Positions 1-64,000 of a stretch of DNA of 64,000 nt are shown one piece after another. This DNA comes from Demequina mangrovi (GTDB taxonomy: Bacteria > Actinomycetota > Actinomycetes > Actinomycetales > Demequinaceae). The notes below the pieces were generated by a model. The model saw nothing but the letters and a program-made list of their open reading frames with translations, had not been told where the DNA came from and did not search any database. The translations under genes and the position numbers were made by a program. Within the stretch, counting starts at the first letter, position 1. Every line of letters begins with the position of its first letter. The stretch is taken from positions 1-64,000 of the forward strand of contig NZ_BBLU01000001.1 of NCBI RefSeq assembly GCF_000759715.1, in the 5' to 3' direction.

Positions 1-402
1 GGGTGACGGTGCCCTCGGTGACGGACTCGCCCAGCGCGGGGAGGGTCACGTCGCGACCGCCGCCCGCGGGGGCGGCGGCAGGTGCCGGGGCAGCCTCGGG
101 GGCCGGAGCGGGCTCAGGCGCAGCCTCGGGGGCCGGAGCGGCAGCCTCGGGGGCGGGCGCCGCGGCGGGGGCCTCGCCGGCCTCGCCGGCCTCGCCGATG
201 CGCGCGAGGATCGCGCCGACCTCGGCCTCCTCGTCCTCCGGGACGAGGATCTCGAGGAGCACGCCGGCGAAGGGCGAGGGGATCTCGGTGTCGACCTTGT
301 CGGTCGAGACCTCGAGGAGGGGCTCGTCCGCGGCGACGGTGTCGCCGACGGCCTTGAGCCAGCGGGTGACGGTGCCCTCGGTGACGGACTCGCCGAGAGC
401 GG
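1..402. repeat. Direct repeat encoding duplicated lipoyl domain start
   Basis: Bases 2-40 and 364-402 are nearly identical. They encode the same first residues of lipoyl domains 2 and 1 of the E2 protein. This looks like an internal gene duplication, not a mobile repeat. Confidence 0.8.
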
Positions 403-424
403 GAAGGGTGACGTCGTTGCTCAT
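1..424 (-). CDS. sucB: Dihydrolipoamide acyltransferase (E2) N-terminus, two lipoyl domains, partial
   Basis: The gene reads on the minus strand from ATG at 424 and runs off the left edge, so only about 141 residues are visible. The protein opens with a lipoyl domain with the lipoyl-lysine motif STDKVDTE (Lys43). An Ala/Pro/Glu linker of about 50 residues follows, then the start of a second, almost identical lipoyl domain ([13 protein letters not shown] appears twice). E2 proteins of 2-oxoacid dehydrogenases with two or three lipoyl domains are usual in actinobacteria; the succinyltransferase name is the common one for this lpdA-sucB arrangement. The catalytic domain is outside the window, so the exact substrate cannot be read. 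It lies 27 bp downstream of lpdA on the same strand, so the pair is probably an operon. A GAGGGAG ribosome site precedes the ATG. Confidence 0.85.
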
Positions 425-451
425 GAAAGGTTCTCCCTCAGTCGAATCGGA

Positions 452-1837
452 TCAGTCGTGGGCGTGCAGCGGCTTGCCGGCGAGCGCGAGGTGCGCCTCG
501 CCGAGAGCCTCGTTCTGCGTGGGGTGGGCGTGGATGAGCGGGGCGACGTCCTCGGGGTGAGCCTCCCAGCTCACGATGAGCTGCGCCTCGCCGATCTGCT
601 CGCCCACGCGGGCGCCGAGCATGTGGACGCCGACCACGGGGCCGTCCTCGACGCGCACGAGCTTGATGAAGCCGGTGGTGCCGAGGATCTGGCTCTTGCC
701 GTTGCCGCCCAGGTTGTACTCGAGCGTCTGGACCTTGTCGTCGCCGTACTCCTCCTTGGCCTTCGCCTCGGTGAGGCCCACCGACGCGACCTCGGGGTCG
801 CAGTAGGTGACGCGGGGGATGTTCGCCTCGACGATCGGCTGGGGCGCGAGGCCCGCGATCTCCTCGGCGACGAAGATGCCCTGCTGGAAGCCGCGGTGCG
901 CGAGCTGCAGGCCGGGGACGATGTCGCCGACCGCGTAGATGTTCGCGACGCCGGTGTGGAGGCGCTCGTCGGTGAGCACGAAGCCACGGTCGACGCGGAT
1001 GCCCTGCTCCTCGTAGCCGAGGTCGGCGGTCCGGGGGCCACGGCCCACGGCGACCAGCATGACGTCGGCCTCGAGGACCGTGCCGTCCTCGAGGGTGACC
1101 TTCACGCCGCTGTCGTTCTGCTCGACGCCCTGGAAGCGGACGCCGACCTTGAAGTTGATGCCGCGCTTGCGGAACGCGCGCTCGAGGCCCTTGGAGAGCG
1201 CCTCGTCCTCGTTGGGCGCGAGGTGGGGGAGCGCCTCGACGATGGTGACGTCGGCGCCGAAGGACTTCCAGACGGACGCGAACTCGACGCCGATGACGCC
1301 GCCGCCGAGCACGATCGCGCGCTGCGGGACCCACTCCATGCCGAGCGCCTGGTCGGACGTGATGACACGTCCGCCGATCTCGAGGCCGGGGAGCGAGCGG
1401 GCGTACGAGCCGGTGCCCAGGATGATGTTCGAGCCGGTGTAGCGCTCGCCGTTCACCTCGATGGTGTCAGGCCCGACCAGGCGGCCGTGGCCCTCGATGA
1501 CGTGGACCTTGCGCGACTTCACCAGGCCCTGGAGGCCGCGGTAGAGGCGGTCGATGACGCCCTGCTTGTACGAGTTCACCTTGGTCATGTCGATGCCGTG
1601 GAGCTGCGAGTTGACGCCGTACTTCTCGCCCTCGCGGGCGTTGTCGGCGAGCTCGGCGGCGTGGAGCAGCGCCTTGGTGGGGATGCAGCCGTTGTGCAGG
1701 CAGGTTCCGCCGACCTTCGACTCCTCGACCAGGCCCACGGTGAGACCGAGCTGGGAGGCGCGCAGGGCAGCGGCATAGCCGCCCGACCCGCCGCCGAGGA
1801 TGAGGACATCAAACGAGCGTGGGGTGGACTCGGACAC
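452..1837 (-). CDS. lpdA: Dihydrolipoyl dehydrogenase (E3)
   Basis: A 461-aa flavoprotein disulfide reductase that reoxidises dihydrolipoamide of 2-oxoacid dehydrogenase complexes with NAD+. Visible motifs are the FAD-binding GGGSGG near residue 15, the redox disulfide in GGTCLHNGCIPTK (Cys about 44 and 49), the NAD-binding GGGVIGVEFA, the second FAD motif YAVGDI and the C-terminal catalytic HAHPTQNE. Length is normal for the family. The frame stays open far upstream, but the start chosen is GTG at 1837: it directly precedes SESTPRSFDVLILGGG and has AAGGAG about 9 nt upstream. It lies just upstream of the E2 gene on the same strand, fitting a shared operon. Confidence 0.95.
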   Translation of the reverse strand: MSESTPRSFDVLILGGGSGGYAAALRASQLGLTVGLVEESKVGGTCLHNGCIPTKALLHAAELADNAREGEKYGVNSQLHGIDMTKVNSYKQGVIDRLYRGLQGLVKSRKVHVIEGHGRLVGPDTIEVNGERYTGSNIILGTGSYARSLPGLEIGGRVITSDQALGMEWVPQRAIVLGGGVIGVEFASVWKSFGADVTIVEALPHLAPNEDEALSKGLERAFRKRGINFKVGVRFQGVEQNDSGVKVTLEDGTVLEADVMLVAVGRGPRTADLGYEEQGIRVDRGFVLTDERLHTGVANIYAVGDIVPGLQLAHRGFQQGIFVAEEIAGLAPQPIVEANIPRVTYCDPEVASVGLTEAKAKEEYGDDKVQTLEYNLGGNGKSQILGTTGFIKLVRVEDGPVVGVHMLGARVGEQIGEAQLIVSWEAHPEDVAPLIHAHPTQNEALGEAHLALAGKPLHAHD

Positions 1838-1951
1838 TATGGGATCTCCTTGTAAGGGATGTCGGTACCGCTTCATCTTGCCACGGTGCGGGTGAGCCGC
1901 GAACCGTGCGCGTCGCATGCTACGCCGACACCCGGTGACTACGCTGGGACC

Positions 1952-2287
1952 ATGGGTCTGTTCTCGTGGATGTCGAGGTCGAAGAGCGCATCGTCGCCGC
2001 AAGGCGCCGGTCGGGACGCGAAGGCGGAGACCGTCGCTCACCTCAAGCAGTTCGTCGCGTCGCACACCGGATGCGAGGTGTTCATCGAACCGCCCACGCG
2101 CGTGACGCAGACCACGATGGTGATCGTCGCGGACACGGGGGAGTGGACGCGTCGCCGCGTCCCCGACGAGTCGGCGGCCCGGAAGCTCGCGCAGCAGCTC
2201 GCGATCCCGGCCTTCGACGTCAACCTCTCCGGTTACCCGTCGCGCATGCGCGAGTGGAACGAGCAGCAGCGCAAGAGCCACGGCTAG
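1952..2287 (+). CDS. Conserved hypothetical protein, 111 aa
   Basis: A soluble 111-aa protein starting GLFSWMSRSKSA, with no membrane segment. The body (about residues 30-100) alternates beta and alpha character and includes FIEPPTRVTQTTMVIVADTGEWTRRRV. Similar short proteins occur beside lpdA in actinobacteria, but I cannot assign a function. The start at 1952 is preferred over in-frame upstream codons because TACGCT (1940-1945) sits exactly 6 nt before the ATG. That fits a leaderless transcript, and no good ribosome site is present. It is divergent from lpdA and convergent with pepA. Confidence 0.75.
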   Translation: MGLFSWMSRSKSASSPQGAGRDAKAETVAHLKQFVASHTGCEVFIEPPTRVTQTTMVIVADTGEWTRRRVPDESAARKLAQQLAIPAFDVNLSGYPSRMREWNEQQRKSHG

Positions 2288-2290
2288 GAC

Positions 2291-2402
2291 GACTCCCAAT
2301 GACATAGGTGACAGGTGGGACGAGGGCGGAGCGGGTGTGGCGGGCCTTCGCGCTTGCCGCCGTTCACAGTTGCCACACGTGTCACCTGTGTCATTGGGAG
2401 TC
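2291..2402. repeat. Intergenic inverted repeat, about 28-bp arms
   Basis: Arms at about 2291-2317 and 2373-2402 are reverse complements with one or two mismatches; they begin GACTCCCAATGACA and are separated by about 55 bp. The element lies between two converging genes and is separate from the pepA terminator next to it. Each arm carries two GTCAC/GTCAT-like words 9 nt apart. It is either a small palindromic mobile element or a protein-binding site; no coding sequence is seen in it. Confidence 0.7.
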
Positions 2403-2406
2403 GAGA

Positions 2407-2440
2407 AAGGCCCGGCCACCGCGAACGGTGACCGGGCCTT
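2407..2440. terminator. Bidirectional stem-loop terminator downstream of pepA
   Basis: AAGGCCCGG at 2407-2415 pairs with CCGGGCCTT at 2432-2440, with extra pairing inside. It lies about 20 bp past the pepA stop on the minus strand and could also serve the converging 111-aa gene. Confidence 0.8.
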
Positions 2441-2459
2441 CGTCGTCGCTTGAGGGCGC

Positions 2460-3902
2460 TTACGCCTGCGCGCGCTCCTCGAGGAAGCGGAACAGGGTGC
2501 GGAGCGAGTGTCCGGTCGAGCCGGCGACGTTCTCGGCCCACGGCTTGCCCTCGTTGTACGACGGGCGCGCGATGTCGAGGTGCGCCCACGGGGTGTCGCC
2601 CACGAACTCGCGCAGGAAGATGCCGGCCGACAGCATGCCGCCGCCCTGCGGGTCGCCGATGTTCTGCAGGTCCGCGATCTTCGAGTCGATCGACTCGCGC
2701 AGGTGCTCGGGCAGGGGCATCGCCCACATGGCCTCGTCGACCTCGTTCGCGCGGGCCACGATCTCGTCGCGGATCTCCGCGGTGCCCATGACGCCCGAGG
2801 TGCGGGTGCCGAGCGCGACGCCCTGCGCGCCCGTGAGGGTCGCGACGTCGAGCAGCACGTCGGGGTTCTCCTCGCGCGCCTTGACGAGGCCGTCGGCCAT
2901 GACCAGGCGGCCCTCGGCGTCGGTGTTGAGCACCTCGACGGTCTGGCCGCCGTAGATGCGGATGACGTCGGAGGGGCGCTGCGCGGTGCCCGAGGGCATG
3001 TTCTCCGCGATGCAGAGCCAGCCGGTGACGGCGATGGGCAGCTCGGCGCGGGCGGCCGCGACCACGGTGTGGAGCACGGTGGCGGCGCCGGTCATGTCGG
3101 ACTTCATGGTCTCCATCGACTTCGACGGCTTGAGCGAGATGCCGCCGGTGTCGAAGGTGATGCCCTTGCCCACGAGCGCCACGGTCTGCGACGCGCCCTC
3201 GGGCTTGTAGGACAGGCGCACGAGGCGCGGCAGGCGGGCCGAGCCCATGCCGACCGCGAGGATGCCGCCGAAGCCCTCGTTGGCGAGGCGCTGGGCGTCC
3301 CACGTCTCGACCTCGATGCCGACCTGCGCGCCGAGCTGCTCGGCGATCTCGGCGAACGACCCGGGGAACAGGTCGAGCGGCGGGGTGTTGACGAGGTCGC
3401 GGATGCCTGCGGCGGCGGCGACGAGGACCTCGGCGCGCGCGAGCGCGGCGTCCGACGCGCCGGCGATCACCCATGCGGTGTCGGTGGCGGCGTCCTCGGC
3501 GGACTTGTAGTCGGTGAAGGCGTAGGCGCCGAGCACGGCGCCCTGGGTGATCGCGATCGCGTCCTCGTCGGAGGAGATCGGGAGCGCGACGATGACGGTC
3601 GACGGCTTCTTGCCGACCTGGCGCGAGGCCTCTCCGGCGGCGGTGCGGAGGTCCGCGTCCGAGCCCGAGCCGATGCCGACGACGACGACGCGGCGGGCTT
3701 CGGTGCCGGCTCCCGGCACGACGGTGACCTTGCCGGCCTTCGAGGAGGCGTCGAGGAGCGAGGCGCCCGCGGCGATGGTCTCGCGCGCCTCGTCGGAGAG
3801 CAGCGGGTGCGCTGCGACGGCGTCGTCCGCGGTCCAGCCGACGATGATGGCGTCGGCCTCGAGGGACGCGACCTGATCCTGGGTGGTGGTGATGGAGGTC
3901 AT
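2460..3902 (-). CDS. pepA: Leucyl aminopeptidase (M17 family)
   Basis: A 480-aa M17 dimetal aminopeptidase that removes N-terminal residues from peptides in the cytoplasm. The N-terminal macro-like domain is residues 1-160 and the catalytic domain is C-terminal. The metal and active-site motifs GKGITFDTGG and NTDAEGRL are intact, as is GGGMLSAGIFLREF near the end. Length is typical. The start at 3902 is supported by TAGGCT placed 7 nt upstream of the ATG with no ribosome site, suggesting a leaderless mRNA. It is divergent from pyrD across only 32 bp. Confidence 0.95.
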   Translation of the reverse strand: MTSITTTQDQVASLEADAIIVGWTADDAVAAHPLLSDEARETIAAGASLLDASSKAGKVTVVPGAGTEARRVVVVGIGSGSDADLRTAAGEASRQVGKKPSTVIVALPISSDEDAIAITQGAVLGAYAFTDYKSAEDAATDTAWVIAGASDAALARAEVLVAAAAGIRDLVNTPPLDLFPGSFAEIAEQLGAQVGIEVETWDAQRLANEGFGGILAVGMGSARLPRLVRLSYKPEGASQTVALVGKGITFDTGGISLKPSKSMETMKSDMTGAATVLHTVVAAARAELPIAVTGWLCIAENMPSGTAQRPSDVIRIYGGQTVEVLNTDAEGRLVMADGLVKAREENPDVLLDVATLTGAQGVALGTRTSGVMGTAEIRDEIVARANEVDEAMWAMPLPEHLRESIDSKIADLQNIGDPQGGGMLSAGIFLREFVGDTPWAHLDIARPSYNEGKPWAENVAGSTGHSLRTLFRFLEERAQA

Positions 3903-3934
3903 GCCGACGAGCCTAGCCCCGGTATTTTGGACCC
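3903..3934. promoter_or_regulatory. 32-bp divergent promoter region pepA/pyrD
   Basis: Both start codons flank only 32 bp. On the minus strand TAGGCT stands 7 nt before the pepA ATG; on the plus strand TATTTT stands 6 nt before the pyrD GTG. Both fit leaderless initiation, so the two polymerase footprints must overlap. Confidence 0.65.
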
Positions 3935-4954
3935 GTGTACGTCCCCTTCTATCGCCACGTCCTGTCCCACGTAGATGCCGAGCGCGCCCACCGCCTCGGT
4001 GTGACCGCCATCGGCCGAGGTGCCTGGGCCTTCCGTGCCATGCGTCGGGTCGGTCTGGTCGCGACGCCGCATCGCGCGGGCGCCGTGAAGACGCTCGGTC
4101 TCACCTTCCCCGCGCCCGTGGGCCTCGCCGCGGGCATGGACAAGGACGCCGAGGCGGTCGCCGGGCTCGCCGCGGCGGGCTTCGGCTTCGTCGAGGTGGG
4201 CACCGTCACCCCGAAGGGTCAGCCGGGCAACGAGAAGCCGCGGTCGTGGCGCGAGAAGGACGTCGCCGGCCTGCGCAACCGGATGGGCTTCAACAACGCG
4301 GGGGCCGATGCGATGGCGGAGCGCCTCGCGGCGCTGCGCTCGACCAGGGCCGGCAAGCGCATCGTCCTCGGCGTCAACCTGGGCAAGAACAAGGTGACGC
4401 CGCCGGAGGGCGCGGCCGACGACTACGCGTACTCGGCGCGCCTGCTCGCGCGGTACGCCGACTACCTGGTGGTCAACGTCTCGTCGCCCAACACCCCGGG
4501 GCTGCGCGACCTCCAGTCGGTCGAGACGCTGCGTCCGATCCTCGAGGCGACGCGTGCCGCCGCCGACGAGGCCGTGACGGACCGCCGCGTGCCGCTGCTG
4601 GTGAAGATCGCGCCGGACCTCGCGGACGACGACGTCGACGCGGTCGCTGACCTCGCGCTCGAGCTCGGCCTCGACGGCATCGTCGCGTCCAACACGACCG
4701 TGGCGCACGACCGTGGTCCCGGGGGCCTGTCCGGCCCCGTGCTGCTGCCGCGCGCGCTCGAGATCGTGTCGCGGCTGCGCGGCCGGGTCGGTCCCGACCT
4801 CTGCATCATCGGCGTGGGCGGGATCTCCTCCGAGGCGGACGCGCGGGCGGTCCTCGCGGCGGGGGCGACCCTGCTGCAGGTCTACACGGCGTTCGTCTAC
4901 CAGGGCCCCTGGTGGGTGGCGCGCCTCAACGCCGCGCTCACCGCGCACCGCTGA
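3935..4954 (+). CDS. pyrD: Dihydroorotate dehydrogenase (quinone), class 2
   Basis: A 339-aa FMN enzyme of de novo pyrimidine synthesis that oxidises dihydroorotate to orotate with quinone as acceptor, at the membrane. The first 40 residues form the amphipathic membrane extension of class 2 enzymes. Then come VGLAAGMDKDAEAV, GNEKPR, the catalytic Ser loop NVSSPNTPGL, KIAPDL, SNTT and the FMN phosphate site GVGGISS. Length matches class 2 enzymes. The start is GTG at 3935, 6 nt after TATTTT, which implies a leaderless transcript. Confidence 0.95.
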   Translation: MYVPFYRHVLSHVDAERAHRLGVTAIGRGAWAFRAMRRVGLVATPHRAGAVKTLGLTFPAPVGLAAGMDKDAEAVAGLAAAGFGFVEVGTVTPKGQPGNEKPRSWREKDVAGLRNRMGFNNAGADAMAERLAALRSTRAGKRIVLGVNLGKNKVTPPEGAADDYAYSARLLARYADYLVVNVSSPNTPGLRDLQSVETLRPILEATRAAADEAVTDRRVPLLVKIAPDLADDDVDAVADLALELGLDGIVASNTTVAHDRGPGGLSGPVLLPRALEIVSRLRGRVGPDLCIIGVGGISSEADARAVLAAGATLLQVYTAFVYQGPWWVARLNAALTAHR

Positions 4955-4958
4955 GCGC

Positions 4959-5630
4959 TCAGCTCGCGGCCGACGCCGACCCCGCCTCGTTCAGCAGCCG
5001 CAGCACCTCGCTGTCGGGCGTCTGCGAGAAGTCGAGGTACCACTGGCCCACGGCCTGGAGGCGGTTGGGGATGAGCGCGGCGAGAGCGAGATCAGCCGAG
5101 CCGTCCTTCATGAGCGCGTGGAGCGCGTCGGGCGCGGCGACACCGACCGCGACGATGACCCGTGACGCGCCGCCCGCCCGCGCGACCCGGGCCGCGGCCC
5201 GAGCCGTGCCCCCGGTCGCGATCCCGTCGTCGACCACGATCGCGGTGCGTCCGGCGAGCGGGACCCGCTCGCGTACCTCGCGGTAACGGGCGACCGCCGC
5301 ATCGAGGGTGGCGCGCTCGCGCTCCTCGATCCGCGTGACGTCCTCCTCGGTGATGCCGAGGATGCGCATCGCGTCCTCGTCGAGCACCTTGACCCCGCCC
5401 TCGCCGATCGCGCCGAAGCCGTACTCGGGGTTGCCCGGCGCACCGAGCTTGCGCACCACGCACACGTCGAGGGGAAGACCGAGCCCGCGCGCGATCGCGG
5501 CACCGATGGGCACGCCGCCGCGCGGCAGCCCGAGCACCACCGACGTGCGGGGAGCGCCCGGGTTGACGAGCGGCGAGAGCAGCCATGTGAGGCGCGCACC
5601 CGCATCGTCCCGGTTCCGTAGGACGTCCAC
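4959..5630 (-). CDS. Phosphoribosyltransferase domain protein
   Basis: A 223-aa protein of the PRTase type I fold. The PRPP loop VVDDGIATGGTA is clear, and LGLPRGGVPIGAAIA near the N-terminus is typical of the actinobacterial phosphoribosyltransferase group often found near erythromycin-esterase or dienelactone-hydrolase modules. The substrate is unknown. The start is GTG at 5630: the hexamer CACACT lies 6 nt upstream, consistent with a leaderless mRNA, and GGAGG is too close to act as a normal ribosome site. It is convergent with pyrD, with the stop codons 4 bp apart. Confidence 0.75.
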   Translation of the reverse strand: MDVLRNRDDAGARLTWLLSPLVNPGAPRTSVVLGLPRGGVPIGAAIARGLGLPLDVCVVRKLGAPGNPEYGFGAIGEGGVKVLDEDAMRILGITEEDVTRIEERERATLDAAVARYREVRERVPLAGRTAIVVDDGIATGGTARAAARVARAGGASRVIVAVGVAAPDALHALMKDGSADLALAALIPNRLQAVGQWYLDFSQTPDSEVLRLLNEAGSASAAS

Positions 5631-5685
5631 GCCTCCAGTGTGCGCCCGCCCGGGAACACGCGCCCGGCATCGTGCGTTCACCCCC

Positions 5686-5708
5686 TGTACGCACCTGCCA
5701 GGCGTACA
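5686..5708. promoter_or_regulatory. Perfect inverted repeat TGTACGC-N9-GCGTACA
   Basis: Two perfect 7-bp half-sites separated by 9 bp lie 56-78 bp upstream of the phosphoribosyltransferase start. The layout resembles an operator for a dimeric regulator. No regulator gene is adjacent, so the function is a guess. Confidence 0.45.
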
Positions 5709-5735
5709 AGCATTGTTTTCTCCTTTGATGCAGCG

Positions 5736-5762
5736 AAGGCCCCGGGATCATCCCGGGGCCTT
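5736..5762. terminator. Stem-loop terminator of the aldo-keto reductase gene
   Basis: A perfect 12-bp stem AAGGCCCCGGGA with a 3-nt loop, 15 bp beyond the stop codon of the minus-strand reductase gene. Confidence 0.85.
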
Positions 5763-5777
5763 CGTCGTGCGGAGGGG

Positions 5778-6782
5778 TCAGCGCGAGAGCGGCCCGGCCT
5801 CGACGGTGCGGGAGGGATCGCGCTCGACGATGTCGCCGAGCGCCTCGTCGATCCGGGTCATGAGGTCGGCCGGGATGACCACGCCCGAGGCCTTGGCGTT
5901 GTCGACGATCTGCTCGGGGCGCGAGGCGCCGATGATCGCGGCCGAGACGTTGTCGTTCTGCAGCACCCACGCGATCGCGAGCTGCGCCATCGTGAGGCCC
6001 AGCTCGTCGGCGATGGGCTGGAGGTTCTGGACGCGCGTGAGGATGTCGTCCTTCATGAACCGCTCGATGAAGCGAGAGCCGGCGTCGGACGTCGCGCGAG
6101 ATCCGGCGGGCGCAGGCTGGCCAGGCTTGTACTTGCCCGTGAGGATGCCCTGCGCGACCGGCGACCACACGATCTGGCCCACGCCCACCTCCTTCGACGC
6201 GGGCACGACCTCCTCCTCGATGATGCGCCACAGCATCGAGTACTGCGGCTGCGAGGACACGAACGGGATGCGCAGCTCCTTCGCGAGGGCGGCGCCCGCG
6301 CGGATCTGGTCCGCGGTCCACTCGCTCACGCCGATGTAATGCGCCTTGCCCGCGTGCACGATGTCCGCGAACGCGCTCATCGTCTCCTCGAGCGGAGTGT
6401 CGTAGTCGTAGCGGTGCGCCTGGTAGAGGTCCACGTAGTCGGTCTGGAGGCGAGTGAGGGAGCCGTTGATCGACTCCATGATGTGCTTGCGCGACAGCCC
6501 CATGTCGTTGGCGCCGCCGGGGCCGGTGGTCCAGAAGACCTTGGTGAAGATCTCCAGGCTCTCGCGCCGCTCGCCCTTGAGCGCCTCGCCGAGGACCACC
6601 TCGGCGCCGGTGTTGGCGTACACGTCCGCCGTGTCGAAGGACGAGATGCCGACGTCGAGCGCGGCGCGCACGCACGCCTTCGCCTGGTCGTTCTCGACCT
6701 GCGACGCATGGGTGATCCAGTTGCCGTAGGTGAGCTCGGTGATCTTGAGGCCGGAGTTTCCGAGGTAGCGATAGTTGACCAT
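5778..6782 (-). CDS. Aldo-keto reductase, Kv-beta/YghZ-like
   Basis: A 334-aa NADPH-dependent reductase of the (beta/alpha)8 aldo-keto reductase superfamily. The catalytic tetrad can be traced: Asp and Tyr in FDTADVYANTGAE, Lys in FTKVFW and His in YQAHRYD. SQPQYSMLWR and the C-terminal NADPH site AIIGASRPEQI match the potassium-channel beta-subunit/YghZ branch, whose members reduce methylglyoxal-like aldehydes; the substrate here is not known. The start ATG at 6782 is preferred over GTG at 6791 because TAGGGT stands 7 nt upstream of the ATG and overlaps the GTG, as in a leaderless gene. Confidence 0.85.
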   Translation of the reverse strand: MVNYRYLGNSGLKITELTYGNWITHASQVENDQAKACVRAALDVGISSFDTADVYANTGAEVVLGEALKGERRESLEIFTKVFWTTGPGGANDMGLSRKHIMESINGSLTRLQTDYVDLYQAHRYDYDTPLEETMSAFADIVHAGKAHYIGVSEWTADQIRAGAALAKELRIPFVSSQPQYSMLWRIIEEEVVPASKEVGVGQIVWSPVAQGILTGKYKPGQPAPAGSRATSDAGSRFIERFMKDDILTRVQNLQPIADELGLTMAQLAIAWVLQNDNVSAAIIGASRPEQIVDNAKASGVVIPADLMTRIDEALGDIVERDPSRTVEAGPLSR

Positions 6783-6830
6783 GCCCTCCACCCTAGGGCC
6801 GCAGCGAGGGCGCGTTCCGCGGGACGACGA

Positions 6831-6859
6831 AGGCCCCGGACCGTGACGGTCCGGGGCCT
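6831..6859. terminator. Stem-loop terminator of the DUF3043 gene
   Basis: AGGCCCCGGACCG pairs with CGGTCCGGGGCCT around a TGA loop. It lies 22 bp downstream of the minus-strand DUF3043 gene. Confidence 0.85.
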
Positions 6860-6881
6860 CCGAGGACGATGCGGGCGCGGG

Positions 6882-7439
6882 TCAGACGGGGTACTCGCCG
6901 CGCTTGACCTTCGGCTTCGGCGCGCGGAAGCGGCGCATGTTGAGGTGGCGCGCGATGACGTAGAACGTCCAGCCGCGCGGCAGCTTGTGCGCGCCGAACT
7001 TGGCGGTGAAGCGCTTCTTGAGGCGGCGCGTCATGAGGAACGTCTCGAGGCCGACCACGAGCACCATGAAGTAGAACAGCGCGATGAGCGCGACCCCCGC
7101 CCAGCCGGTGTTCACCAGGAGGGACAGGATCACGAAGACGATCGACGCCGGCAGCAGGAACTCGCCGGGCGACGTGCGCGCGTCGACGTAGTCGCGCAGG
7201 AATCGGCGCTCGGGACCGCGGTGCTCGAGCGGCATGTGGCGCTCGTCACCCTCGCGCATCGCCTGCCACTCCTTCTCGCGCACCGCCCGCTGCTGGTCGC
7301 GCTGCTGCTTCTTCGCGGCCTTGGTGTCGGCGATGACGGGACGCCGACGCGCGGCCTCCTGGTCCTTGCGCTTGGGGGTCGGCTTGTTCTTCTTGCCGGA
7401 GACCTCGACGTCGGTCTCGGGGGTGGTGTTGTCGCTCAT
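6882..7439 (-). CDS. DUF3043 family membrane protein
   Basis: A 185-aa protein of an actinobacterial family of unknown function. Residues 1-90 are highly charged (Lys, Arg, Glu), with PKRKDQEAARRRPV typical of the family. Two membrane segments follow at about 92-110 and 114-136, and the tail is basic and Arg/Pro-rich. It lies directly downstream of nadA (10 bp gap) on the same strand, so it is probably co-transcribed with it. No enzymatic motif is visible. Confidence 0.85.
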   Translation of the reverse strand: MSDNTTPETDVEVSGKKNKPTPKRKDQEAARRRPVIADTKAAKKQQRDQQRAVREKEWQAMREGDERHMPLEHRGPERRFLRDYVDARTSPGEFLLPASIVFVILSLLVNTGWAGVALIALFYFMVLVVGLETFLMTRRLKKRFTAKFGAHKLPRGWTFYVIARHLNMRRFRAPKPKVKRGEYPV

Positions 7440-7449
7440 GTTGTTCTGA

Positions 7450-8652
7450 TCAGTCCTTGGCGGGGTTCTTGGCGGGCAGCGCGAGCATACGGTCGAGCGC
7501 GATCTTCGCGAGGCGCTGGGTCTCGTCGTCCACGACGATGACGTTGGGCACGTCGCCCGCGACCAGCGACTCGAGCGCCCACACGAGGTGCGGGAGGTCG
7601 ATGCGGTTCATGGTCGAGCAGAAGCAGACCGTGTCCTCGAGGAAGTGGACGTCCTTGTCGGGGTGCGCGTTCGCGAGGCGGCGGACCAGGTTGAGCTCGG
7701 TGCCGATCACCCACGACGAGCCGGGCTCGGCGGCGTCGAGCGCCTTGATGATGTACTCCGTCGAGCCGACCATGTCCGCGGCGGTGACGACGTCGTTGGC
7801 GCACTCGGGGTGCACCAGGACGTTGATGCCGGGGATCTGCTCGCGGAAGCGGTCGATGTGCGCCTTGCGGAAGCGGCCGTGCACCGAGCAGTGACCCTTC
7901 CAGAGGATCATGCGCGCCGCCTCGACCGCCTCGGGGGTGTTGCCGCCGAGGGGCTTGCGGGGGTCCCAGACGATGCAGTCGTCGAGCGAGAGGCCCAGCT
8001 GGAGCACCGCGGTGTTGCGGCCCAGGTGCTGGTCGGGCAGGAACAGCACCTTGCCGTCGCCCTCGACGCCGCCGACCTGGTCGAAGGCCCAGTGGAGCGC
8101 GACCTCGGCGTTGGAGGACGTGCAGACCACGCCGCCGTGCTCGCCGCAGAACGCCTTGATGGCGGCGGTCGAGTTCATGTAGGTCACGGGGACGGTGCGG
8201 GAGGCGATGCCGGCCTCCTCGAGCTGCGCCCACGCGTCGTCGACCTGGTTGATGTTCGCCATGTCCGCCATCGAGCAGCCGGCGGCCATGTCCGGGAGGA
8301 TCACCTGCTGGTCGTCGGAGGTGAGGATGTCCGCGGACTCCGCCATGAAGTGGACGCCGCAGAACACGATGAACTCGGCGGCGGGGCGCGCGGCCGCGTC
8401 GCGCGCGAGCTTGAACGAGTCGCCGGTGACATCGGCGAACTGGATCACCTCGTCGCGCTGATAGTGGTGGCCCAGGATGAACACGCGGTCGCCGAGGGCC
8501 TCCTTCGCGGCGCGGGCACGCTCGACCAGGCCGGGATCCGACGGCGAGGGCAGGGTGCCAGGGCAGTCGACGCCGCGCTCCGACAGCGGGTCGCGACGCT
8601 CGCCCAGGAGCATCAGCGCAGACGGCGAGGGCTCAGAGAAGGTCTGGGTCAT
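7450..8652 (-). CDS. nadA: Quinolinate synthase A
   Basis: A 400-aa [4Fe-4S] enzyme that condenses iminoaspartate with dihydroxyacetone phosphate to quinolinate, the second step of bacterial NAD synthesis. Visible motifs are ILGHHYQRDEV, the cluster Cys in FCGVHFMAESA, PDMAAGCSMADM, the substrate loop with HPEC and the late CFCSTMNR. Length fits the long-type NadA. The start ATG at 8652 is chosen over the upstream frame because GACAAT stands 6 nt before it and no ribosome site exists. No nadB or nadC is in the window. It is divergent from a glycerate-kinase-like gene. Confidence 0.95.
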   Translation of the reverse strand: MTQTFSEPSPSALMLLGERRDPLSERGVDCPGTLPSPSDPGLVERARAAKEALGDRVFILGHHYQRDEVIQFADVTGDSFKLARDAAARPAAEFIVFCGVHFMAESADILTSDDQQVILPDMAAGCSMADMANINQVDDAWAQLEEAGIASRTVPVTYMNSTAAIKAFCGEHGGVVCTSSNAEVALHWAFDQVGGVEGDGKVLFLPDQHLGRNTAVLQLGLSLDDCIVWDPRKPLGGNTPEAVEAARMILWKGHCSVHGRFRKAHIDRFREQIPGINVLVHPECANDVVTAADMVGSTEYIIKALDAAEPGSSWVIGTELNLVRRLANAHPDKDVHFLEDTVCFCSTMNRIDLPHLVWALESLVAGDVPNVIVVDDETQRLAKIALDRMLALPAKNPAKD

Positions 8653-8692
8653 CTGGCCATTGTCGCATGGCGAGCAGGGCACACTTGAGGCC
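8653..8692. promoter_or_regulatory. 40-bp divergent promoter region nadA / glycerate-kinase-like
   Basis: GACAAT on the minus strand lies 6 nt before the nadA ATG. CACACT on the plus strand lies 7 nt before the opposite ATG. Both directions look leaderless, and no room is left for separate operators. Confidence 0.6.
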
Positions 8693-9673
8693 ATGCGAGC
8701 CGTCATCGCCGCCCAGAGCTGGCCCCTTCAGGACGCCGGGAGCCTCGCTCCCGCGGACACCGCCCGACTCGTCCGAGATGCCTGGGAGGCCACCTCGCCG
8801 CACGTCGACCTCGCGGTCGTCGCGGCACCCTCGGGCGCGCCGCGGAGCGCCGACGCGCTGTCCGGAGACGAGGCCCCGGTGGGCGGTGCGATCGCGCGTC
8901 GCGTCGGCACGACCGTGGTGCTCGCGCCCGCGACCGGTGCCCGCTGGGAGCCCGCGGCCCTCGGCTCCGCGCTGCTCGGCCTGGCGGCGGCGGGGGAGGG
9001 CGCGACAGTGGTGGTGCCGCTCGGCGACGAGCCTCCGGCCGGGGACGCGGTCGACCTCTGGGGAGGCGGCCTCGAGGCGGCCCGCGCCGGCGTCGCCACG
9101 CTCGACATCGTGGCGCTCGTCGGCTCCGACCGCCCGCTCCTGGGCTTCTCCGGCATGAGCGCGGCCGTGCGCGACGGCCGGGAGCACGATGCGGCGCTCG
9201 CCGCCGCGGCCCAGGCTCAGGAGGAGCGGTGGACCGCGATCGCGCGTGAGGCGGACCCGCTCGCATCGCGTCGCACGCTGCTCGGACCGGCGCGTCTGTC
9301 CGACGAGCCGGGCACGGGCGCGGCCGGGGGTCTCGCGTACGCGCTGGCCGCGCTGGGCGCCCGGCTGGTCCCCGCATCGTCCGCGCTCGCCGCGCTCGCC
9401 GGTCTCGAGGAGGAGGCCGCGACCGCCGACGTCGTCGTCGCCGTGACCGCGCGGCTGCGCGCCGCCGATCTCGACCACGGCGTGGCCGCCGCCGCATCGT
9501 CCCTCGCCGCACGTCGGGGGGTCCCGTGCGTCGTGGTGACGGCCGACCTGGGCGTGGGGAAGCGCGACCTCATGGCGGCGGGCATCGCGTCCGCGCACGA
9601 GGGCGCGCCGGGGGAGGCCGGGCTCGCCGACCAGATCCGTCGCGTGGCCCAGACCTGGACGCCCGGACGGTGA
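8693..9673 (+). CDS. Glycerate-kinase-like protein
   Basis: A 326-aa protein with the general outline of the glycerate kinase (GarK/GlxK) fold. Its C-terminal part resembles the kinase family (PCVVVTADLGVGKRDLMAAGI), and alternating Ala/Val-rich strands and helices run throughout. The usual MADGGEGT substrate motif is not seen, so catalytic activity is doubtful. It may be a diverged family member kept beside nadA and erpA. The start ATG at 8693 follows CACACT by 7 nt (leaderless pattern); the longer upstream frame overlaps nadA and is not credible. Confidence 0.6.
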   Translation: MRAVIAAQSWPLQDAGSLAPADTARLVRDAWEATSPHVDLAVVAAPSGAPRSADALSGDEAPVGGAIARRVGTTVVLAPATGARWEPAALGSALLGLAAAGEGATVVVPLGDEPPAGDAVDLWGGGLEAARAGVATLDIVALVGSDRPLLGFSGMSAAVRDGREHDAALAAAAQAQEERWTAIAREADPLASRRTLLGPARLSDEPGTGAAGGLAYALAALGARLVPASSALAALAGLEEEAATADVVVAVTARLRAADLDHGVAAAASSLAARRGVPCVVVTADLGVGKRDLMAAGIASAHEGAPGEAGLADQIRRVAQTWTPGR

Positions 9674-9700
9674 CATGTCCACGACATCTGCGCGCGGGGG

Positions 9701-9729
9701 TTCGGAATACATCCGGACGGGCGTACGCT
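9701..9729 (+). promoter_or_regulatory. Putative erpA promoter
   Basis: TTCGGA at 9701-9706 and TACGCT at 9724-9729 are separated by 17 bp, upstream of erpA and giving a 5' leader of about 25 nt. Unlike most genes here, erpA has a strong ribosome site (GAGAGGAGG), which fits a leadered transcript. Confidence 0.5.
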
Positions 9730-9759
9730 TGAGAGAACACCGAGAGAGAGGAGGCGCAC

Positions 9760-10113
9760 ATGGCTGATCTTGCGACCGAGACCAAGTCCCACGGCGTCGT
9801 CATCACCGATGCTGCGGCGGCGAAGGTCAGGAGCCTGCTCGAGCAGGAGGGCCGCGACGACCTTCGACTGCGCCTCGCGGTGCAGCCCGGCGGTTGCTCG
9901 GGTCTCATCTACCAGCTCTACTTCGACGAGCGCACGCTGGACGGGGACGCGGTTCGCGACTTCGACGGCGTGGAGGTCGTTGTCGACAAGATGTCGGTCC
10001 CGTACCTCGACGGTGCGACGATCGACTTCGCGGACACCATCGAGAAGCAGGGTTTCACCATCGACAACCCGAACGCCTCGAGCTCCTGCGCGTGCGGAGA
10101 CTCCTTCAGCTGA
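9760..10113 (+). CDS. erpA: Iron-sulfur cluster insertion protein ErpA (A-type carrier)
   Basis: A 117-aa A-type Fe-S carrier that binds clusters and hands them to target enzymes. The three conserved cysteines are present: Cys46 in QPGGCSGLIY, and Cys110 and Cys112 in the C-terminal CACGDSF. Length is typical. GAGAGAGGAGG precedes the ATG by 6 nt. It sits between nadA (an Fe-S enzyme) and a desulfurase-like/TusA-like pair, a common actinobacterial neighbourhood that links cluster supply to respiratory genes. Confidence 0.92.
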   Translation: MADLATETKSHGVVITDAAAAKVRSLLEQEGRDDLRLRLAVQPGGCSGLIYQLYFDERTLDGDAVRDFDGVEVVVDKMSVPYLDGATIDFADTIEKQGFTIDNPNASSSCACGDSFS

Positions 10114-10119
10114 TCTGAT

Positions 10120-10377
10120 TCAGCGCAGACGGACGGTGAGGGCCACGCCCTCGCCGTCCGTTCTGCTTTCCCCGACGAACTCGTGGCCGGTCATGCGCGC
10201 CCACGCGGGCACGTCGATGCGTGCGGCGAGGTCGGTGCACAGCACCGTGATCGCGGTGCCGGCCGGCAGACCCTTCGCCGCCTTCGCCAGCTCGATGATC
10301 GGCAACGGGCACAGCAGCCCGGTCGCGTCGACGGTGACGTCCGAAGCGTCGGCGGCGGCCGCCTGATCCGCGCTCAC
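10120..10377 (-). CDS. TusA-family sulfur carrier
   Basis: An 85-aa TusA-like protein with the conserved sulfur-carrying Cys23 in the CPxP motif (LLCPLPIIELAKA) and a two-layer alpha/beta pattern. TusA proteins accept persulfide sulfur from desulfurases or rhodaneses. GTG at 10377 follows the stop of the upstream desulfurase-like gene by one base (TGA-C-GTG), so translation is probably coupled. As I recall, in many actinobacteria the two proteins are fused into one chain; here they are separate. It is convergent with erpA, with a 6-bp gap. Confidence 0.85.
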   Translation of the reverse strand: MSADQAAAADASDVTVDATGLLCPLPIIELAKAAKGLPAGTAITVLCTDLAARIDVPAWARMTGHEFVGESRTDGEGVALTVRLR

Positions 10378-10378
10378 G

Positions 10379-11509
10379 TCACAGCTCCGGGGCGCCGGCC
10401 TCGGCGCGCAGGTCCGCGATGACGCGGGGCATGAGCGCGAGCAGGCGGGAGATCTGCTCCTCGGTGACGCCCGGGTGGAGGCCCAGGCGCACGTTGCCGT
10501 GGCTGAGCGCCCCGACCGACGCGAGGACGCGGCTCGGCTCGAGGGTGCTCGTGGTGCAGGCCGAGCCCGAACCGACGGCGATGCCCTCGCGGTCGAGGCG
10601 GCTCAGCAGCGACTCGCCGTCGACGTAGAGGCACGAGAACGTGACGATGTGGGGGAGACGCTCGTCGGGGTCGCCGACCACGTCGACGCCCGGCCACGTC
10701 GCGGCGGTGGCGCGGACCCGCGCGACCAGGCCGCGGAGGCGCTCGGTGGTGGACTCGAGCTGCTCCGTGCGCTCCTGCAGCGCGACGGCCGCGGCGAGGA
10801 CCGATGGGACGAACACGCCGCCGGGCGCCCAGTCGTCGCCCTCGGGCCACGAGGGGAGCCACCGGGTGCGCGGCTGCAACGCGACGATCCCGAGGCCCGA
10901 CGGGCCGCCCCAGTCGGCGGGGTTCGCCACCAGCGCGTCCCAGTGCTCGGGGCTTGCGCCGTGGCCGATGCTCGCGGTCGCGTCGACCACGAGGGGGACG
11001 TTCGCGCTCCGGGTGACCTCCGCGACCTGATCGAGACGTTGGAGCGTCCCGATCTCGTGGTTGCCGTGCTGGACCGCGGCGAGCGCGACGTCGGGGACCG
11101 CGAGCTCCGCGGCCAGCGCGTCGAGGTCGACGTGCCCCAGGGTGTCGACCGGCACGGTGGTGACGTTGCCGCCCGCGAGGTGGTGGGCGGCGAGCAGGGT
11201 CGCGTCGCGCTCGATCGCGGTGCCGACGATGCGGTCGCGTCCGCGGCGCGCCGCGAAGATGCCCGCGATGATGCGCTCGAGACCGGTGTGAGGGGAGTGG
11301 CTGAGGTGGGTGTGCTCGGGGCGCGTGCCGAGCACGTCGGCGAAGGCCTCGCGGGCCGCATCGACGAGCTGCCTGGCACGACGCGACTCGGTGTGCAGAC
11401 GGGACGGATCGGCCCACCCGTCGGCCAGCCCGGCGTGGAACGCCTCGAGCGTCCTGTTCGTCATAGGTGCGGACCCCGAGGCGTCCAGGAACATGCGTGC
11501 GGCCTGCAT
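10379..11509 (-). CDS. Class V aminotransferase / cysteine desulfurase homologue lacking the PLP lysine
   Basis: A 376-aa homologue of cysteine desulfurases (NifS/IscS). It keeps the active-site Cys loop GSGSACTTSTLEPSRVL (Cys318), the NHEIG motif (150-154) and VDATAS (176-180). At the PLP-lysine position the usual S-x-H-K-x-x-G-P reads NPADWGGPSG, so His is Ala198 and Lys is Asp199. The catalytic-base motif EHKA reads ERDA (Arg101). It may therefore be a non-PLP relative or a persulfide relay, not a normal desulfurase. The start ATG at 11509 has TACGGT 6 nt upstream (leaderless). It is translationally coupled to the TusA-like gene and divergent from ctaC. Confidence 0.8.
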   Translation of the reverse strand: MQAARMFLDASGSAPMTNRTLEAFHAGLADGWADPSRLHTESRRARQLVDAAREAFADVLGTRPEHTHLSHSPHTGLERIIAGIFAARRGRDRIVGTAIERDATLLAAHHLAGGNVTTVPVDTLGHVDLDALAAELAVPDVALAAVQHGNHEIGTLQRLDQVAEVTRSANVPLVVDATASIGHGASPEHWDALVANPADWGGPSGLGIVALQPRTRWLPSWPEGDDWAPGGVFVPSVLAAAVALQERTEQLESTTERLRGLVARVRATAATWPGVDVVGDPDERLPHIVTFSCLYVDGESLLSRLDREGIAVGSGSACTTSTLEPSRVLASVGALSHGNVRLGLHPGVTEEQISRLLALMPRVIADLRAEAGAPEL

Positions 11510-11541
11510 GGCATCACCGTACAGCGCGCTACACTGCCCGT
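11510..11541. promoter_or_regulatory. 32-bp divergent promoter region desulfurase-like / ctaC
   Basis: TACGGT (minus, RC of 11516-11521) and TACACT (plus, 11530-11535) each lie exactly 6 nt before their start codons. This is the third compact leaderless divergent pair in the first 12 kb. Confidence 0.65.
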
Positions 11542-12417
11542 GTGTCCCTGCTTTCACGTCCCCGCGTGCCCGGAAAAGCCCTGGCAGGCATCGCTGTCCT
11601 GGGACTGACGTCCCTCCTGGCAGGATGCGCCAACGGCATCGAGAACGGCGCCCTTCCCAGTTCCCCTGACATCACCAACCAGACCGGGCGGATCATCACG
11701 CTCTGGAACGGCTCATGGATCGCCGCGCTCGTCGTCGGCGTGATCACATGGGGCCTGATCCTCTGGTGCGTGGCGGTGTACCGCAAGCGCAAGGGGGACA
11801 ACAAGCTCCCCGTGCAGACGCGTGCGAACGTTCCGCTCGAGCTGATGTACACCATCGTCCCGCTGCTGATGATCGGCGTGCTCTTCAAGTACACGGCCGA
11901 GGACATCGCCGCGATCACGGACACGTCCGAGACCCCGGACGTCCAGATCAACGTGGTCGGCAAGCAGTGGAGCTGGGACTTCAACTACATCGACGACGAC
12001 GTCTACGACCCGGGCGTCCAGGCGACGCTCACCGGCGAGGAGGGCGTCGAGGAGACGCTCCCGACGCTGTACCTGCCCGTCGACGAGCGCGTCGAGTTCA
12101 CCATCGACTCGCGCGACGTCATCCACTCGTTCTGGATCCCGGCGTTCCTGTACAAGATCGACGCGGTCCCCGGCCGCACCAACACCTTCCAGGTCATCCC
12201 GACCGAGGAGGGCCTGTACCAGGGCAAGTGCGCCGAGCTCTGCGGCGAGTACCACGCGTCCATGCTCTTCAACGTGGCCGTCGTGTCGCGAGAGGAGTAC
12301 GACGCCCACATGGAGGAGCTCCGCGCCGCGGGCTACGACGGCCAGATCGGCGTCGACGAGTACAGCCGCGACCAGGTGGTCCAGCTCACCGAGGACCACG
12401 AGGAGGCCGAGTCCTGA
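11542..12417 (+). CDS. ctaC: Cytochrome c oxidase subunit II (aa3 type)
   Basis: A 291-aa CuA-containing subunit of the terminal oxidase. It begins with a lipoprotein signal whose lipobox LLAGC gives Cys29 as the lipidated residue. Two membrane segments follow at about 57-77 and 97-115, then the extracytoplasmic cupredoxin domain. CuA ligands are visible: the His of VIHSFWIP and the Cys-x3-Cys...His...Met set in [12 protein letters not shown]. The start is GTG at 11542, 6 nt after TACACT (leaderless). The stop overlaps the ctaD ATG (TGATG), so the two are translationally coupled. Confidence 0.95.
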
Positions 12418-14132
12418 TGGCCACGACACTTCCGTACGAGAGCGGCGACGCTCCGCGCACCGCCGTCCTGCCGTCCACGCACACGCGTCGCGGCTCGCTG
12501 GTCATCAAGTGGATCACCTCCACCGACCACAAGACCATCGGGTACATGTACCTGATCACGTCGTTCTTCTTCTTCATCGTGGGCGGTCTGCTCGCGCTGC
12601 TCATCCGCGCCGAGCTCTTCGAGCCCGGCATGCAGGTGGTGCAGTCGGCCGAGCAGTACAACCAGCTGTTCACGATGCACGGCACGATCATGCTGCTGCT
12701 GTTCGCCACCCCGCTGTTCGCGGGCTTCGCGAACTTCATCATGCCGCTGCAGATCGGCGCGCCCGACGTCGCCTTCCCGCGCCTCAACATGCTGGCGTAC
12801 TGGCTGTACCTCTTCGGCGGCGTCATCGCGATGGCCGGCTTCTTCACGCCGCAGGGCGCGGCCTCGTTCGGCTGGTTCGCGTACGCGCCGCTGTCGAACT
12901 CGATCTACTCGCCCGGAGTCGGCGGCGACCTGTGGGTCTTCGGCCTCGCGCTCGGCGGCTTCGGCACCATCCTCGGCTCGGTCAACTTCATCACGACCAT
13001 CGTGACGATGCGCGCGCCGGGCATGACGATGTTCCGCATGCCGATCTTCACCTGGAACATCCTGGTGACGTCGATGCTCGTGCTGCTGGCCTTCCCGCCG
13101 CTCGCCTCGGCGCTGTTCGCGCTCGGCTCGGACCGCGTGCTCCACTCGCAGGTCTTCAACCCGGACAACGGCGGCGCCATCCTGTGGCAGCACCTGTTCT
13201 GGTTCTTCGGCCATCCCGAGGTGTACATCATCGCGCTGCCGTTCTTCGGCATCGTCTCCGAGATCTTCCCGGTCTTCTCGCGTAAACCCCTGTTCGGCTA
13301 CCACGGCCTCGTGTACGCGACCATCGCGATCGCGGCGCTGTCCGTGACCGTCTGGGCGCACCACATGTACGTCACGGGCGCGGTGCTGCTGCCGTTCTTC
13401 TCGTTCATGACGATGCTCATCGCGGTCCCGACCGGCGTGAAGTTCTTCAACTGGATCGGCACGATGTGGCGAGGGAAGATCACCTTCGAGACGCCGATGC
13501 TGTGGTCGATCGGCTTCCTCGTGACCTTCCTCTTCGGCGGCCTCACGGGCATCATCCTCAGCTCCTCGGTGCTGGACTTCCCGCTGTCGGACTCGTACTT
13601 CGTGGTCGCGCACTTCCACTACGTCGTCTTCGGCACCGTGGTGTTCGCGATGTTCGCCGGCTTCTACTTCTGGTGGCCCAAGTTCACCGGCAAGATGCTC
13701 GACGAGCGCCTGGGCAAGATCCACTTCTGGCTGCTCTTCGTGGGCTTCCACACGACGTTCCTGGTCCAGCACTGGCTGGGTGCCCACGGCATGGCGCGAC
13801 GCTACGTCGACTACATGCCCGAGGACGGCTTCACCTGGATGAACCAGCTGTCGACCATCGGCGCCGTGGTGCTCGCGCTGTCGACCCTGCCGTTCCTGTG
13901 GAACGTGTACGTGACGTCGAAGAAGGCGCCGCAGGTCACCGTGGACGACCCGTGGGGCTTCGGCAACTCGCTCGAGTGGGTCACCTCGTGCCCGCCGCCG
14001 CGCCACAACTTCACGTCCATCCCGCGCATCCGCTCGGAGCGGCCCGCGTTCGACCTGCACCACCCCGGTGCGGCCGCGCGCGACCACTACCAGGCCGAGC
14101 GTGACGCCACCGACCACGCGCCGGTCGCGTAA
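12417..14132 (+). CDS. ctaD: Cytochrome c oxidase subunit I
   Basis: A 571-aa catalytic subunit carrying heme a and the heme a3-CuB centre, with about 12 membrane segments. Landmarks are [11 protein letters not shown] before helix 1, FTMHGTIML with a heme a His, the CuB/cross-link region [19 protein letters not shown] and [13 protein letters not shown] with the late heme ligands. The C-terminal tail is soluble and His/Pro-rich ([13 protein letters not shown]). Length is typical for actinobacterial CtaD. It overlaps ctaC by one base and is followed 12 bp later by ctaF. Confidence 0.97.
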
Positions 14133-14144
14133 GGAGAATGCACG

Positions 14145-14546
14145 ATGCGTACTGAAGCCAACATCTTCATCGTCCCCGGCGTGTTCTTCTTCATCGCCGG
14201 CACGGCCTACGGGATCTTCACGCACTGGTCGGAGTGGGTCGGGTTCACCGCGATCCTGCTGACCGGCGGCATGTTCGCCATGGTCGCGGTGTACTTCAAG
14301 ATGCTGGAGAAGCGCCACGGCCAGCGCGCCGAGGACCGCGAGGACGCCGAGATCTCGGAGGACGCGGGCCTGCAGGGCACCTTCGCCCCGTGGAGCTGGT
14401 GGCCGCTGGTCGCCGGGCTCGGCGCTGCTCTCGCGTTCGTCGCGCTCGCCGTCGGCTGGTGGATCATGGTCCCCGCGGCCGTGGTCGGCGTGATCGGCCT
14501 GGTCGGCTGGGTCATGGAGTTCTCGCACGGACAGCACGCGCACTGA
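14145..14546 (+). CDS. ctaF: Actinobacterial cytochrome c oxidase subunit IV
   Basis: A 133-aa integral membrane protein with four predicted segments (about 8-26, 33-53, 85-104, 106-124), of the actinobacterial COX4 family. It is the small subunit of the bc1-aa3 supercomplex. The start MRTEANIF is characteristic, and AAGGAG lies 5-6 nt before the ATG. It completes the ctaCDF cluster and is followed by a strong terminator. Confidence 0.93.
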   Translation: MRTEANIFIVPGVFFFIAGTAYGIFTHWSEWVGFTAILLTGGMFAMVAVYFKMLEKRHGQRAEDREDAEISEDAGLQGTFAPWSWWPLVAGLGAALAFVALAVGWWIMVPAAVVGVIGLVGWVMEFSHGQHAH

Positions 14547-14561
14547 CGCTGCAACCGTTCT

Positions 14562-14597
14562 GAAGCGGCCCGTCCCCAGGTGGGGGCGGGCCGCTTC
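14562..14597. terminator. Terminator of ctaCDF
   Basis: A 16-bp perfect stem GAAGCGGCCCGTCCCC with a 4-nt loop, 15 bp past the ctaF stop. Confidence 0.9.
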
Positions 14598-14671
14598 GCT
14601 GCTCCCGCCCGTTGTCGGCGGCGGGCGGCACAATGGTCACCGACGCATCGTCCCCACCGTCGGGAGCCCCC

Positions 14672-17020
14672 ATGACCCAGCCCGTGCACGCCGCCGACGC
14701 CCACGACCTCATCCGGGTCGAGGGCGCGCGCGAGAACAACCTCAAGGACGTCACGCTCACGCTCCCCAAGCGGCGCATCACGGTGTTCACGGGAGTGTCG
14801 GGCTCCGGCAAGAGCTCGCTCGTCTTCGACACCGTCGCCGCCGAGTCGCAGCGCATGATCAACGAGACCTACAGCGCCTTCGTCCAGGGCTTCATGCCCA
14901 CGCTCGCGCGTCCCGACGTGGACCGGCTCGAGGGCCTCACCACCGCGATCATCGTCGACCAGGAGCGGATGGGGGCGAACGCGCGGTCGACCGTCGGCAC
15001 GGTGACGGACGCCAACGCGCTGCTGCGGATCCTCTTCAGCAGGCTCGGTGACCCGCACCTCGGCTCGCCCCAGGCGTACTCGTTCAACGTGCCGTCGGTG
15101 TCCGGGCAGGGCGCGATCTCCGTCGGCGGGGCGAAGAAGGAGGTGCGCACCTTCTCGCAGCTGGGAGGGATGTGCCCGCGGTGCGAGGGGATGGGCAGCG
15201 TCTCCGACATCGACCTCGCGCAGCTGGTCGACGAGTCGCTGGCGCTCAAGGAGGGCGCGATCACGGTGCCCGGCTACACCGCCGACGGCTGGGCCGTGCG
15301 CCTCATCGCGAACGTGGTGCCCGGCGACGTTCCGGTCAAGGACTTCACGGCCAAGCAGCGGGAGGACTTCCTCTACGCGAAGCCGCGCAAGGTCAAGGCC
15401 GAGGGGATCAACCTCACGTACGAGGGGCTGGTCCCCAAGATCCAGAAGTCGATGCTGTCCAAGGACGTCGACTCGATGCAGCCGCACATCCGGGCCTTCG
15501 TCGAGCGGGCTGTGACGTTCCAGACGTGTCCCGAGTGCGCGGGCACGCGGCTCGCGGAGGGTGCGAGGGAGTCGCGCATCGGCGGCGTGAGCATCGCCGA
15601 CGCGTGCGCGATGCAGATCACCGACCTCGCGGCGTGGGTGAGCGGCCTCGCGGAGCCGACCGTGGCGCCGCTGCTGCGTTCGCTCGCGGACCTGTGCGCC
15701 GGCTTCGTGGAGATCGGGCTCGGCTACCTCTCGCTCGACCGCCCGTCGGGCACGCTGAGCGGGGGAGAGGCGCAGCGCGTCAAGATGATCCGCCACCTCG
15801 GCTCGTCGCTCACCGACGTCACGTACGTATTCGACGAGCCCACCGTGGGCCTCCACCCCCACGACATCCGCCGCATGAACGAGCTCCTGGTGCGTCTGCG
15901 CGACAAGGGCAACACCGTGCTCGTGGTCGAGCACAAGCCCGAGGCGATCGCCATCGCGGACCACGTGGTGGACCTCGGTCCGGGCGCCGGGTCCGGAGGC
16001 GGCTCGGTGTGCTTCGAGGGGACGGTCGAGGGGCTCCGCGCCAGCGACACCCTCACCGGACGACACCTCGACGACCGCGCGCGCCTCAAGGAGGCCGTGC
16101 GGACCCCGAGCGGCGCGATCGAGGTGCGCGGCGCCTCGTCCCACAACCTCAAGGACGTCGACGTCGACATCCCGCTCGGCGTGCTCTGCGTGGTGACCGG
16201 GGTCGCCGGCTCGGGCAAGAGCTCGCTCATCCGCGACTCGATCCCACCGGGCGAGGACGTCGTCTACGTCGACCAGACGGCGATCAAGGGCTCACGGCGC
16301 TCGAACCCGGCCACGTACACGGGGCTGCTCGAGCCGGTGCGCAAAACCTTCGCCAAGGCCAACGGCGTCAAGCCTGCGCTCTTCAGCGCGAACTCCGAGG
16401 GCGCGTGCCCGGTCTGCAACGGCGCCGGGGTGATCTTCACCGAGCTGGGGCCGATGGCCACGGTCTCGTCGACGTGCGAGGAGTGCGAGGGGCGCCGCTA
16501 TCAGGCTGAGGTGCTGCAGTACACGCTCGGCGGGCGCAACATCGCCGAGGTGCTGGAGATGCCCGTGAGCGAGGCCGTCGGCTACTTCGCCGACGGTGAG
16601 GCCCGCACCCCGGCGGCGCACGCGATCGTCGAGCGGCTCGAGGCCGTCGGGCTGGGATATCTGAGCCTGGGCCAGCCGCTCACCACGCTGTCGGGCGGCG
16701 AGCGCCAGCGTCTCAAGCTCGCGGTGCACATGGCGGACAAGGGCGGCGTCTACGTGCTCGACGAGCCCACCACAGGACTCCATCTCGCCGACGTCGCGCA
16801 TCTCCTGGGGCTGCTCGACCGGCTGGTGGACTCCGGCAAGTCGGTCATCGTGATCGAGCACCACCAGGCGGTCATGGCGCACGCGGACTGGATCATCGAC
16901 CTCGGTCCGGGGGCCGGTCACGACGGCGGGCGCATCGTCTTCGAGGGAACCCCGGCGGAGCTGGTCGCGTCGCGGGCGACGCTCACCGGCGAGCACCTCG
17001 CCGACTACGTCGGGGGCTAG
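14672..17020 (+). CDS. UvrA-like ABC ATPase (excinuclease UvrA family, short type)
   Basis: A 782-aa tandem ABC ATPase of the UvrA family. Walker A motifs are GVSGSGKSS (41-49) and GVAGSGKSS in the second half. The signature motifs SGGEAQRVK and SGGERQRLK and both DEPT Walker B regions are present. Zn-binding pairs occur as CPRC, CPEC, CPVC and CEEC. It is about 170 residues shorter than housekeeping UvrA, as in the UvrA2/DrrC group linked to drug or damage tolerance. The start ATG at 14672 has GGGAG 5 nt upstream; ATG at 14633 overlaps a CACAAT -10-like hexamer and is less likely. Confidence 0.85.
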
Positions 17021-17033
17021 GGCCGGCGCTCGG

Positions 17034-17744
17034 TCAGGCGCCGTCGTCGCGCGTGTCGCGAGGTGCGAAGCCTGCCACCCCCACCAGGCGGGCGATCACG
17101 ACTGCGACGAAGAGCGTGCCGAGCACCGCCTCGAACGACCACAGCGATCGCGCCCACGGGGACACCGGCACGATGTCCCCGAAGCCGAGCGTCGCGAGCG
17201 TGACGTAGCTGCCGTACAGCAGCCCCTGCCACGTGAGCGCGCCGGCGTTGGGATCCGCGAAGCTCCCGGGCGAGCCGAGCTCCATGAGTCCCGACACCAC
17301 CCCGAAGACCCCGCCGAGCAGCAGATAGGTGCAGACGGCGACGAGCAGCAGGTCGATGGTGCGGGCGCCGCGGGGCGGGCTGACGAGCGAGCGTGCGAGG
17401 GTCACCACGAGCGCGAGCTGGAGCACGCCCATGCTGGCGAGCATCGCGGCCTCGGCCGTGTCGTCCTGCTGCTGGAAGGCGTACCACGTGGTGCCGACCA
17501 CGAGGCCCGCGGACGCGACCAGCAGGGGCCAGTACCGGCGTCGGTCGGTGTTCGCGCGGCGCACGCTGAACACCACGATCCCGACGTACGTGAGGAGGTA
17601 CGCGAGGGTCCAGCCGGTGCCTTCGTACGTCACCGGGTAGCCGAACTGGAGGACGACCAGCGTGACGAGCAGCAGCCACATCATGGGGCGGTGCGCGGCC
17701 TCGTCCTCAGCGGTCTCCTCGTGGTGCGCGCCGGCGGTCAACAT
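17034..17744 (-). CDS. Potassium channel, Ion_trans_2 type
   Basis: A 236-aa membrane protein with about six hydrophobic segments and a K+ selectivity filter in VTLATLGFGDIVP, followed by a last helix. The filter reads TLGFGD, a common variant of TVGYGD. The N-terminus is acidic and His-rich. There is no cytoplasmic RCK domain, so gating is unclear. The start ATG at 17744 lies 6 nt after TACGGT (leaderless pattern). It is convergent with the UvrA-like gene (13 bp between stops). Confidence 0.85.
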   Translation of the reverse strand: MLTAGAHHEETAEDEAAHRPMMWLLLVTLVVLQFGYPVTYEGTGWTLAYLLTYVGIVVFSVRRANTDRRRYWPLLVASAGLVVGTTWYAFQQQDDTAEAAMLASMGVLQLALVVTLARSLVSPPRGARTIDLLLVAVCTYLLLGGVFGVVSGLMELGSPGSFADPNAGALTWQGLLYGSYVTLATLGFGDIVPVSPWARSLWSFEAVLGTLFVAVVIARLVGVAGFAPRDTRDDGA

Positions 17745-17798
17745 GCTCCCACCGTAGCGTCAGGCCTGCTGCCGGGGCATGAACGGGCCTCGGACGCG

Positions 17799-17834
17799 CG
17801 AAGGGCGGCCTCCCCAGGGGAGACCGCCCTTCGG
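17799..17834. terminator. Terminator of sodA
   Basis: CGAAGGGCGG...CTCCCC pairs with GGGGAG...CCGCCCTTCG, one mismatch, 15 bp downstream of the sodA stop on the minus strand. Confidence 0.85.
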
Positions 17835-17848
17835 ACGTGACGAGACGC

Positions 17849-18469
17849 CTACGCGACGATGAGGCCCTGCGTGGCCGTCGCCGTGATGAAGCGCTGCTGG
17901 ACGTTGGCCCAGTCCACGACGTTCCACCAGGCGTTGACGTAGTCCGCCTTGACGTTCTTGTACTGCAGGTAGAACGCGTGCTCCCACATGTCGAGCATGA
18001 GCAGCGGGACGATGCCGACCGGCACGTTGCCCTGCTGGTCGTAGAGCTGGACGATGATGAGCTTCTTGCCGATGGTGTCCCACGCGAGGATCGACCAGCC
18101 GGAGCCCATGATCGTCATGGCGTTGTTGGTGAAGTGCGCGCGGAAGCCGTCGAACGAGCCGAAGTGCTCGTCGATCGCCGCGGCGAGCTCGCCCTCGGGC
18201 TTGTCGCCGCCGTCGGGGGACATGTTGGTCCAGAACACCGAATGGTTGGTGTGACCGCCCAGGTTGAACGCGAGGGCCTTCTCGAGGCCGGCGATGGCGC
18301 CGAAGTCGCCCGACTCGCGCGCTCCCGCCATCTTCTCGAGCGCGGTGTTCGCGCCGGCGACGTAGGCGGCGTGGTGCTTGCTGTGGTGGAGCTCCATGAT
18401 CTCGCCCGCGATGTGCGGGTCGAGAGCGCCGTAGTCGTAGCTGAGGTCCGGCAGCGTGTAGTCGGCCAT
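17849..18469 (-). CDS. sodA: Superoxide dismutase, Fe/Mn type
   Basis: A 206-aa cytoplasmic Fe/Mn superoxide dismutase. Metal ligands can be placed as His in [12 protein letters not shown], His in [12 protein letters not shown], and Asp and His in [22 protein letters not shown] follows the central helix. The sequence does not decide between Fe and Mn. GGAGGAAG precedes the ATG. It is a single-gene unit with its own terminator. Confidence 0.95.
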
Positions 18470-18646
18470 TCTTCCTCCATTGTCGGGCCGCGGCCCGCGT
18501 GGGGGCGTCGCGACCGGGTTTCCGGGAACGCTCCGACTCTAGCGACAGGGCCGGGTGCGGAGCGAGTGGGACACCCACTCCAACCGGCGGCCGTGCCAGG
18601 GAATTCCGGGCGGGCCCCGCCCGCGCCTGCCGCCCGCGCTCGTTCG

Positions 18647-18787
18647 CGGAATGGGGCGTCCACGGTCGCTTCCCGCCGTGCGGTGTCCGCCATGGGGCAT
18701 CGGTGGTCGGTCTGGGATGGGTGCGACCGTCGATGCCCCATGGGAGGCCTAGACCGCCGCAAAGCGACGGTGAGCGCCCCATTCCAG
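18647..18787. repeat. Nested long inverted repeat, four copies of an ATGGGGC motif
   Basis: The left half (18647-18709) and the reverse complement of the right half (about 18724-18787) match over about 60 bp at roughly 75 percent. Each half has two copies of a motif starting ATGGGGC, at 18651 and 18692 on the plus strand and mirrored near 18731 and 18776. The result is a large imperfect palindrome around 18716. No gene is seen inside. The architecture matches the element at 62850-63059. Confidence 0.65.
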
Positions 18788-18874
18788 GGAGGCGGGGCGC
18801 GACACCGGGTCGGGAGCGGGCGGGGCTCGGCGCCGGGGGCGGGGTGCCGCCCGGGCATCGTCCCCTGGAGACGC

Positions 18875-18910
18875 CGCAGGGGCGCCCGGCCGATGCCGGA
18901 CGCCCCTGCG
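18875..18910. terminator. Terminator of the ctaE-qcrCAB operon
   Basis: CGCAGGGGCG..CCGGC pairs with GCCGG..CGCCCCTGCG, 12 bp past the qcrB stop on the minus strand. Confidence 0.85.
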
Positions 18911-18921
18911 ATGACGGGATG

Positions 18922-20544
18922 TCAGTGGTGCGAGTGCTGCGCCTCCGCGAGCTCCTCCGGGGTGACGGGGGAGATGCGCTTCTCGAAGTAGATCCGCGAG
19001 AGCTGCTGCTTGAAGCGGTCCCAGCGGTACCCCTTGCGACGCACGCCGCGGTCGTTGAACTCCGGCTCGATCTCGAGCGGGGCGATGTCCTCGTAGGACA
19101 CCAGGATCCAGCGCTCGTCGTCGGTGAGGGGCTCGTGGACCTCCTGGTACTCGCCGTGCTCGTGACGCACGATGCGACCGGTCTCCTTGCCGTGCAGCAC
19201 CAGCTCGCGGTCCTTGCGCTGGAGGCCGAAGCACAGGCGACGGGTGATCCAGAACGCGAGGGCCGGCAGCACGAAGATGCCGATCCGGAAGAAGTACGTG
19301 AGGTCGTTGAGCGACAGGTGGAACAGGTTCGCGATGATGTCGTTCGAGCCCTCCATCACCAGGATCACGTAGAAGGTGATCGTGGCGACGCCGATGCCGG
19401 TACGGACCGGCGCGTTGCGCGGACGGTCGAGCACGTGCTTCTCGCCGCGGTCGCCGGTCGCCCACGCCTCGATGAACGGGTACAGCGCCACGAAGCCGAA
19501 GAACAGGCCCGGGAGGATGACCGCGGGGATGAGGATGTTGAGCGACAGCGTGTAGCCCCAGAGCTCCCACTCCATCGGGATGATGTCGAACAGCCAGCCC
19601 GGCATGAGGCGGAGAGCGCCGTCGACGAACAGGATGTACCAGTCGGGCTGGGTGCCCGCGGACACCGGCGACGGGTCGTAGGGGCCGTAGTTCCACACCG
19701 GGTTGATGGTGAAGACGGCCGCGACCAGCGCGACGATGCCGAACACGACGAAGAAGAAGCCGCCGGCCTTCGCGGTGTACACGGGGAAGAGGGGCAGGCC
19801 CACGACGTTCTTGTGGGTGCGGCCGCCGCCCGGGTACTGGGTGTGCTTGTGCAGGAACACCAGGAACAGGTGCAGCGCGATGAGCACGAGGATGAGGCCG
19901 GGCACCAGCAGGATGTGCATGGTGAACAGGCGGGGGATGAGGATCTCACCCGGGAACTCGCCGCCGAAGACCCAGTACGAGGCGTACTCGCCCACGATCG
20001 GGATCGAGCGGAACACGCCCTCGATGATGCGCAGGCCGTTGCCGGAGAGCACGTCGTCGGGGAGCGAGTAGCCGGAGAAGCCCGCGGCCAGCGACAGGAT
20101 CATCAGCGTGAAGCCGACGAGCCAGTTGAGCTCGCGCGGCTTGCGGAACGCGCCGGTGAAGAACACCCGCGCCATGTGCGTGACGATCGCCGCGGTGAAC
20201 AGCAGCGCCGACCAGTGGTGGATCTGGCGCATGAGGAGGCCGCCGGGGACCTCGAAGGACATGTGCAGCGTCGAGGCGAAGGCCTCGGACATCTCCACAC
20301 CCTGCATGGTCGCGAGCGGGCCGTCGTAGGTGACGATGGTCATCGACGGCACGAAGAACGCGGTGAGGAACACGCCCGACAGCAGCAGCACCACGAACGA
20401 GTACAGCGCGATCTCGCCGAGCATGAACGACCAGTGGTCGGGGAACAGCTTGCGCGCGAAGAACTTGACGAAGCCGCCGATCGACGTGCGCTCGTCGACG
20501 TAGTTGGCGGTGCCGGCGGCAGCGGCGTCCAGACGTGCGCCCAT
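18922..20544 (-). CDS. qcrB: Cytochrome bc1 complex cytochrome b subunit
   Basis: A 540-aa membrane subunit of the actinobacterial bc1 complex that oxidises menaquinol and binds two b hemes. The N-terminal half has the four-helix heme core with HHWSALLFTAAIVTHMARVF and FTMHILLVPGLILVLIALH; the Qo motif region PDWYILF follows. The 130-residue soluble C-terminal extension is typical of actinobacteria. It is the last gene of ctaE-qcrC-qcrA-qcrB, and its ATG overlaps the qcrA stop by one base. Confidence 0.95.
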   Translation of the reverse strand: MGARLDAAAAGTANYVDERTSIGGFVKFFARKLFPDHWSFMLGEIALYSFVVLLLSGVFLTAFFVPSMTIVTYDGPLATMQGVEMSEAFASTLHMSFEVPGGLLMRQIHHWSALLFTAAIVTHMARVFFTGAFRKPRELNWLVGFTLMILSLAAGFSGYSLPDDVLSGNGLRIIEGVFRSIPIVGEYASYWVFGGEFPGEILIPRLFTMHILLVPGLILVLIALHLFLVFLHKHTQYPGGGRTHKNVVGLPLFPVYTAKAGGFFFVVFGIVALVAAVFTINPVWNYGPYDPSPVSAGTQPDWYILFVDGALRLMPGWLFDIIPMEWELWGYTLSLNILIPAVILPGLFFGFVALYPFIEAWATGDRGEKHVLDRPRNAPVRTGIGVATITFYVILVMEGSNDIIANLFHLSLNDLTYFFRIGIFVLPALAFWITRRLCFGLQRKDRELVLHGKETGRIVRHEHGEYQEVHEPLTDDERWILVSYEDIAPLEIEPEFNDRGVRRKGYRWDRFKQQLSRIYFEKRISPVTPEELAEAQHSHH

Positions 20545-21620
20545 CAGTGGCCGCCCTCCTCGGTCTCATCGGCGTGAAGGCCGTCGGACGTGTCCTTGAG
20601 GCGCGTCCAGTAGGACGGGCCGATCGGCTCGTGGAAGTCGCTCTGGGCGACGATGTAGCCCTCCTCGTCGACCGCGATCGGCAGCTGCGGGAGCGGCCGC
20701 TTGGCGGGGCCGAAGACCACCTTCGCGCCGTCCGCGACGTCGAACGTCGACTGGTGGCACGGGCACAGCAGGTGGTGGGTCTGCTGCTCGTAGAGCGCCA
20801 CGGGGCAGCCGACGTGCGTGCAGATCTTCGAGTACGCGACGATGCCGTCGAAGGACCAGTCCTCGCGGCCCTCCTGGATCTTGAGGTCGCGCGGGTCGAG
20901 GCGGAGCAGGAGGACGACGGCCTTGGCCTTCTCCTCGATCTTGTGGTGCTCGAGCTCGTTGAGGCCCTCGGGGATGACGTGGAACGCGGAACCGATGGTG
21001 ACGTCGGACGCCTTGATGGGCGTGCCGTCGGGGTCGCGGGCGAGGCGGGTGCCCTTGCGCCACATCGTGTGCCCGAAGTTGGACGTGTTCCAGTCGGCGC
21101 CCATGTTGCCGATCTGGGGCCACAGCACCGCGAGCGGAGCCGCGAGGAGGGCGAGGACGCCCGTGCCGACCAGCAGGGGGCGGCGCTTGACGCCCGAGAT
21201 GCCGGAGTCCTCGGCGCCGTCCTTGAGGTTCTGGATCGCGCCCTCGCGCGCCTCGTCGGACGAGCGCAGCTCGTGGCGCTCCTCGACCATCTCGTGGTCG
21301 CGCATGAGCGTCTTGGCCCAGTGGATCGCTCCGAGGCCGATGCCGATCATCGCGAGGAAGATGCCGAGGCCGATCACCATGTTGGTGAAGCGGATCGACT
21401 CGATCTCGTCCGTCATGTCGAGCACCATGTACGCGCCCACGGCGACGATGGTGCCCACGATCGAGACGCCGAACAGCGCGGCGACCTGACGCTCGGCCTT
21501 CTTCTCGGCCTTGGGGTCCACGTCCGCGCGACGCGGACGGTGATAGGGGACGCCCGGGTCCTCGAAGGACTCGGGGTTCTGCTCCGACTCGTGCGAGGTC
21601 GGGTTCTCAGTGGTGCTCAT
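20544..21620 (-). CDS. qcrA: Cytochrome bc1 complex Rieske iron-sulfur subunit
   Basis: A 358-aa Rieske protein with three N-terminal membrane helices (about 46-66, 80-102, 153-172), as in actinobacteria. The [2Fe-2S] ligand motifs are CTHVGC and CPCHQS, near residues 275-300. The upstream frame is open, but ATG at 21620 is chosen because it overlaps the qcrC stop as ATGA. It transfers electrons from menaquinol to the diheme cytochrome QcrC. Confidence 0.95.
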   Translation of the reverse strand: MSTTENPTSHESEQNPESFEDPGVPYHRPRRADVDPKAEKKAERQVAALFGVSIVGTIVAVGAYMVLDMTDEIESIRFTNMVIGLGIFLAMIGIGLGAIHWAKTLMRDHEMVEERHELRSSDEAREGAIQNLKDGAEDSGISGVKRRPLLVGTGVLALLAAPLAVLWPQIGNMGADWNTSNFGHTMWRKGTRLARDPDGTPIKASDVTIGSAFHVIPEGLNELEHHKIEEKAKAVVLLLRLDPRDLKIQEGREDWSFDGIVAYSKICTHVGCPVALYEQQTHHLLCPCHQSTFDVADGAKVVFGPAKRPLPQLPIAVDEEGYIVAQSDFHEPIGPSYWTRLKDTSDGLHADETEEGGH

Positions 21621-22402
21621 GAAGAACGGGCTCCGATCCACACGGTGCTGGCGATGATGAGTCCGAGGGCGACGAGCCACCCCCACATGCCCTCGGCGAC
21701 GGGGCCGATGGCGCCGAGGCGGAGGCCGCCCGGCGAGCCGGCGTCCTGAGCCTCGATGTAGGCGATGATGTTGCGCTTGCCCTCGGGGGTGATGTTCGCG
21801 TCGTTGAAGACGGGCATCGACTGCGGTCCCGTGAGCATGGCCTCGTAGATGTGCGTGGGGGTCGTCTCCCACAGGCTGGGGGCGAACTTGCCCTGCGTGA
21901 GGGCGCCTCCGCCGCCGACCGAGCCGTGGCACATGGCGCAGTTGGTGCGGAAGAGCTCCATGCCGTTGGCGGCGTCGCCCAGCTCGGGGTCGACCTGCTC
22001 GGCGGTGGGGATCGCAGGGCCGGCGCCGAGCGAGGCGACGAACGCGGCGAGCTGCGAGATCTCCTCCTGGGAGAACTGCGTGCGCTTGGCGGGGGCCTGC
22101 GGGCCCGAGGCCTGCATCGGCATGCGGCCGGTGCCGACCTGGAAGTCGACGGCGGCGGCGCCCACGCCGACGAGCGAGGGCGCGACGCCGTCGGTGCCGG
22201 TGGCGTCGAGGCCGTGGCAGGAGGCGCAGTTGGCGGCGAAGAGCTTCTCGCCCTCCGCGGCGTCGTCGGCGGTGGTGGTGGCCGCGTCGGCGGACGATGC
22301 GGTCGAGACGGCGGCGGCGATGCCGGTGACGAGCGCGAGCAGCAGCAGGACGAGGACGACCGGGGCCGCGCGGTGGTAGCGGTGGCGTGCGAGTGCGTTC
22401 AT
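21617..22402 (-). CDS. qcrC: Cytochrome bc1 complex diheme cytochrome c subunit
   Basis: A 261-aa protein with an N-terminal membrane anchor (about 12-33), two cytochrome c domains with heme motifs CASCH and CAMCH, and a C-terminal membrane helix (about 235-257). This diheme c is the hallmark of actinobacterial respiration: it replaces soluble cytochrome c and docks bc1 to the aa3 oxidase. It overlaps qcrA by 4 bp (ATGA) and lies 14 bp after ctaE. Confidence 0.95.
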   Translation of the reverse strand: MNALARHRYHRAAPVVLVLLLLALVTGIAAAVSTASSADAATTTADDAAEGEKLFAANCASCHGLDATGTDGVAPSLVGVGAAAVDFQVGTGRMPMQASGPQAPAKRTQFSQEEISQLAAFVASLGAGPAIPTAEQVDPELGDAANGMELFRTNCAMCHGSVGGGGALTQGKFAPSLWETTPTHIYEAMLTGPQSMPVFNDANITPEGKRNIIAYIEAQDAGSPGGLRLGAIGPVAEGMWGWLVALGLIIASTVWIGARSS

Positions 22403-22416
22403 GATCTGCCGGTCCC

Positions 22417-23046
22417 TTACTGGATCACGTAGATCACGAAGAACAGCGCGATCCACACCACGTCGACGAAGTGCCAGTAGTACGAGACGACGATGGTGGT
22501 CGTGGCCTCGTGCGTGCCGAACTTCTTGGCTGCGAAGGAGCGGGCGAGCACGAACAGCATGGCGATGAGGCCGCCGAGGACGTGCAGGCCGTGGAAGCCG
22601 GTCGTGAGGTAGAAGACCGAGCCGTAGGGGCTCGACGAGATGGTGAGCCCCTCCGAGATGAGCATCGCGTACTCGTACACCTGGCCGGCGATGAACACCG
22701 AGCCCATGATGTAGGTGAGCACGAACCACTCGTGCATGCCCCAGCCCTTGAGCTGGTACAGCTTCCCGGTGCGGCGGCGCTGATAGCGCTCTGCCGCCCA
22801 CACGCCCGCCTGGGCGGTGAAGGACGACAGCACCAGGACGGTGGTGTTCGCGAGAGCGAAGGGGATGTTCAGCAGCTCGGTCTTGTCGGCCCAGACCTCG
22901 GGAACCTGAGCGCGCAGCGTGAAGTACATCGCGAACAGACCCGCGAAGAACATCAGCTCGGAGCTCAGCCACACGATGGTGCCGACGGCTACCTGGTTGG
23001 GCCTGGTCGCGTGGATGGGCGACGGCGCAGTGGTGGCGTGGGACAT
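22417..23046 (-). CDS. ctaE: Cytochrome c oxidase subunit III
   Basis: A 209-aa five-helix subunit III, first gene of the ctaE-qcrCAB operon. Typical motifs are [32 protein letters not shown] and the last-helix [12 protein letters not shown]. An in-frame ATG at 23055 would add three residues, but TTTAAT lies 7 nt before the ATG at 23046 and overlaps the upstream codon, so 23046 is preferred as a leaderless start. It is divergent from the receiver-like gene. Confidence 0.93.
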
Positions 23047-23190
23047 AGGTCCCATTAAAGCGTACGGAGCACCCGGGACTCACCATCCAACGCGCGAGCC
23101 TCGAGGCGTGTTCCCGTACCCGTGCCGGTATGCCCGGATGAGGCGCGGCGCCGGGAGGAAACGTCCCGGTGTCGTGCCAGAATGGGCGCC

Positions 23191-23613
23191 ATGAGCGACG
23201 TGGTCAAGCACGAGTCAGGGGACGTCTCCGTCCGCAAGGCCCGCATCCTTCTCTACAGCGACGATCGGAACGTCCGCGAGAAGGTGCGCTTCGCCGTGGG
23301 GCCGACGACGCACGGTCAGCCGATCGAGTGGACCGAGACGGCCACGCATGCGGCGGTGACCGAGCGTCTCGACAACGGCACGTTCGACCTCGTGATCCTC
23401 GACGGCGAGGCGGCGAAGGTCGGCGGCATGGCCGTCGCGCGCCAGATGAAGCACGAGCTCTATGCCTGCCCGCCGATCCTGCTCCTCGTGGGACGCCCGG
23501 GCGACGCGTGGCTCGCCACGTGGTCGGAGGCCGACGCCGCCGTGTCGCACCCGCTCGACCCGTTCGTCGTCCGCGACGCGGTCGACTCGTTCTTCGCGCC
23601 CGCGACCGCCTGA
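23191..23613 (+). CDS. Receiver-domain-like protein upstream of trpD
   Basis: A 140-aa single-domain protein resembling a response-regulator receiver: ILLYSDDRN carries the acidic pair, FDLVILDGEAAKVGG the phospho-Asp region, and PILLLVG the fourth strand. No output domain and no partner kinase are nearby. The late Lys expected near HPLD is not clear, so phosphorylation is uncertain. Proteins like this occur between ctaE and trpD in actinobacteria. CAGAAT stands 7 nt before ATG 23191 (leaderless). trpD follows after 11 bp. Confidence 0.7.
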   Translation: MSDVVKHESGDVSVRKARILLYSDDRNVREKVRFAVGPTTHGQPIEWTETATHAAVTERLDNGTFDLVILDGEAAKVGGMAVARQMKHELYACPPILLLVGRPGDAWLATWSEADAAVSHPLDPFVVRDAVDSFFAPATA

Positions 23614-23624
23614 GGCCCGGGACG

Positions 23625-24665
23625 ATGGCGACGCTCCAGGACCTGCTCGCGCGCCTCGTCGAGCACGAGGACCTCACGTCCGAGGAGACGGCCGCGGTCA
23701 TGGACTCGGTCCTCACCGACTCCGCCTCGCCCGTCGCGATGGGCGCGTTCCTTGCTGCGCTGCGTGTCAAGCGGGAGACGCCCGCGGAGGTCGCCGGCCT
23801 CGCGCAGGCGATGCTCAGCCACGCGCTCCGCTTCGAGGTGCCCGGGCGCACCGTCGACATCGTCGGCACGGGAGGCGACGGCGCGCACACGGTCAACATC
23901 TCCACGATGGCGTCGATCGTCATCGCGGGCGCCGGCCCGACGGTGGTGAAGCACGGCAACCGCGCCGCGACCTCGAAGTCCGGGTCCGCCGACGTGCTCG
24001 CCGCGCTGGGCGTGCGTCTCGACCTGCCGGTCGAGCGGGTGAAGGAGCTCGCGACCGAGGTGGGCATCACCTTCTGCTTCGCGCAGGTCTTCCACCCCTC
24101 GATGCGCTTCGCGATGCCGATCCGCAAGGAGCTCGGCGTCCCGACCACGTTCAACATCCTGGGGCCGCTGACCAACCCGGCCCAGCCGCAGGCGACGGCC
24201 ATCGGCTCCTCGTCGCTGCGCGTCGCGCCGGTGCTCGCGGGCGTGGTCGCGTCGCAGGGCCGCGAGGCGCTCGTGTTCCACGGCGACGACGGTCTCGACG
24301 AGCTCGCGCCCACGGGTGCGGCCACCGTCTGGGAGGTGCGCGGCGGGGGAGTGACCGAGCTGCGCCTCGACCCCGTCAGCGACCTCGGTCTCTCGCGCAT
24401 CACTATCGACGACCTGCGCGGAGGCGAGGCCGAGGAGAACGCCGCGGTGGTCCGCGATGTTCTCGCCGGCGGCGGCGGGGCGGTGCGCGACACCGTGCTG
24501 CTCAACGCGGCGTCCGGCCTGGTGGCCGATGCGACGCTCGCGGGCACGTCGAGCGGGACCCTGGTCGAGCGCTTCGAGGCGGGCCTCGAGCACGCCGCGC
24601 GTGCCGTCGACTCCGGAGCGGCGGCGGACGTGCTCGACCGCTGGATCACCGCGACCCAGGCCTGA
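23625..24665 (+). CDS. trpD: Anthranilate phosphoribosyltransferase
   Basis: A 346-aa enzyme that transfers phosphoribose from PRPP to anthranilate in tryptophan synthesis. Motifs are DIVGTGGDGAHTVNIST, KHGNRAATSKSGSADVL, the substrate loop HPSMRFAMPIRKELGVPT and the HGDDGLDE metal site. Length is normal. It is separated from other trp genes, as is usual in actinobacteria, and is likely co-transcribed with the receiver-like gene. Confidence 0.95.
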   Translation: MATLQDLLARLVEHEDLTSEETAAVMDSVLTDSASPVAMGAFLAALRVKRETPAEVAGLAQAMLSHALRFEVPGRTVDIVGTGGDGAHTVNISTMASIVIAGAGPTVVKHGNRAATSKSGSADVLAALGVRLDLPVERVKELATEVGITFCFAQVFHPSMRFAMPIRKELGVPTTFNILGPLTNPAQPQATAIGSSSLRVAPVLAGVVASQGREALVFHGDDGLDELAPTGAATVWEVRGGGVTELRLDPVSDLGLSRITIDDLRGGEAEENAAVVRDVLAGGGGAVRDTVLLNAASGLVADATLAGTSSGTLVERFEAGLEHAARAVDSGAAADVLDRWITATQA

Positions 24666-24677
24666 CGGCCGTCGCGC

Positions 24678-26405
24678 TCAGCCCGCTTCGCGGCGGGTGA
24701 GCGGCCGCGCGTCGCGATCCGCCCGACGGGCCTCGACCCAGCGGGCGTGCCGCCCCGCGCCCGCGACGGGGCTCGACCATTCGCCGTCGACGTAGAGCAA
24801 CCGTGTGCGCGGGTCCTCGATCCATCGTGCGACCAGCTCGCGCTCCTCGACGAGCACGTCGTCGTCGACGTCGAGCGCCGCGGTGAGCCCGCGGAGCCGG
24901 TCGGCCGCGTCCCACACCTTCTCGCCGACGCGTGCGCTGCCCGCGAGCGTGCCGCGGCGGAAGGCGGCCACGTCCCACACGTCGCCGTCGCGGCGTACGG
25001 CGACGATCGAGCAGCGGGTGAGCGAGGCGAGCCGCTGCGCCCGCATGGCCCCGTCGACCACGGCGCTCACGCCGTCGCGGAGCTCGGCCGCGCGCTCGTA
25101 GTCGAGCGCCTCGGCCCGTTCCGCGATCTGACGCGCGAGGGCGCTCACCACGGGGCTCGGGTCCTCGTGGAGCGCGCTGCGCATCGCGGCGGCGGTGGCG
25201 TCGTAGCCGGACTCCGCGCCGAGCACGCATGGTGCGGCGCATGCGCCGAGGTCCTTGAGCAGGCATGCGCGGGCGTTGGCGCGCGGGGTGATCGGCAGGC
25301 GCGTGGTGCAGGTCCTCACCCCGAGGGCGCTCTGCACGGCCTCGATCGCGAGCCGGGCGTCGGAGGCCGAGCGCATGGGCCCGAGCGAGCCCTCGGGCCC
25401 CGTGACGGCGCGTGACACGGCCAGCCGCGGGTAGCGCTCGTCCGTGATCCGGACCCAGGGGGTGCGCTCGGGGCGCGCGGAACGACGGTTGTACCGGGGA
25501 CGATGCTCGGCGATGAGGCGGACCTCGCGCACGTTGGCCTCGAGCTCGGTCGCGCACACGACGGTGTCGACGTCGACGGCGAGCTCGAGCATGTCGCGCA
25601 CCGAGCGACGCTGCTCGCCGGTGGTGAAGTAGGACTTCACCCGCGACCGCAGGTTCTTCGACGTGCCGACGTAGAGCCGTTCGCCGCGTGGTCCGCGGAA
25701 GACGTAGACGCCCGGCTTGGCCGGCACGCGGTCGGCCATCGACGCCTTCTTGCGGATGCGTTCGGGCATGGGGTTGCGGAGCGCCTCAAGGTCCTCGCGG
25801 TGCGTGATGCCGAAGGCCGCGACGCGCTCGAGCATGCGGTGGAGGATCTCCGAGGTCGCTCGGGCGTCCTCGAGCGCACGGTGGTTCGGCTCGACCACGG
25901 TGCCGAACACGCGCGCGAGCGTCGACAGCTTCTTGTTCGGGGCCTCCTCCTTGGTGGTCGCGCGCCGCGCGAGGGTGACCGTGTCGACCACCTGGTTGCC
26001 GGGCCATCGGTAGCCGTGCGCGCGGCACGCTGCCCGGAGGAACCCGGTGTCGAACGGCGCGTTGTGCGCGACCAGCACCGCGTCCCCGAGGAACTCGAGG
26101 AAGGACGGCAGCACCTCCTCGATGCGGGGGGCCGCCACCACCATCGCGTCGGTGATCCCGGTGAGGGCGACGATGAACGGGGGGATCGGGGAGCCCGGGT
26201 CGATGAGCGTCTGGAACTCGCCGATCACCTCGCCGCCGCGCGTCTTGACCGCGCCGATCTCCGTGATCCCGGCGCGATCAGGCGACGTGCCGGTGGTCTC
26301 GAGGTCGACCACCACGAACGTGGTCCGGTGGAGCGGCTCGCCGACGTCCTCAAGGGTGCGCTGCTGGTGGAGCAGCTGCTCGACGGTCTCGGCGGGGGAG
26401 GTCAC
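24678..26405 (-). CDS. DEDDh exonuclease with UvrC-like GIY-YIG nuclease domain
   Basis: A 575-aa two-nuclease protein. Residues 20-190 form a DnaQ-like 3'-5' exonuclease (VVVDLETTGTS, VAHNAPFDTGFLRAAC, HRALEDARATSEI). Residues about 210-300 form a GIY-YIG domain (KPGVYVFRGPRGERLYVGTS, LEANVREVRLI) followed by a UvrC-like Cys-containing and UVR-like region. This fused DEDD exonuclease is conserved in actinobacteria and may act in repair (Cho-like). The start is GTG at 26405, 6 nt after TACCGT; the longer frame is not supported. Confidence 0.85.
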   Translation of the reverse strand: MTSPAETVEQLLHQQRTLEDVGEPLHRTTFVVVDLETTGTSPDRAGITEIGAVKTRGGEVIGEFQTLIDPGSPIPPFIVALTGITDAMVVAAPRIEEVLPSFLEFLGDAVLVAHNAPFDTGFLRAACRAHGYRWPGNQVVDTVTLARRATTKEEAPNKKLSTLARVFGTVVEPNHRALEDARATSEILHRMLERVAAFGITHREDLEALRNPMPERIRKKASMADRVPAKPGVYVFRGPRGERLYVGTSKNLRSRVKSYFTTGEQRRSVRDMLELAVDVDTVVCATELEANVREVRLIAEHRPRYNRRSARPERTPWVRITDERYPRLAVSRAVTGPEGSLGPMRSASDARLAIEAVQSALGVRTCTTRLPITPRANARACLLKDLGACAAPCVLGAESGYDATAAAMRSALHEDPSPVVSALARQIAERAEALDYERAAELRDGVSAVVDGAMRAQRLASLTRCSIVAVRRDGDVWDVAAFRRGTLAGSARVGEKVWDAADRLRGLTAALDVDDDVLVEERELVARWIEDPRTRLLYVDGEWSSPVAGAGRHARWVEARRADRDARPLTRREAG

Positions 26406-26557
26406 CCGACGACGGTACGACGCGCCTCCGACATCGGCTTGCGGCGCCCGGCGCACCAGGCATGACGTTGCGATGTCAGACCCCGTCCCTACCGTCGGAG
26501 GCATAGGGATCGACACGGATCCCTCACCAGGGCAGGGCCGGAGAGAAGGGAGCAGCC

Positions 26558-26758
26558 ATGCTGATCGACTGCGACTCGTGCGAGATGCGCGGGAAGAGCT
26601 GCGGCGACTGCGTCGTCTCGTTCCTCACCATCGAGGTGCGACCGACGGACCGGTCGACCGTCGAGCTGGACGAGGAGCAGGCGCACGCGCTCGACGCGCT
26701 GTCCGCCGGCGGCCTCGTCCCACCGCTCCGGCTGGTGCAGCCGCCGCGCGCCTCGTGA
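26558..26758 (+). CDS. Small CxxC-N5-CxxC protein, 66 aa
   Basis: A 66-aa protein beginning MLIDCDSCEMRGKSCGDC. Cys5, Cys8, Cys14 and Cys17 form a compact CxxC-N5-CxxC motif able to bind Zn or an Fe-S cluster. The remainder is acidic and helical (DEEQAHALDALSAGG). Related short proteins are widespread in actinobacteria, but I know of no function. AGAAGGGAG lies before the ATG. It has its own terminator-like hairpin. Confidence 0.7.
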   Translation: MLIDCDSCEMRGKSCGDCVVSFLTIEVRPTDRSTVELDEEQAHALDALSAGGLVPPLRLVQPPRAS

Positions 26759-26760
26759 GC

Positions 26761-26795
26761 GGGCGCCGCGGGAGGAATGGAGTCCCGCAGCGCCC
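26761..26795. terminator. Convergent terminator between the 66-aa gene and the FAD oxidase gene
   Basis: GGGCGCCGCGGGA pairs with TCCCGCAGCGCCC (one mismatch), directly after the plus-strand stop; it may also serve the minus-strand oxidase gene. Confidence 0.75.
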
Positions 26796-26808
26796 TTGTC
26801 TCCCGTTG

Positions 26809-28266
26809 TCAGCGGGCGGCGCCGTGGCGACGCAGCACCGTGCCGTCGGGGTCGTAGGACATCCGGATCGTGTCGAGCCGGTCGTGCGCGGTGCCCACGA
26901 GGGACTCCTCGTCGACCGGGTGCTCGACGAAGTTCGCGTACTGCTGCGCGCCGGTCCACGGTGCGAGCGCGCCCAGGGCGAGCCCGACCATCGTGCCCGC
27001 GGCGTCGAGATCCGCGACCGGTGTGACCGGGGCCACCGCGACCGCGGCGACGGCGCCCGCGAGGCCGGTGAGCGCCGCGTCGGAACCCGCGGAGGGGTCG
27101 AGCGCGCCGCCGAGCTGGCGGAGGTCGGCGGCCACCACGCCCGCGCAGGGCGCGCTGTCGAGCGCGGCGATCCAGGCGTCGATGGCGGAGTCGTCGAGCG
27201 AGCGCAGGAGCAGGCCCTCCGCAGCGCCCGCCGACGGGTCCGGCGGGTCCATCGCGAGATGACCGAGCGCCTCTGGACCGGCCTCGGCGAGATCGTCCAT
27301 CACGGGGTCCAGCGCCCGCAGCGGCGCGAGCAGGCGGTCCGCGAACGCGGCCGTGCCGACCGCCGCGACCTGCACCAGCACCATCCGGGCCCCGCGCAGG
27401 TGGGGCGGGAGGTCGGCGATGTCGGGGAAGCGCAGGACCCGCGCGACCGTGGTGATCTCGCGCGGCAGGGAGGGGAGGAGGCGTGCCCAGGCCTTGAGCA
27501 CCTCAGCGGCGCGCTCGTGCGGCCACCACAGGGAGCCCGCGACCAGCTCGGGGACCTCGACCAGGCGGAGCGTGAGCTCCGTGACCACGCCCGCGCCGCC
27601 GCCGCCGCGCAGCGCCCACCACAGGTCGGCGTGCTCCGAGGGGGAGGCGATCACCACAGCGCCGCCGGGCAGCACCACGCGCGCGGCGAGGATCGAGCCC
27701 GCCCCGAGGCCATGGAGACGGCCGAGCCAGCCGAGCCCGCCCCCGAGGCAGTAGCCCACGACCCCGACGGTGCGCGAGGAGCCGGCGAGACCGGCGAGCC
27801 CGTGCGGCGCGGCGGCGTCGGCGACGTCGCCCCAGGTCGCACCCGCGCCGACGGTCACCGTCCGCGCGGACACGTCGAGCGTGACCGACGCGAGCGCGCT
27901 CGTGCGCAGCAGGATCGCCCCGTCGAGGTCCCCGAGCGCCACGGCCCCGTGGCCGGACGACTGCGGCGCGACCCTGAGGCCCAGGCGGGTCGCGAGCCGC
28001 ATCGTGCGGGCGACGTCGGACTCGCTGCGGGCGAGCACCACCGCGACCGGGCGCTGGTCGACGCCGAGCTGCCACGCGGCGCGAGCCGCGTCCCAGTCGG
28101 GGTCCGCCGGGCGGACGAGGTCGCCGTCGAGCAGGAGCGTGAGCTCGTCGAGCGCGGCGCTGAGCGCCGTGCCGACGACCCCGCTCGCGAGCGTCGTGCG
28201 GCGGGGGTTGGAGAGCGTGGTGAGCGCGGGCTCGGGCAGGTCGGGCGCATCGGTGGACAGGGACAT
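26809..28266 (-). CDS. FAD-dependent oxidoreductase, berberine-bridge-enzyme (BBE) type
   Basis: A 485-aa oxidase of the PCMH/BBE family. The FAD-binding half shows QSSGHGAVALGD, whose His106 matches the covalent FAD-linking His, and VGYCLGGGLGWLGRLHGL. The second covalent Cys of bicovalent members is Ser here (AGSSRTVG). The C-terminal BBE domain ends HDRLDTIRMSYDPDGT. No secretion signal is seen. The substrate is unknown; relatives oxidise sugars, alkaloids or peptide-linked groups. The start is ATG at 28266 after CCGGAGG. It shares a 5' region with the PVGARFPR-repeat gene just upstream, which suggests co-regulation. Confidence 0.85.
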   Translation of the reverse strand: MSLSTDAPDLPEPALTTLSNPRRTTLASGVVGTALSAALDELTLLLDGDLVRPADPDWDAARAAWQLGVDQRPVAVVLARSESDVARTMRLATRLGLRVAPQSSGHGAVALGDLDGAILLRTSALASVTLDVSARTVTVGAGATWGDVADAAAPHGLAGLAGSSRTVGVVGYCLGGGLGWLGRLHGLGAGSILAARVVLPGGAVVIASPSEHADLWWALRGGGGAGVVTELTLRLVEVPELVAGSLWWPHERAAEVLKAWARLLPSLPREITTVARVLRFPDIADLPPHLRGARMVLVQVAAVGTAAFADRLLAPLRALDPVMDDLAEAGPEALGHLAMDPPDPSAGAAEGLLLRSLDDSAIDAWIAALDSAPCAGVVAADLRQLGGALDPSAGSDAALTGLAGAVAAVAVAPVTPVADLDAAGTMVGLALGALAPWTGAQQYANFVEHPVDEESLVGTAHDRLDTIRMSYDPDGTVLRRHGAAR

Positions 28267-28320
28267 GTCGGGAACCTCCGGGTCGGATTCGAGATCATGC
28301 TGTCCCTGTCCGATTCGTCC

Positions 28321-28370
28321 CGCCAGACCCGAGTTGTGGTGCCACCCGCGCGGGGGGCAAAGGGCACGCG
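28321..28370 (-). promoter_or_regulatory. Shared upstream element, copy B (FAD oxidase)
   Basis: TTGTGGTGCCAC (28334-28345) and GGGGCAAAGGGCACGCG (28354-28370), 20 bp start to start on the plus strand, lie about 70-105 bp upstream of the oxidase ATG. Copy A before the PVGARFPR gene is identical in the 12-mer and differs at one base in the 17-mer. The CCGACCCGGAGG ribosome site is also shared. Confidence 0.7.
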
Positions 28371-28385
28371 ATGCCGCCGACCATG

Positions 28386-28423
28386 ACGATGCCCGCCGCC
28401 CCCGAGAGGGCTGCGGGCATCGT
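28386..28423. terminator. Terminator of the PVGARFPR-repeat gene
   Basis: A perfect 11-bp stem, ACGATGCCCGC with GCGGGCATCGT, plus an inner GCCC/GGGC pair, 26 bp past the stop of the minus-strand gene and upstream of element B. Confidence 0.85.
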
Positions 28424-28448
28424 GAGGGCGGACGCAGGTCCGCGCGTG

Positions 28449-28745
28449 TCAGCGGGGGAAGCGGGCGCCCACCGGTCGCGGCCGCACGGCGAGCTCCGGC
28501 ACCAGCGCGACCGTGAGCGCCGCCCGCTGCTCGGGCGAGAGCCGCGGGAAGCGGGCGCCCACCGGGTGGAGCGGACGCAGCGCCCGGCGGTACACCCGGA
28601 CGATGCGGGTCGGGGTCCACGCGCCGCGCGGGAAGCGGGCGCCCACGGGTGCGGGTCGCACGCTCTCGCGGATCACGGGCGGCTCGGCGGTGACGGTCGC
28701 GGGGATCGTGTCGGATGCTGCGGTGCTGCTGATGAGGTAAGGCAT
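28449..28745 (-). CDS. Small protein with three PVGARFPR repeats, 98 aa
   Basis: A 98-aa protein that I do not recognise. The octapeptide PVGARFPR occurs at residues 33-40, 61-68 and 91-98, the last ending the protein. Spacers of 20 and 22 residues are unrelated to each other and rich in Arg, Pro and Ala. The first 30 residues (MPYLISSTAASDTIPATVTA) are neutral and not a clear signal peptide. The repeats share a 20-bp DNA block that is the same except at one base in one copy. GGAGG lies 7 nt before the ATG. It has its own promoter element and terminator and lies upstream of the FAD oxidase gene. It could be a peptide precursor or a multivalent binding protein; this is unproven. Confidence 0.7.
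   Translation of the reverse strand: MPYLISSTAASDTIPATVTAEPPVIRESVRPAPVGARFPRGAWTPTRIVRVYRRALRPLHPVGARFPRLSPEQRAALTVALVPELAVRPRPVGARFPR
28456..28649. repeat. Three copies of a 20-bp repeat inside the 98-aa gene
   Basis: GGGAAGCGGGCGCCCACCGG at 28456-28475 and 28546-28565, and the same with one base change at 28630-28649. They encode PVGARFPR on the minus strand. Identity at wobble positions suggests recent duplication or a nucleic-acid role. Confidence 0.85.
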
Positions 28746-28798
28746 GGTGTTCCTCCGGGTCGGTTGTGGCTCCAGATTCCGACCGACCGTGCGAACCG

Positions 28799-28847
28799 GA
28801 CAGCCCCGACTTGTGGTGCCACTACCCCTGGGGGCATAGGGCACGCG
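28799..28847 (-). promoter_or_regulatory. Shared upstream element, copy A (PVGARFPR gene)
   Basis: Plus-strand GACAG (28800-28804), CCGAC, TTGTGGTGCCAC (28811-28822), CCCCTGGGGG and GGGGCATAGGGCACGCG (28831-28847) lie 54-102 bp upstream of the 98-aa gene. Copies B and C keep the 20-bp distance from TTG to GGGGCA. The CCCC-N-GGGG core is a plausible site for a LuxR-type dimer. Confidence 0.7.
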
Positions 28848-28878
28848 GTGCACCATGCCCCCAGGGATGCCGGACGGA

Positions 28879-30672
28879 CTACCGCGGGGAGGGCGCGTAG
28901 AGCGCGTCGACGTCCGCCGCGAAGTCGCGCAGCACCTGGGCCCTCTTGACCTTGAGCGACGGCGTGAGGTGGCCGGCCTCGACGGTGAAGTCGTCGGCCA
29001 GGATCTCCCAGCGCCGGATCGACTCGGCGCGCGAGACCGCGGCGTTCGCCCTGGTGACGGCCTTCTCGAGGTGCTCGCGGACCACCGGGTGCGCCGCGGC
29101 CTCGGCCACGGGCATGTCGGGGAGGCCGTGGCTGGTGAGCCACCCGGGCAGCGCCTCCGCATCGAGCGTGAGGAGCGCGCCGATGAACGGCCTGCCGTCG
29201 CCGACGACGACGCACTGGCTCACCAGCGCGTACCCGCGGAGGCGGTCCTCGAGAGTCGCCGGCGCGACGTTCTTGCCGCCGGCGGTCACGATGATCTCCT
29301 TCTTGCGACCGGTGATGTAGAGGTAGCCGTCCTCGTCGAGGCGCCCGATGTCGCCGGTGCGGAACCAGCCGTCCTGCATGGCCTCGGCCGTCGCCTCGGG
29401 GTTGCGGTGGTAGCCCTGGAAGAGCATGTCGCCGCGCATGAGGATCTCGCCGTCGTCGGCGATCGTCACGTCGAAGCCGGGCAGCGCGGGTCCCACCGAG
29501 CCGATCTTGGAGCGCTCGACCACGTTGACGTGCGCGGCCGCGGTGACCTCGGTGAGGCCGTAGCCCTCGAGCACCAGGAGGCCGAGCCCGCGGTAGAAGT
29601 GCCCCAGCCGGTCGCCGAGCGGCGCGGAGCCCGAGATCGCGTGGACCGCGCGGCCGCCGAGCACGGCGCGGATCTTCGCCAGCACCAGGCGGTCCGCGAG
29701 GGCGTGCTTCGCCTTGAGCGCGAGCGACGGCCCTTCGGGCGTGTCGAGCGCCTGCGAGTACGCGATCGACTGCTGCGCGGCCCAGCGGAAGATCTTCACC
29801 TTGCCGCCCGCCGCGGCCTTCTGCTCGGCGGCGTTGTAGACCTTCTCGAAGACGCGGGGCACGGCGAGCACCAGCGTGGGCTGGAAGCTCGCGAAGTACG
29901 GCACCAGCTTCTTCGAGTCGGGGCAGAAGCCGATCACGGTGCCGGACGCGAGCAGCACCACCTCGACGAGGCGCGCGAGCGAGTGCGCGAGCGTGAGGAA
30001 CAGCACCGTGCTGCCGCCCTCACGCAGGACGACCTCGGGGATCTGCTGCTGGATGCCGGCGGTGTGCCGGACGAAGTTGAAGTGGGTGAGCACCGCGCCC
30101 TTGGGCCGGCCGGTGGTGCCCGACGTGTAGACGATGGTCGCGGGGGAGTCGAGCGTCGCGAGCGCGGCGCGCTCGGCGACCACCGAGTCGGGGATCCCGG
30201 CGCCGGCCGCGCGGAGGTCGTCCATGCAGCCCCGGTCGATCACGAGGACGTCGCGCAGCGGGCTCTCGGGGTCGCTCGCGACCTGGTGGGCGAGCGCGGC
30301 GTGCGCCTCGGTCTCGACGACGAGCAGCGAGACCTCGGCGTCCGAGGTGATCCAGTCGATCTGCGACGCCGAGGAGGTGTCGTAGATGGGGACCGGCAGC
30401 GCGCCCGCCGTCCAGATCGCCAGGTCGAGCACGGTCCACTCGATGCGCGTGCGCGCCATGATGCCGACGCTCTGCCCGGGCTGGACGCCGCGCGCGATGA
30501 GGCCCTTGGCGACCGCGTCGACCATGGCCTGCGCCTCGGCGCCGGTGACGTCGATCCAGCGGTCGTCGTCGTCGGTGTACCTCATCACCACCTCGTCGGC
30601 ACGGGTGCGCCAACGCGCCGCGATCATGGCGACGATGTTGGGTGCGAGGTCGGTGGGAGCAGGCTGGATCAT
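28879..30672 (-). CDS. fadD: Long-chain fatty acid-CoA ligase (AMP-forming)
   Basis: A 597-aa adenylate-forming enzyme that activates fatty acids to acyl-CoA at the membrane. The P-loop YTSGTTGRPKG, the EGYGLTEVT motif, DGWFRTGDIG and the hinge region ITGRKKEIIVTAGGKNVAP are all present. Length is as in actinobacterial FadD15-type ligases. AGGAG lies 8 nt before the ATG. It is divergent from a glucokinase and next to an acyltransferase, which together suggest lipid precursor supply. Confidence 0.93.
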   Translation of the reverse strand: MIQPAPTDLAPNIVAMIAARWRTRADEVVMRYTDDDDRWIDVTGAEAQAMVDAVAKGLIARGVQPGQSVGIMARTRIEWTVLDLAIWTAGALPVPIYDTSSASQIDWITSDAEVSLLVVETEAHAALAHQVASDPESPLRDVLVIDRGCMDDLRAAGAGIPDSVVAERAALATLDSPATIVYTSGTTGRPKGAVLTHFNFVRHTAGIQQQIPEVVLREGGSTVLFLTLAHSLARLVEVVLLASGTVIGFCPDSKKLVPYFASFQPTLVLAVPRVFEKVYNAAEQKAAAGGKVKIFRWAAQQSIAYSQALDTPEGPSLALKAKHALADRLVLAKIRAVLGGRAVHAISGSAPLGDRLGHFYRGLGLLVLEGYGLTEVTAAAHVNVVERSKIGSVGPALPGFDVTIADDGEILMRGDMLFQGYHRNPEATAEAMQDGWFRTGDIGRLDEDGYLYITGRKKEIIVTAGGKNVAPATLEDRLRGYALVSQCVVVGDGRPFIGALLTLDAEALPGWLTSHGLPDMPVAEAAAHPVVREHLEKAVTRANAAVSRAESIRRWEILADDFTVEAGHLTPSLKVKRAQVLRDFAADVDALYAPSPR

Positions 30673-30757
30673 CGGTAGGACTCCTGTGGCAGTAGGAGGG
30701 ACGCGTCAGACGATAGCCTTGACGGAGTCCCAGCGAGGTAGCGGAAGGCCACAGAGA

Positions 30758-31720
30758 ATGCATGCAATCGGCGTAGACATCGGCGGCACGAAGATCGCGG
30801 TCGGTGTGGTCGACGAGGACGGCGCCATCGTTGCCAAGACCAAGCGGAAGACCAAGCCGCAGGATCCCGCGAGCATCGACGCCGCGATCGCCGACGCCGT
30901 GGCCGAGCTCGCTGCCGATCACGAGTTCCATGCCGTGGGCCTCGCGGCGGCGGGCTTCGTGTCCTCGGACCAGGAGAACGTGCTCTTCGCGCCGAACATC
31001 GCGTGGCGGGACTACCCGTTGGCGGCCAAGGTCGGCGCGCTCATCGGCCGCGACGACGTCGCGGTGGTGGTCGAGAACGATGCGAACGCGGCCGGGTGGG
31101 CGGAGTTCGCCTTCGGTGCGGCGCGCGACGTCAAGCACATGGCGCTGCTCACCATCGGCACCGGGCTCGGCGCCGCGCTCGTGGTCGACGGCAAGCTCGT
31201 GCGCGGCGCGTACGGCTTCGCGGCCGAGCTCGGTCACCTGCGGGTGGTCCCGAACGGCCACTCGTGCGGTTGCGGGCTGCGCGGCTGCTGGGAGCAGTAC
31301 GCCTCCGGGTCGGCCCTCACGCGCGAGGCCCGCCGCGCCGCCGTGGACCGCCCCGTGCGCGCCGCGGCCCTGCTCGAGCTCGCCGGCGGGGACCCGATGG
31401 CGATCACCGGCCCCCAGGTCACCCAGGTCGCGATGGACGGCGACGAGCTCGGTCTCGAGCTGCTGGCCGAGCTGGGTCGCTGGATCGGCGAGGGATCGGC
31501 CTCGCTCGCCGCGGCGCTCGACCCCGAGCTCTTCGTCATCGGCGGCGGCGTGGTCGCCGCCGGCGACCTCCTGCTCCACCCGGCCCGCAAGGCGTTCGAG
31601 GCGAACCTGCCCGCGCGGGGCCACCGTCCCATCGTCCCCATCGTGGCCGCCCAGATGGGCAACGATGCCGGTATCGTCGGTGCCGCCGACCTCGCCCGCA
31701 TCGCCGCCGCCGACCGCTAG
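30758..31720 (+). CDS. ROK-family glucokinase
   Basis: A 320-aa sugar kinase of the ROK family. The ATP loop IGVDIGGTKIAVG opens the protein. ENDANAAGWAEF holds the catalytic Asp, GTGLGAALV the second phosphate site, and the ROK Zn motif CGCGLRGCWEQYASG follows His in ELGHLRVV. It phosphorylates glucose with ATP, or with polyphosphate in some actinobacteria. GGAAGG precedes the ATG. It starts a probable run with plsC and, after a new promoter, pfk. Confidence 0.9.
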   Translation: MHAIGVDIGGTKIAVGVVDEDGAIVAKTKRKTKPQDPASIDAAIADAVAELAADHEFHAVGLAAAGFVSSDQENVLFAPNIAWRDYPLAAKVGALIGRDDVAVVVENDANAAGWAEFAFGAARDVKHMALLTIGTGLGAALVVDGKLVRGAYGFAAELGHLRVVPNGHSCGCGLRGCWEQYASGSALTREARRAAVDRPVRAAALLELAGGDPMAITGPQVTQVAMDGDELGLELLAELGRWIGEGSASLAAALDPELFVIGGGVVAAGDLLLHPARKAFEANLPARGHRPIVPIVAAQMGNDAGIVGAADLARIAAADR

Positions 31721-31735
31721 GAAGCCCCGGACACC

Positions 31736-32449
31736 ATGAGCGACACGTACTACCGCCTGTTCAAGCATGTCCTCCTCGGGCCTGCGCTCAAGGGCGTCTA
31801 CCAGCCCTGGGTCGAGGGCGAGGAGCACATCCCCGCGAGCGGCGGGGCGATCCTCGCGTCGAACCACCTCTCGTTCTCCGACTCGGTGTTCCTGCCGGTC
31901 GTGATCGAGCGCAAGGTGGTGTTCCTCGGCAAGGAGGAGTACTTCACCGGCAAGGGCGTGAAGGGCTACGCCACCAAGGCCTTCATGGAGGGCGTGGGCA
32001 CCATCCCGGTGCACCGTGGCGGCGGGCGGGCCTCCGAGGCGGCGCTGCGCACGGGCCTCCAGGTGGTGCAGGGCGGCGAGCTGCTCGGCATCTACCCCGA
32101 GGGCACGCGCAGCCCCGACGGACGCCTCTACCGGGGCAAGACCGGCGTGGCGCGCCTCGCGATCGAGTCCGGCGCCCCGGTGATCCCGGTCGCGATGATC
32201 GACACCCACATCGCGCAGCCCATCGGCCAGAAGGTCCCCAAGCGCCATCCCATCGGCGTGCGGATCGGCGCGCCCATCGACCTCTCCGACTTCGCCGGCC
32301 GCCAGGAGGACCGCGCCGCGCTGCGCGAGGCGACCGACCGCATCATGGCCGCGATCGCCGAGCTGTCGGGGCAGGAGTACGTCGACCGGGACGCCGCGCT
32401 CGTCAAGCGCGAGCTCGCGAAGGATCAGCCCTCGGAGACGGGGGAGTAG
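31736..32449 (+). CDS. plsC: 1-acyl-sn-glycerol-3-phosphate acyltransferase
   Basis: A 237-aa PlsC-type acyltransferase that adds the second acyl chain in phosphatidic acid synthesis. The catalytic NHLSFSD motif (NHx4D), GTIPVHRGGG, YPEGTRSPDG and VIPVAM blocks are in order. No long membrane span is predicted, as in many actinobacterial members. It lies 15 bp after the glucokinase gene and is likely co-transcribed with it. Confidence 0.88.
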   Translation: MSDTYYRLFKHVLLGPALKGVYQPWVEGEEHIPASGGAILASNHLSFSDSVFLPVVIERKVVFLGKEEYFTGKGVKGYATKAFMEGVGTIPVHRGGGRASEAALRTGLQVVQGGELLGIYPEGTRSPDGRLYRGKTGVARLAIESGAPVIPVAMIDTHIAQPIGQKVPKRHPIGVRIGAPIDLSDFAGRQEDRAALREATDRIMAAIAELSGQEYVDRDAALVKRELAKDQPSETGE

Positions 32450-32486
32450 GTCCCCCGTCCCGGCTCCGCGTGCCTCGTCACGCGCC

Positions 32487-32492
32487 TAGAAT
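32487..32492 (+). promoter_or_regulatory. Putative -10 of the pfk gene
   Basis: TAGAAT, with a leader of about 33-39 nt to the pfk ATG at 32532. No convincing -35 is seen. An AAAGG ribosome site is present, so this gene is leadered. Confidence 0.45.
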
Positions 32493-32531
32493 GACCACGA
32501 AATCCGCAAGACACAGAACGAAAGGTCCGTC

Positions 32532-33731
32532 ATGTCGGTTCGCCGCGTTGCACTCCTGACCGCCGGTGGGTTCGCCCCCTGCCTCTCCTCCGCGGTGGGA
32601 GGCCTGATCGAGCGCTACACCGAGATCGCTCCCGAGGTGGAGATCATCGCCTATGAGCACGGCTACTGGGGCCTGCTGCAGGGCAAGAAGACCGTCATCG
32701 ACGACGAGGTGCGCAAGCACGCGGGTGTGCTGCACGAGTTCGGCGGCTCGCCCATCGGCAACTCGCGCGTCAAGCTCACCAACGTCGCGGACTGCGTGAA
32801 GCGCGGACTCGTCCAGGAGGGTCAGGACCCGCTGGCCGTCGCGGCCGAGCAGCTCAAGGCCGACGGCGTCGACGTCCTCCACACCATCGGAGGCGACGAC
32901 ACCAACACGACGGCCGCCGACCTGGCCGCCTACCTCGCGGACAACGACTACGGCCTCACCGTCGTGGGCCTGCCCAAGACGATCGACAACGACGTGGTGC
33001 CGATCCGCCAGTCGCTGGGCGCCTGGACCGCCGCCGAGGAGGCCGCGAAGTTCGGCCGCAACGTCATCGGCGAGCACCGCTCGGGCCCGCGCATGCTCAT
33101 CATCCACGAGGTCATGGGCCGTGCCTGCGGCTGGCTCACCGCCGCCGCGGCGATGAAGTACCGCGAGGACCTCGCGACCCGCACGTTCCTCCCGGGCATC
33201 GGCCTCACCAAGGAGCGTTGGGACATCCACGCGGTCTACGTGCCCGAGCAGAAGCTCGACATCGACGCCGAGGCCACGCGCCTGCGCGCCGTGATGGACG
33301 AGATCGGCAACGTCAACATCTTCCTGTCGGAGGGCGCCGGCGTGCCGGAGATCATCGCGGAGATGGAGGCCTCGGGCCAGGAGGTCAAGCGCGACCCGTT
33401 CGGCCACGTGCGCCTCGACGAGATCAACCCCGGCCAGTGGTTCGCCAAGCAGTTCGCGGAGAAGCTCGGCGCGGAGAAGGTCATGGTCCAGAAGTCGGGC
33501 TACTTCTCGCGCTCGGCCGCGGCGAACGCCGAGGACCTCCGCCTCATCAAGTCGATGACCGACTACGCGGTCGAGTGCGCCCTGCGCGGCGAGCCCGGCG
33601 TGATCGGCCACGACGAGGAGGACGGCGACCGCCTCAAGGCGATCCCGTTCCCGCGCATCGCGGGCCACAAGCCCTTCGACACCGCCACCCCGTGGTACGT
33701 CGAGACCCTCGAGGCGATCGGGCAGGCGTGA
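32532..33731 (+). CDS. pfkA: Pyrophosphate--fructose-6-phosphate 1-phosphotransferase (PPi-PFK)
   Basis: A 399-aa phosphofructokinase. GGDDTN in place of GGDGT and the PKTIDND motif are the established marks of PPi-dependent enzymes, so this one likely uses pyrophosphate and can work reversibly. MGRACGWLTAAAA and the C-terminal KSGYFSRSA also match that clade. It lies 4 bp upstream of aroG on the same strand, coupling glycolytic flux with supply of erythrose-4-P/PEP use, although that link is only suggested by position. Confidence 0.92.
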   Translation: MSVRRVALLTAGGFAPCLSSAVGGLIERYTEIAPEVEIIAYEHGYWGLLQGKKTVIDDEVRKHAGVLHEFGGSPIGNSRVKLTNVADCVKRGLVQEGQDPLAVAAEQLKADGVDVLHTIGGDDTNTTAADLAAYLADNDYGLTVVGLPKTIDNDVVPIRQSLGAWTAAEEAAKFGRNVIGEHRSGPRMLIIHEVMGRACGWLTAAAAMKYREDLATRTFLPGIGLTKERWDIHAVYVPEQKLDIDAEATRLRAVMDEIGNVNIFLSEGAGVPEIIAEMEASGQEVKRDPFGHVRLDEINPGQWFAKQFAEKLGAEKVMVQKSGYFSRSAAANAEDLRLIKSMTDYAVECALRGEPGVIGHDEEDGDRLKAIPFPRIAGHKPFDTATPWYVETLEAIGQA

Positions 33732-33735
33732 TCCT

Positions 33736-35118
33736 ATGACCGAGGCTGCCCTGGCGGCGGCGGGCGTCGACTCGTACCTCTCCAAGGAGGCGAGGCAGCA
33801 GCCGCAGTGGCCCGACGCCGCTGCGCTGCGACGCACGACCGACCGTCTCACGCAGGTCCCCCCTCTGGTGTTCGCCGGCGAGGCGGACGGGCTGCGCGCG
33901 CAGCTCGCCGCCGCGTCGCGCGGCGAGGCATTCGTGCTGCAGGGAGGCGACTGCGCCGAGATCTTCGCGGAGGCCACGGCCGACCGCATCCGCAACAAGA
34001 TCAAGACCATCCTCCAGATGGCCGTGATCCTCACGTACGGCGCCTCGACGCCGGTGGTGAAGATCGGTCGCATGGCCGGTCAGTACGCGAAGCCGCGCTC
34101 GTCGGACACGGAGACCCGTGACGGCGTGACGCTGCCCGTGTACCGCGGCGACATCGTCAACTCCTCGGGCTTCACCGAGGAGGAGCGGATCCCGAACCCG
34201 GAGCGGCTGCTCGACGCGTACCACGTGTCCGCGTCGACGCTCAACCTCATCCGGGCGTTCACGCAGGGAGGCTTCGCGGACCTCCGCCGCGTGCACCAGT
34301 GGAACAAGGGCTTCGCGGCCAACCCGGCGTACGCCAAGTACGAGCAGTTCGCGGGCGAGATCGACCGTGCGGTGCGCTTCATGGGTGCCGCCGGCGGCGA
34401 CTTCGACGCGCTGCGCACCGTGGAGCTGTTCTCGAGCCACGAGGCGCTGCTGCTCGACTACGAGCGGGCGCTCACGCGCATCGATTCGCGGTCGGGTCTC
34501 GCGTACGACTGCTCGGCCCACTTCCTGTGGATCGGGGAGCGCACCCGCCAGCTCGACGGCGCGCACGTCGAGTTCCTGTCGAAGGTGCACAACCCGCTCG
34601 CGGTGAAGCTGGGCCCGACCGCGACGGCCGCCGATGCGGTCGCGCTGGCCGAGCGCCTCAACCCCGAGAACGTCGCGGGCCGCCTCACGTTCGTCGCCCG
34701 CATGGGCGCGGACAAGGTGCGCGACGCGCTTCCGGGCATCGTCGAGGGCGTGCGGGACTCGGGCGTCGCGGTCACGTGGCTCACCGACCCCATGCACGGC
34801 AACACGTTCACGTCGGACTCGGGCTACAAGACCCGCAAGTTCGACACGATCCTCGACGAGGTCACCGGCTTCTTCGAGGTGCACGAGGCGCTGGGCACCG
34901 TCCCCGGCGGCCTGCACGTGGAGCTCACGGGCGACGACGTCACCGAGGTGATGGGCGGCACCGAGAAGATCGACGACGAGGGCCTGGCCCGGCGCTACGA
35001 GACCAAGGTCGACCCGCGCCTCAACCACCAGCAGTCGCTGGAGATGGCCTTCCTCGTGGCCGACCTGCTGGCCAAGCACAACGCCGGCAGGCCGCAGGAG
35101 CTCGAGGAGCTCGCGTAG
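33736..35118 (+). CDS. aroG: 3-deoxy-7-phosphoheptulonate synthase, class II
   Basis: A 460-aa plant/actinobacterial-type (AroA-II) DAHP synthase that condenses PEP and erythrose-4-phosphate, the first shikimate step. Recognisable blocks are VLQGGDCAEIF (metal Cys), KIGRMAGQYAKPRS, YRGDIVN, EFLSKVHNPLAVKLGP, TWLTDPMHGNT and HVELTGDDVTEVMGG. Length fits class II enzymes. It follows pfk by 4 bp. A 23-bp perfect hairpin ends the unit. Confidence 0.95.
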   Translation: MTEAALAAAGVDSYLSKEARQQPQWPDAAALRRTTDRLTQVPPLVFAGEADGLRAQLAAASRGEAFVLQGGDCAEIFAEATADRIRNKIKTILQMAVILTYGASTPVVKIGRMAGQYAKPRSSDTETRDGVTLPVYRGDIVNSSGFTEEERIPNPERLLDAYHVSASTLNLIRAFTQGGFADLRRVHQWNKGFAANPAYAKYEQFAGEIDRAVRFMGAAGGDFDALRTVELFSSHEALLLDYERALTRIDSRSGLAYDCSAHFLWIGERTRQLDGAHVEFLSKVHNPLAVKLGPTATAADAVALAERLNPENVAGRLTFVARMGADKVRDALPGIVEGVRDSGVAVTWLTDPMHGNTFTSDSGYKTRKFDTILDEVTGFFEVHEALGTVPGGLHVELTGDDVTEVMGGTEKIDDEGLARRYETKVDPRLNHQQSLEMAFLVADLLAKHNAGRPQELEELA

Positions 35119-35132
35119 CGCGAGACGCGGCT

Positions 35133-35182
35133 CACGCAGAACGCCCCCGACCCGGAGCTCCGGGTCGGGGGCGTTCTGCGTG
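35133..35182. terminator. Very strong bidirectional terminator aroG / kinase
   Basis: A perfect 23-bp stem with an AGCT loop (arms 35133-35155 and 35160-35182) lies between two converging genes. It ends directly against the kinase stop codon. Confidence 0.92.
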
Positions 35183-37144
35183 TCAGTTGTAGATGAGGAC
35201 GATGGTGGTGCCGCGCTCGACCTGCTGTCCGGGGTTGAGCGACTGGTCGACGATGGTGTCCTGGGCGCTGAGGATGCCCCAGCGGCCGGACGTCGACACG
35301 GTGAGCCCCGCGCTCCGCGCGGCGGACACGCCCGCCTCGTAGTCCATGCCCACGTAGTCCTCGATGGTGACGAGCGGCGGGCCGTCCGACACGGTGATGG
35401 TCACGGTGTCGAGGCGGTGGCCGCCGGCGCCCGCCTCGGGGGACTGGGCGAAGACGATGCCCTTGTCCGCCGCGTCGGTGCGCTCCCGCACCACCTCGAC
35501 GGTGAGCGCGTACTCGTCCTCGAGCTGCGCCGTCGCCTCCTCCTCGGTCATCCCCGTGACTTCGGGGAAGTCGATCGGTGCGGGGCCGCCGGAGACCTCG
35601 AGGGATACCGCGGTGTCGTGGCGGACCGTCTCGCCGGCCTCGGGGGAGGTCGACATGACCTCGCCCTCCGGCACGGTGTCGGAGTACGTCTCGGTCACGT
35701 CGCCCAGCGGCAGCTCGAGCTCCTTGAGGCTGTCCTCGGCATCGTCCTGCGTGCTCCCGACGAGGGTCGGGACGTCGGTCATGCGGGGCCCGTCGGACAC
35801 CGTGATGGTCACCACGGCGTCGTTGAGCACGCGTTCCTGCGCTCCCGGATCCGCCGAGATCACGAAGCCCTCGGGGACCTCGTCGTCGAACGTGCGCTCG
35901 ACCTCGGGGGTGAGCCCGACGCCCTTGATGATGGCCGTCGCGTTGGCCTCGCTCTCGTTCACCACCGACGGGACCGTGGTGTACGCGCCGGGGCCGATCG
36001 AGTTGTACCACCACAGGCCGCCGCCGCCGAGGACCAGCAGCGCCACCAGCACGGCGGCGATCCACCAGCCGGCGCGGCGCTCGTTCCTCTGGGGCTCGCG
36101 CGCCTCGGGGTCGTCGTCGGGGATGGTCTCGAGCTCGGCGCCGACGGCGGGGAACGGGTGCCCCAGGCCGATGGGCAGCGCTACGGTCGAGCCGGGGGAC
36201 GCCGCGTCGAGGACCGCCGTGGCGTCGCCGTCCTCGACCACCGCCGTCGAGCCCGAGGGCGGGTCGGCCTGGCGGTCGAGGGTGGGCTCGTCGAGCAGGC
36301 CGCGCGTGCGGCGCATCAGCTGCAGGGCCGCGCCTGCGTCCTGCGGGCGCACCTCGGGGTCGCGCGCGGTGAGCGCGGCGACCAGGTCGTCGATCTCGGG
36401 CGGCAGCCATGCGACCACGCTCGAGGGCGCGGGCACGTCGTCGTGGACGTGCTTGGTCGCCACCTGGATGGGGGTGGTGCCGGTGTGCGGCTGGCGGCCC
36501 GTCACGAGCTCGTAGAGGAGCACGCCGGCCGCGTACACGTCGGTGCGCGCGTCGGAGACGCCGTTCGAGATGAGCTCGGGGCCCAGGTAGGCGACCGTGC
36601 CGAGGATGGTGCCGGACGTGCTCGAGGTGACCTCGGTGACGGCGCGGGCGAGCCCGAAGTCGGCGACCCGCGGGCGGCCCTCCGAGTCGATGAGCACGTT
36701 CTCGGGCTTGACGTCCTGATGCACCAGGCCCAGCCGGTGCGCCGACGCGAGCGCGTCGAGCACGTGCTCGACGGTGGTGAGCGCCTCGCCGAGGGGCAGC
36801 GTGCCGTGATGCGCGAGCACCTCGCGCAGGTTCTCGCCGTCGACGTACTCCATCGTGAGGTACGAGACGTCGTCGTCGACGCCCTGGTCGTACACCCGCA
36901 CGATGCCGGGATGGGTGAGCCGGGCGGCGGCCTTGGCCTCGCGCCGGAAGCGGGCGACGAACTCGCGGGAGTTGGGGTCCACCTCGAGGTGGCGGTGCAT
37001 GACCTTGAGCGCGATGTCCCGCTCGAGACGGCGGTCGAACGCGAGGTAGACGGTGGCCATGCCACCCGCAGCGATCCGCTCGCGCACCTCGTAGCGGCCG
37101 TCGATCACGCGGCCGAGCAGGGGATCGGTGAGGGTGTCGGACAC
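35183..37144 (-). CDS. pknL: Ser/Thr protein kinase with four PASTA domains, PknL-like
   Basis: A 653-aa membrane kinase. The N-terminal Hanks kinase domain shows GGMATVYLA, ALKVMHRH, the catalytic loop HQDVKPEN (Gln replaces the usual Arg of HRD), DFGLA and GTVAYLGPE. One membrane span (GWWIAAVLVALLVLGGGG) precedes four PASTA repeats that can bind peptidoglycan. The neighbourhood aroG - kinase - Rv2175c-like - polyprenyl synthase matches the M. tuberculosis pknL locus (Rv2173-Rv2178c), hence the name. GTG at 37144 is chosen because TAGAAT lies 7 nt upstream and overlaps the ATG at 37153. Confidence 0.85.
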   Translation of the reverse strand: MSDTLTDPLLGRVIDGRYEVRERIAAGGMATVYLAFDRRLERDIALKVMHRHLEVDPNSREFVARFRREAKAAARLTHPGIVRVYDQGVDDDVSYLTMEYVDGENLREVLAHHGTLPLGEALTTVEHVLDALASAHRLGLVHQDVKPENVLIDSEGRPRVADFGLARAVTEVTSSTSGTILGTVAYLGPELISNGVSDARTDVYAAGVLLYELVTGRQPHTGTTPIQVATKHVHDDVPAPSSVVAWLPPEIDDLVAALTARDPEVRPQDAGAALQLMRRTRGLLDEPTLDRQADPPSGSTAVVEDGDATAVLDAASPGSTVALPIGLGHPFPAVGAELETIPDDDPEAREPQRNERRAGWWIAAVLVALLVLGGGGLWWYNSIGPGAYTTVPSVVNESEANATAIIKGVGLTPEVERTFDDEVPEGFVISADPGAQERVLNDAVVTITVSDGPRMTDVPTLVGSTQDDAEDSLKELELPLGDVTETYSDTVPEGEVMSTSPEAGETVRHDTAVSLEVSGGPAPIDFPEVTGMTEEEATAQLEDEYALTVEVVRERTDAADKGIVFAQSPEAGAGGHRLDTVTITVSDGPPLVTIEDYVGMDYEAGVSAARSAGLTVSTSGRWGILSAQDTIVDQSLNPGQQVERGTTIVLIYN

Positions 37145-37232
37145 AGCGCCCATTCTAGGCGCGCGCCACCCGGGCTCCTACGGTCCTCGCGCGGCGCGTC
37201 ACCCGCCCCGCGTCGGCGCGCGGCGCGGCGGC

Positions 37233-38579
37233 TCAGCGGAAGCGCCCCATGAGGGCCTTGACGCTGGCGACGTAGCCCACGGTGTCCGAGTGGTAGCCGT
37301 GGTCGAGCACCGCGGCGGCGCCCTGGTAGTAGCCCGCGATCGCATCGTCCACCTTGTCGAAGGTGCGGTTCAGCGCGCGCAGGATGAGGATGCCCGCGAG
37401 GACGTTGTCGCGCGGGTCGAGCAGATCGAGGCGACGCCCCGCCATGTCGGAGGCCCACTCGCCCGAGGTGGGGATCACCTGCATCACGCCCACCGCGTTC
37501 GCGGGGGAGACCGCACGCATGTCGAAGCCGGACTCCTGGTAGGACACCGCCTGCGCGAGCGCGGGGTCCACCCCGTGCTCGCGTGCCGTCGCGACGATGA
37601 TGGCCTGCATCTTGTCCCGCGACGGGACCGTGCGGGTGAGGAGCTTGGCCTTGTTGAGGTTCGCGGCCTTGACGATGTCCGAGGCGTACGTGCGGCCCGC
37701 GAACGTGTCGCCGACGAGGGGTTTCGACGCCTCGCCCGGGACCGAGAGCCGCTGGCCGACCCGGATGAGGGAGGCGTTGGCGAGGGTGTTCTCCCGCGCG
37801 AGGGCCGCGACCGTCGTGCCGTGGCGCTGCGCGATCGCGGACAGGGTGTCGCCCGACTTCACGGTGTACACGGTGCGCTCCGACGTCTTCTTGGTCGTGG
37901 ACGTGGACGTGGTCTGCTTCTTCGCGGTGGGGGTCGCCTTGGCGGCACCGGGGATCGACAGCCGCTGACCGATGCGGATGAAGGACGCGTTCGCCAGCGA
38001 GTTGGCCTTCGCGATCGCGCTCACGGTGGTGCCGTGGCGGTGCGCGATCCCGGACAGCGTGTCGCCCGCCTCGACCGTGTAGGTGGCGCTCGTGCGCGTC
38101 GTGGACGAGGCGGTGCGCTTCGTGGAGGACGTGGTGCTCTCCGCGGTGCCGGACCCGCCGATGGTGAGCCGCTGTCCCGGGAAGATGAGGGACGCGTTGG
38201 CGAGCTTGTTGTCGCGCGCGAGGGCCGCGACGGTCGTGCCGTGGCGCTGCGCGATCGCGGAGAGGGTGTCGCCCGACTTCACGGTGTAGGTCGCGGCGAG
38301 GGTCGTGACCGTGGAGGTGCGCTTCTTGGACGAGTGCGACGGAACGGTCACGGTGGTCCCCACATAGATGGTGGCGCGGCTGTCGAGGTCGTTGGCGGCG
38401 ACGATCGCGGGGATCGTGCTGCCGTAGCGGTGCGCGAGATGCGAGACCGTGTCGCCGGGCTGCACGCGGTGCTGCTCGTCGGCGGCCGCCGGCGCGGCGG
38501 TCGCGAGCCCGAAGAAGGTCGCGATCGCGGCCGTCGTCGCGGCGGTGCCCGTGGGGACCAGGGGGGACGTCGCTGCCAT
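37233..38579 (-). CDS. Secreted lytic transglycosylase with four LysM domains
   Basis: A 448-aa exported cell-wall hydrolase. A signal peptide (1-33, ending AAPAAADE) is followed by four LysM modules, each with GDTxSxxAxRxG, joined by Ser/Thr/Lys-rich linkers. The C-terminal SLT domain has the catalytic Glu in SYQESGFDMRAVSP and GVMQVIP. It cleaves peptidoglycan glycan strands. GGAGG precedes the ATG. The upstream DNA carries tandem GTGAC repeats (38601-38639), suggesting cell-envelope control, and the adjacent gene encodes a PASTA kinase. Confidence 0.9.
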   Translation of the reverse strand: MAATSPLVPTGTAATTAAIATFFGLATAAPAAADEQHRVQPGDTVSHLAHRYGSTIPAIVAANDLDSRATIYVGTTVTVPSHSSKKRTSTVTTLAATYTVKSGDTLSAIAQRHGTTVAALARDNKLANASLIFPGQRLTIGGSGTAESTTSSTKRTASSTTRTSATYTVEAGDTLSGIAHRHGTTVSAIAKANSLANASFIRIGQRLSIPGAAKATPTAKKQTTSTSTTKKTSERTVYTVKSGDTLSAIAQRHGTTVAALARENTLANASLIRVGQRLSVPGEASKPLVGDTFAGRTYASDIVKAANLNKAKLLTRTVPSRDKMQAIIVATAREHGVDPALAQAVSYQESGFDMRAVSPANAVGVMQVIPTSGEWASDMAGRRLDLLDPRDNVLAGILILRALNRTFDKVDDAIAGYYQGAAAVLDHGYHSDTVGYVASVKALMGRFR

Positions 38580-38600
38580 GCGTGCCTCCAGTGTGAGTGA

Positions 38601-38639
38601 TGGTGACGGTGTGACAGATGTGACAAAAGTGACGGTAAC
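38601..38639. promoter_or_regulatory. Tandem GTGAC/GTAAC repeats upstream of the LysM gene
   Basis: GTGAC begins at 38603, 38611, 38620 and 38629, and GTAAC at 38635. On the minus strand the words read GTCAC with a spacing of 8-9 bp. They lie 24-60 bp upstream of the transglycosylase ATG. Direct repeats of this word resemble sites reported for the actinobacterial response regulator MtrA; that assignment is an inference. Confidence 0.55.
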
Positions 38640-38692
38640 CCCAGGCCGTCCCGGGCCGCAAGCCCTGCGTGCCGTGTCAGTACCCTGGTGGC

Positions 38693-39040
38693 ATGACAGA
38701 CGCCGTGTGGCTCACCGTGCCCGACTTCGCCGACCGCCTCGACACCACCGCCAGCAAGGTGCGTGAGCTCCTCCGCGAGGGGCACCTCTTCGCGGTGCGC
38801 CGCGGCGAGCGCCAGACCCTGCAGATCCCCGCCGACGTGATCGTCGACGGTGAGCACGGCCCCGAGGTGCTGCCCACGCTGACCGGCACCCTCACGCTGC
38901 TGCGCGACGCCGGCATGGACGACGCCGAGGCCGCGGACTGGCTGCTCGCGCCCGAGCCCGAGCTCGGCATGGCGCCGCTCGCCGCGCTCCGCGAGGGCCG
39001 CCGCGCGCACGTGCGCCGCATCGCCCAGACGCTGCTCTAG
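38693..39040 (+). CDS. Rv2175c-like winged-helix DNA-binding protein
   Basis: A 115-aa protein of the Rv2175c family. An N-terminal winged-helix/excisionase-like domain (WLTVPDFADRLDTTASKVRELLREG) is followed by a short C-terminal domain with LRDAGMDDAEAADWLL. In M. tuberculosis Rv2175c is a PknL substrate; here a PASTA kinase lies one gene away, so a similar pairing is likely. TACCCT stands 6 nt before ATG 38693, a leaderless start; the 8 extra upstream codons are not supported. Confidence 0.85.
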   Translation: MTDAVWLTVPDFADRLDTTASKVRELLREGHLFAVRRGERQTLQIPADVIVDGEHGPEVLPTLTGTLTLLRDAGMDDAEAADWLLAPEPELGMAPLAALREGRRAHVRRIAQTLL

Positions 39041-39065
39041 CGAGCGGCGGGCGCCGTCGCGCCGC

Positions 39066-40121
39066 TCAGGCCGAGCGGTGGACGGCGGCGTCGACGAGCG
39101 CGAGCACGGGCTCCGGGTCGTCGAGAGCCGCGACCAGCGCCTCGCGCGCCTCGGAGGCGTGCCGGGCGATGCGCTCCTCGGCCGCGGCGATCGCGCCGGA
39201 GCTCACGACCGCGGCGATCGCGGTCTCGAGATCGTCATGCGAGGCGTCCTGCTCGCCGAGGACCCCCAGCACGGCGTCCCGCTCGGTCAGCGAGCCGTGC
39301 GCGAGCACGTGCCACACGAGCAGCGTGCGCTTGCCCTCGCGGAGATCGTCGCCCACCGGCTTCCCGGTGACCTCCGGGCTGCCCGTGAGGCCGAGGACAT
39401 CGTCGCGGAGCTGGAACGCGTAGCCGAGCGGGAGGCCCGCCGCGCGCAGCGCCTCGATGGTCGCCGCGGGCGCGCCGGCGGTCGCGGCCCCGAGGGCGAG
39501 GGGGAACTCGGCGGTGTACGAGGCCGTCTTGGCGCGCATGACCGCCGTGATGTCGTGCTCGAGCGACGCCAGGTCCGCCCAAGGCGCCGCCGCGACCCGC
39601 ATGTCGAGGTGCTGTCCCGCGGTCACCAGCGCGGCCATCTCGTCGAAGAGATCCCCGACCACGTCGCCCGCGCGGCGGGCCGCGAGGGTCGCGCCGCGCA
39701 GCGCGGCCACGAGGGCGACGTCGCCGGCGAGGATCGCGCCCGCGCGCCCGTACGCCGCCGGATCGCCGGGCCAGCCGGCCTCCCGGTGCCGCGCCTCGAA
39801 GGCCCGGTGGGCCGCAGGACGCCCTCGGCGCGTGTCCGAGTCGTCGAGGACGTCGTCATGCAGCAGCGCGGCGGTCTGGAACAGCTCGAGCGCGCCCGCG
39901 GCGCCGGCCGCCGCCTCGCGATCGGAGCCGCCGCACGCGTCGAAGGTCGCGAGGATCAGGCGTCCGCGGAACGCCTTGCCGCCCTCGGAGGAGGCGGCGA
40001 GCTGCGCGGCGAGCTCGGATGCCGCCTCGCCGCCGGGCGCCATCGCCCGGCCCGCCCATGCCAGGAGCGCTGCGGTGCTGTCGGAGATGAGCGTGCGGGT
40101 CTCGGCGGGCGTTCCATGCAT
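39066..40121 (-). CDS. Polyprenyl (geranylgeranyl-type) diphosphate synthase
   Basis: A 351-aa trans-prenyltransferase that elongates isoprenyl diphosphates for menaquinone, carotenoid or related lipids. The first Asp-rich motif is DDVLD in LLHDDVLDDSDTRRG; the second is weakened to DDVLG (FQLRDDVLGLTG). GGKAFRGRL holds the Lys/Arg that bind IPP. Chain length cannot be told reliably. The start ATG at 40121 has TACGCT 6 nt upstream (leaderless). It corresponds in position to idsA2 (Rv2173). Confidence 0.88.
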   Translation of the reverse strand: MHGTPAETRTLISDSTAALLAWAGRAMAPGGEAASELAAQLAASSEGGKAFRGRLILATFDACGGSDREAAAGAAGALELFQTAALLHDDVLDDSDTRRGRPAAHRAFEARHREAGWPGDPAAYGRAGAILAGDVALVAALRGATLAARRAGDVVGDLFDEMAALVTAGQHLDMRVAAAPWADLASLEHDITAVMRAKTASYTAEFPLALGAATAGAPAATIEALRAAGLPLGYAFQLRDDVLGLTGSPEVTGKPVGDDLREGKRTLLVWHVLAHGSLTERDAVLGVLGEQDASHDDLETAIAAVVSSGAIAAAEERIARHASEAREALVAALDDPEPVLALVDAAVHRSA

Positions 40122-40240
40122 GGCTTCAGCGTAGGGGCGTGCCGGGCGGTGGTGTCCCCAGCCGTGCCGTGCCGGGCGGCGGTCCACCGCGGGCGGACGG
40201 CGTCGTCGTCGGAGGCCGCCGCTCGCGCCACGATCGCGCC

Positions 40241-41230
40241 ATGACGACGATCACCGGTCCCGGCCAGCTCGCCACCCTCGTCCCGACGCTCCTCGGCTTC
40301 GCCCCGCTCGAATCGGTGGTCGCGGTGCTCGTGCGGGAGCGAGGCGAGCTCGGGGCCATCCTGCGGCTCGACGAGCGGGAGCTCCTCGGGGATGCCGGCG
40401 CCGACGCCGCGCAGGCGCTGTCCGTCGCCGCGATGCGGGAAGGGGCGCGCAGCGCGATCGTCCTCGCCTACACACGGGACGCCGCGGCGGGCTGCGCGGC
40501 GCTCGACGTCGCGGTCGCCGGGCTCGAGGAGACGGTCGCGACCGTCGACCCCTGGGTGGTCGCGGAGGGCCGCTACTTCTGTCCGCGCTGCGAGGACCCC
40601 CGGTGCTGTCCGCCCGGGGGGCGACCGCTGCCGTCGCTCGACGCACCCGGGCCGGGTGCGGTGAGGGTCCGCCGGGATCCGGGCGTCTCACGGGCGCCCG
40701 CGGCGCAGCGAAGGCTCGCGTCCCGCGCGGCGCGGCGCTGGGAGGAGCGCGCGGGGAGCGATCGCACGGCATGGCGCGCCGCCTCGGCCCGCCGCTGGAG
40801 CGCGGCGCTCGACGGGGACGAGCCGGGGGCCGCGCAACTCGGTGCGCTCGGCGCGGCGCTCGCGGACGTGCGCGTGCGTGACGCGGTGCTGCTCATGCTC
40901 ATCCCCGGCGCGGAGCGGGCGGTCGAGGACGCCCTCGCGGGCATCGACTCCAGCGCCGTCGCCCGTGCGTTCGACGCCGGCCTCACGCCCGCGACGCCGC
41001 CCTGTGAGCCGCGCGTCGACCAGGCCCGTCGCGTGCTGCTCTCCGTGCTTGAGCATGCGCCGATGCGCTGCTGCGCCGCGGCGGCGGGGACGCTGGCGGT
41101 GATCGCGTGGTGGTCGTCGGCCGTCGACGTCGCGCGTGCGTGGTGCGCCATCGCGCTCGACCACGATCCGGAGTATCGTCTAGCGCTTCTGGTGCTCGCG
41201 CTGATCGAGACCGCCCCGCAGGAGACGTGA
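40241..41230 (+). CDS. DUF4192 family protein
   Basis: A 329-aa protein of the actinobacterial DUF4192 family, usually a neighbour of sigA. It starts MTTITGPGQLATLVPTLLGF, the family signature; the middle has CPRCEDPRCCPPGG, a possible metal site. No function is known. The start at 40241 is chosen over the longer frame because CACGAT lies 6 nt upstream and the conserved family start follows at once. Confidence 0.8.
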   Translation: MTTITGPGQLATLVPTLLGFAPLESVVAVLVRERGELGAILRLDERELLGDAGADAAQALSVAAMREGARSAIVLAYTRDAAAGCAALDVAVAGLEETVATVDPWVVAEGRYFCPRCEDPRCCPPGGRPLPSLDAPGPGAVRVRRDPGVSRAPAAQRRLASRAARRWEERAGSDRTAWRAASARRWSAALDGDEPGAAQLGALGAALADVRVRDAVLLMLIPGAERAVEDALAGIDSSAVARAFDAGLTPATPPCEPRVDQARRVLLSVLEHAPMRCCAAAAGTLAVIAWWSSAVDVARAWCAIALDHDPEYRLALLVLALIETAPQET

Positions 41231-41273
41231 TCGGGGACGGTCGCAAGATTCGGACCACGACTCGCCGCCCGAT

Positions 41274-41305
41274 GGGAACGATGACGTTGACATGGGCGTT
41301 ACAAT
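41274..41305 (+). promoter_or_regulatory. Putative SigR/SigH-type promoter and -10 before sigA
   Basis: GGGAAC (41274-41279) and GTT (41298-41300) are exactly 18 bp apart, matching the GGAAT-N18-GTT form of actinobacterial thiol/heat-stress ECF promoters. TACAAT (41300-41305) overlaps it and could be a housekeeping -10. The leader to the sigA GTG is about 65 nt. Confidence 0.5.
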
Positions 41306-41374
41306 CTAATGGATTTGCGCGAGGCGATCAGCGGGGCCTCACCATCCACTCCGTGACAGGTCGAGAGGGAAGCC

Positions 41375-42763
<1,389 letters not shown>

Positions 42764-42784
42764 CACCCGCGCCGCAGCGACGCC

Positions 42785-42818
42785 AGGCGCCCTTCCCCGT
42801 CAGCGGGGGAGGGCGCCT
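42785..42818. terminator. Bidirectional terminator sigA / LAL regulator 1
   Basis: AGGCGCCCTTCCCC pairs with GGGGGAGGGCGCCT. The stop codon of the minus-strand regulator lies in the loop, so the upstream arm encodes its last residues (GALPR). Confidence 0.8.
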
Positions 42819-45730
42819 TCGTCGTGGCGGGCAGGGAGCGCCGCGAAGTAGGCGGCGGCCTCGGTGCGGTTCGCGGCGCCGATCTTCGCGAGGATCGCGG
42901 AGACGTGCACGCTCGCCGTCTTGCGCGAGATGAACAGCCGCTCGCCGATCTGGACGTTGGTGAGGCCCTCCGCCACCAGCGCGAGCACCTGGGCCTCGCG
43001 CGCGGTCAGCCCGGCGTCCGGGCGCGAGCTCCGATCGCCGTGCCCGAGGCGTGCGAGGAGCTCCCGCGCCCACCTCGCCACCAGGTCGACGCCGTCGGAC
43101 GGAGCCTCGCCGGCGACCCCGCGCACGTGCGCGATCGCCTCGTCGCGGCGCCCCGCATCGACCAGCGCCTCGCCGAGCCGCAGGCGCGCGAGATGGGCGT
43201 AGCGGCGGGGTGCGAGCCCAGCGGCGGAGGCCTCGTACGCGTCGTTCCATCGCCGCACCCGATCCGCCGGCTCCGCCAGATGCGCCGTGATGAGCGTGGT
43301 GACCGGCAGGTACGCCTCCTCCGAGTCGAGCATCGAGGCGAGCCGCCGCAGCCGGGCGGCGAGCTCCGGGCGCGGCTCGACGCCCGCCTCGCGGGCCGCC
43401 TCCACGAGCGCGGCTCCGGAGGCCATGAGGACGTCGAGGTCGCCCGGCGCATCCTCCGCCGCCTCGCGCTCGAGCGGATCGAGCAGCGGCAGCGCGGTCG
43501 CGAGGATGCGCTGCCCCTCGGCCGCGCGGGCGTCCCTGGCGGCGGCCACGGCGGCGTCGACCCGCATCATGTTCCACACGCCCGTCCATTGGAGATCCAG
43601 CTCGGCGTGCTCGACCACCGCCGGTTCGCGCGCGAGGAGCGCCTCGTAATCCTCGCGCCGGTCCGCCCAGATGAGTCCGAGGCCCTCGATCTGCACCGCG
43701 TTGAGCACCACCTGGATCGAGTCGCCCCGGGCGAGACGCACGGCGCGGCGCGCGGCCGCGAGCCCGTCCTCCACGCGACCCGCGCTGATGAACGCCTCGG
43801 CGGTGTTGCTCAGGATGTGCGCGCCGGCCCGCTCGCGTCCCGCATCGGCCGTCTGCTCGACGGCGGCCATGCCGAGCGCTATCGCGTCGTCGTAGCGACC
43901 CGCCTGGAGCAGGTCGCACACGAGGTTGTTGACCGCGAAGAGGCGCGTGTCGGTGGGCTCGGGGCACAGCTCGAGAACGCGGTCCAGGTCGGCGATGCTC
44001 GCGGCGACCGCGCCGATCGCCCAGCTGTTGCGGGCGCGCCACACCAGCACCTCGGCGAGCACGGCGTCGTCGCCCGTGCTCGCCGCGAGGGCCACCGCCT
44101 CGTCGAGCGCGTCCGAGCGGTGCGCGCCCCGGGACACCACGGATCGCCATCCGCGCGCCTGGGCCCGCCAGGCGGCTGTCGACGCGTCGTCGCGCCCCGC
44201 GAGGAGCCGGTCGATCTCATCGATGCGGACGGCCGCGTCGCCTCGCAGCTCCGTCTCGCTCGCCGCGCTCAGCTCGACGAGCAGCAGCGGTACCCGGGTG
44301 TCCGCGTCGTCGCGTGGGGCGGCCGCGAGGGCGGCGGCGGTGACCGCCAGGCACGCCCGCAGCCGGTGCGCGGAGTGGTAGCCCTTCGCGACCTGGAGAC
44401 GCAGCGCCGCCTCGTCGGTCCCGGCGCGCGCGGCGGCGTCCGGCACCTGGGGCCAGAGCTCGATGAGGCGCTCTCCCAGGCGGGCGGCGGTCTCCACGGG
44501 CAGCGACGCCCGCGCGTGCGCGAGGGCGTCGACCGTCGCGTCGAAGGACCGGGGGACGTCGCGCGCCGCGAGCCAATGCGCGGCCGCCGGTGCGGCCGCC
44601 GCGACGTCGCCCCGCTCGACCCGCGCCTGCATCGTCTCCGCGAAGCGCCGGTGCGTCTCCTCCCGCTCGTGCGGCAGGAGACGCTCGTACACGGCCTCCC
44701 TGATGAGGGCGTGGCGGAACACGTACCCTTCGGCCTCCGCGGTGAGGACATGGCCGTCGTGGGCCGCGCGCAGCCCGGTCGCGAGAGCGGCCGCGGTCCC
44801 GTGCCACGCGCCCGCGAGCGATGCATGGTCCAGCCGCGCACCGCCGACGGCCGCGACGCGCACGACCTCCTGCGCCTCGGGCCCGAGCCGCTCGACCCCG
44901 GCGAGGACCACCTCACGGAGCGTGCGGGGCAGCTCGCCGTCGGGGATCCCGAGCAGCTCCTCGACGAAGAACGGGACGCCCTCGGAGCGGCGCTCGAGGA
45001 CGTCGACCTCGACCTCGGTGGGGGAGCGGTCGAGGATCTGGCGTGCGTGCGCCGCGATCGAGGCACGGTCGAGGCGTGCCATGTCGACGGTGGTGACCGC
45101 GCGGCTGCGCTGCAGCTCCGCGAGGGTCTCGCGCAACGCGGGCCCGCGGTCGACGTCGTCGGTCCTGAAGGTCATGACCACGGTGAGGCGAGACCCGCGC
45201 AGCGTGGTCGCGAGCGTCCGGAGCAGCGCGAGCGTCGCCGCGTCGGCCCAGTGGATATCCTCGACCACGAGGACCACGTGCGTGCTCTCGGTCAGGCCCT
45301 CGACGAGACGCTCGACCGCGTCGGCGAGCCAGTCCGAGCCGGAGACAGGCGGGGGCGCCGCCGCGTCGTCCCCGATCTCGGGGACCAGGGCGGCGAGCGC
45401 GTGCAGCGTCACCTCGCGGCCTGCGGCCGCACGGAAGGCGGCGTCGCCGACCGCGGCATGCAGGTCTCGCAGCAGGCGGCGCACAGGGACGAGCGGCGCT
45501 CCCACCGGGCCGAGGTCGATGCAGTGGCTCACCGCCGTCACCCGGGGGGCGTCGTCCGCCGCGGGCCGGGCCAGGGCCTCGTGCACGAGCCTGCTCTTCC
45601 CGATGCCCGCCTCGCCCCGCACGAGCACCGCGCGCGGCTCTCCTGCTGCGCCGTCCGCGAGAGCGTCCGCGAGAGTGCCCAGCTCGGCGGCTCTTCCCAC
45701 CATCGCGGCGGACATCGGGGCGGCGCTCAT
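42800..45730 (-). CDS. LuxR-family large ATP-binding (LAL) regulator 1
   Basis: A 976-aa STAND-type transcription regulator. Walker A GEAGIGKS is at about 39-46 and Walker B VVLVVEDIHWAD near 155. A long helical TPR-like middle follows, and the C-terminal LuxR helix-turn-helix (LTAREAQVLALVAEGLTN, ISRKTASVHVSAILAKIG) occupies the last 75 residues. Such proteins activate transcription when an inducer and ATP bind. ATG at 45730 is the best start just before SAAPMSAAMVGRAAEL; ATG at 45715 is an alternative. It lies 71 bp downstream of the 67-aa gene, which carries the shared promoter element, so self-activation is possible. Confidence 0.88.
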   Translation of the reverse strand: MSAAPMSAAMVGRAAELGTLADALADGAAGEPRAVLVRGEAGIGKSRLVHEALARPAADDAPRVTAVSHCIDLGPVGAPLVPVRRLLRDLHAAVGDAAFRAAAGREVTLHALAALVPEIGDDAAAPPPVSGSDWLADAVERLVEGLTESTHVVLVVEDIHWADAATLALLRTLATTLRGSRLTVVMTFRTDDVDRGPALRETLAELQRSRAVTTVDMARLDRASIAAHARQILDRSPTEVEVDVLERRSEGVPFFVEELLGIPDGELPRTLREVVLAGVERLGPEAQEVVRVAAVGGARLDHASLAGAWHGTAAALATGLRAAHDGHVLTAEAEGYVFRHALIREAVYERLLPHEREETHRRFAETMQARVERGDVAAAAPAAAHWLAARDVPRSFDATVDALAHARASLPVETAARLGERLIELWPQVPDAAARAGTDEAALRLQVAKGYHSAHRLRACLAVTAAALAAAPRDDADTRVPLLLVELSAASETELRGDAAVRIDEIDRLLAGRDDASTAAWRAQARGWRSVVSRGAHRSDALDEAVALAASTGDDAVLAEVLVWRARNSWAIGAVAASIADLDRVLELCPEPTDTRLFAVNNLVCDLLQAGRYDDAIALGMAAVEQTADAGRERAGAHILSNTAEAFISAGRVEDGLAAARRAVRLARGDSIQVVLNAVQIEGLGLIWADRREDYEALLAREPAVVEHAELDLQWTGVWNMMRVDAAVAAARDARAAEGQRILATALPLLDPLEREAAEDAPGDLDVLMASGAALVEAAREAGVEPRPELAARLRRLASMLDSEEAYLPVTTLITAHLAEPADRVRRWNDAYEASAAGLAPRRYAHLARLRLGEALVDAGRRDEAIAHVRGVAGEAPSDGVDLVARWARELLARLGHGDRSSRPDAGLTAREAQVLALVAEGLTNVQIGERLFISRKTASVHVSAILAKIGAANRTEAAAYFAALPARHDEGALPR

Positions 45731-45764
45731 CCCCCCATGGTGCCTGAGCGCCACCCCGATGGCG

Positions 45765-45787
45765 AGGCCTTCGATGACGGAAGGCCT
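45765..45787. promoter_or_regulatory. Perfect hairpin AGGCCTTC-N7-GAAGGCCT upstream of LAL regulator 1
   Basis: 8-bp arms at 45765-45772 and 45780-45787, between the 67-aa gene stop and the regulator start. It could be an attenuating hairpin or an operator; no T-run follows on the minus strand. Confidence 0.45.
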
Positions 45788-45801
45788 GGTAGGCGCCTGC
45801 G

Positions 45802-46005
45802 TCAGGCGTACGCCCGGCGGATGGCCGAGGCGCGACGCGCGGCGCGGACGGGGTGGGCGAGCCAGGCGCGGAGACGCGCGGCGAGCGGCTCGCGGGGCGT
45901 GTCCGCGCCGATCGCGGCGAGCTGCGCGCGGCGCTCCTCGACGCGACGGTCGAGGTCCATGCGCTCGGTCTGGCGGTACATGGCGTTCATGCCGAAGTCG
46001 TTCAT
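45802..46005 (-). CDS. Small basic protein, 67 aa
   Basis: A 67-aa protein starting MNDFGMNAMYRQTERM. The first half is amphipathic and charged (DLDRRVEERRAQLAAIG); the second is strongly basic (AARLRAWLAHPVRAARRAS). No membrane span or known domain is seen. GGGGAGGA lies about 6 nt before ATG 46005. The upstream DNA carries copy C of the element shared with the FAD oxidase and PVGARFPR genes. LAL regulator 1 follows after 71 bp. Function unknown; its position suggests a LAL target. Confidence 0.65.
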   Translation of the reverse strand: MNDFGMNAMYRQTERMDLDRRVEERRAQLAAIGADTPREPLAARLRAWLAHPVRAARRASAIRRAYA

Positions 46006-46041
46006 GAGGGTCCTCCCCGTCGGGGCCGGAGGTTCCGGCGT

Positions 46042-46096
46042 CCTGACAGGACCGACGTTGCCCCCTAAGGCCCCGGCGGGGCATCGGGTGGATGCC
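46042..46096 (-). promoter_or_regulatory. Shared upstream element, copy C (67-aa gene)
   Basis: Plus-strand GACAGGACCGACGTTG (46045-46060), CCCCGGCGGGGCATCGGG (46071-46088). TTG (46058) to GGGGCA (46078) is 20 bp, as in copies A and B. It lies 40-90 bp upstream of the 67-aa gene, and its far half lies within the 3' end of the symporter gene. Confidence 0.6.
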
Positions 46097-47570
46097 CTAT
46101 CTTCGGCTCGGCCTCCGGCGTCCCGGGGCCGGGGAGCCCGGTGACGGTCTCCTCGTCCTCCCACACGTCCACCCGCGGGATCGCCGGCAGACGGTCCCGC
46201 GTGAACACCGGGTCGCGGCCCTCGCGATGCTGCGCCGTGAAGTCGCGGAGCAGGGCGAAGGCATGGCGCGACAGCGGCGCGAGCGCGAGCAGGTTGAGCA
46301 GCGCGAGAAAGCCGAGCAGCAGGTCCGACAGCGACCACACCAGCGACGCGGACACCAGCCCGCCGATCACCACGAGCGCGATCACGGCGATGCGGTAGCC
46401 CACCAGCACCGTGCGGCGCCCCGTGATGTACTCCACGTTCGACTCCCCGTAGAAGTACAGGCCCAGGATGGTGCTGAACGCGAGCATGAACACGATCACC
46501 GAGAGCAGGATCCCGGCCCAGCCGCCGAGCGAGCCGACCACCGCGTCATGCGTGAGCGCGACGCCCGGCTCGGCGGTCTCGAGGTCGGGTCGCGTCACCA
46601 GGATGATGAACGCCGTGATCGAGCACACGAACAGCGTGTCGAAGTAGACCCCCAGCGACTGGACGAGGCCCTGCTTGACGGGATGCGTGGTCGCCGCGCT
46701 CGCGGCGGCGTTGGGCGCCGTGCCGAAGCCCGCCTCGTTGGAGAACATGCCGCGCTGGACGCCCGTGAGGATCACCGTGCCGAGCGCGCCGCCCGCGACC
46801 GCCTCGCCCGTCACCGCATCGTGCACGATCGCCGAGACCACCGGTCCGATGGCGTCCGCGTGCAGGACCACGATGAGGACCCCGAGGCCGAGGTAGAGGA
46901 ACGCCATGAGCGGCACGAGGGTCTCGGTCACCAGGGCGATGCGGTGGGAGCCGCCGAAGATCACCGCCGCCGTGAGCGCGCCGACGATCACCGTGACGGT
47001 CGGTGCGACCCAGCCGGGTGCGCCCCCGGTGAAGGAGTCGGTGACGGTCTCGGCGATGGTGAAGGACTGCAGCATCGTGACCGCGAAGGGCGCGGCGACG
47101 ATGAGCACCACGGCGAGCGTGATGCCGAGCCAGCGCAGGCCGAGCCCACGCTGGACGTAGTACGCCGGGCCGCCGCGGAAGCCGGAGGCGTCGCGATGCT
47201 TGTACAGCTGCGCGAGCGTCGCCTCGACGAAGCTGGTCGCCGCCCCGATGAGCGCCATGAGCCACATCCACGCGATCGCGCCGGGGCCGCCCACGGCGAT
47301 CGCGGTGCCGACGCCGGCGATGTTGCCGATGCCCACGCGCGACGCGGCGGAGACGCTGAAGGCCTGGAACGCGGACAGCGACTGCGGCTTCCCCTCGGCG
47401 TCCGTGGGGGTGCGGTCGGTGAGCCCCTTGACCATGCGCGGCAGCAGCCGCAGCTGGACCACGCCCGAACGGGCCGTGAAGTACACGCCGAGCACGGCGA
47501 CCACGGGCACCACCGCCCACGACCACAGACCGTCGGTCCAGGTCGCGACCAGCTCCTCGAGCGCGTCCAT
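46065..47570 (-). CDS. Sodium:alanine symporter family (AGCS) protein
   Basis: A 501-aa secondary transporter that imports alanine or glycine with Na+. About 10-11 membrane segments are seen. Family landmarks are SVSAASRVGIGNIAGVGTAI, FRGGPAYYVQRGLG, GVQRGMFSNEAGFGTAP and FYGESNVEYITG. The soluble tail (about 435-501) is acidic and Pro-rich; its last codons double as part of the promoter element of the next gene. GGGAG lies 4 nt before the ATG. It is flanked by two LAL regulators. Confidence 0.92.
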   Translation of the reverse strand: MDALEELVATWTDGLWSWAVVPVVAVLGVYFTARSGVVQLRLLPRMVKGLTDRTPTDAEGKPQSLSAFQAFSVSAASRVGIGNIAGVGTAIAVGGPGAIAWMWLMALIGAATSFVEATLAQLYKHRDASGFRGGPAYYVQRGLGLRWLGITLAVVLIVAAPFAVTMLQSFTIAETVTDSFTGGAPGWVAPTVTVIVGALTAAVIFGGSHRIALVTETLVPLMAFLYLGLGVLIVVLHADAIGPVVSAIVHDAVTGEAVAGGALGTVILTGVQRGMFSNEAGFGTAPNAAASAATTHPVKQGLVQSLGVYFDTLFVCSITAFIILVTRPDLETAEPGVALTHDAVVGSLGGWAGILLSVIVFMLAFSTILGLYFYGESNVEYITGRRTVLVGYRIAVIALVVIGGLVSASLVWSLSDLLLGFLALLNLLALAPLSRHAFALLRDFTAQHREGRDPVFTRDRLPAIPRVDVWEDEETVTGLPGPGTPEAEPKIGHPPDAPPGP

Positions 47571-47638
47571 AGGACTCCCACGCTAAGCGCTCGCGGGGCG
47601 GCGCGCCTGGTAGCGCCAGGAAGCCGGGGCGCGCGCGG

Positions 47639-50600
47639 TCAGCGCCTGCCGTGCTCCGAGAACCACGCGGCGGCCTCGGCCCGGTTGGCGGCCCCGACCT
47701 TGGCGAGGATCGCGGACACGTGCACGCTCGCGGTCTTGGGGGCGATGTGCAGACGTGCTCCGATCTGCGGGTTGGTGAGGCCGCCCGCGACGAGTGCGAG
47801 GACCTCCTGCTCGCGGCTCGTGAGCGAGTCGAGGGGTGAGCGCGTCTCCTCGCGGCGCACGAGGGCGGCGGCCGCCCAGCCTCCGACCAGCGACGCGCCG
47901 TCCGCGCCGGCGTCCCTGGCGACCTCGGCGAGCATCGTCTCCGCGGTGCGCCGGTCGCCCGCGCGACGCAGCGCGAGGGCGAGGCGCAGGCGCGACTCGT
48001 GGACGAGTCGGCGGGGCGAGCGGCCGGCGCCGCACGCGTCGACCGCCCTCCGCCATCGGTCGACGTCGTCGGGCCCCGCGAGCAGCGCGTCCACGAGCGC
48101 GCGGACATGGGCGGTCGCGGGGTGATCGGGCTGGGTGTCCCGCAGCGCGACGGCGCGGTCGACCAGCGCCGCGTCGTCGGGGACGCGTGCGGCCCGCGCG
48201 GCCGCGATGGCGCGGCACGTCGCGAGGAGGAGCATCGCCGCCGCGCTCGGGTCGCGGACCGCCTCGGGGTGGAGCAGCATCGCAGCGGCCCGAGACGCGT
48301 CGTCGAGGAGCCGGGACGCCTCCGCCGGCGGCGCGGCCGCCCGACGGGCGAGCGCGAGGTCGACGGTGAGCGCCGCCGCGTTGAACGCTCCCTCGGCGTC
48401 GTCCTCGGGATCCGGGAGCAGCGGCGCCTCCGCCGCCAGCAGCTCCGCCGCGCGGTCGAGGTGGCCGTCCCACAGCGCCGCCACGGCCTCGATCTCGAGA
48501 AGGAAGCACTCCCACCGCGGCGACTCCCCGCGCAGCAGCGTGGAGGCGCGGCGCACGTGCACCAGCGCCTCGTCGAGGCGGCCGGCGTTGACGAGGGCCT
48601 CGGCGACGTTCGCGGTGATCGGGGCGCCGATGCGGCGCTCGAGCCCGACGTCGATCGCATCGGTGATCGCGGACTCTCCGGCCTCGACCGCGTCGTCGTA
48701 GCGCCCGAGGCGGTTGAGGGTGTCGACGATGTTGGCGGTGGCGCAGCGGCCCCACAGCATCGCGCCCTCGTCGATCGCGAGCGCATGGTCGAGATCGGCG
48801 AGCGCGGCCTCGTACTCGCCGTCCCGCGCCCGGACGGTCGAGCGCTTGCACAGCGCCATCGAGAGGATCGACGGGTCCCCGGAGGTCGCCGCGAGGTCGA
48901 CCACCTCGTCGGAGACACGCATGGCCGTGACGCGATCGACGAGGTGGGCGCTGAGCGCCCGCGCCTGCACCAGGTAGGGCAGCGCCGCCGCGTCGGTGCG
49001 GCCGCGCAGCAGCGTCTCGATGGGCTCGACGTGCACGGCGGCGGCCGCCGCGCCCACATGCTCGGAGGCGAGGGACATCGCGGCGGCGTGCAGGCGCGCC
49101 CGCTCGAGCTCGGCCCCGCGCTCGGGAGCGGTCGCGAGCGCCGCGTCGATCGCCCGCATCGCGGCATGCATCTGGCCGGAGTCGCGCAGGTCCTCGGCGA
49201 TCCGGCAGCGGATCGCGAGCGCCGACGCGTCGGCGCGCGCCTCGGGGTCGGGGACCTCGTCCCACAGCTCGAGCAGCTGCTCGCCGAGCCGCGCGGCGGA
49301 GGCCATCGCGTACTGCGCGCGTGCGCCGGCGAGCGCCAGCACCGTCGCGTCGAACGCGCGACCGGGTTCGCCGGCCGCCCGCCAATGGTGTGCGGCGCCG
49401 GCCGCGAGGTCGCGGCGTCCGTCGTCGACGAGCCCCTGGAGCAGGAGCGCGAGCCGCGCATGCGCGGTCGCGCGCTCCCGAGGCATGAGCGTCGCCTGGA
49501 CCGCCTCGCGCAGCAGCGCATGGTGGAACGCGAGCGCGGTGCCGTCGGCCCGAATCGCGCCCGCGCCGAGGGCCTCCTCGAGGCCCCTCCTGAAGTCGGC
49601 GGGCCTCCCGGCCCAGGCGCGTGCGAGCAGCTCCTCGTCGACGCCGTCGGCGGCGACGCTGAGGAGGCGGGCCACGGCGCGCGCCGCGGTGCCCAGCCGC
49701 TCGTACCGCGCGAGCACGATGTCCTCGAGGGTGCCGGTGAGCCGCGCATCGGGGGAGAGGACCAGCTCCTCGACGAAGAGCGGGACGCCCTCGGAACGCT
49801 CCTCGATCGCGTGCACGGTGGCGGCGTCCGGCTCCGCCCCGGTGAGCCGGCGTATCTGCTCGGCGACCTCGTGCCTGTCGAGCCTGCCGACGTCGACGGT
49901 GCTGATCGCGCGGTTGCGCTCGAGCTCGGCGACCGTCGCGCGCAGGGGATGGCCGGTGCGGACGTCGTCGGCGCGGTACGTGAGGAGGAGCGTGAGGCGG
50001 CTGCCGCGGAGCGTCGCGCCCAGCGTGCGCACCAGGCCCCTCGTCGCATCGTCCGCCCAGTGGAGGTCCTCGAGCACCAGCACCAGGTGGTGGTCGACGG
50101 ACAGGCGCTCGAGGACGCGCTCGACGGCCTCGGCGACGTAGTCGACGCCCGTGGCGGGCGGCGCGTCGGCGCCGTCGTCGAGCTCGGGCACCAGCCGTGC
50201 GAGGGTCGCGCGCACCCGCGGGCTGCCCGCGGCGTCGCCCAGCGCGTCGACCCCGACCTCGAGCGCGAGCTCGTGGAGCAGCCGACGCACCGCACCGTAC
50301 GGCGCTCCCACCGGTCCCGACTCGACGCAGGTTCCGGTGGCGATCACGGTGTCCGGCATCGCCCTCGCGCGGTCGAGCAGCTCGCGGACCAGGCGCGACT
50401 TGCCGATGCCGGCCTCCCCGCGCACGATCACGGCCGACGGGGCGCCGTCCGCTCCCGCGTCGAGCGCGTCCACGAGCGTCGAGAGCTCCCGCTCCCGCGC
50501 GACGAGCACGGGGGACTCGCGCAGAGGGAGGCCCCCCGCGGGCCCGGTGACCCGACCGGGCCCGGCGGCCCAGGTGTCGCGGCGGCGCGACCAGGACCCG

Positions 50601-50641
50601 GGCGGTGTCGGCCCGGTCCGGCGCGGCGCTTCGGACACCAT
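47639..50641 (-). CDS. LuxR-family large ATP-binding (LAL) regulator 2
   Basis: A 1000-aa paralogue of LAL regulator 1 with the same design. Walker A GEAGIGKS is at 75-82, Walker B LVLVLEDLHWAD follows about 110 residues later, then come a TPR-like middle and a C-terminal LuxR helix-turn-helix (LTSREQEVLALVAGGLTN, KTASVHVSAILAKVG). The helix-turn-helix closely matches that of regulator 1, so the DNA sites may overlap. The N-terminus before residue 45 is poorly supported; a GTG near 50509 is an alternative start. Its inducer is unknown. It is separated from regulator 1 by the symporter gene. Confidence 0.87.
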   Translation of the reverse strand: MVSEAPRRTGPTPPGSWSRRRDTWAAGPGRVTGPAGGLPLRESPVLVARERELSTLVDALDAGADGAPSAVIVRGEAGIGKSRLVRELLDRARAMPDTVIATGTCVESGPVGAPYGAVRRLLHELALEVGVDALGDAAGSPRVRATLARLVPELDDGADAPPATGVDYVAEAVERVLERLSVDHHLVLVLEDLHWADDATRGLVRTLGATLRGSRLTLLLTYRADDVRTGHPLRATVAELERNRAISTVDVGRLDRHEVAEQIRRLTGAEPDAATVHAIEERSEGVPLFVEELVLSPDARLTGTLEDIVLARYERLGTAARAVARLLSVAADGVDEELLARAWAGRPADFRRGLEEALGAGAIRADGTALAFHHALLREAVQATLMPRERATAHARLALLLQGLVDDGRRDLAAGAAHHWRAAGEPGRAFDATVLALAGARAQYAMASAARLGEQLLELWDEVPDPEARADASALAIRCRIAEDLRDSGQMHAAMRAIDAALATAPERGAELERARLHAAAMSLASEHVGAAAAAVHVEPIETLLRGRTDAAALPYLVQARALSAHLVDRVTAMRVSDEVVDLAATSGDPSILSMALCKRSTVRARDGEYEAALADLDHALAIDEGAMLWGRCATANIVDTLNRLGRYDDAVEAGESAITDAIDVGLERRIGAPITANVAEALVNAGRLDEALVHVRRASTLLRGESPRWECFLLEIEAVAALWDGHLDRAAELLAAEAPLLPDPEDDAEGAFNAAALTVDLALARRAAAPPAEASRLLDDASRAAAMLLHPEAVRDPSAAAMLLLATCRAIAAARAARVPDDAALVDRAVALRDTQPDHPATAHVRALVDALLAGPDDVDRWRRAVDACGAGRSPRRLVHESRLRLALALRRAGDRRTAETMLAEVARDAGADGASLVGGWAAAALVRREETRSPLDSLTSREQEVLALVAGGLTNPQIGARLHIAPKTASVHVSAILAKVGAANRAEAAAWFSEHGRR

Positions 50642-50703
50642 GGGGTCATCGTCGCACCGTGGCGCGACGGGCGGAAGGTGCGTCTCTCGGCGACGGCGGA
50701 GCG

Positions 50704-51393
50704 TCAGCCGCCGAGGACCTTCGCCTTCGCGGCCGTGAACTCGGCATCCGTGAGCGCGCCCGAGGCGTGCAGCGCGGCGAGCCGCTCGAGGGCCTCGACC
50801 GCGAGCATGTCGGGGCGGCCTCCAGCGGACTCGGCGCGCGTACGATGCGGGAGGACCAGGGCGCGCAGATCACCGGTGGTCGTGAGCGGCGCCTCGCACA
50901 GCAGCGGCTCCCCGCCCCGCCGTTCGATGAGCGCGTACGCGCTGCCCTCGCGGTGCGGGAAGGCGAAGGCGGCCCAGCCGAGGGCCACGAACCGTCCCGC
51001 TGTCACGCGCTCCTGGATCACCTCGGCGCCGTCGATGGTGAGCGTTGTGATCTGGTCCCACGGCAGCAGGGTGCCCGGGCTGTCGAGCGCGGGTGCGACC
51101 TCGATGCCCGCGGGGCCGGCCCACAGGAAGGCAGGCTCGCCGTCCACGGTCACCACGAGGCCCCGCGCGTGACGGCGGAACTCGCGGTGGGCCTCCGGAA
51201 GCGCCTCGAGCGCGGTCGCGATGTCGTCGAAGTCGACGGGGCCGGTCGACCGCGCGGCCCTGCGCGCCTCGTGACGTGCCGCGTCGAGCGCGCGCTCGCG
51301 GGCCCGGTCGCGCATGCGGCGCTCGTACTCGTCGTGCTTCTCCCGCTCGCGCTGCCAGCGCCGCTCGTCACGGCTCAGCTCGGTCTCGGACAC
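50704..51393 (-). CDS. SHOCT-domain protein, 229 aa
   Basis: A 229-aa soluble protein. The first 50 residues are a charged helix or coiled coil (RDERRWQREREKHDEYERR). The middle (about 60-185) looks like a beta-rich PH-like domain. The C-terminus is a SHOCT domain (ALERLAALHASGALTDAEFTAAKAKVLG), a module found at the ends of many actinobacterial proteins and thought to mediate assembly. GTG at 51393 has GGGAGG 5 nt upstream. Function is unknown. Confidence 0.75.
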   Translation of the reverse strand: MSETELSRDERRWQREREKHDEYERRMRDRARERALDAARHEARRAARSTGPVDFDDIATALEALPEAHREFRRHARGLVVTVDGEPAFLWAGPAGIEVAPALDSPGTLLPWDQITTLTIDGAEVIQERVTAGRFVALGWAAFAFPHREGSAYALIERRGGEPLLCEAPLTTTGDLRALVLPHRTRAESAGGRPDMLAVEALERLAALHASGALTDAEFTAAKAKVLGG

Positions 51394-51505
51394 GGTGCCC
51401 TCCCAGGGGTATGTCCGGAGCGTATCCCTCCAGGTGGGCGGAAGGAAGGTGCGGCGCGGGGCGATAGCATCGTGCCGTTCGACCCGACGACCGGAGGAGA
51501 TCCCC

Positions 51506-51859
51506 GTGAACGCCCTGCGCTACGCCCTGCTGGTGCTCCACTTCGTGGGTCTCGCCGCGATCCTCGGCCCCGTGCTCGAGCAGCTGCGCGCGGAGACCAA
51601 GCGCCTCACGATGGTGATGGTGTGGGGCGCACGCGCGCAGATCGTCACGGGTCTCGCGCTCGCGGGCCTGGCGTTCGCCCGCGCGGACGAGACCGGCTAC
51701 GAGCCCGACCACGTGAAGATCGCCGTGAAGATGCTGATCGCGCTCGCGATCGCGGGCATCGCCGAGTCGAGCCGCAAGCGCGAGAACCCGGTGGTCCAGT
51801 TCTGGCTCGTCGGCGCGCTCACCCTCGTCAACGTCATCGTCGCCGTCGCGTGGCGTTGA
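51506..51859 (+). CDS. Small integral membrane protein, 117 aa
   Basis: A 117-aa protein with about four hydrophobic segments (LLVLHFVGLAAILGPVL, MVWGARAQIVTGLALAGLAF, VKMLIALAIAGI, FWLVGALTLVNVIVAV). The gene order GTG 51506 after GGAGGAG is sound. A family of short actinobacterial membrane proteins has this layout, function unknown. It is followed after 1 bp by a GNAT gene and is probably translated together with it. Confidence 0.75.
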   Translation: MNALRYALLVLHFVGLAAILGPVLEQLRAETKRLTMVMVWGARAQIVTGLALAGLAFARADETGYEPDHVKIAVKMLIALAIAGIAESSRKRENPVVQFWLVGALTLVNVIVAVAWR

Positions 51860-51860
51860 G

Positions 51861-52331
51861 GTGACCGAGGTCCGTCCCGCCACCCCGGAGGACGCCGCCG
51901 AGATCGTCCACCTGGGCGCCCTCATGTACAAGGCCGTGGGCACCAAGCCGACCCCGTCGTGGGCCGCGGAGTCGACGCGCACCGTGCGCGAGCGCCTGGG
52001 CCGCGACCTCTTCGGCATGGTCATCGACGCCCCGGAGGGCGGCCTCGCCGCGTGCGGTCTCGTGAACGTCGCGCCGCGTCTCGCGCGGCCCGGCGCCGAG
52101 GCGAGCGAGATGGGCTACATCCAGTGGGTGTCGACCGCGCCGCAGCACCAGCGCAAGGGCTACGCGCGCGCCATCATGGAGGCGCTGCTGCTCGAGACCG
52201 ACAGGCGGGGGATCGAGGTGGTCGAGCTCCACGCGAGCCCCGCCGGCCTGCACCTGTACCAGGACCTCGGATTCTTCATCAAGCACGACAACGTCGCGAT
52301 GACGGCCCAGCGTCTGCGCCCGCGGCGCTAG
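51861..52331 (+). CDS. GNAT family N-acetyltransferase
   Basis: A 156-aa acetyltransferase. The acetyl-CoA binding motif A reads STAPQHQRKGYARAIMEALL (Q-x-x-G/A pattern QRKGYA). Motif B follows as LHASPAGLHLYQDLGF. The substrate is unknown. GTG at 51861 starts one base after the stop of the membrane protein gene. Its stop overlaps the stop of the converging gene through a shared CTAG. Confidence 0.85.
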   Translation: MTEVRPATPEDAAEIVHLGALMYKAVGTKPTPSWAAESTRTVRERLGRDLFGMVIDAPEGGLAACGLVNVAPRLARPGAEASEMGYIQWVSTAPQHQRKGYARAIMEALLLETDRRGIEVVELHASPAGLHLYQDLGFFIKHDNVAMTAQRLRPRR

Positions 52332-53188
52332 TCCTCGAGGCCGTCGCGCTCGCGGACGTGCCGCTCCCACCGCTGGCGGCGGATGGCTGCCGCGACGGTG
52401 CCGATCGCGGTGGTCGCCACGACCGCGCCCGCCGCGATCAGCGCGGTCCAGCCGACCACCGGCGCCGCCAGCTCGCCGTTGAGGCGCGCGTCGGCGATCC
52501 AGGCGAGCCCCCAGACGTAGCCCACGGTCGCCGACCACCCGACGGTCGCGACCACCGCGAGGTCCTTGACCATCGCGACGCCGAGGAAGCCTGCGCCGAT
52601 GGCGACCCCGACGGCCGCGGGCATGCCTGCGTCCGCGGGGGTGCCGAGCCACCAGGATCCGAGCGCCGTGACATGCGAGACGGCGGAGATGGTCGCCCAT
52701 CCCAGGTACAGGCCCACGGGCACGTCGATCGCGACGCCCTCGATCACGGAGTCGGCCGGCTTCCGTACGAGGATCGCGGCGGCCCAGCCCAGGCACGCGA
52801 GGAGCACCCCGTCGACCACGACGGCGGCGGCCAGCCACTCGTGCTGGACGGTGTACGACCACGCGAACGTGGCGAGCATCGCGAGCAGGAACGGCAGCGA
52901 GGCCCCGCGCACCCGGCGGCTCGACCCGGGACGCGGGAGCGCCTGCGCGATCGCGAAAAGCGCGAGCCCGATGAGCACAGCCGTCCTCATCGCATCGGCC
53001 GACGCGGGCATCGCGACGAAGGTCGACTCGGGGGCGAGGGCGCCGTCGACGGCCTCGTCCACCGGCATGCCGCCGAACGAGCCCGTGCCCCATGCGGTGC
53101 CCAGGATCGCGAGCAGCGTCGCGGCGAGCACGAGCCCGCGCGCGATCATGTCGCCTGCGGTGATGCGCTGCTCCGCCGCCACGGTCAT
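52328..53188 (-). CDS. Multi-pass membrane protein, 286 aa
   Basis: A 286-aa protein with eight or more hydrophobic segments, rich in Trp and Ala. The fragment VPVGLYLGWATISAVSHV recalls the TspO/MBR-type or related tryptophan-rich membrane proteins, but this match is weak. A C-terminal basic tail (RRQRWERHVRERDG) should lie in the cytoplasm. ATG 53188 after GAAGGGGGC is preferred to the longer frame. It is divergent from parE. Confidence 0.65.
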   Translation of the reverse strand: MTVAAEQRITAGDMIARGLVLAATLLAILGTAWGTGSFGGMPVDEAVDGALAPESTFVAMPASADAMRTAVLIGLALFAIAQALPRPGSSRRVRGASLPFLLAMLATFAWSYTVQHEWLAAAVVVDGVLLACLGWAAAILVRKPADSVIEGVAIDVPVGLYLGWATISAVSHVTALGSWWLGTPADAGMPAAVGVAIGAGFLGVAMVKDLAVVATVGWSATVGYVWGLAWIADARLNGELAAPVVGWTALIAAGAVVATTAIGTVAAAIRRQRWERHVRERDGLED

Positions 53189-53282
53189 CGTGCCCCCTTC
53201 GTTGCCAGGCACAACGGTCCCACGTCCGCCGCGGATCCGCACGACATCGGGGCGGCGGCGCGGCGGCGTCTGCCGTCGCAAC

Positions 53283-53288
53283 TAAGAT
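53283..53288 (+). promoter_or_regulatory. -10 hexamer TAAGAT of parE
   Basis: TAAGAT ends 7 nt before GTG 53296 and overlaps the alternative ATG 53287. This placement argues that transcription starts at the GTG, giving a leaderless mRNA. Confidence 0.55.
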
Positions 53289-53295
53289 GTCCGCC

Positions 53296-55388
<2,093 letters not shown>

Positions 55389-55392
<4 letters not shown>

Positions 55393-55838
55393 GCGGCCTT
55401 CCCGCCCGGGCGCCCGAGCGTCACGAGGGCGCCCCCGCGTGCCCCGTCCACCCGTACGGCTACCACCTCAAGCCGCGCGTCAACGAGGCCGGGAGCACGC
55501 GCGTGTTCCGCGACGCCTCGGTGCTGGGCGTCCCGCGCCGGTGCGCGCTCCTCGAGGAGGAGCTCATGGAGTCCGAGCGCGAGCTCGACCTCCTCGACGA
55601 GCTGTGGGTGCGCGAGCGCGCCGCGAACGGCAGGCCCGCCACCGTGATCGGTGCGGCCGCGGGCGCGGCGGTCGCGGTGACGGTCGCGTTGTCGGACGCC
55701 TCGACCGGCGCCGCCGTCGCGACGGGCATCGTGGCCGCCGGCGGCGTGCTCGCGATCGCCAGGGCCGAGGCGGTCGCGGTCGCGACCCGGCTGCGTCGGA
55801 TCCGCGACTGGCACCGCCGCGTGGGCGTTCCGCGCTGA
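55389..55838 (+). CDS. Hypothetical membrane-associated protein, 149 aa
   Basis: A 149-aa protein overlapping parE by 4 bp (ATGA), so translation is coupled. The N-terminal half is soluble (CPVHPYGYHLKPRVNEAG) with helical EEELMESERELDLLDELWV. The C-terminal half has one or two Ala/Val-rich hydrophobic stretches (GAAAGAAVAVTVAL, GIVAAGGVLAIA) and ends basic. I do not recognise it. A role linked to topoisomerase is suggested only by the overlap. Confidence 0.6.
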
Positions 55839-55941
55839 ATCGGGGTGCGCGCGTCCTCGGACGCGGGCGCCCCCACCTTTGCCACAATGAAGTCCCCGGA
55901 AGCATTCGCGGCTCCGCCGCGTCATCGATACGAGGGACGAT

Positions 55942-57228
55942 ATGGCAGACGCACACGCGCATGAGCGGGATCCCGAGCACTCGCTCGAACCCGTCGGGCT
56001 CATCGCGCAGTCCGGCGCGATCCTGCGCATGGGCCGGATGATGCTCGCGGCCGGGACCGCCAGCTACCGGGTGAAGGAGGCCATGGCGGCGGTCGCGCAC
56101 GCCCTCGGCATCGATCGGCACACGGCGGCCGTCACCCTCACGGAGATCACCGCGACCACGCACCGCGGACCGATCTTCCGCACCGAGGTCACCGAGGTGC
56201 GCAAGTTCGGCGTCAACGCGGAGCGCATCAAGCTTCTCGACGACTTCCGCTCGGGGCTGCCCGAGACCCTCACCGTCGAGCAGGTGCACGCCGAGCTCGA
56301 CCGGATCGAGCACAAGCCCGCGCTCTATCCCGCCGCGGTGAACGCGCTCTCGGCGGGGGCGGCGTGCGCGGCCTTCGGCGTGCTCAACAACGCCCGGCCG
56401 CTCGAGGTGCTCGCGGTGCTCGTCGCCGCCACCTGCGGGCAGTTCCTGCGCCGCGCGCTCGCGCATCGCGGCTTCAACCCGTTCGGCACGACGATGGTCG
56501 CCGCGGCGCTGGCCTGCGGGCTCTACCTCGCCTCGGTCGCGCTGTACGGGATCTTCTCGCTCTCGGTCGACGTGCACGCCTCGGGCTACATCGCATGCAC
56601 CCTCTTCCTGCTGCCCGGGTTCCCGCTCATCACCTCGGCGCTCGACCTCGCGAAGCTGGACTTCTCCGCGGGCATCTCGAGACTCGTGTTTGCGACGATG
56701 ATGATCGTCGGCGCGGCGCTGTCGGTGTGGGGGCTCACGCTCATTGACGCGCTCGATGCGACCGCGCGTGAGCCGATCGCGCTCGAACCGGCGCAGCACT
56801 ACACGATGATGGCGCTGGCGAGCCTCATCGGCGTGCTCGGCTTCGCGCTCATGTTCAACTCTCCCTGGCGCATGGCCCTCGCCGCCGCGCTCATCGGCAT
56901 GGTGTCCAACACGGCGCGGCTCTACCTCATCGACCACGGCGTCATGATCCAGATGGCGACGGTGATCGCGTGCGTCCTGGTCGGCGTGCTGGTGGCGATC
57001 GCCGCGCCCCGGACCGGCTCGCCGATCATCACGCTCCAGGTGCCCGCGGTGCTGGTGATGATCCCCGGCGTGCTGGCCTTCCACTCCGTGGTGAGCCTCA
57101 ACGAGGGCGACTACACCGACACGGTCGGCTCGGTGCTGCAGGTGGTGCTCATCGTGCTGTCGATCATGGTCGGGCTGGTGATCGCCAAGCTGTTCACGGA
57201 CCGTCAGTGGGCCTTCGACAAGGGATGA
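55942..57228 (+). CDS. thrE: Threonine/serine exporter family protein (ThrE)
   Basis: A 428-aa transporter of the ThrE family, known from Corynebacterium to export Thr and Ser. The soluble N-terminal domain (1-130) contains GTASYRVKEAM and TEITATTHRG, typical of DUF1212. About ten membrane segments follow, ending with the DUF3815-like part (TLQVPAVLVMIPGVLAFHS). GAGGGACGAT lies before the ATG; CACAAT about 55 bp upstream may be a -10. It is followed 7 bp later by an unknown gene. Confidence 0.9.
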   Translation: MADAHAHERDPEHSLEPVGLIAQSGAILRMGRMMLAAGTASYRVKEAMAAVAHALGIDRHTAAVTLTEITATTHRGPIFRTEVTEVRKFGVNAERIKLLDDFRSGLPETLTVEQVHAELDRIEHKPALYPAAVNALSAGAACAAFGVLNNARPLEVLAVLVAATCGQFLRRALAHRGFNPFGTTMVAAALACGLYLASVALYGIFSLSVDVHASGYIACTLFLLPGFPLITSALDLAKLDFSAGISRLVFATMMIVGAALSVWGLTLIDALDATAREPIALEPAQHYTMMALASLIGVLGFALMFNSPWRMALAAALIGMVSNTARLYLIDHGVMIQMATVIACVLVGVLVAIAAPRTGSPIITLQVPAVLVMIPGVLAFHSVVSLNEGDYTDTVGSVLQVVLIVLSIMVGLVIAKLFTDRQWAFDKG

Positions 57229-57235
57229 GGGATGC

Positions 57236-58054
57236 ATGCGTGAGGTGATCGAGACCACCCGCCCGATCGCGGTGCTGGACGCGCACCGTCTCACCGACCG
57301 GGCGGCCGCGCGTCTCGCGGACGCCGCATCGGTGCTGGTGCTGCTGTCGAGGGACGCGCTCTTCGACGCCACCGAGCGCTTCCAGGAGATCGCGCCCGAG
57401 CTCGAGATCGTGGACGGCGGACTCGTGCGAGGCGAGGTGCGGGAGGCCATCGTCCGCGCGGCGGAGCTCGACTGCGTGCTGCTCGCGGTGCCGCCGCCCC
57501 CGCGGCGAAGGCGCTTCCTGCACCTCGCGGTCAACGGCGCGATCGACGCCGCGGACGCGGGCCATCCGACGGTCGCGGTGCTGGTGATGCGCGACCACGA
57601 GGTCGCGGGCGATGTCGCGGTCTTCTCCAACACGGGCGAGGCGTCGGGCTACGGGCTCGCCTTCGCGCTCGAGATCGCGATGCGCCGTGGGGTCGACGTG
57701 GCGCGCATCCTGCCCAAGAAGGGCCTGTACGTCCGCCGCACCGCCGAGGTGGGCCACAAGGCCGACGTCGAGGCGGGGCAGCGCGGGGTCAAGGTCCGCT
57801 ACCGCAAGGTCGCCAATCCCCTCGAGACGGTGCTGCGCGGCCAGTACACCCTCGCGGTGCACTCGGTGCTCGACGTCATCGGGCGCCGCTCGACGCGCGC
57901 CGAGCCGGGAGCGCCGGCGCGTCTCCAGCGCGACGCGAACGTGGACGCGGTGCTGTGGCTGCTGCGGTTCTTCCGCGGGGACGTGCTGCTGGTCGGAGAC
58001 GCCGTGCGCTTGCGGTCGAGCGCGGGGACCCGCGCCGCCGAGCCCGTCGACTGA
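57236..58054 (+). CDS. Unrecognised cytoplasmic protein, 272 aa
   Basis: A 272-aa soluble protein that I do not recognise. The first 130 residues alternate strands and helices in a Rossmann- or USP-like way (VLVLLSRDAL, CVLLAVPPPP, PTVAVLVMRDHEVAGDVAVF). The C-terminal half is basic and includes ILPKKGLYVRRTAEVGHKA. No catalytic motif is clear. It follows thrE by 7 bp and is probably co-transcribed with it; GAGGG precedes the ATG. A universal-stress-like fold is a guess. Confidence 0.6.
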   Translation: MREVIETTRPIAVLDAHRLTDRAAARLADAASVLVLLSRDALFDATERFQEIAPELEIVDGGLVRGEVREAIVRAAELDCVLLAVPPPPRRRRFLHLAVNGAIDAADAGHPTVAVLVMRDHEVAGDVAVFSNTGEASGYGLAFALEIAMRRGVDVARILPKKGLYVRRTAEVGHKADVEAGQRGVKVRYRKVANPLETVLRGQYTLAVHSVLDVIGRRSTRAEPGAPARLQRDANVDAVLWLLRFFRGDVLLVGDAVRLRSSAGTRAAEPVD

Positions 58055-58084
58055 TCGGCGAGCGCGGAGCGGGCAGCCGGACCG

Positions 58085-58501
58085 TCAGCCGAGCGGCTCG
58101 CCGGGGAGGAGCTCCCAGGACCGGTCGTGCCGACGGTAACCGACCCGGGCGTAGTACCCGGCGGCCGACGGCGCCTCCGAGACGCGCACCTTGCAGCGGG
58201 GCCCAAGCATGCCGCGCATGAGGCGCTGCAGCTCGAGCCCGACGCCGGCGCCCTGGTAGCCCTCCACGACGCCCAGCTCCTGCAGGTAGCAGATGAGCTG
58301 GAAGTCGGTGACGGCCCGCAGGAAGCCCACGAGGCGGTCGCCGTCCCATGCCGTGACCAGGATGTCGCTCGCCGCGAGCGCGGCCTCGATCACCTCGGGC
58401 GAGTCGAGCGGCATCCGCGACGCGATCGCGGTGAGGCGCACGGCCTCGACGTACTGCGCCGCCGTGACGGCGGCGTCCGTGCGAAGGACGAGCTCCGTCA
58501 C
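58085..58501 (-). CDS. GNAT family N-acetyltransferase, 138 aa
   Basis: A compact 138-aa GNAT protein. The acetyl-CoA loop reads [18 protein letters not shown] (Q-x-x-G-x-G), followed by [20 protein letters not shown]. The substrate is unknown. GTG at 58501 overlaps the parC stop (GTGA), indicating translational coupling to topoisomerase IV subunit A. Confidence 0.85.
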
Positions 58502-60933
58502 CCGATCCCGCCGACGGGCGTGGGCATCGCGATGCCCGAGCCGTCACGCTTGCCGGGCTCCTCGGGAAGGTCGACCGGCTGGCCGGCCGTGGTGGAGGCA
58601 CGCGGGGGAGTGGGACCGGTCCACGCGAGGAGGAGGGTGTCCTCGCCCTTGAGGAAGCGGTGCGCGCGCACGCCGCCGGTCGCGCGCCCCTTGGCAGGGA
58701 ATTCCGACAGGGGTGTCCACTTCGCCGAGCCCGCGGCGACGCCGGGAAGGCCGTCGGACGGGCCGGCGATGGTCGCGACCGCGCCCTCGGTGCCCGCGCG
58801 GACGATGCCGAAGAAGATCACGCGCGCGCCTGCGGCGAGCTTGATGCCCGCCATGCCGCCGCCCGCGCGGCCCTGGGGCCGGACGTTCTTGGCGTCGAAG
58901 TGGAGCATGCTCGCGTCGGATGTGAGGAAGACGAGGTCGTCCCCGTCCGCGGCGGCGCCGGCGCCCATCACGGCGTCGCCGTCGGCGAGCGTGACGATCT
59001 CCCACTCGTCCTTGTTCGGGATGTCGTCGGCCTTGACGCGCTTCACCACGCCCTGCGCGGTGCCGAGCGCGAGGGGCGTCGAGCCGTCGAGGGGCACGAG
59101 GCCCACGACCTCCTCGCCCTTGGCGAGCTCGACGAGCTCCGCGACGGGGGTGCCGCCGCCGAGCGACGGCGGCTCGGCGCTGGGGGCGAGCGACGGCACG
59201 TCGAGAAGCGAGACACGGATCAGGCGGCCGCGGTTGGTGACGATGCCCACGTCGGCGCGTGCGGAGGCGTGCACCACGCTGCGGAGCGAGTCGTGCGCCG
59301 AGCGCCTGCCCTCGCGCGCCGGAGCCTCGTCCTCGGCCGTGCGGGCGATGAGCCCCGTGGTCGAGAGCATCGCGTAGCAGGGCGTGTCCTCGATCTCGAG
59401 GGACATCGCGGGGGCCTTGGCCTTGGTCCCGGGAAGGACGGCCGCGGGCGCGAGAGCGCCGCCGTCGGCCAGCAGGATCGTGCGGCGCGGGGTGCCGTAC
59501 TGGGCCGCGGCGGCCTCCATCTCACGGCTCACCACGCCCTTGAGCACGGTCTCGGAGCCGAGGATCTCCTCGAGCTCGGCGATCTCCGCGAGCAGCTGGG
59601 ACTTCTCGTTCTCGAGCTCGAGGCGCGAGAACTTGGTGAGGCGGCGCAGGCGCAGCTCGAGGATGTACTCGGCCTGGATCTCCGACAGGTCGAAGGCGGT
59701 GCGCAGGCGCTCCCTGGCGACCGACGCATCGTCCGCGGCGCGGATGATCTGGATGACCTCGTCGATGTCGAGGATCGCGATGAGGAGGCCGTCGACCAGG
59801 TGCAGGCGGTCCTGACGGGCCTTGAGGCGGAAGGCGGACCGGCGACGCACCACCTCGAGGCGGTGGCCGACCCACACCTGGAGCAGTTCCTTGAGGCCCA
59901 GGGTGCGCGGCTCGCCCTCGACGAGCGCGACGTTGTTGATCGAGAAGGACTCCTCGAGCGGCGTCACCTTGTACAGCTTCTCGAGCACGGCCTCGGGGTT
60001 GAAGCCGTTCTTGATCTCGATGACGAGGCGCAGGCCGTGGTGGCGGTCGGTGAGGTCCGTGACCGCGGAGATCCCGTCGAGCTTCTTGTTGGAGACGCCG
60101 TCCTTGATCTTCTCGATGACCTTCTCGGGGCCGACCATGTACGGCAGCTCGGTCACGATGATGCCCTGGCGGCGCGGGGTGACCTTCTCGATGCGCGTGG
60201 TGGCGCGCGTGACGAACTTGCCGCGGCCGGAGGCGTAGGCCTCCTTGACGCCGTCGAGGCCGACGATCTTGCCGCCGCTGGGCAGGTCCGGGCCGGGCAC
60301 GAAGCGCATGAGCTCCTCGAGCGAGGCCTGCGGGTTCATCAGCAGGTGGCGTGCGGCGGAGACGACCTCGATGAGGTTGTGCGGCGCCATGTTGGTCGCC
60401 ATGCCCACCGCGATGCCCGCGGCGCCGTTGACCAGCAGGTTGGGCACCGCGGCCGGCAGCACGGCCGGCTGCGTGAGCTTGTTGTCGTAGTTGGGAACGA
60501 AGTCGACGACGTCCTCGTCGAGGTTCTCCGTCATCACCATCGACGCGGGCGCGAGGCGGCACTCGGTGTAGCGCGAGGCCGCCGGGCCGTCGTCGAGCGA
60601 GCCGAAGTTGCCGTGACCGTCGACCAGCGGCAGGCGCAGCGACCACGACTGCGCCATGCGGACCAGCGCGTCGTAGATCGCGCTGTCGCCGTGGGGGTGC
60701 AGCTTTCCCATGACCTCGCCGACCACGCGGGCCGACTTCACGTACGCGCGCTCGGGGCGCAGACCCATGTCCTGCATCATGTAGACGATGCGACGCTGCA
60801 CGGGCTTGAGCCCGTCGCGGGCGTCGGGGAGGGCACGGGAGTAGATCACCGAGTACGCGTACTCGAGGAACGACGCCTCCATCTCGGCGCTCACGTCGAT
60901 GTCGACGATCTGCGCGTCGGGCGCGTCGGTCAT
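58498..60933 (-). CDS. parC: DNA topoisomerase IV subunit A (ParC type)
   Basis: An 811-aa DNA-cleaving subunit. The catalytic Tyr lies in [11 protein letters not shown]; the quinolone region reads [20 protein letters not shown] with the usual Ser. The breakage-reunion domain spans about 1-490, followed by a beta-pinwheel domain. No GyrA box (QRRGGKG-like) is found; the nearest text is [11 protein letters not shown], so ParC is preferred over GyrA. A GAGGTGACTG ribosome site and a GACAAT -10-like hexamer (60975-60980) precede it. It is divergent from the DUF5998 gene. Confidence 0.88.
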
Positions 60934-60973
60934 CAGTCACCTCGCATAGGGGTCGGGGTCAAGGTCCAGCCGG

Positions 60974-61075
60974 TATTGTCTCGCGTCCTCGCGGCAGCGG
61001 AGCACAGGCTCGCGGGGAGGGAGGCCGCATCGTGCGCGAGGCCCGTGGGACACCCCCTCCGAAGGTGAGACAATA
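60974..61075. promoter_or_regulatory. Divergent promoters with identical GAGACAATA cores
   Basis: GAGACAATA occurs on the minus strand at 60982-60974 (toward parC, leader about 35-40 nt) and on the plus strand at 61067-61075 (toward DUF5998, hexamer ending 7 nt before the ATG). No strong -35 is seen for either. Confidence 0.5.
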
Positions 61076-61081
61076 GCGGCC

Positions 61082-61648
61082 ATGTCACAGACCCTCGACC
61101 AGGCGGTACGCATCGCGGGCTACTACCCGGCGCTCGCCACCTCCGTGCTCCGCTCCGCGATCGGTGCCGAGAACGTGCTCGCGCACTTCGTGCACGCGGA
61201 GACCACCTTCGACGACCGCGAGGTGCGTCGCCACATGACGGTGCTCGTCATCACCGCGACCCGGCTGCTCCGCGTCCACATGGACGACGGCGCCGGGCAC
61301 GGCGCGGAGGGCGGACACGAGGCCTCGGCGACGGTGGAGGCCACCGCGCTGAGCGCGATCCGCAACACCGCGATGACGCACGTGGTCCACGAGCCCGAGC
61401 ACTTCTCGGAGGGCGACCTGCCGAGCGAGCTGGTGCTCGCGGTCGGCGGCTCGGTCCACTCGCGGCTCGATCTCGAGCCGGCGACCTGCGGCGATCAGAG
61501 CTGCGAGGCCGACCACGGCTACACCGGCACCCTCACCTCTGACGACATCCTCGTGCGCGTGAGCCTCATCGCCGACGGCGAGGACTCGATCCGCGCGCTG
61601 CAGGTCTTCGCGGGCGTGCTCCAGGGGGCGATCGGGGCCCGCGGGTGA
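61082..61648 (+). CDS. DUF5998 family protein
   Basis: A 188-aa soluble actinobacterial protein, typically found beside parC/gyrA-like and phosphodiesterase genes. It has alternating strands with HMTVLVITATRLLRVHMDD and a Cys-containing late loop (CGDQSCEADHG). No function is known. ATG 61082 follows GACAAT by 7 nt (leaderless). The stop overlaps the start of the next gene (GTGA). Confidence 0.75.
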   Translation: MSQTLDQAVRIAGYYPALATSVLRSAIGAENVLAHFVHAETTFDDREVRRHMTVLVITATRLLRVHMDDGAGHGAEGGHEASATVEATALSAIRNTAMTHVVHEPEHFSEGDLPSELVLAVGGSVHSRLDLEPATCGDQSCEADHGYTGTLTSDDILVRVSLIADGEDSIRALQVFAGVLQGAIGARG

Positions 61649-62814
61649 GACCCGTCGAGCGCCTGGACGCCGCCCGGCTCTCCGTCCCCGACTACGGGGG
61701 GATGGAGCTGGGCGCGGTGCTTCCCGGCGCTCTCGCGGCGGTCGGCGCGGCCGATGCGGTCGCGGCGCGCGACGCGGAGGCGGACCGGGTGCGGCTCGGC
61801 ATCCCGCAGGTCGAGCACATCGTGGTGGTGCTGCTCGACGGGCTGGGCCACCACCAGCTCGACGCGCGGAAGGGCCATGCGCCGTTCCTGCGCACTACCG
61901 AGAGCGCGGTGATCACCGCGGGCTTCCCGACGACCACCGCGACGTCGCTCGCGCTGTTCGGCACGGGCCGCGCGTCCGGCGCGACCGGCATGACGGGCTA
62001 CACCGCTCACAACCCCCGCACGGGCGAGGCCGCGAACCTCGTCTCGTGGGAGGGCGCCGACCATCCCGAGCAGTGGCAGCGCGAGCCCTCGCTGCTCGCC
62101 GCGGCGCATGACGGCGGGCTCCCCGTGGCGACGCTGGGCAAGGCGCGCTTCGAGGGCTCCGGCCTCACGCGCGCGGCCCTCGCCGGCGGCGAGTTCGTCG
62201 GCAGGTCGCGGCTCGCGGAGCGCGTCGACGAGGCGATCCGCCGCGCGCGCACTCCCGGGCTCACGTACCTGTACTGGGGCGACATCGACCGCGCGGGTCA
62301 CAAGCACGGCTGGCAGTCGGACGAGTGGATCGCCGCGCTCGAGGACGCCGACCAGGAGCTGCGTCGCCTGCGCGCGCGCCTGCCGCGCCACGCCGCGATG
62401 GTGGTGACGGCCGACCACGGCATGGTCGACGTCACCGGTGCGCCGCGCTGGGACATCGGCGCCGAGCCGGAGCTCGCGCGCGACGTCCGCCTGGTGGCGG
62501 GGGAGCCGCGCATGCTCCACCTGCACATGGACGATGCCGGGGCCGCGCCGGCGGTCGCCGAGCGGTGGCGCGGAGTCCTCGGCGATCACGCCGCGGTGCT
62601 GCTGCGCTCCGAGGCCGCCGGGCTCGGGCTCTTCGGTCCCGTCGCGGGGCACGTCGAGGACCGCATCGGCGACGTGGTGGTCGCGATGGCCGGACGCGCC
62701 ACGGTGGTGGACTCGCGCACGCAGCGCCCCGAGGCGATCGCGCTCATCGGGGTGCACGGCTCGCTCACGCGCGAGGAGCTGGAGATCCCGCTCCTGGTCG
62801 CCCACGACGGCTGA
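61645..62814 (+). CDS. Alkaline-phosphatase-fold nucleotide pyrophosphatase/phosphodiesterase
   Basis: A 389-aa hydrolase of the NPP/alkaline phosphatase superfamily. Metal and nucleophile motifs are VVVLLDGLGHHQL, GFPTTTATSLALFGTGR (nucleophile Thr region), YLYWGDIDRAGHKHG and VVTADHGMVDV. No signal peptide is seen, so it acts in the cytoplasm. The substrate is unknown. GTG at 61645 overlaps the DUF5998 stop by 4 bp, so both are one operon. Confidence 0.87.
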   Translation: MRPVERLDAARLSVPDYGGMELGAVLPGALAAVGAADAVAARDAEADRVRLGIPQVEHIVVVLLDGLGHHQLDARKGHAPFLRTTESAVITAGFPTTTATSLALFGTGRASGATGMTGYTAHNPRTGEAANLVSWEGADHPEQWQREPSLLAAAHDGGLPVATLGKARFEGSGLTRAALAGGEFVGRSRLAERVDEAIRRARTPGLTYLYWGDIDRAGHKHGWQSDEWIAALEDADQELRRLRARLPRHAAMVVTADHGMVDVTGAPRWDIGAEPELARDVRLVAGEPRMLHLHMDDAGAAPAVAERWRGVLGDHAAVLLRSEAAGLGLFGPVAGHVEDRIGDVVVAMAGRATVVDSRTQRPEAIALIGVHGSLTREELEIPLLVAHDG

Positions 62815-62849
62815 GCTCAAGCGGTTCCGAGGCTTCAGGGCCCGAACCG

Positions 62850-63059
62850 CCGAAGTGGTAGGTGAGGGTCGCAATCGAGAGATCCCTACGTCGCAGCGGT
62901 AGATGAGGGTCGCGTCGCTCGCCTGAGGGCGCCTGGCGGAGCCCCTCCCGCCGCCTCGGCAGCGAACGCGCCTCGCCCACCCGGGAATCGAGACCCGACA
63001 GTCAGCTACCGCTGCGGTGCGGAAACCTGCCAGAACCGACACTCACCTACCACTTCGGG
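62850..63059. repeat. Nested inverted-repeat element, four copies of a GTAG-TGA motif
   Basis: Two direct copies (62850-62871, CCGAAGTGGTAGGTGAGGGT; 62891-62914, GCAGCGGTAGATGAGGGTCG) are followed by two inverted copies (62996-63017 and 63036-63059). The outer pair matches each other best (AAGTGGTAGGTGAG) and the inner pair matches each other best (GCAGCGGTAG). The element fills the 273-bp gap between the phosphodiesterase gene and sepH. No gene is seen inside. Confidence 0.75.
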
Positions 63060-63087
63060 TGCAGGCGGGGTGGGGGAGGACCGAGGC

Positions 63088-64000
63088 TCAGGCCTGGTCG
63101 TTCTTCGCGCCGAACACGATCTCGTCCCAGCTCGGGACCGAGGCGCGGCCACGCTTCGACGTGCGGCGATCCGCGGGCTCCTGCGCCTTCGGCTCCGTCA
63201 CGGGGGCGGGTGCGGGCGTCGCATCGGCGCCGCGGGCGCGACCGGACGGATGCCCGAAGCCGGTCTCGGCCTGCCGTGCGCGCGCCGGACCGAAGCCCTC
63301 GAAGGCCTCGTCGTCGTCCTCGTCGTCCTCAGGATCCGGCGCGGCCTCGCGCGTGCCGCGGCGCAGGTCCAGGTCGTCGAGCAGCAGCTCGGTGTGCGAG
63401 GGCTCGACCGCCGGGGGCGCCTCGGCCTCGCCGGCCTCGCTCTCGACAGCGGCCTCGTCCTGGTCGACCAGGGGGACCGGCTCGGTCGGGGCCGGCGGAC
63501 GCGTCGCCTGCAGCGGGCGAGCGGCGTCCTTCTCGGAGTCCCGCACCGCGCTGAGGTGGCGGCGGGGGATCGGCACGTCGAGCAGCTCCGTCTCGGAGAG
63601 CCAGCGGGCCTCCTCGTCCTCACCGGTGAGGGTGCGGGCGGTGTGATCGAAGGTCCACAGGGCGCGCACGCTGCGGCCGGACACCCGGTAGTCGGCGGCC
63701 ACGCGCCACGGCTCGTCGACCTCGCGCCACGCGTCCCACACGACGGACTCGGGGTCCACGCCGCGCGCGGCGAGGCGGTCGGTCACGAGGTCGCCCAGCT
63801 GCGGGGCGCTCGGGTCGCGGCCGATGCGCGTCTCACGCGCGAGATCGGCGATGTAGCGGCGCTCGGCGACCACGGGGCCCTCGTACTTCTCGATCGACGA
63901 GAGCGAGGCCCCGGTGAGCTCGGAGAGCTCCGCGGCGGTGAGGCCCGAACGGATGCGCTGCTGGATCTCGCGCGGCGACAGCGTCGGGGCGTCGGACTCC
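63088..64000 (-). CDS. sepH: Septum protein SepH (DUF3071), C-terminal part
   Basis: The minus-strand frame is open to the right edge; about 303 residues are visible. The DUF3071 domain includes SPREIQQRIRSGLTAAELSELTG, a helix-turn-helix-like segment, then KYEGPVVAERRYIADLA. A long acidic linker follows, and the protein ends with the conserved SKRGRASVPSWDEIVFG motif. SepH stimulates FtsZ assembly in actinobacteria. The start codon lies outside the window. Confidence 0.93.
   Translation of the reverse strand, partial: ESDAPTLSPREIQQRIRSGLTAAELSELTGASLSSIEKYEGPVVAERRYIADLARETRIGRDPSAPQLGDLVTDRLAARGVDPESVVWDAWREVDEPWRVAADYRVSGRSVRALWTFDHTARTLTGEDEEARWLSETELLDVPIPRRHLSAVRDSEKDAARPLQATRPPAPTEPVPLVDQDEAAVESEAGEAEAPPAVEPSHTELLLDDLDLRRGTREAAPDPEDDEDDDEAFEGFGPARARQAETGFGHPSGRARGADATPAPAPVTEPKAQEPADRRTSKRGRASVPSWDEIVFGAKNDQA

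Follow-up and report, generated by a model that had tools for sequence, protein, structure and literature searches.

The REP locus

The window analysed here is a stretch of 64,000 nucleotides from Demequina mangrovi. At its centre of interest is a small minus-strand gene, here called REP, whose reading frame runs from an ATG at 28745 to a stop at 28449 and encodes a 10.75-kDa protein of 98 residues. The features of the locus are listed below, the gene names being those suggested by resemblance.

28449..28745 (including the stop), minus strand: REP, a 98-residue orphan protein with three PVGARFPR motifs (open reading frame, orthologues and purifying selection)
28626..28649, minus strand: octapeptide copy 1, residues 33-40 ([VI]GARF in six of six species)
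28542..28565, minus strand: octapeptide copy 2, residues 61-68 ([VI]GARF in six of six species)
28452..28475, minus strand: octapeptide copy 3, residues 91-98, the C-terminus ([VI]GARF in six of six species)
28752..28756, minus strand: ribosome-binding site of REP, GGAGG (kept ahead of the start codon in all six species)
28801..28820, minus strand: conserved cis element (putative operator) of REP, GGCACCACAAGTCGGGGCTG (14-genome search, site alignment)
28324..28343, minus strand: the same cis element ahead of the oxidase gene, GGCACCACAACTCGGGTCTG (14-genome search, site alignment)
28381..28428, minus strand: hairpin between REP and the oxidase gene, a possible T-less terminator (inverted repeat and fold)
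28826..28866, minus strand: hairpin between fadD and the REP element, a possible fadD terminator (inverted repeat; fold of 28822-28880, z -4.75)
26809..28266, minus strand: partner gene, a 485-residue FAD-binding oxidase, PF01565 (Pfam, solved-structure and NCBIfam comparison)
28879..30672, minus strand: fadD-like acyl-CoA ligase, a conserved flank outside the pair (synteny; name from sequence resemblance)
26558..26758, plus strand: conserved small protein of 66 residues, the flank on the other side (synteny; no Pfam match)
24678-26516, minus strand: by eye, a DnaQ-like exonuclease joined to a nuclease domain of UvrC type
42803-46084 and 47642-50641, minus strand: two LAL-type regulators, AAA_16 plus LuxR HTH (domain matches)

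As an earlier note on this DNA had described, PVGARFPR occurs in three exact copies, separated by spacers of 20 and 22 residues, with the last copy forming the C-terminus. The same note's description of the underlying DNA also holds, in that the 20-base stretch GTGGGCGCCCGCTTCCCNCG lies beneath each copy with one position variable among the copies. A 5-mer occurring three times was seen in 3 of 20,000 shuffles of the REP protein, and three exact octamers would be expected by chance more rarely still. Upstream of the start the open frame extends further in the window genome, and in two of the related genomes (G006 and G042) it amounts to only 122 codons. The ribosome-binding site and start are kept in all six species that have the gene, G010 and G014 having a shorter and different N-terminus.

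The six REP proteins have 90-98 residues, including 14-20 arginines, and contain no lysine and no cysteine; the two orthologues for which it was computed have a pI of 12.0 and a charge of about +10. The AlphaFold2 model of REP is poor (mean pLDDT 65, pTM 0.38). It predicts strands at residues 24-30, 46-58 and 77-83, one ahead of each motif, and a fold search with the model gave no match (best E 1.2). The model is too weak to tell a fold from disorder. Outside the octapeptide, the three units have no detectable similarity to each other, the lowest shuffle fraction being 0.083 among 18 comparisons.

Conservation of the octapeptide

REP orthologues are found in six of 47 Demequinaceae genomes at E below 1e-10, all of them in the genus Demequina: the window genome (G000), G006, G010, G014, G019 and G042. 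This count leaves out all matches with E 5.7e-4 or worse, which were taken as chance; at E up to 1, matches are found in 37 of the 47. The proposal that this multicopy-repeat frame is real is thus borne out by homologues with conserved repeats in related genomes.

The centre of the octapeptide is [VI]GARF, with GARF unchanged in all 18 copies from the six species. Deviations elsewhere are few: the preceding proline is alanine in three copies, the following proline is arginine or alanine in three, and the last arginine is histidine in two. The spacing of the repeats is constant in all six species, at 27-28 and then 30 residues, and the third octapeptide is followed by no residue in four species and by one residue in two.

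Conservation of the motif is at the protein level. The rate of nonsynonymous difference (pN) is 0.03-0.18 in the repeats versus 0.16-0.60 in the spacers, and is lower in the repeats for all 15 species pairs, with a small gap in the G006/G042 pair (0.13 versus 0.18). The synonymous rate (pS) has no consistent difference, being lower in the repeats for eight pairs and higher for seven. Across the six species, the variable codon positions within the octapeptides are 18 of 24 third positions, 7 of 24 first positions and 2 of 24 second positions. Together with the low pN of the repeats, this pattern implies that selection acts on the peptide. On these comparisons REP is a genuine protein-coding gene, and the repeats are its conserved part.

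The earlier note had drawn attention to the identity of the repeats even at wobble bases. This is true of the window genome, and is mostly specific to it. For the 15 nucleotides under [VI]GARF, the three copies differ from one another at 0, 0 and 0 positions in the window genome and at 0-1 in G019, compared with 2, 3 and 5 in G006, 2, 2 and 3 in G042, 3, 3 and 2 in G010, and 0, 3 and 3 in G014, these counts including V/I changes; G006, G042 and G010 do not have such nearly identical copies. We take the wobble identity to reflect the codon usage of a high-GC genome and not a DNA element. Codons diverging at random among the repeats of close relatives had been suggested as a sign against the gene; the codons do diverge, yet GARF stays constant, which makes the divergence evidence for a protein.

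Gene order and distribution

In all six genomes with REP the gene order is fadD, REP, flavin oxidase, the 66-residue gene and the exonuclease-UvrC gene, so that the position of REP directly upstream of an FAD oxidase, pointed out from the window, is common to all six. REP is present only together with this oxidase: it is found in six of the 10 genomes with an orthologue of the oxidase and in none of the 37 without (E below 1e-10). The other four (G008, G018, G023 and G024) have the orthologous oxidase, with more than 70% identity and in the same place, and lack REP.

A search with FadD returned 30 loci, of which nine were in other oxidase genomes already covered. Among the 21 that were inspected, one (L147, which is G024) has the oxidase; in the remaining 20 the 66-residue and UvrC genes come after FadD, and no match to the oxidase appears at E 1e-4. 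In the loci inspected, therefore, the oxidase and REP are extra genes that only part of the genus carries. In the genomes with REP, the interval from fadD to the 66-residue gene is filled by REP and the oxidase, with one additional ORF in G042; no protease, exporter or other maturation gene was recognised in the conserved REP locus.

Some further observations on the neighbourhood may be recorded. The extra frame in G042 (L034:11597-12640) has 348 codons, lies between the oxidase and the 66-residue gene, and is sulfotransferase-like by eye. One of the loci without the oxidase (L148, from G017) has about 0.9 kb of additional sequence between FadD and the 66-residue gene. The fusion of DnaQ-like and UvrC-like domains adjoins the locus in the Demequina loci inspected. 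The two large LAL genes lie close together, and are found at this place in some Demequina and missing in others.

It had been suggested that REP might be linked in genomes both to BBE-type flavin oxidases and to LAL regulators. Only the first linkage is found. The LAL genes are 14-22 kb from REP, and the equivalent region in the other five REP-bearing genomes contains LAL2 in G019, G010 and G014, LAL1 in G010 alone, and neither in G006 or G042. Both are thus missing near REP in two of the five, and a LAL-controlled regulon was rejected as far as linkage goes.

A cis element shared by REP and the oxidase gene

The oxidase gene was noted earlier to share the 5' region of REP, and this is confirmed, with 28319-28374 and 28796-28851 being 80% alike. 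Within these regions lies the 20-bp cis element. The element, as GGCACCRCAANTCGGGNCTG, was searched for, with up to two mismatches, in 14 genomes, comprising the 10 with an oxidase orthologue and four with only more distant oxidases. Exact sites number two in each of the six genomes with REP, one before REP and one before the oxidase, and one in each of the four genomes with the oxidase and no REP; the four genomes without an orthologous oxidase have none. One additional site with two mismatches is found in G019. The element read backwards, used as a control, gives 0-2 matches per strand per genome at equal tolerance, so only exact sites are counted. A looser scan of the window genome (18-mer, up to three mismatches) gave 14 matches, two of them exact, versus 41 for the backwards control, which makes loose matches uninformative. 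Sixteen sites were aligned. The shared element marks only REP and the oxidase in the genomes searched, and the two genes look like a regulon of their own.

REP had been credited with its own promoter element and terminator, and each of these claims stands in part. The conserved element at 28801-28820 is there, though nothing promoter-like came up in a simple sigma-70 scan. Similarly, REP is followed by a stable fold (28370-28448, -46.2 kcal/mol, z -3.1), which has no T-run and was not scored as an intrinsic terminator. Comparison with Rfam gave no match at the gathering cut-off.

The partner oxidase

The oxidase matches PF01565 with E 5.5e-22. Its closest solved structure by sequence is the mitomycin radical oxidase 9r43 (oxidase residues 51-475, E 5e-48), followed by EncM chains at E 1.2e-36 to 9.3e-36. 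An alignment of 19 sequences shows no variation at residues G105, H106, G168 and G171. The nearest NCBIfam models are far under their cut-offs (236 of 800 and 220 of 850 bits). The FAD-binding domain and the full-length similarity place the predicted enzyme among the mitomycin-radical-oxidase/EncM-like flavoenzymes. The likeness to mitomycin radical oxidase, EncM and 6-hydroxy-D-nicotine oxidase concerns the partner oxidase, by sequence; its neighbours here are housekeeping genes, unlike those of the mitomycin or enterocin clusters. Mitomycin radical oxidase re-oxidises the reduced drug. We know of no mitomycin radical oxidase or EncM-type member recorded with a small three-motif protein.

The 10 orthologues of the oxidase are acidic, with pI 4.69-5.19 and charge -14.5 to -20.6. 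No column of their alignment perfectly separates genomes with REP from those lacking it. There are 50 columns that are constant in the former and not in the latter, the highest of 80 comparable splits, a weak signal that follows the tree.

Flanks of about 1.5 kb were inspected beside more distant oxidases. Among 14 in Demequina there was no GARF repeat protein and one single GSRF match (L065); among 11 in other genera there were only low-complexity or short two-copy repeats (L113, L115 and L116). Several of the Demequina relatives, with about 40% identity (L061-L064 and L066-L069), share, by eye, an upstream dyad of another kind, CCCACANTTNTGGGG-like, and lie opposite an apparent divergent regulator gene.

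Apparent exchange of the REP coding sequence

The genes around REP in G019 (fadD, oxidase, UvrC, ROK and trpD) resemble those of G010 and G014, with 87-97% protein identity. Its REP protein, on the other hand, is 78% identical to that of G000 and 46-48% to those of G010 and G014; the figures for coding DNA are 81% versus 62-64%. The intergenic stretches on both sides of REP in G019 are 65-70% identical to G000 versus 75-83% to G010 and G014. In the REP tree G019 is split from G010 and G014 with support of 100/100, its pairing with G000 being unresolved, and in the oxidase tree it joins them with support of 96/96. The simplest reading is that the REP coding sequence may have been swapped between lineages without its immediate flanks, or else replaced in the G010/G014 line. 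Over 1.5 kb of fadD, G000 is nearer to G019 and G010 (87%) than to G006 and G042 (82-84%), and over the last 200 bases of fadD it is not nearer to G019 and G010; this pattern could mean more than one exchange. Genomes lacking REP fall on both sides of the oxidase tree, G008 on one and G018, G023 and G024 on the other, which makes more than one loss or gain probable.

Searches for relatives

The view that REP belongs to no described family was upheld, with no match in Pfam (E 0.01), NCBIfam, PHROGs or PADLOC. A profile search of the sequences of solved structures gave no match to REP, nor did phages and plasmids. Samples of the order and the class were also searched, with at most 12 candidates scored per genome. 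In the order sample, seven of 396 genomes gave a match, these being the six already known and G192, a weak match with internal stops; in the class sample, which overlaps it, three of 394 did, these being the window genome and two weak matches without GARF.

A strict DNA pattern for the motif was found in 21 of the 396 order genomes: the six, and 15 others with single sites, never two per genome and in unrelated frames, two of which are acyltransferase-like by eye. One strict [VI]GARFPR site in G046 lies inside a 44-codon open frame. The idea that the motif is a tag carried by other proteins was rejected, as no [VI]GARFPR (with CGN arginines) occurs outside REP in the six genomes that have it. 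In a scan of genome contigs at least 592 stretches match a pattern, and among the matches listed one encodes a relative, L031 from Demequina sp. SYSU T00192, which is the same locus as in G010.

Viral contigs gave one match, L172 (IMGVR_UViG_3300012933_000147), which was rejected as a REP homologue, being a repeat at the DNA level whose copies fall in different frames. Positions 2874-3120 are an intergenic array of CCCACTGGGTGCGCGG-like repeats, possibly operator sites, with ACCCAATGGGT-like palindromes nearby; by chance, translation of the array in one frame yields PVGARFPR-like peptides, and the copies that follow yield different ones.

GARFPR was not found in the open literature searched. 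Among the collections searched there is no convincing relative of REP outside Demequina. Small multi-motif proteins are known, and it is the motif of REP, the pairing with an oxidase and the shared control that appear new to us.

Possible functions of REP

Our tentative proposal, the likeliest of the readings though with the odds somewhat against it, is that REP, a strongly basic protein, acts inside the cell as an accessory to the co-regulated flavin oxidase, as a docking or clustering partner or as one that tunes it. Each P[VI]GARFPR would serve as a short recognition motif, fitting a docking site on the partner, in the simplest version with one oxidase subunit per motif. One REP chain would then cluster or tether up to three partner molecules, the spacers fixing the distance and being otherwise free to change. 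Since the cis element is common to REP and the oxidase alone, the oxidase, or its substrate, is the first candidate partner, and the effect would probably be to cluster the oxidase or tune its activity. Constant spacing of the motifs on a basic chain devoid of cysteine and lysine fits a predicted three-site binding protein, and we take the motifs to bind protein, not nucleic acid. No signal peptide is seen by eye, consistent with an intracellular location. The basic REP facing an acidic oxidase also counts for docking, although opposite charge is common and unspecific. Counting against it, the oxidase is kept without REP in four genomes, and no oxidase column separates the two groups.

The predicted strand ahead of each motif, with the constant spacing, could also belong to a small folded protein of three strand-plus-motif units, in which the octapeptides would be turns of the core and not binding sites. 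We consider this unlikely, though worth keeping in view: the model has low confidence and no structural match, and the spacers of the three units have no detectable mutual similarity.

Repetition of a short conserved peptide between variable spacers, with the last copy ending at the C-terminus or one residue short of it, is what might be expected of a multi-core precursor, from which three PVGARFPR-containing peptides would be cut as signals or antimicrobials, possibly after oxidation by the flavin enzyme. Multi-core RiPP precursors, of which dikaritins and cyanobactins are examples, are likewise encoded by small genes that repeat a short peptide several times and lie next to an oxidase. The oxidase with its common cis element suits such a pathway, and so does the apparent exchange of the coding sequence between lineages, a behaviour known for secreted or competitive factors. 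REP differs in that no leader or protease pattern was identified and in its constant spacing, which a precursor does not need. Further points against this are that no protease, exporter or maturation gene was recognised in the conserved locus, whose flanks are housekeeping genes; that the six proteins have no cysteine, and the motif no serine or threonine; that with no REP beside it in four of 10 genomes the oxidase is not an always-paired modifying enzyme; and that berberine bridge enzyme, RiPP and precursor peptide were not found together in the literature searched. The RiPP reading is unsupported, and a precursor of this kind is distinctly unlikely; the constant spacing, the lack of cysteine and the oxidases without REP lean towards docking.

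An improbable alternative is a nucleic-acid binder built like HMGA, whose three Arg/Pro motifs, strung on a flexible chain, would hold on to DNA or RNA, for instance to control the two-gene regulon to which it belongs. Eukaryotic HMGA proteins have about 100 residues, are basic, and carry three short conserved motifs with divergent linkers. As a comparison of how a protein might work, REP is similar in size, basicity (high pI, many arginines and no lysine), number of motifs and divergence of linkers; however, it is bacterial and has no sequence relationship to HMGA. Its motif, with a hydrophobic GARF centre, differs from the AT-hook core, PRGRP, and the spacing is constant; no family, AT-hook included, was matched in Pfam at E 0.01.

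The restriction of the shared element to REP and the oxidase in the genomes searched would also suit a regulator-binding or anti-activator protein, one that feeds back on the factor reading this element, but nothing links REP to that factor, and we regard this as quite improbable. A DNA-level repeat, that is a palindrome or recombination element open by chance, might be suspected from the nearly identical copies in the DNA of the window genome, from the palindrome GGGCGCCC and from the L172 intergenic repeat that translates to a PVGARFPR-like series, but is barely credible given the contradicting codon-position pattern and the conserved reading frame, ribosome-binding site and start.

It is worth adding that encapsulin cargo-loading peptides were also considered. 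Repeated targeting peptides are known for encapsulin cargo, and, like them, the REP motif is short, contains VG, and is C-terminal and repeated. The candidate was rejected, as PF04454 is found in none of the 10 oxidase-bearing genomes; the same search was positive in three of 14 control genomes.

A bolder pair of outcomes, which we hold to be doubtful though by no means fanciful, is that REP is either a new ribosomal peptide signal or antimicrobial, with three PVGARFPR cores, maturation by an EncM/mitomycin-oxidase-like enzyme and swapped alleles, or a trivalent scaffold that clusters the oxidase. Were the motifs released, the products would be peptides of a new class, with a flavin oxidase involved in making them. 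Were they to dock the oxidase instead, REP would be a natural scaffold of simple design, reusable for clustering enzymes. REP is a compact and testable case of a small protein restricted to one lineage: evolution alone reveals its functional units, three motifs held constant while the linkers drift, and the shared element connects it with just one enzyme.
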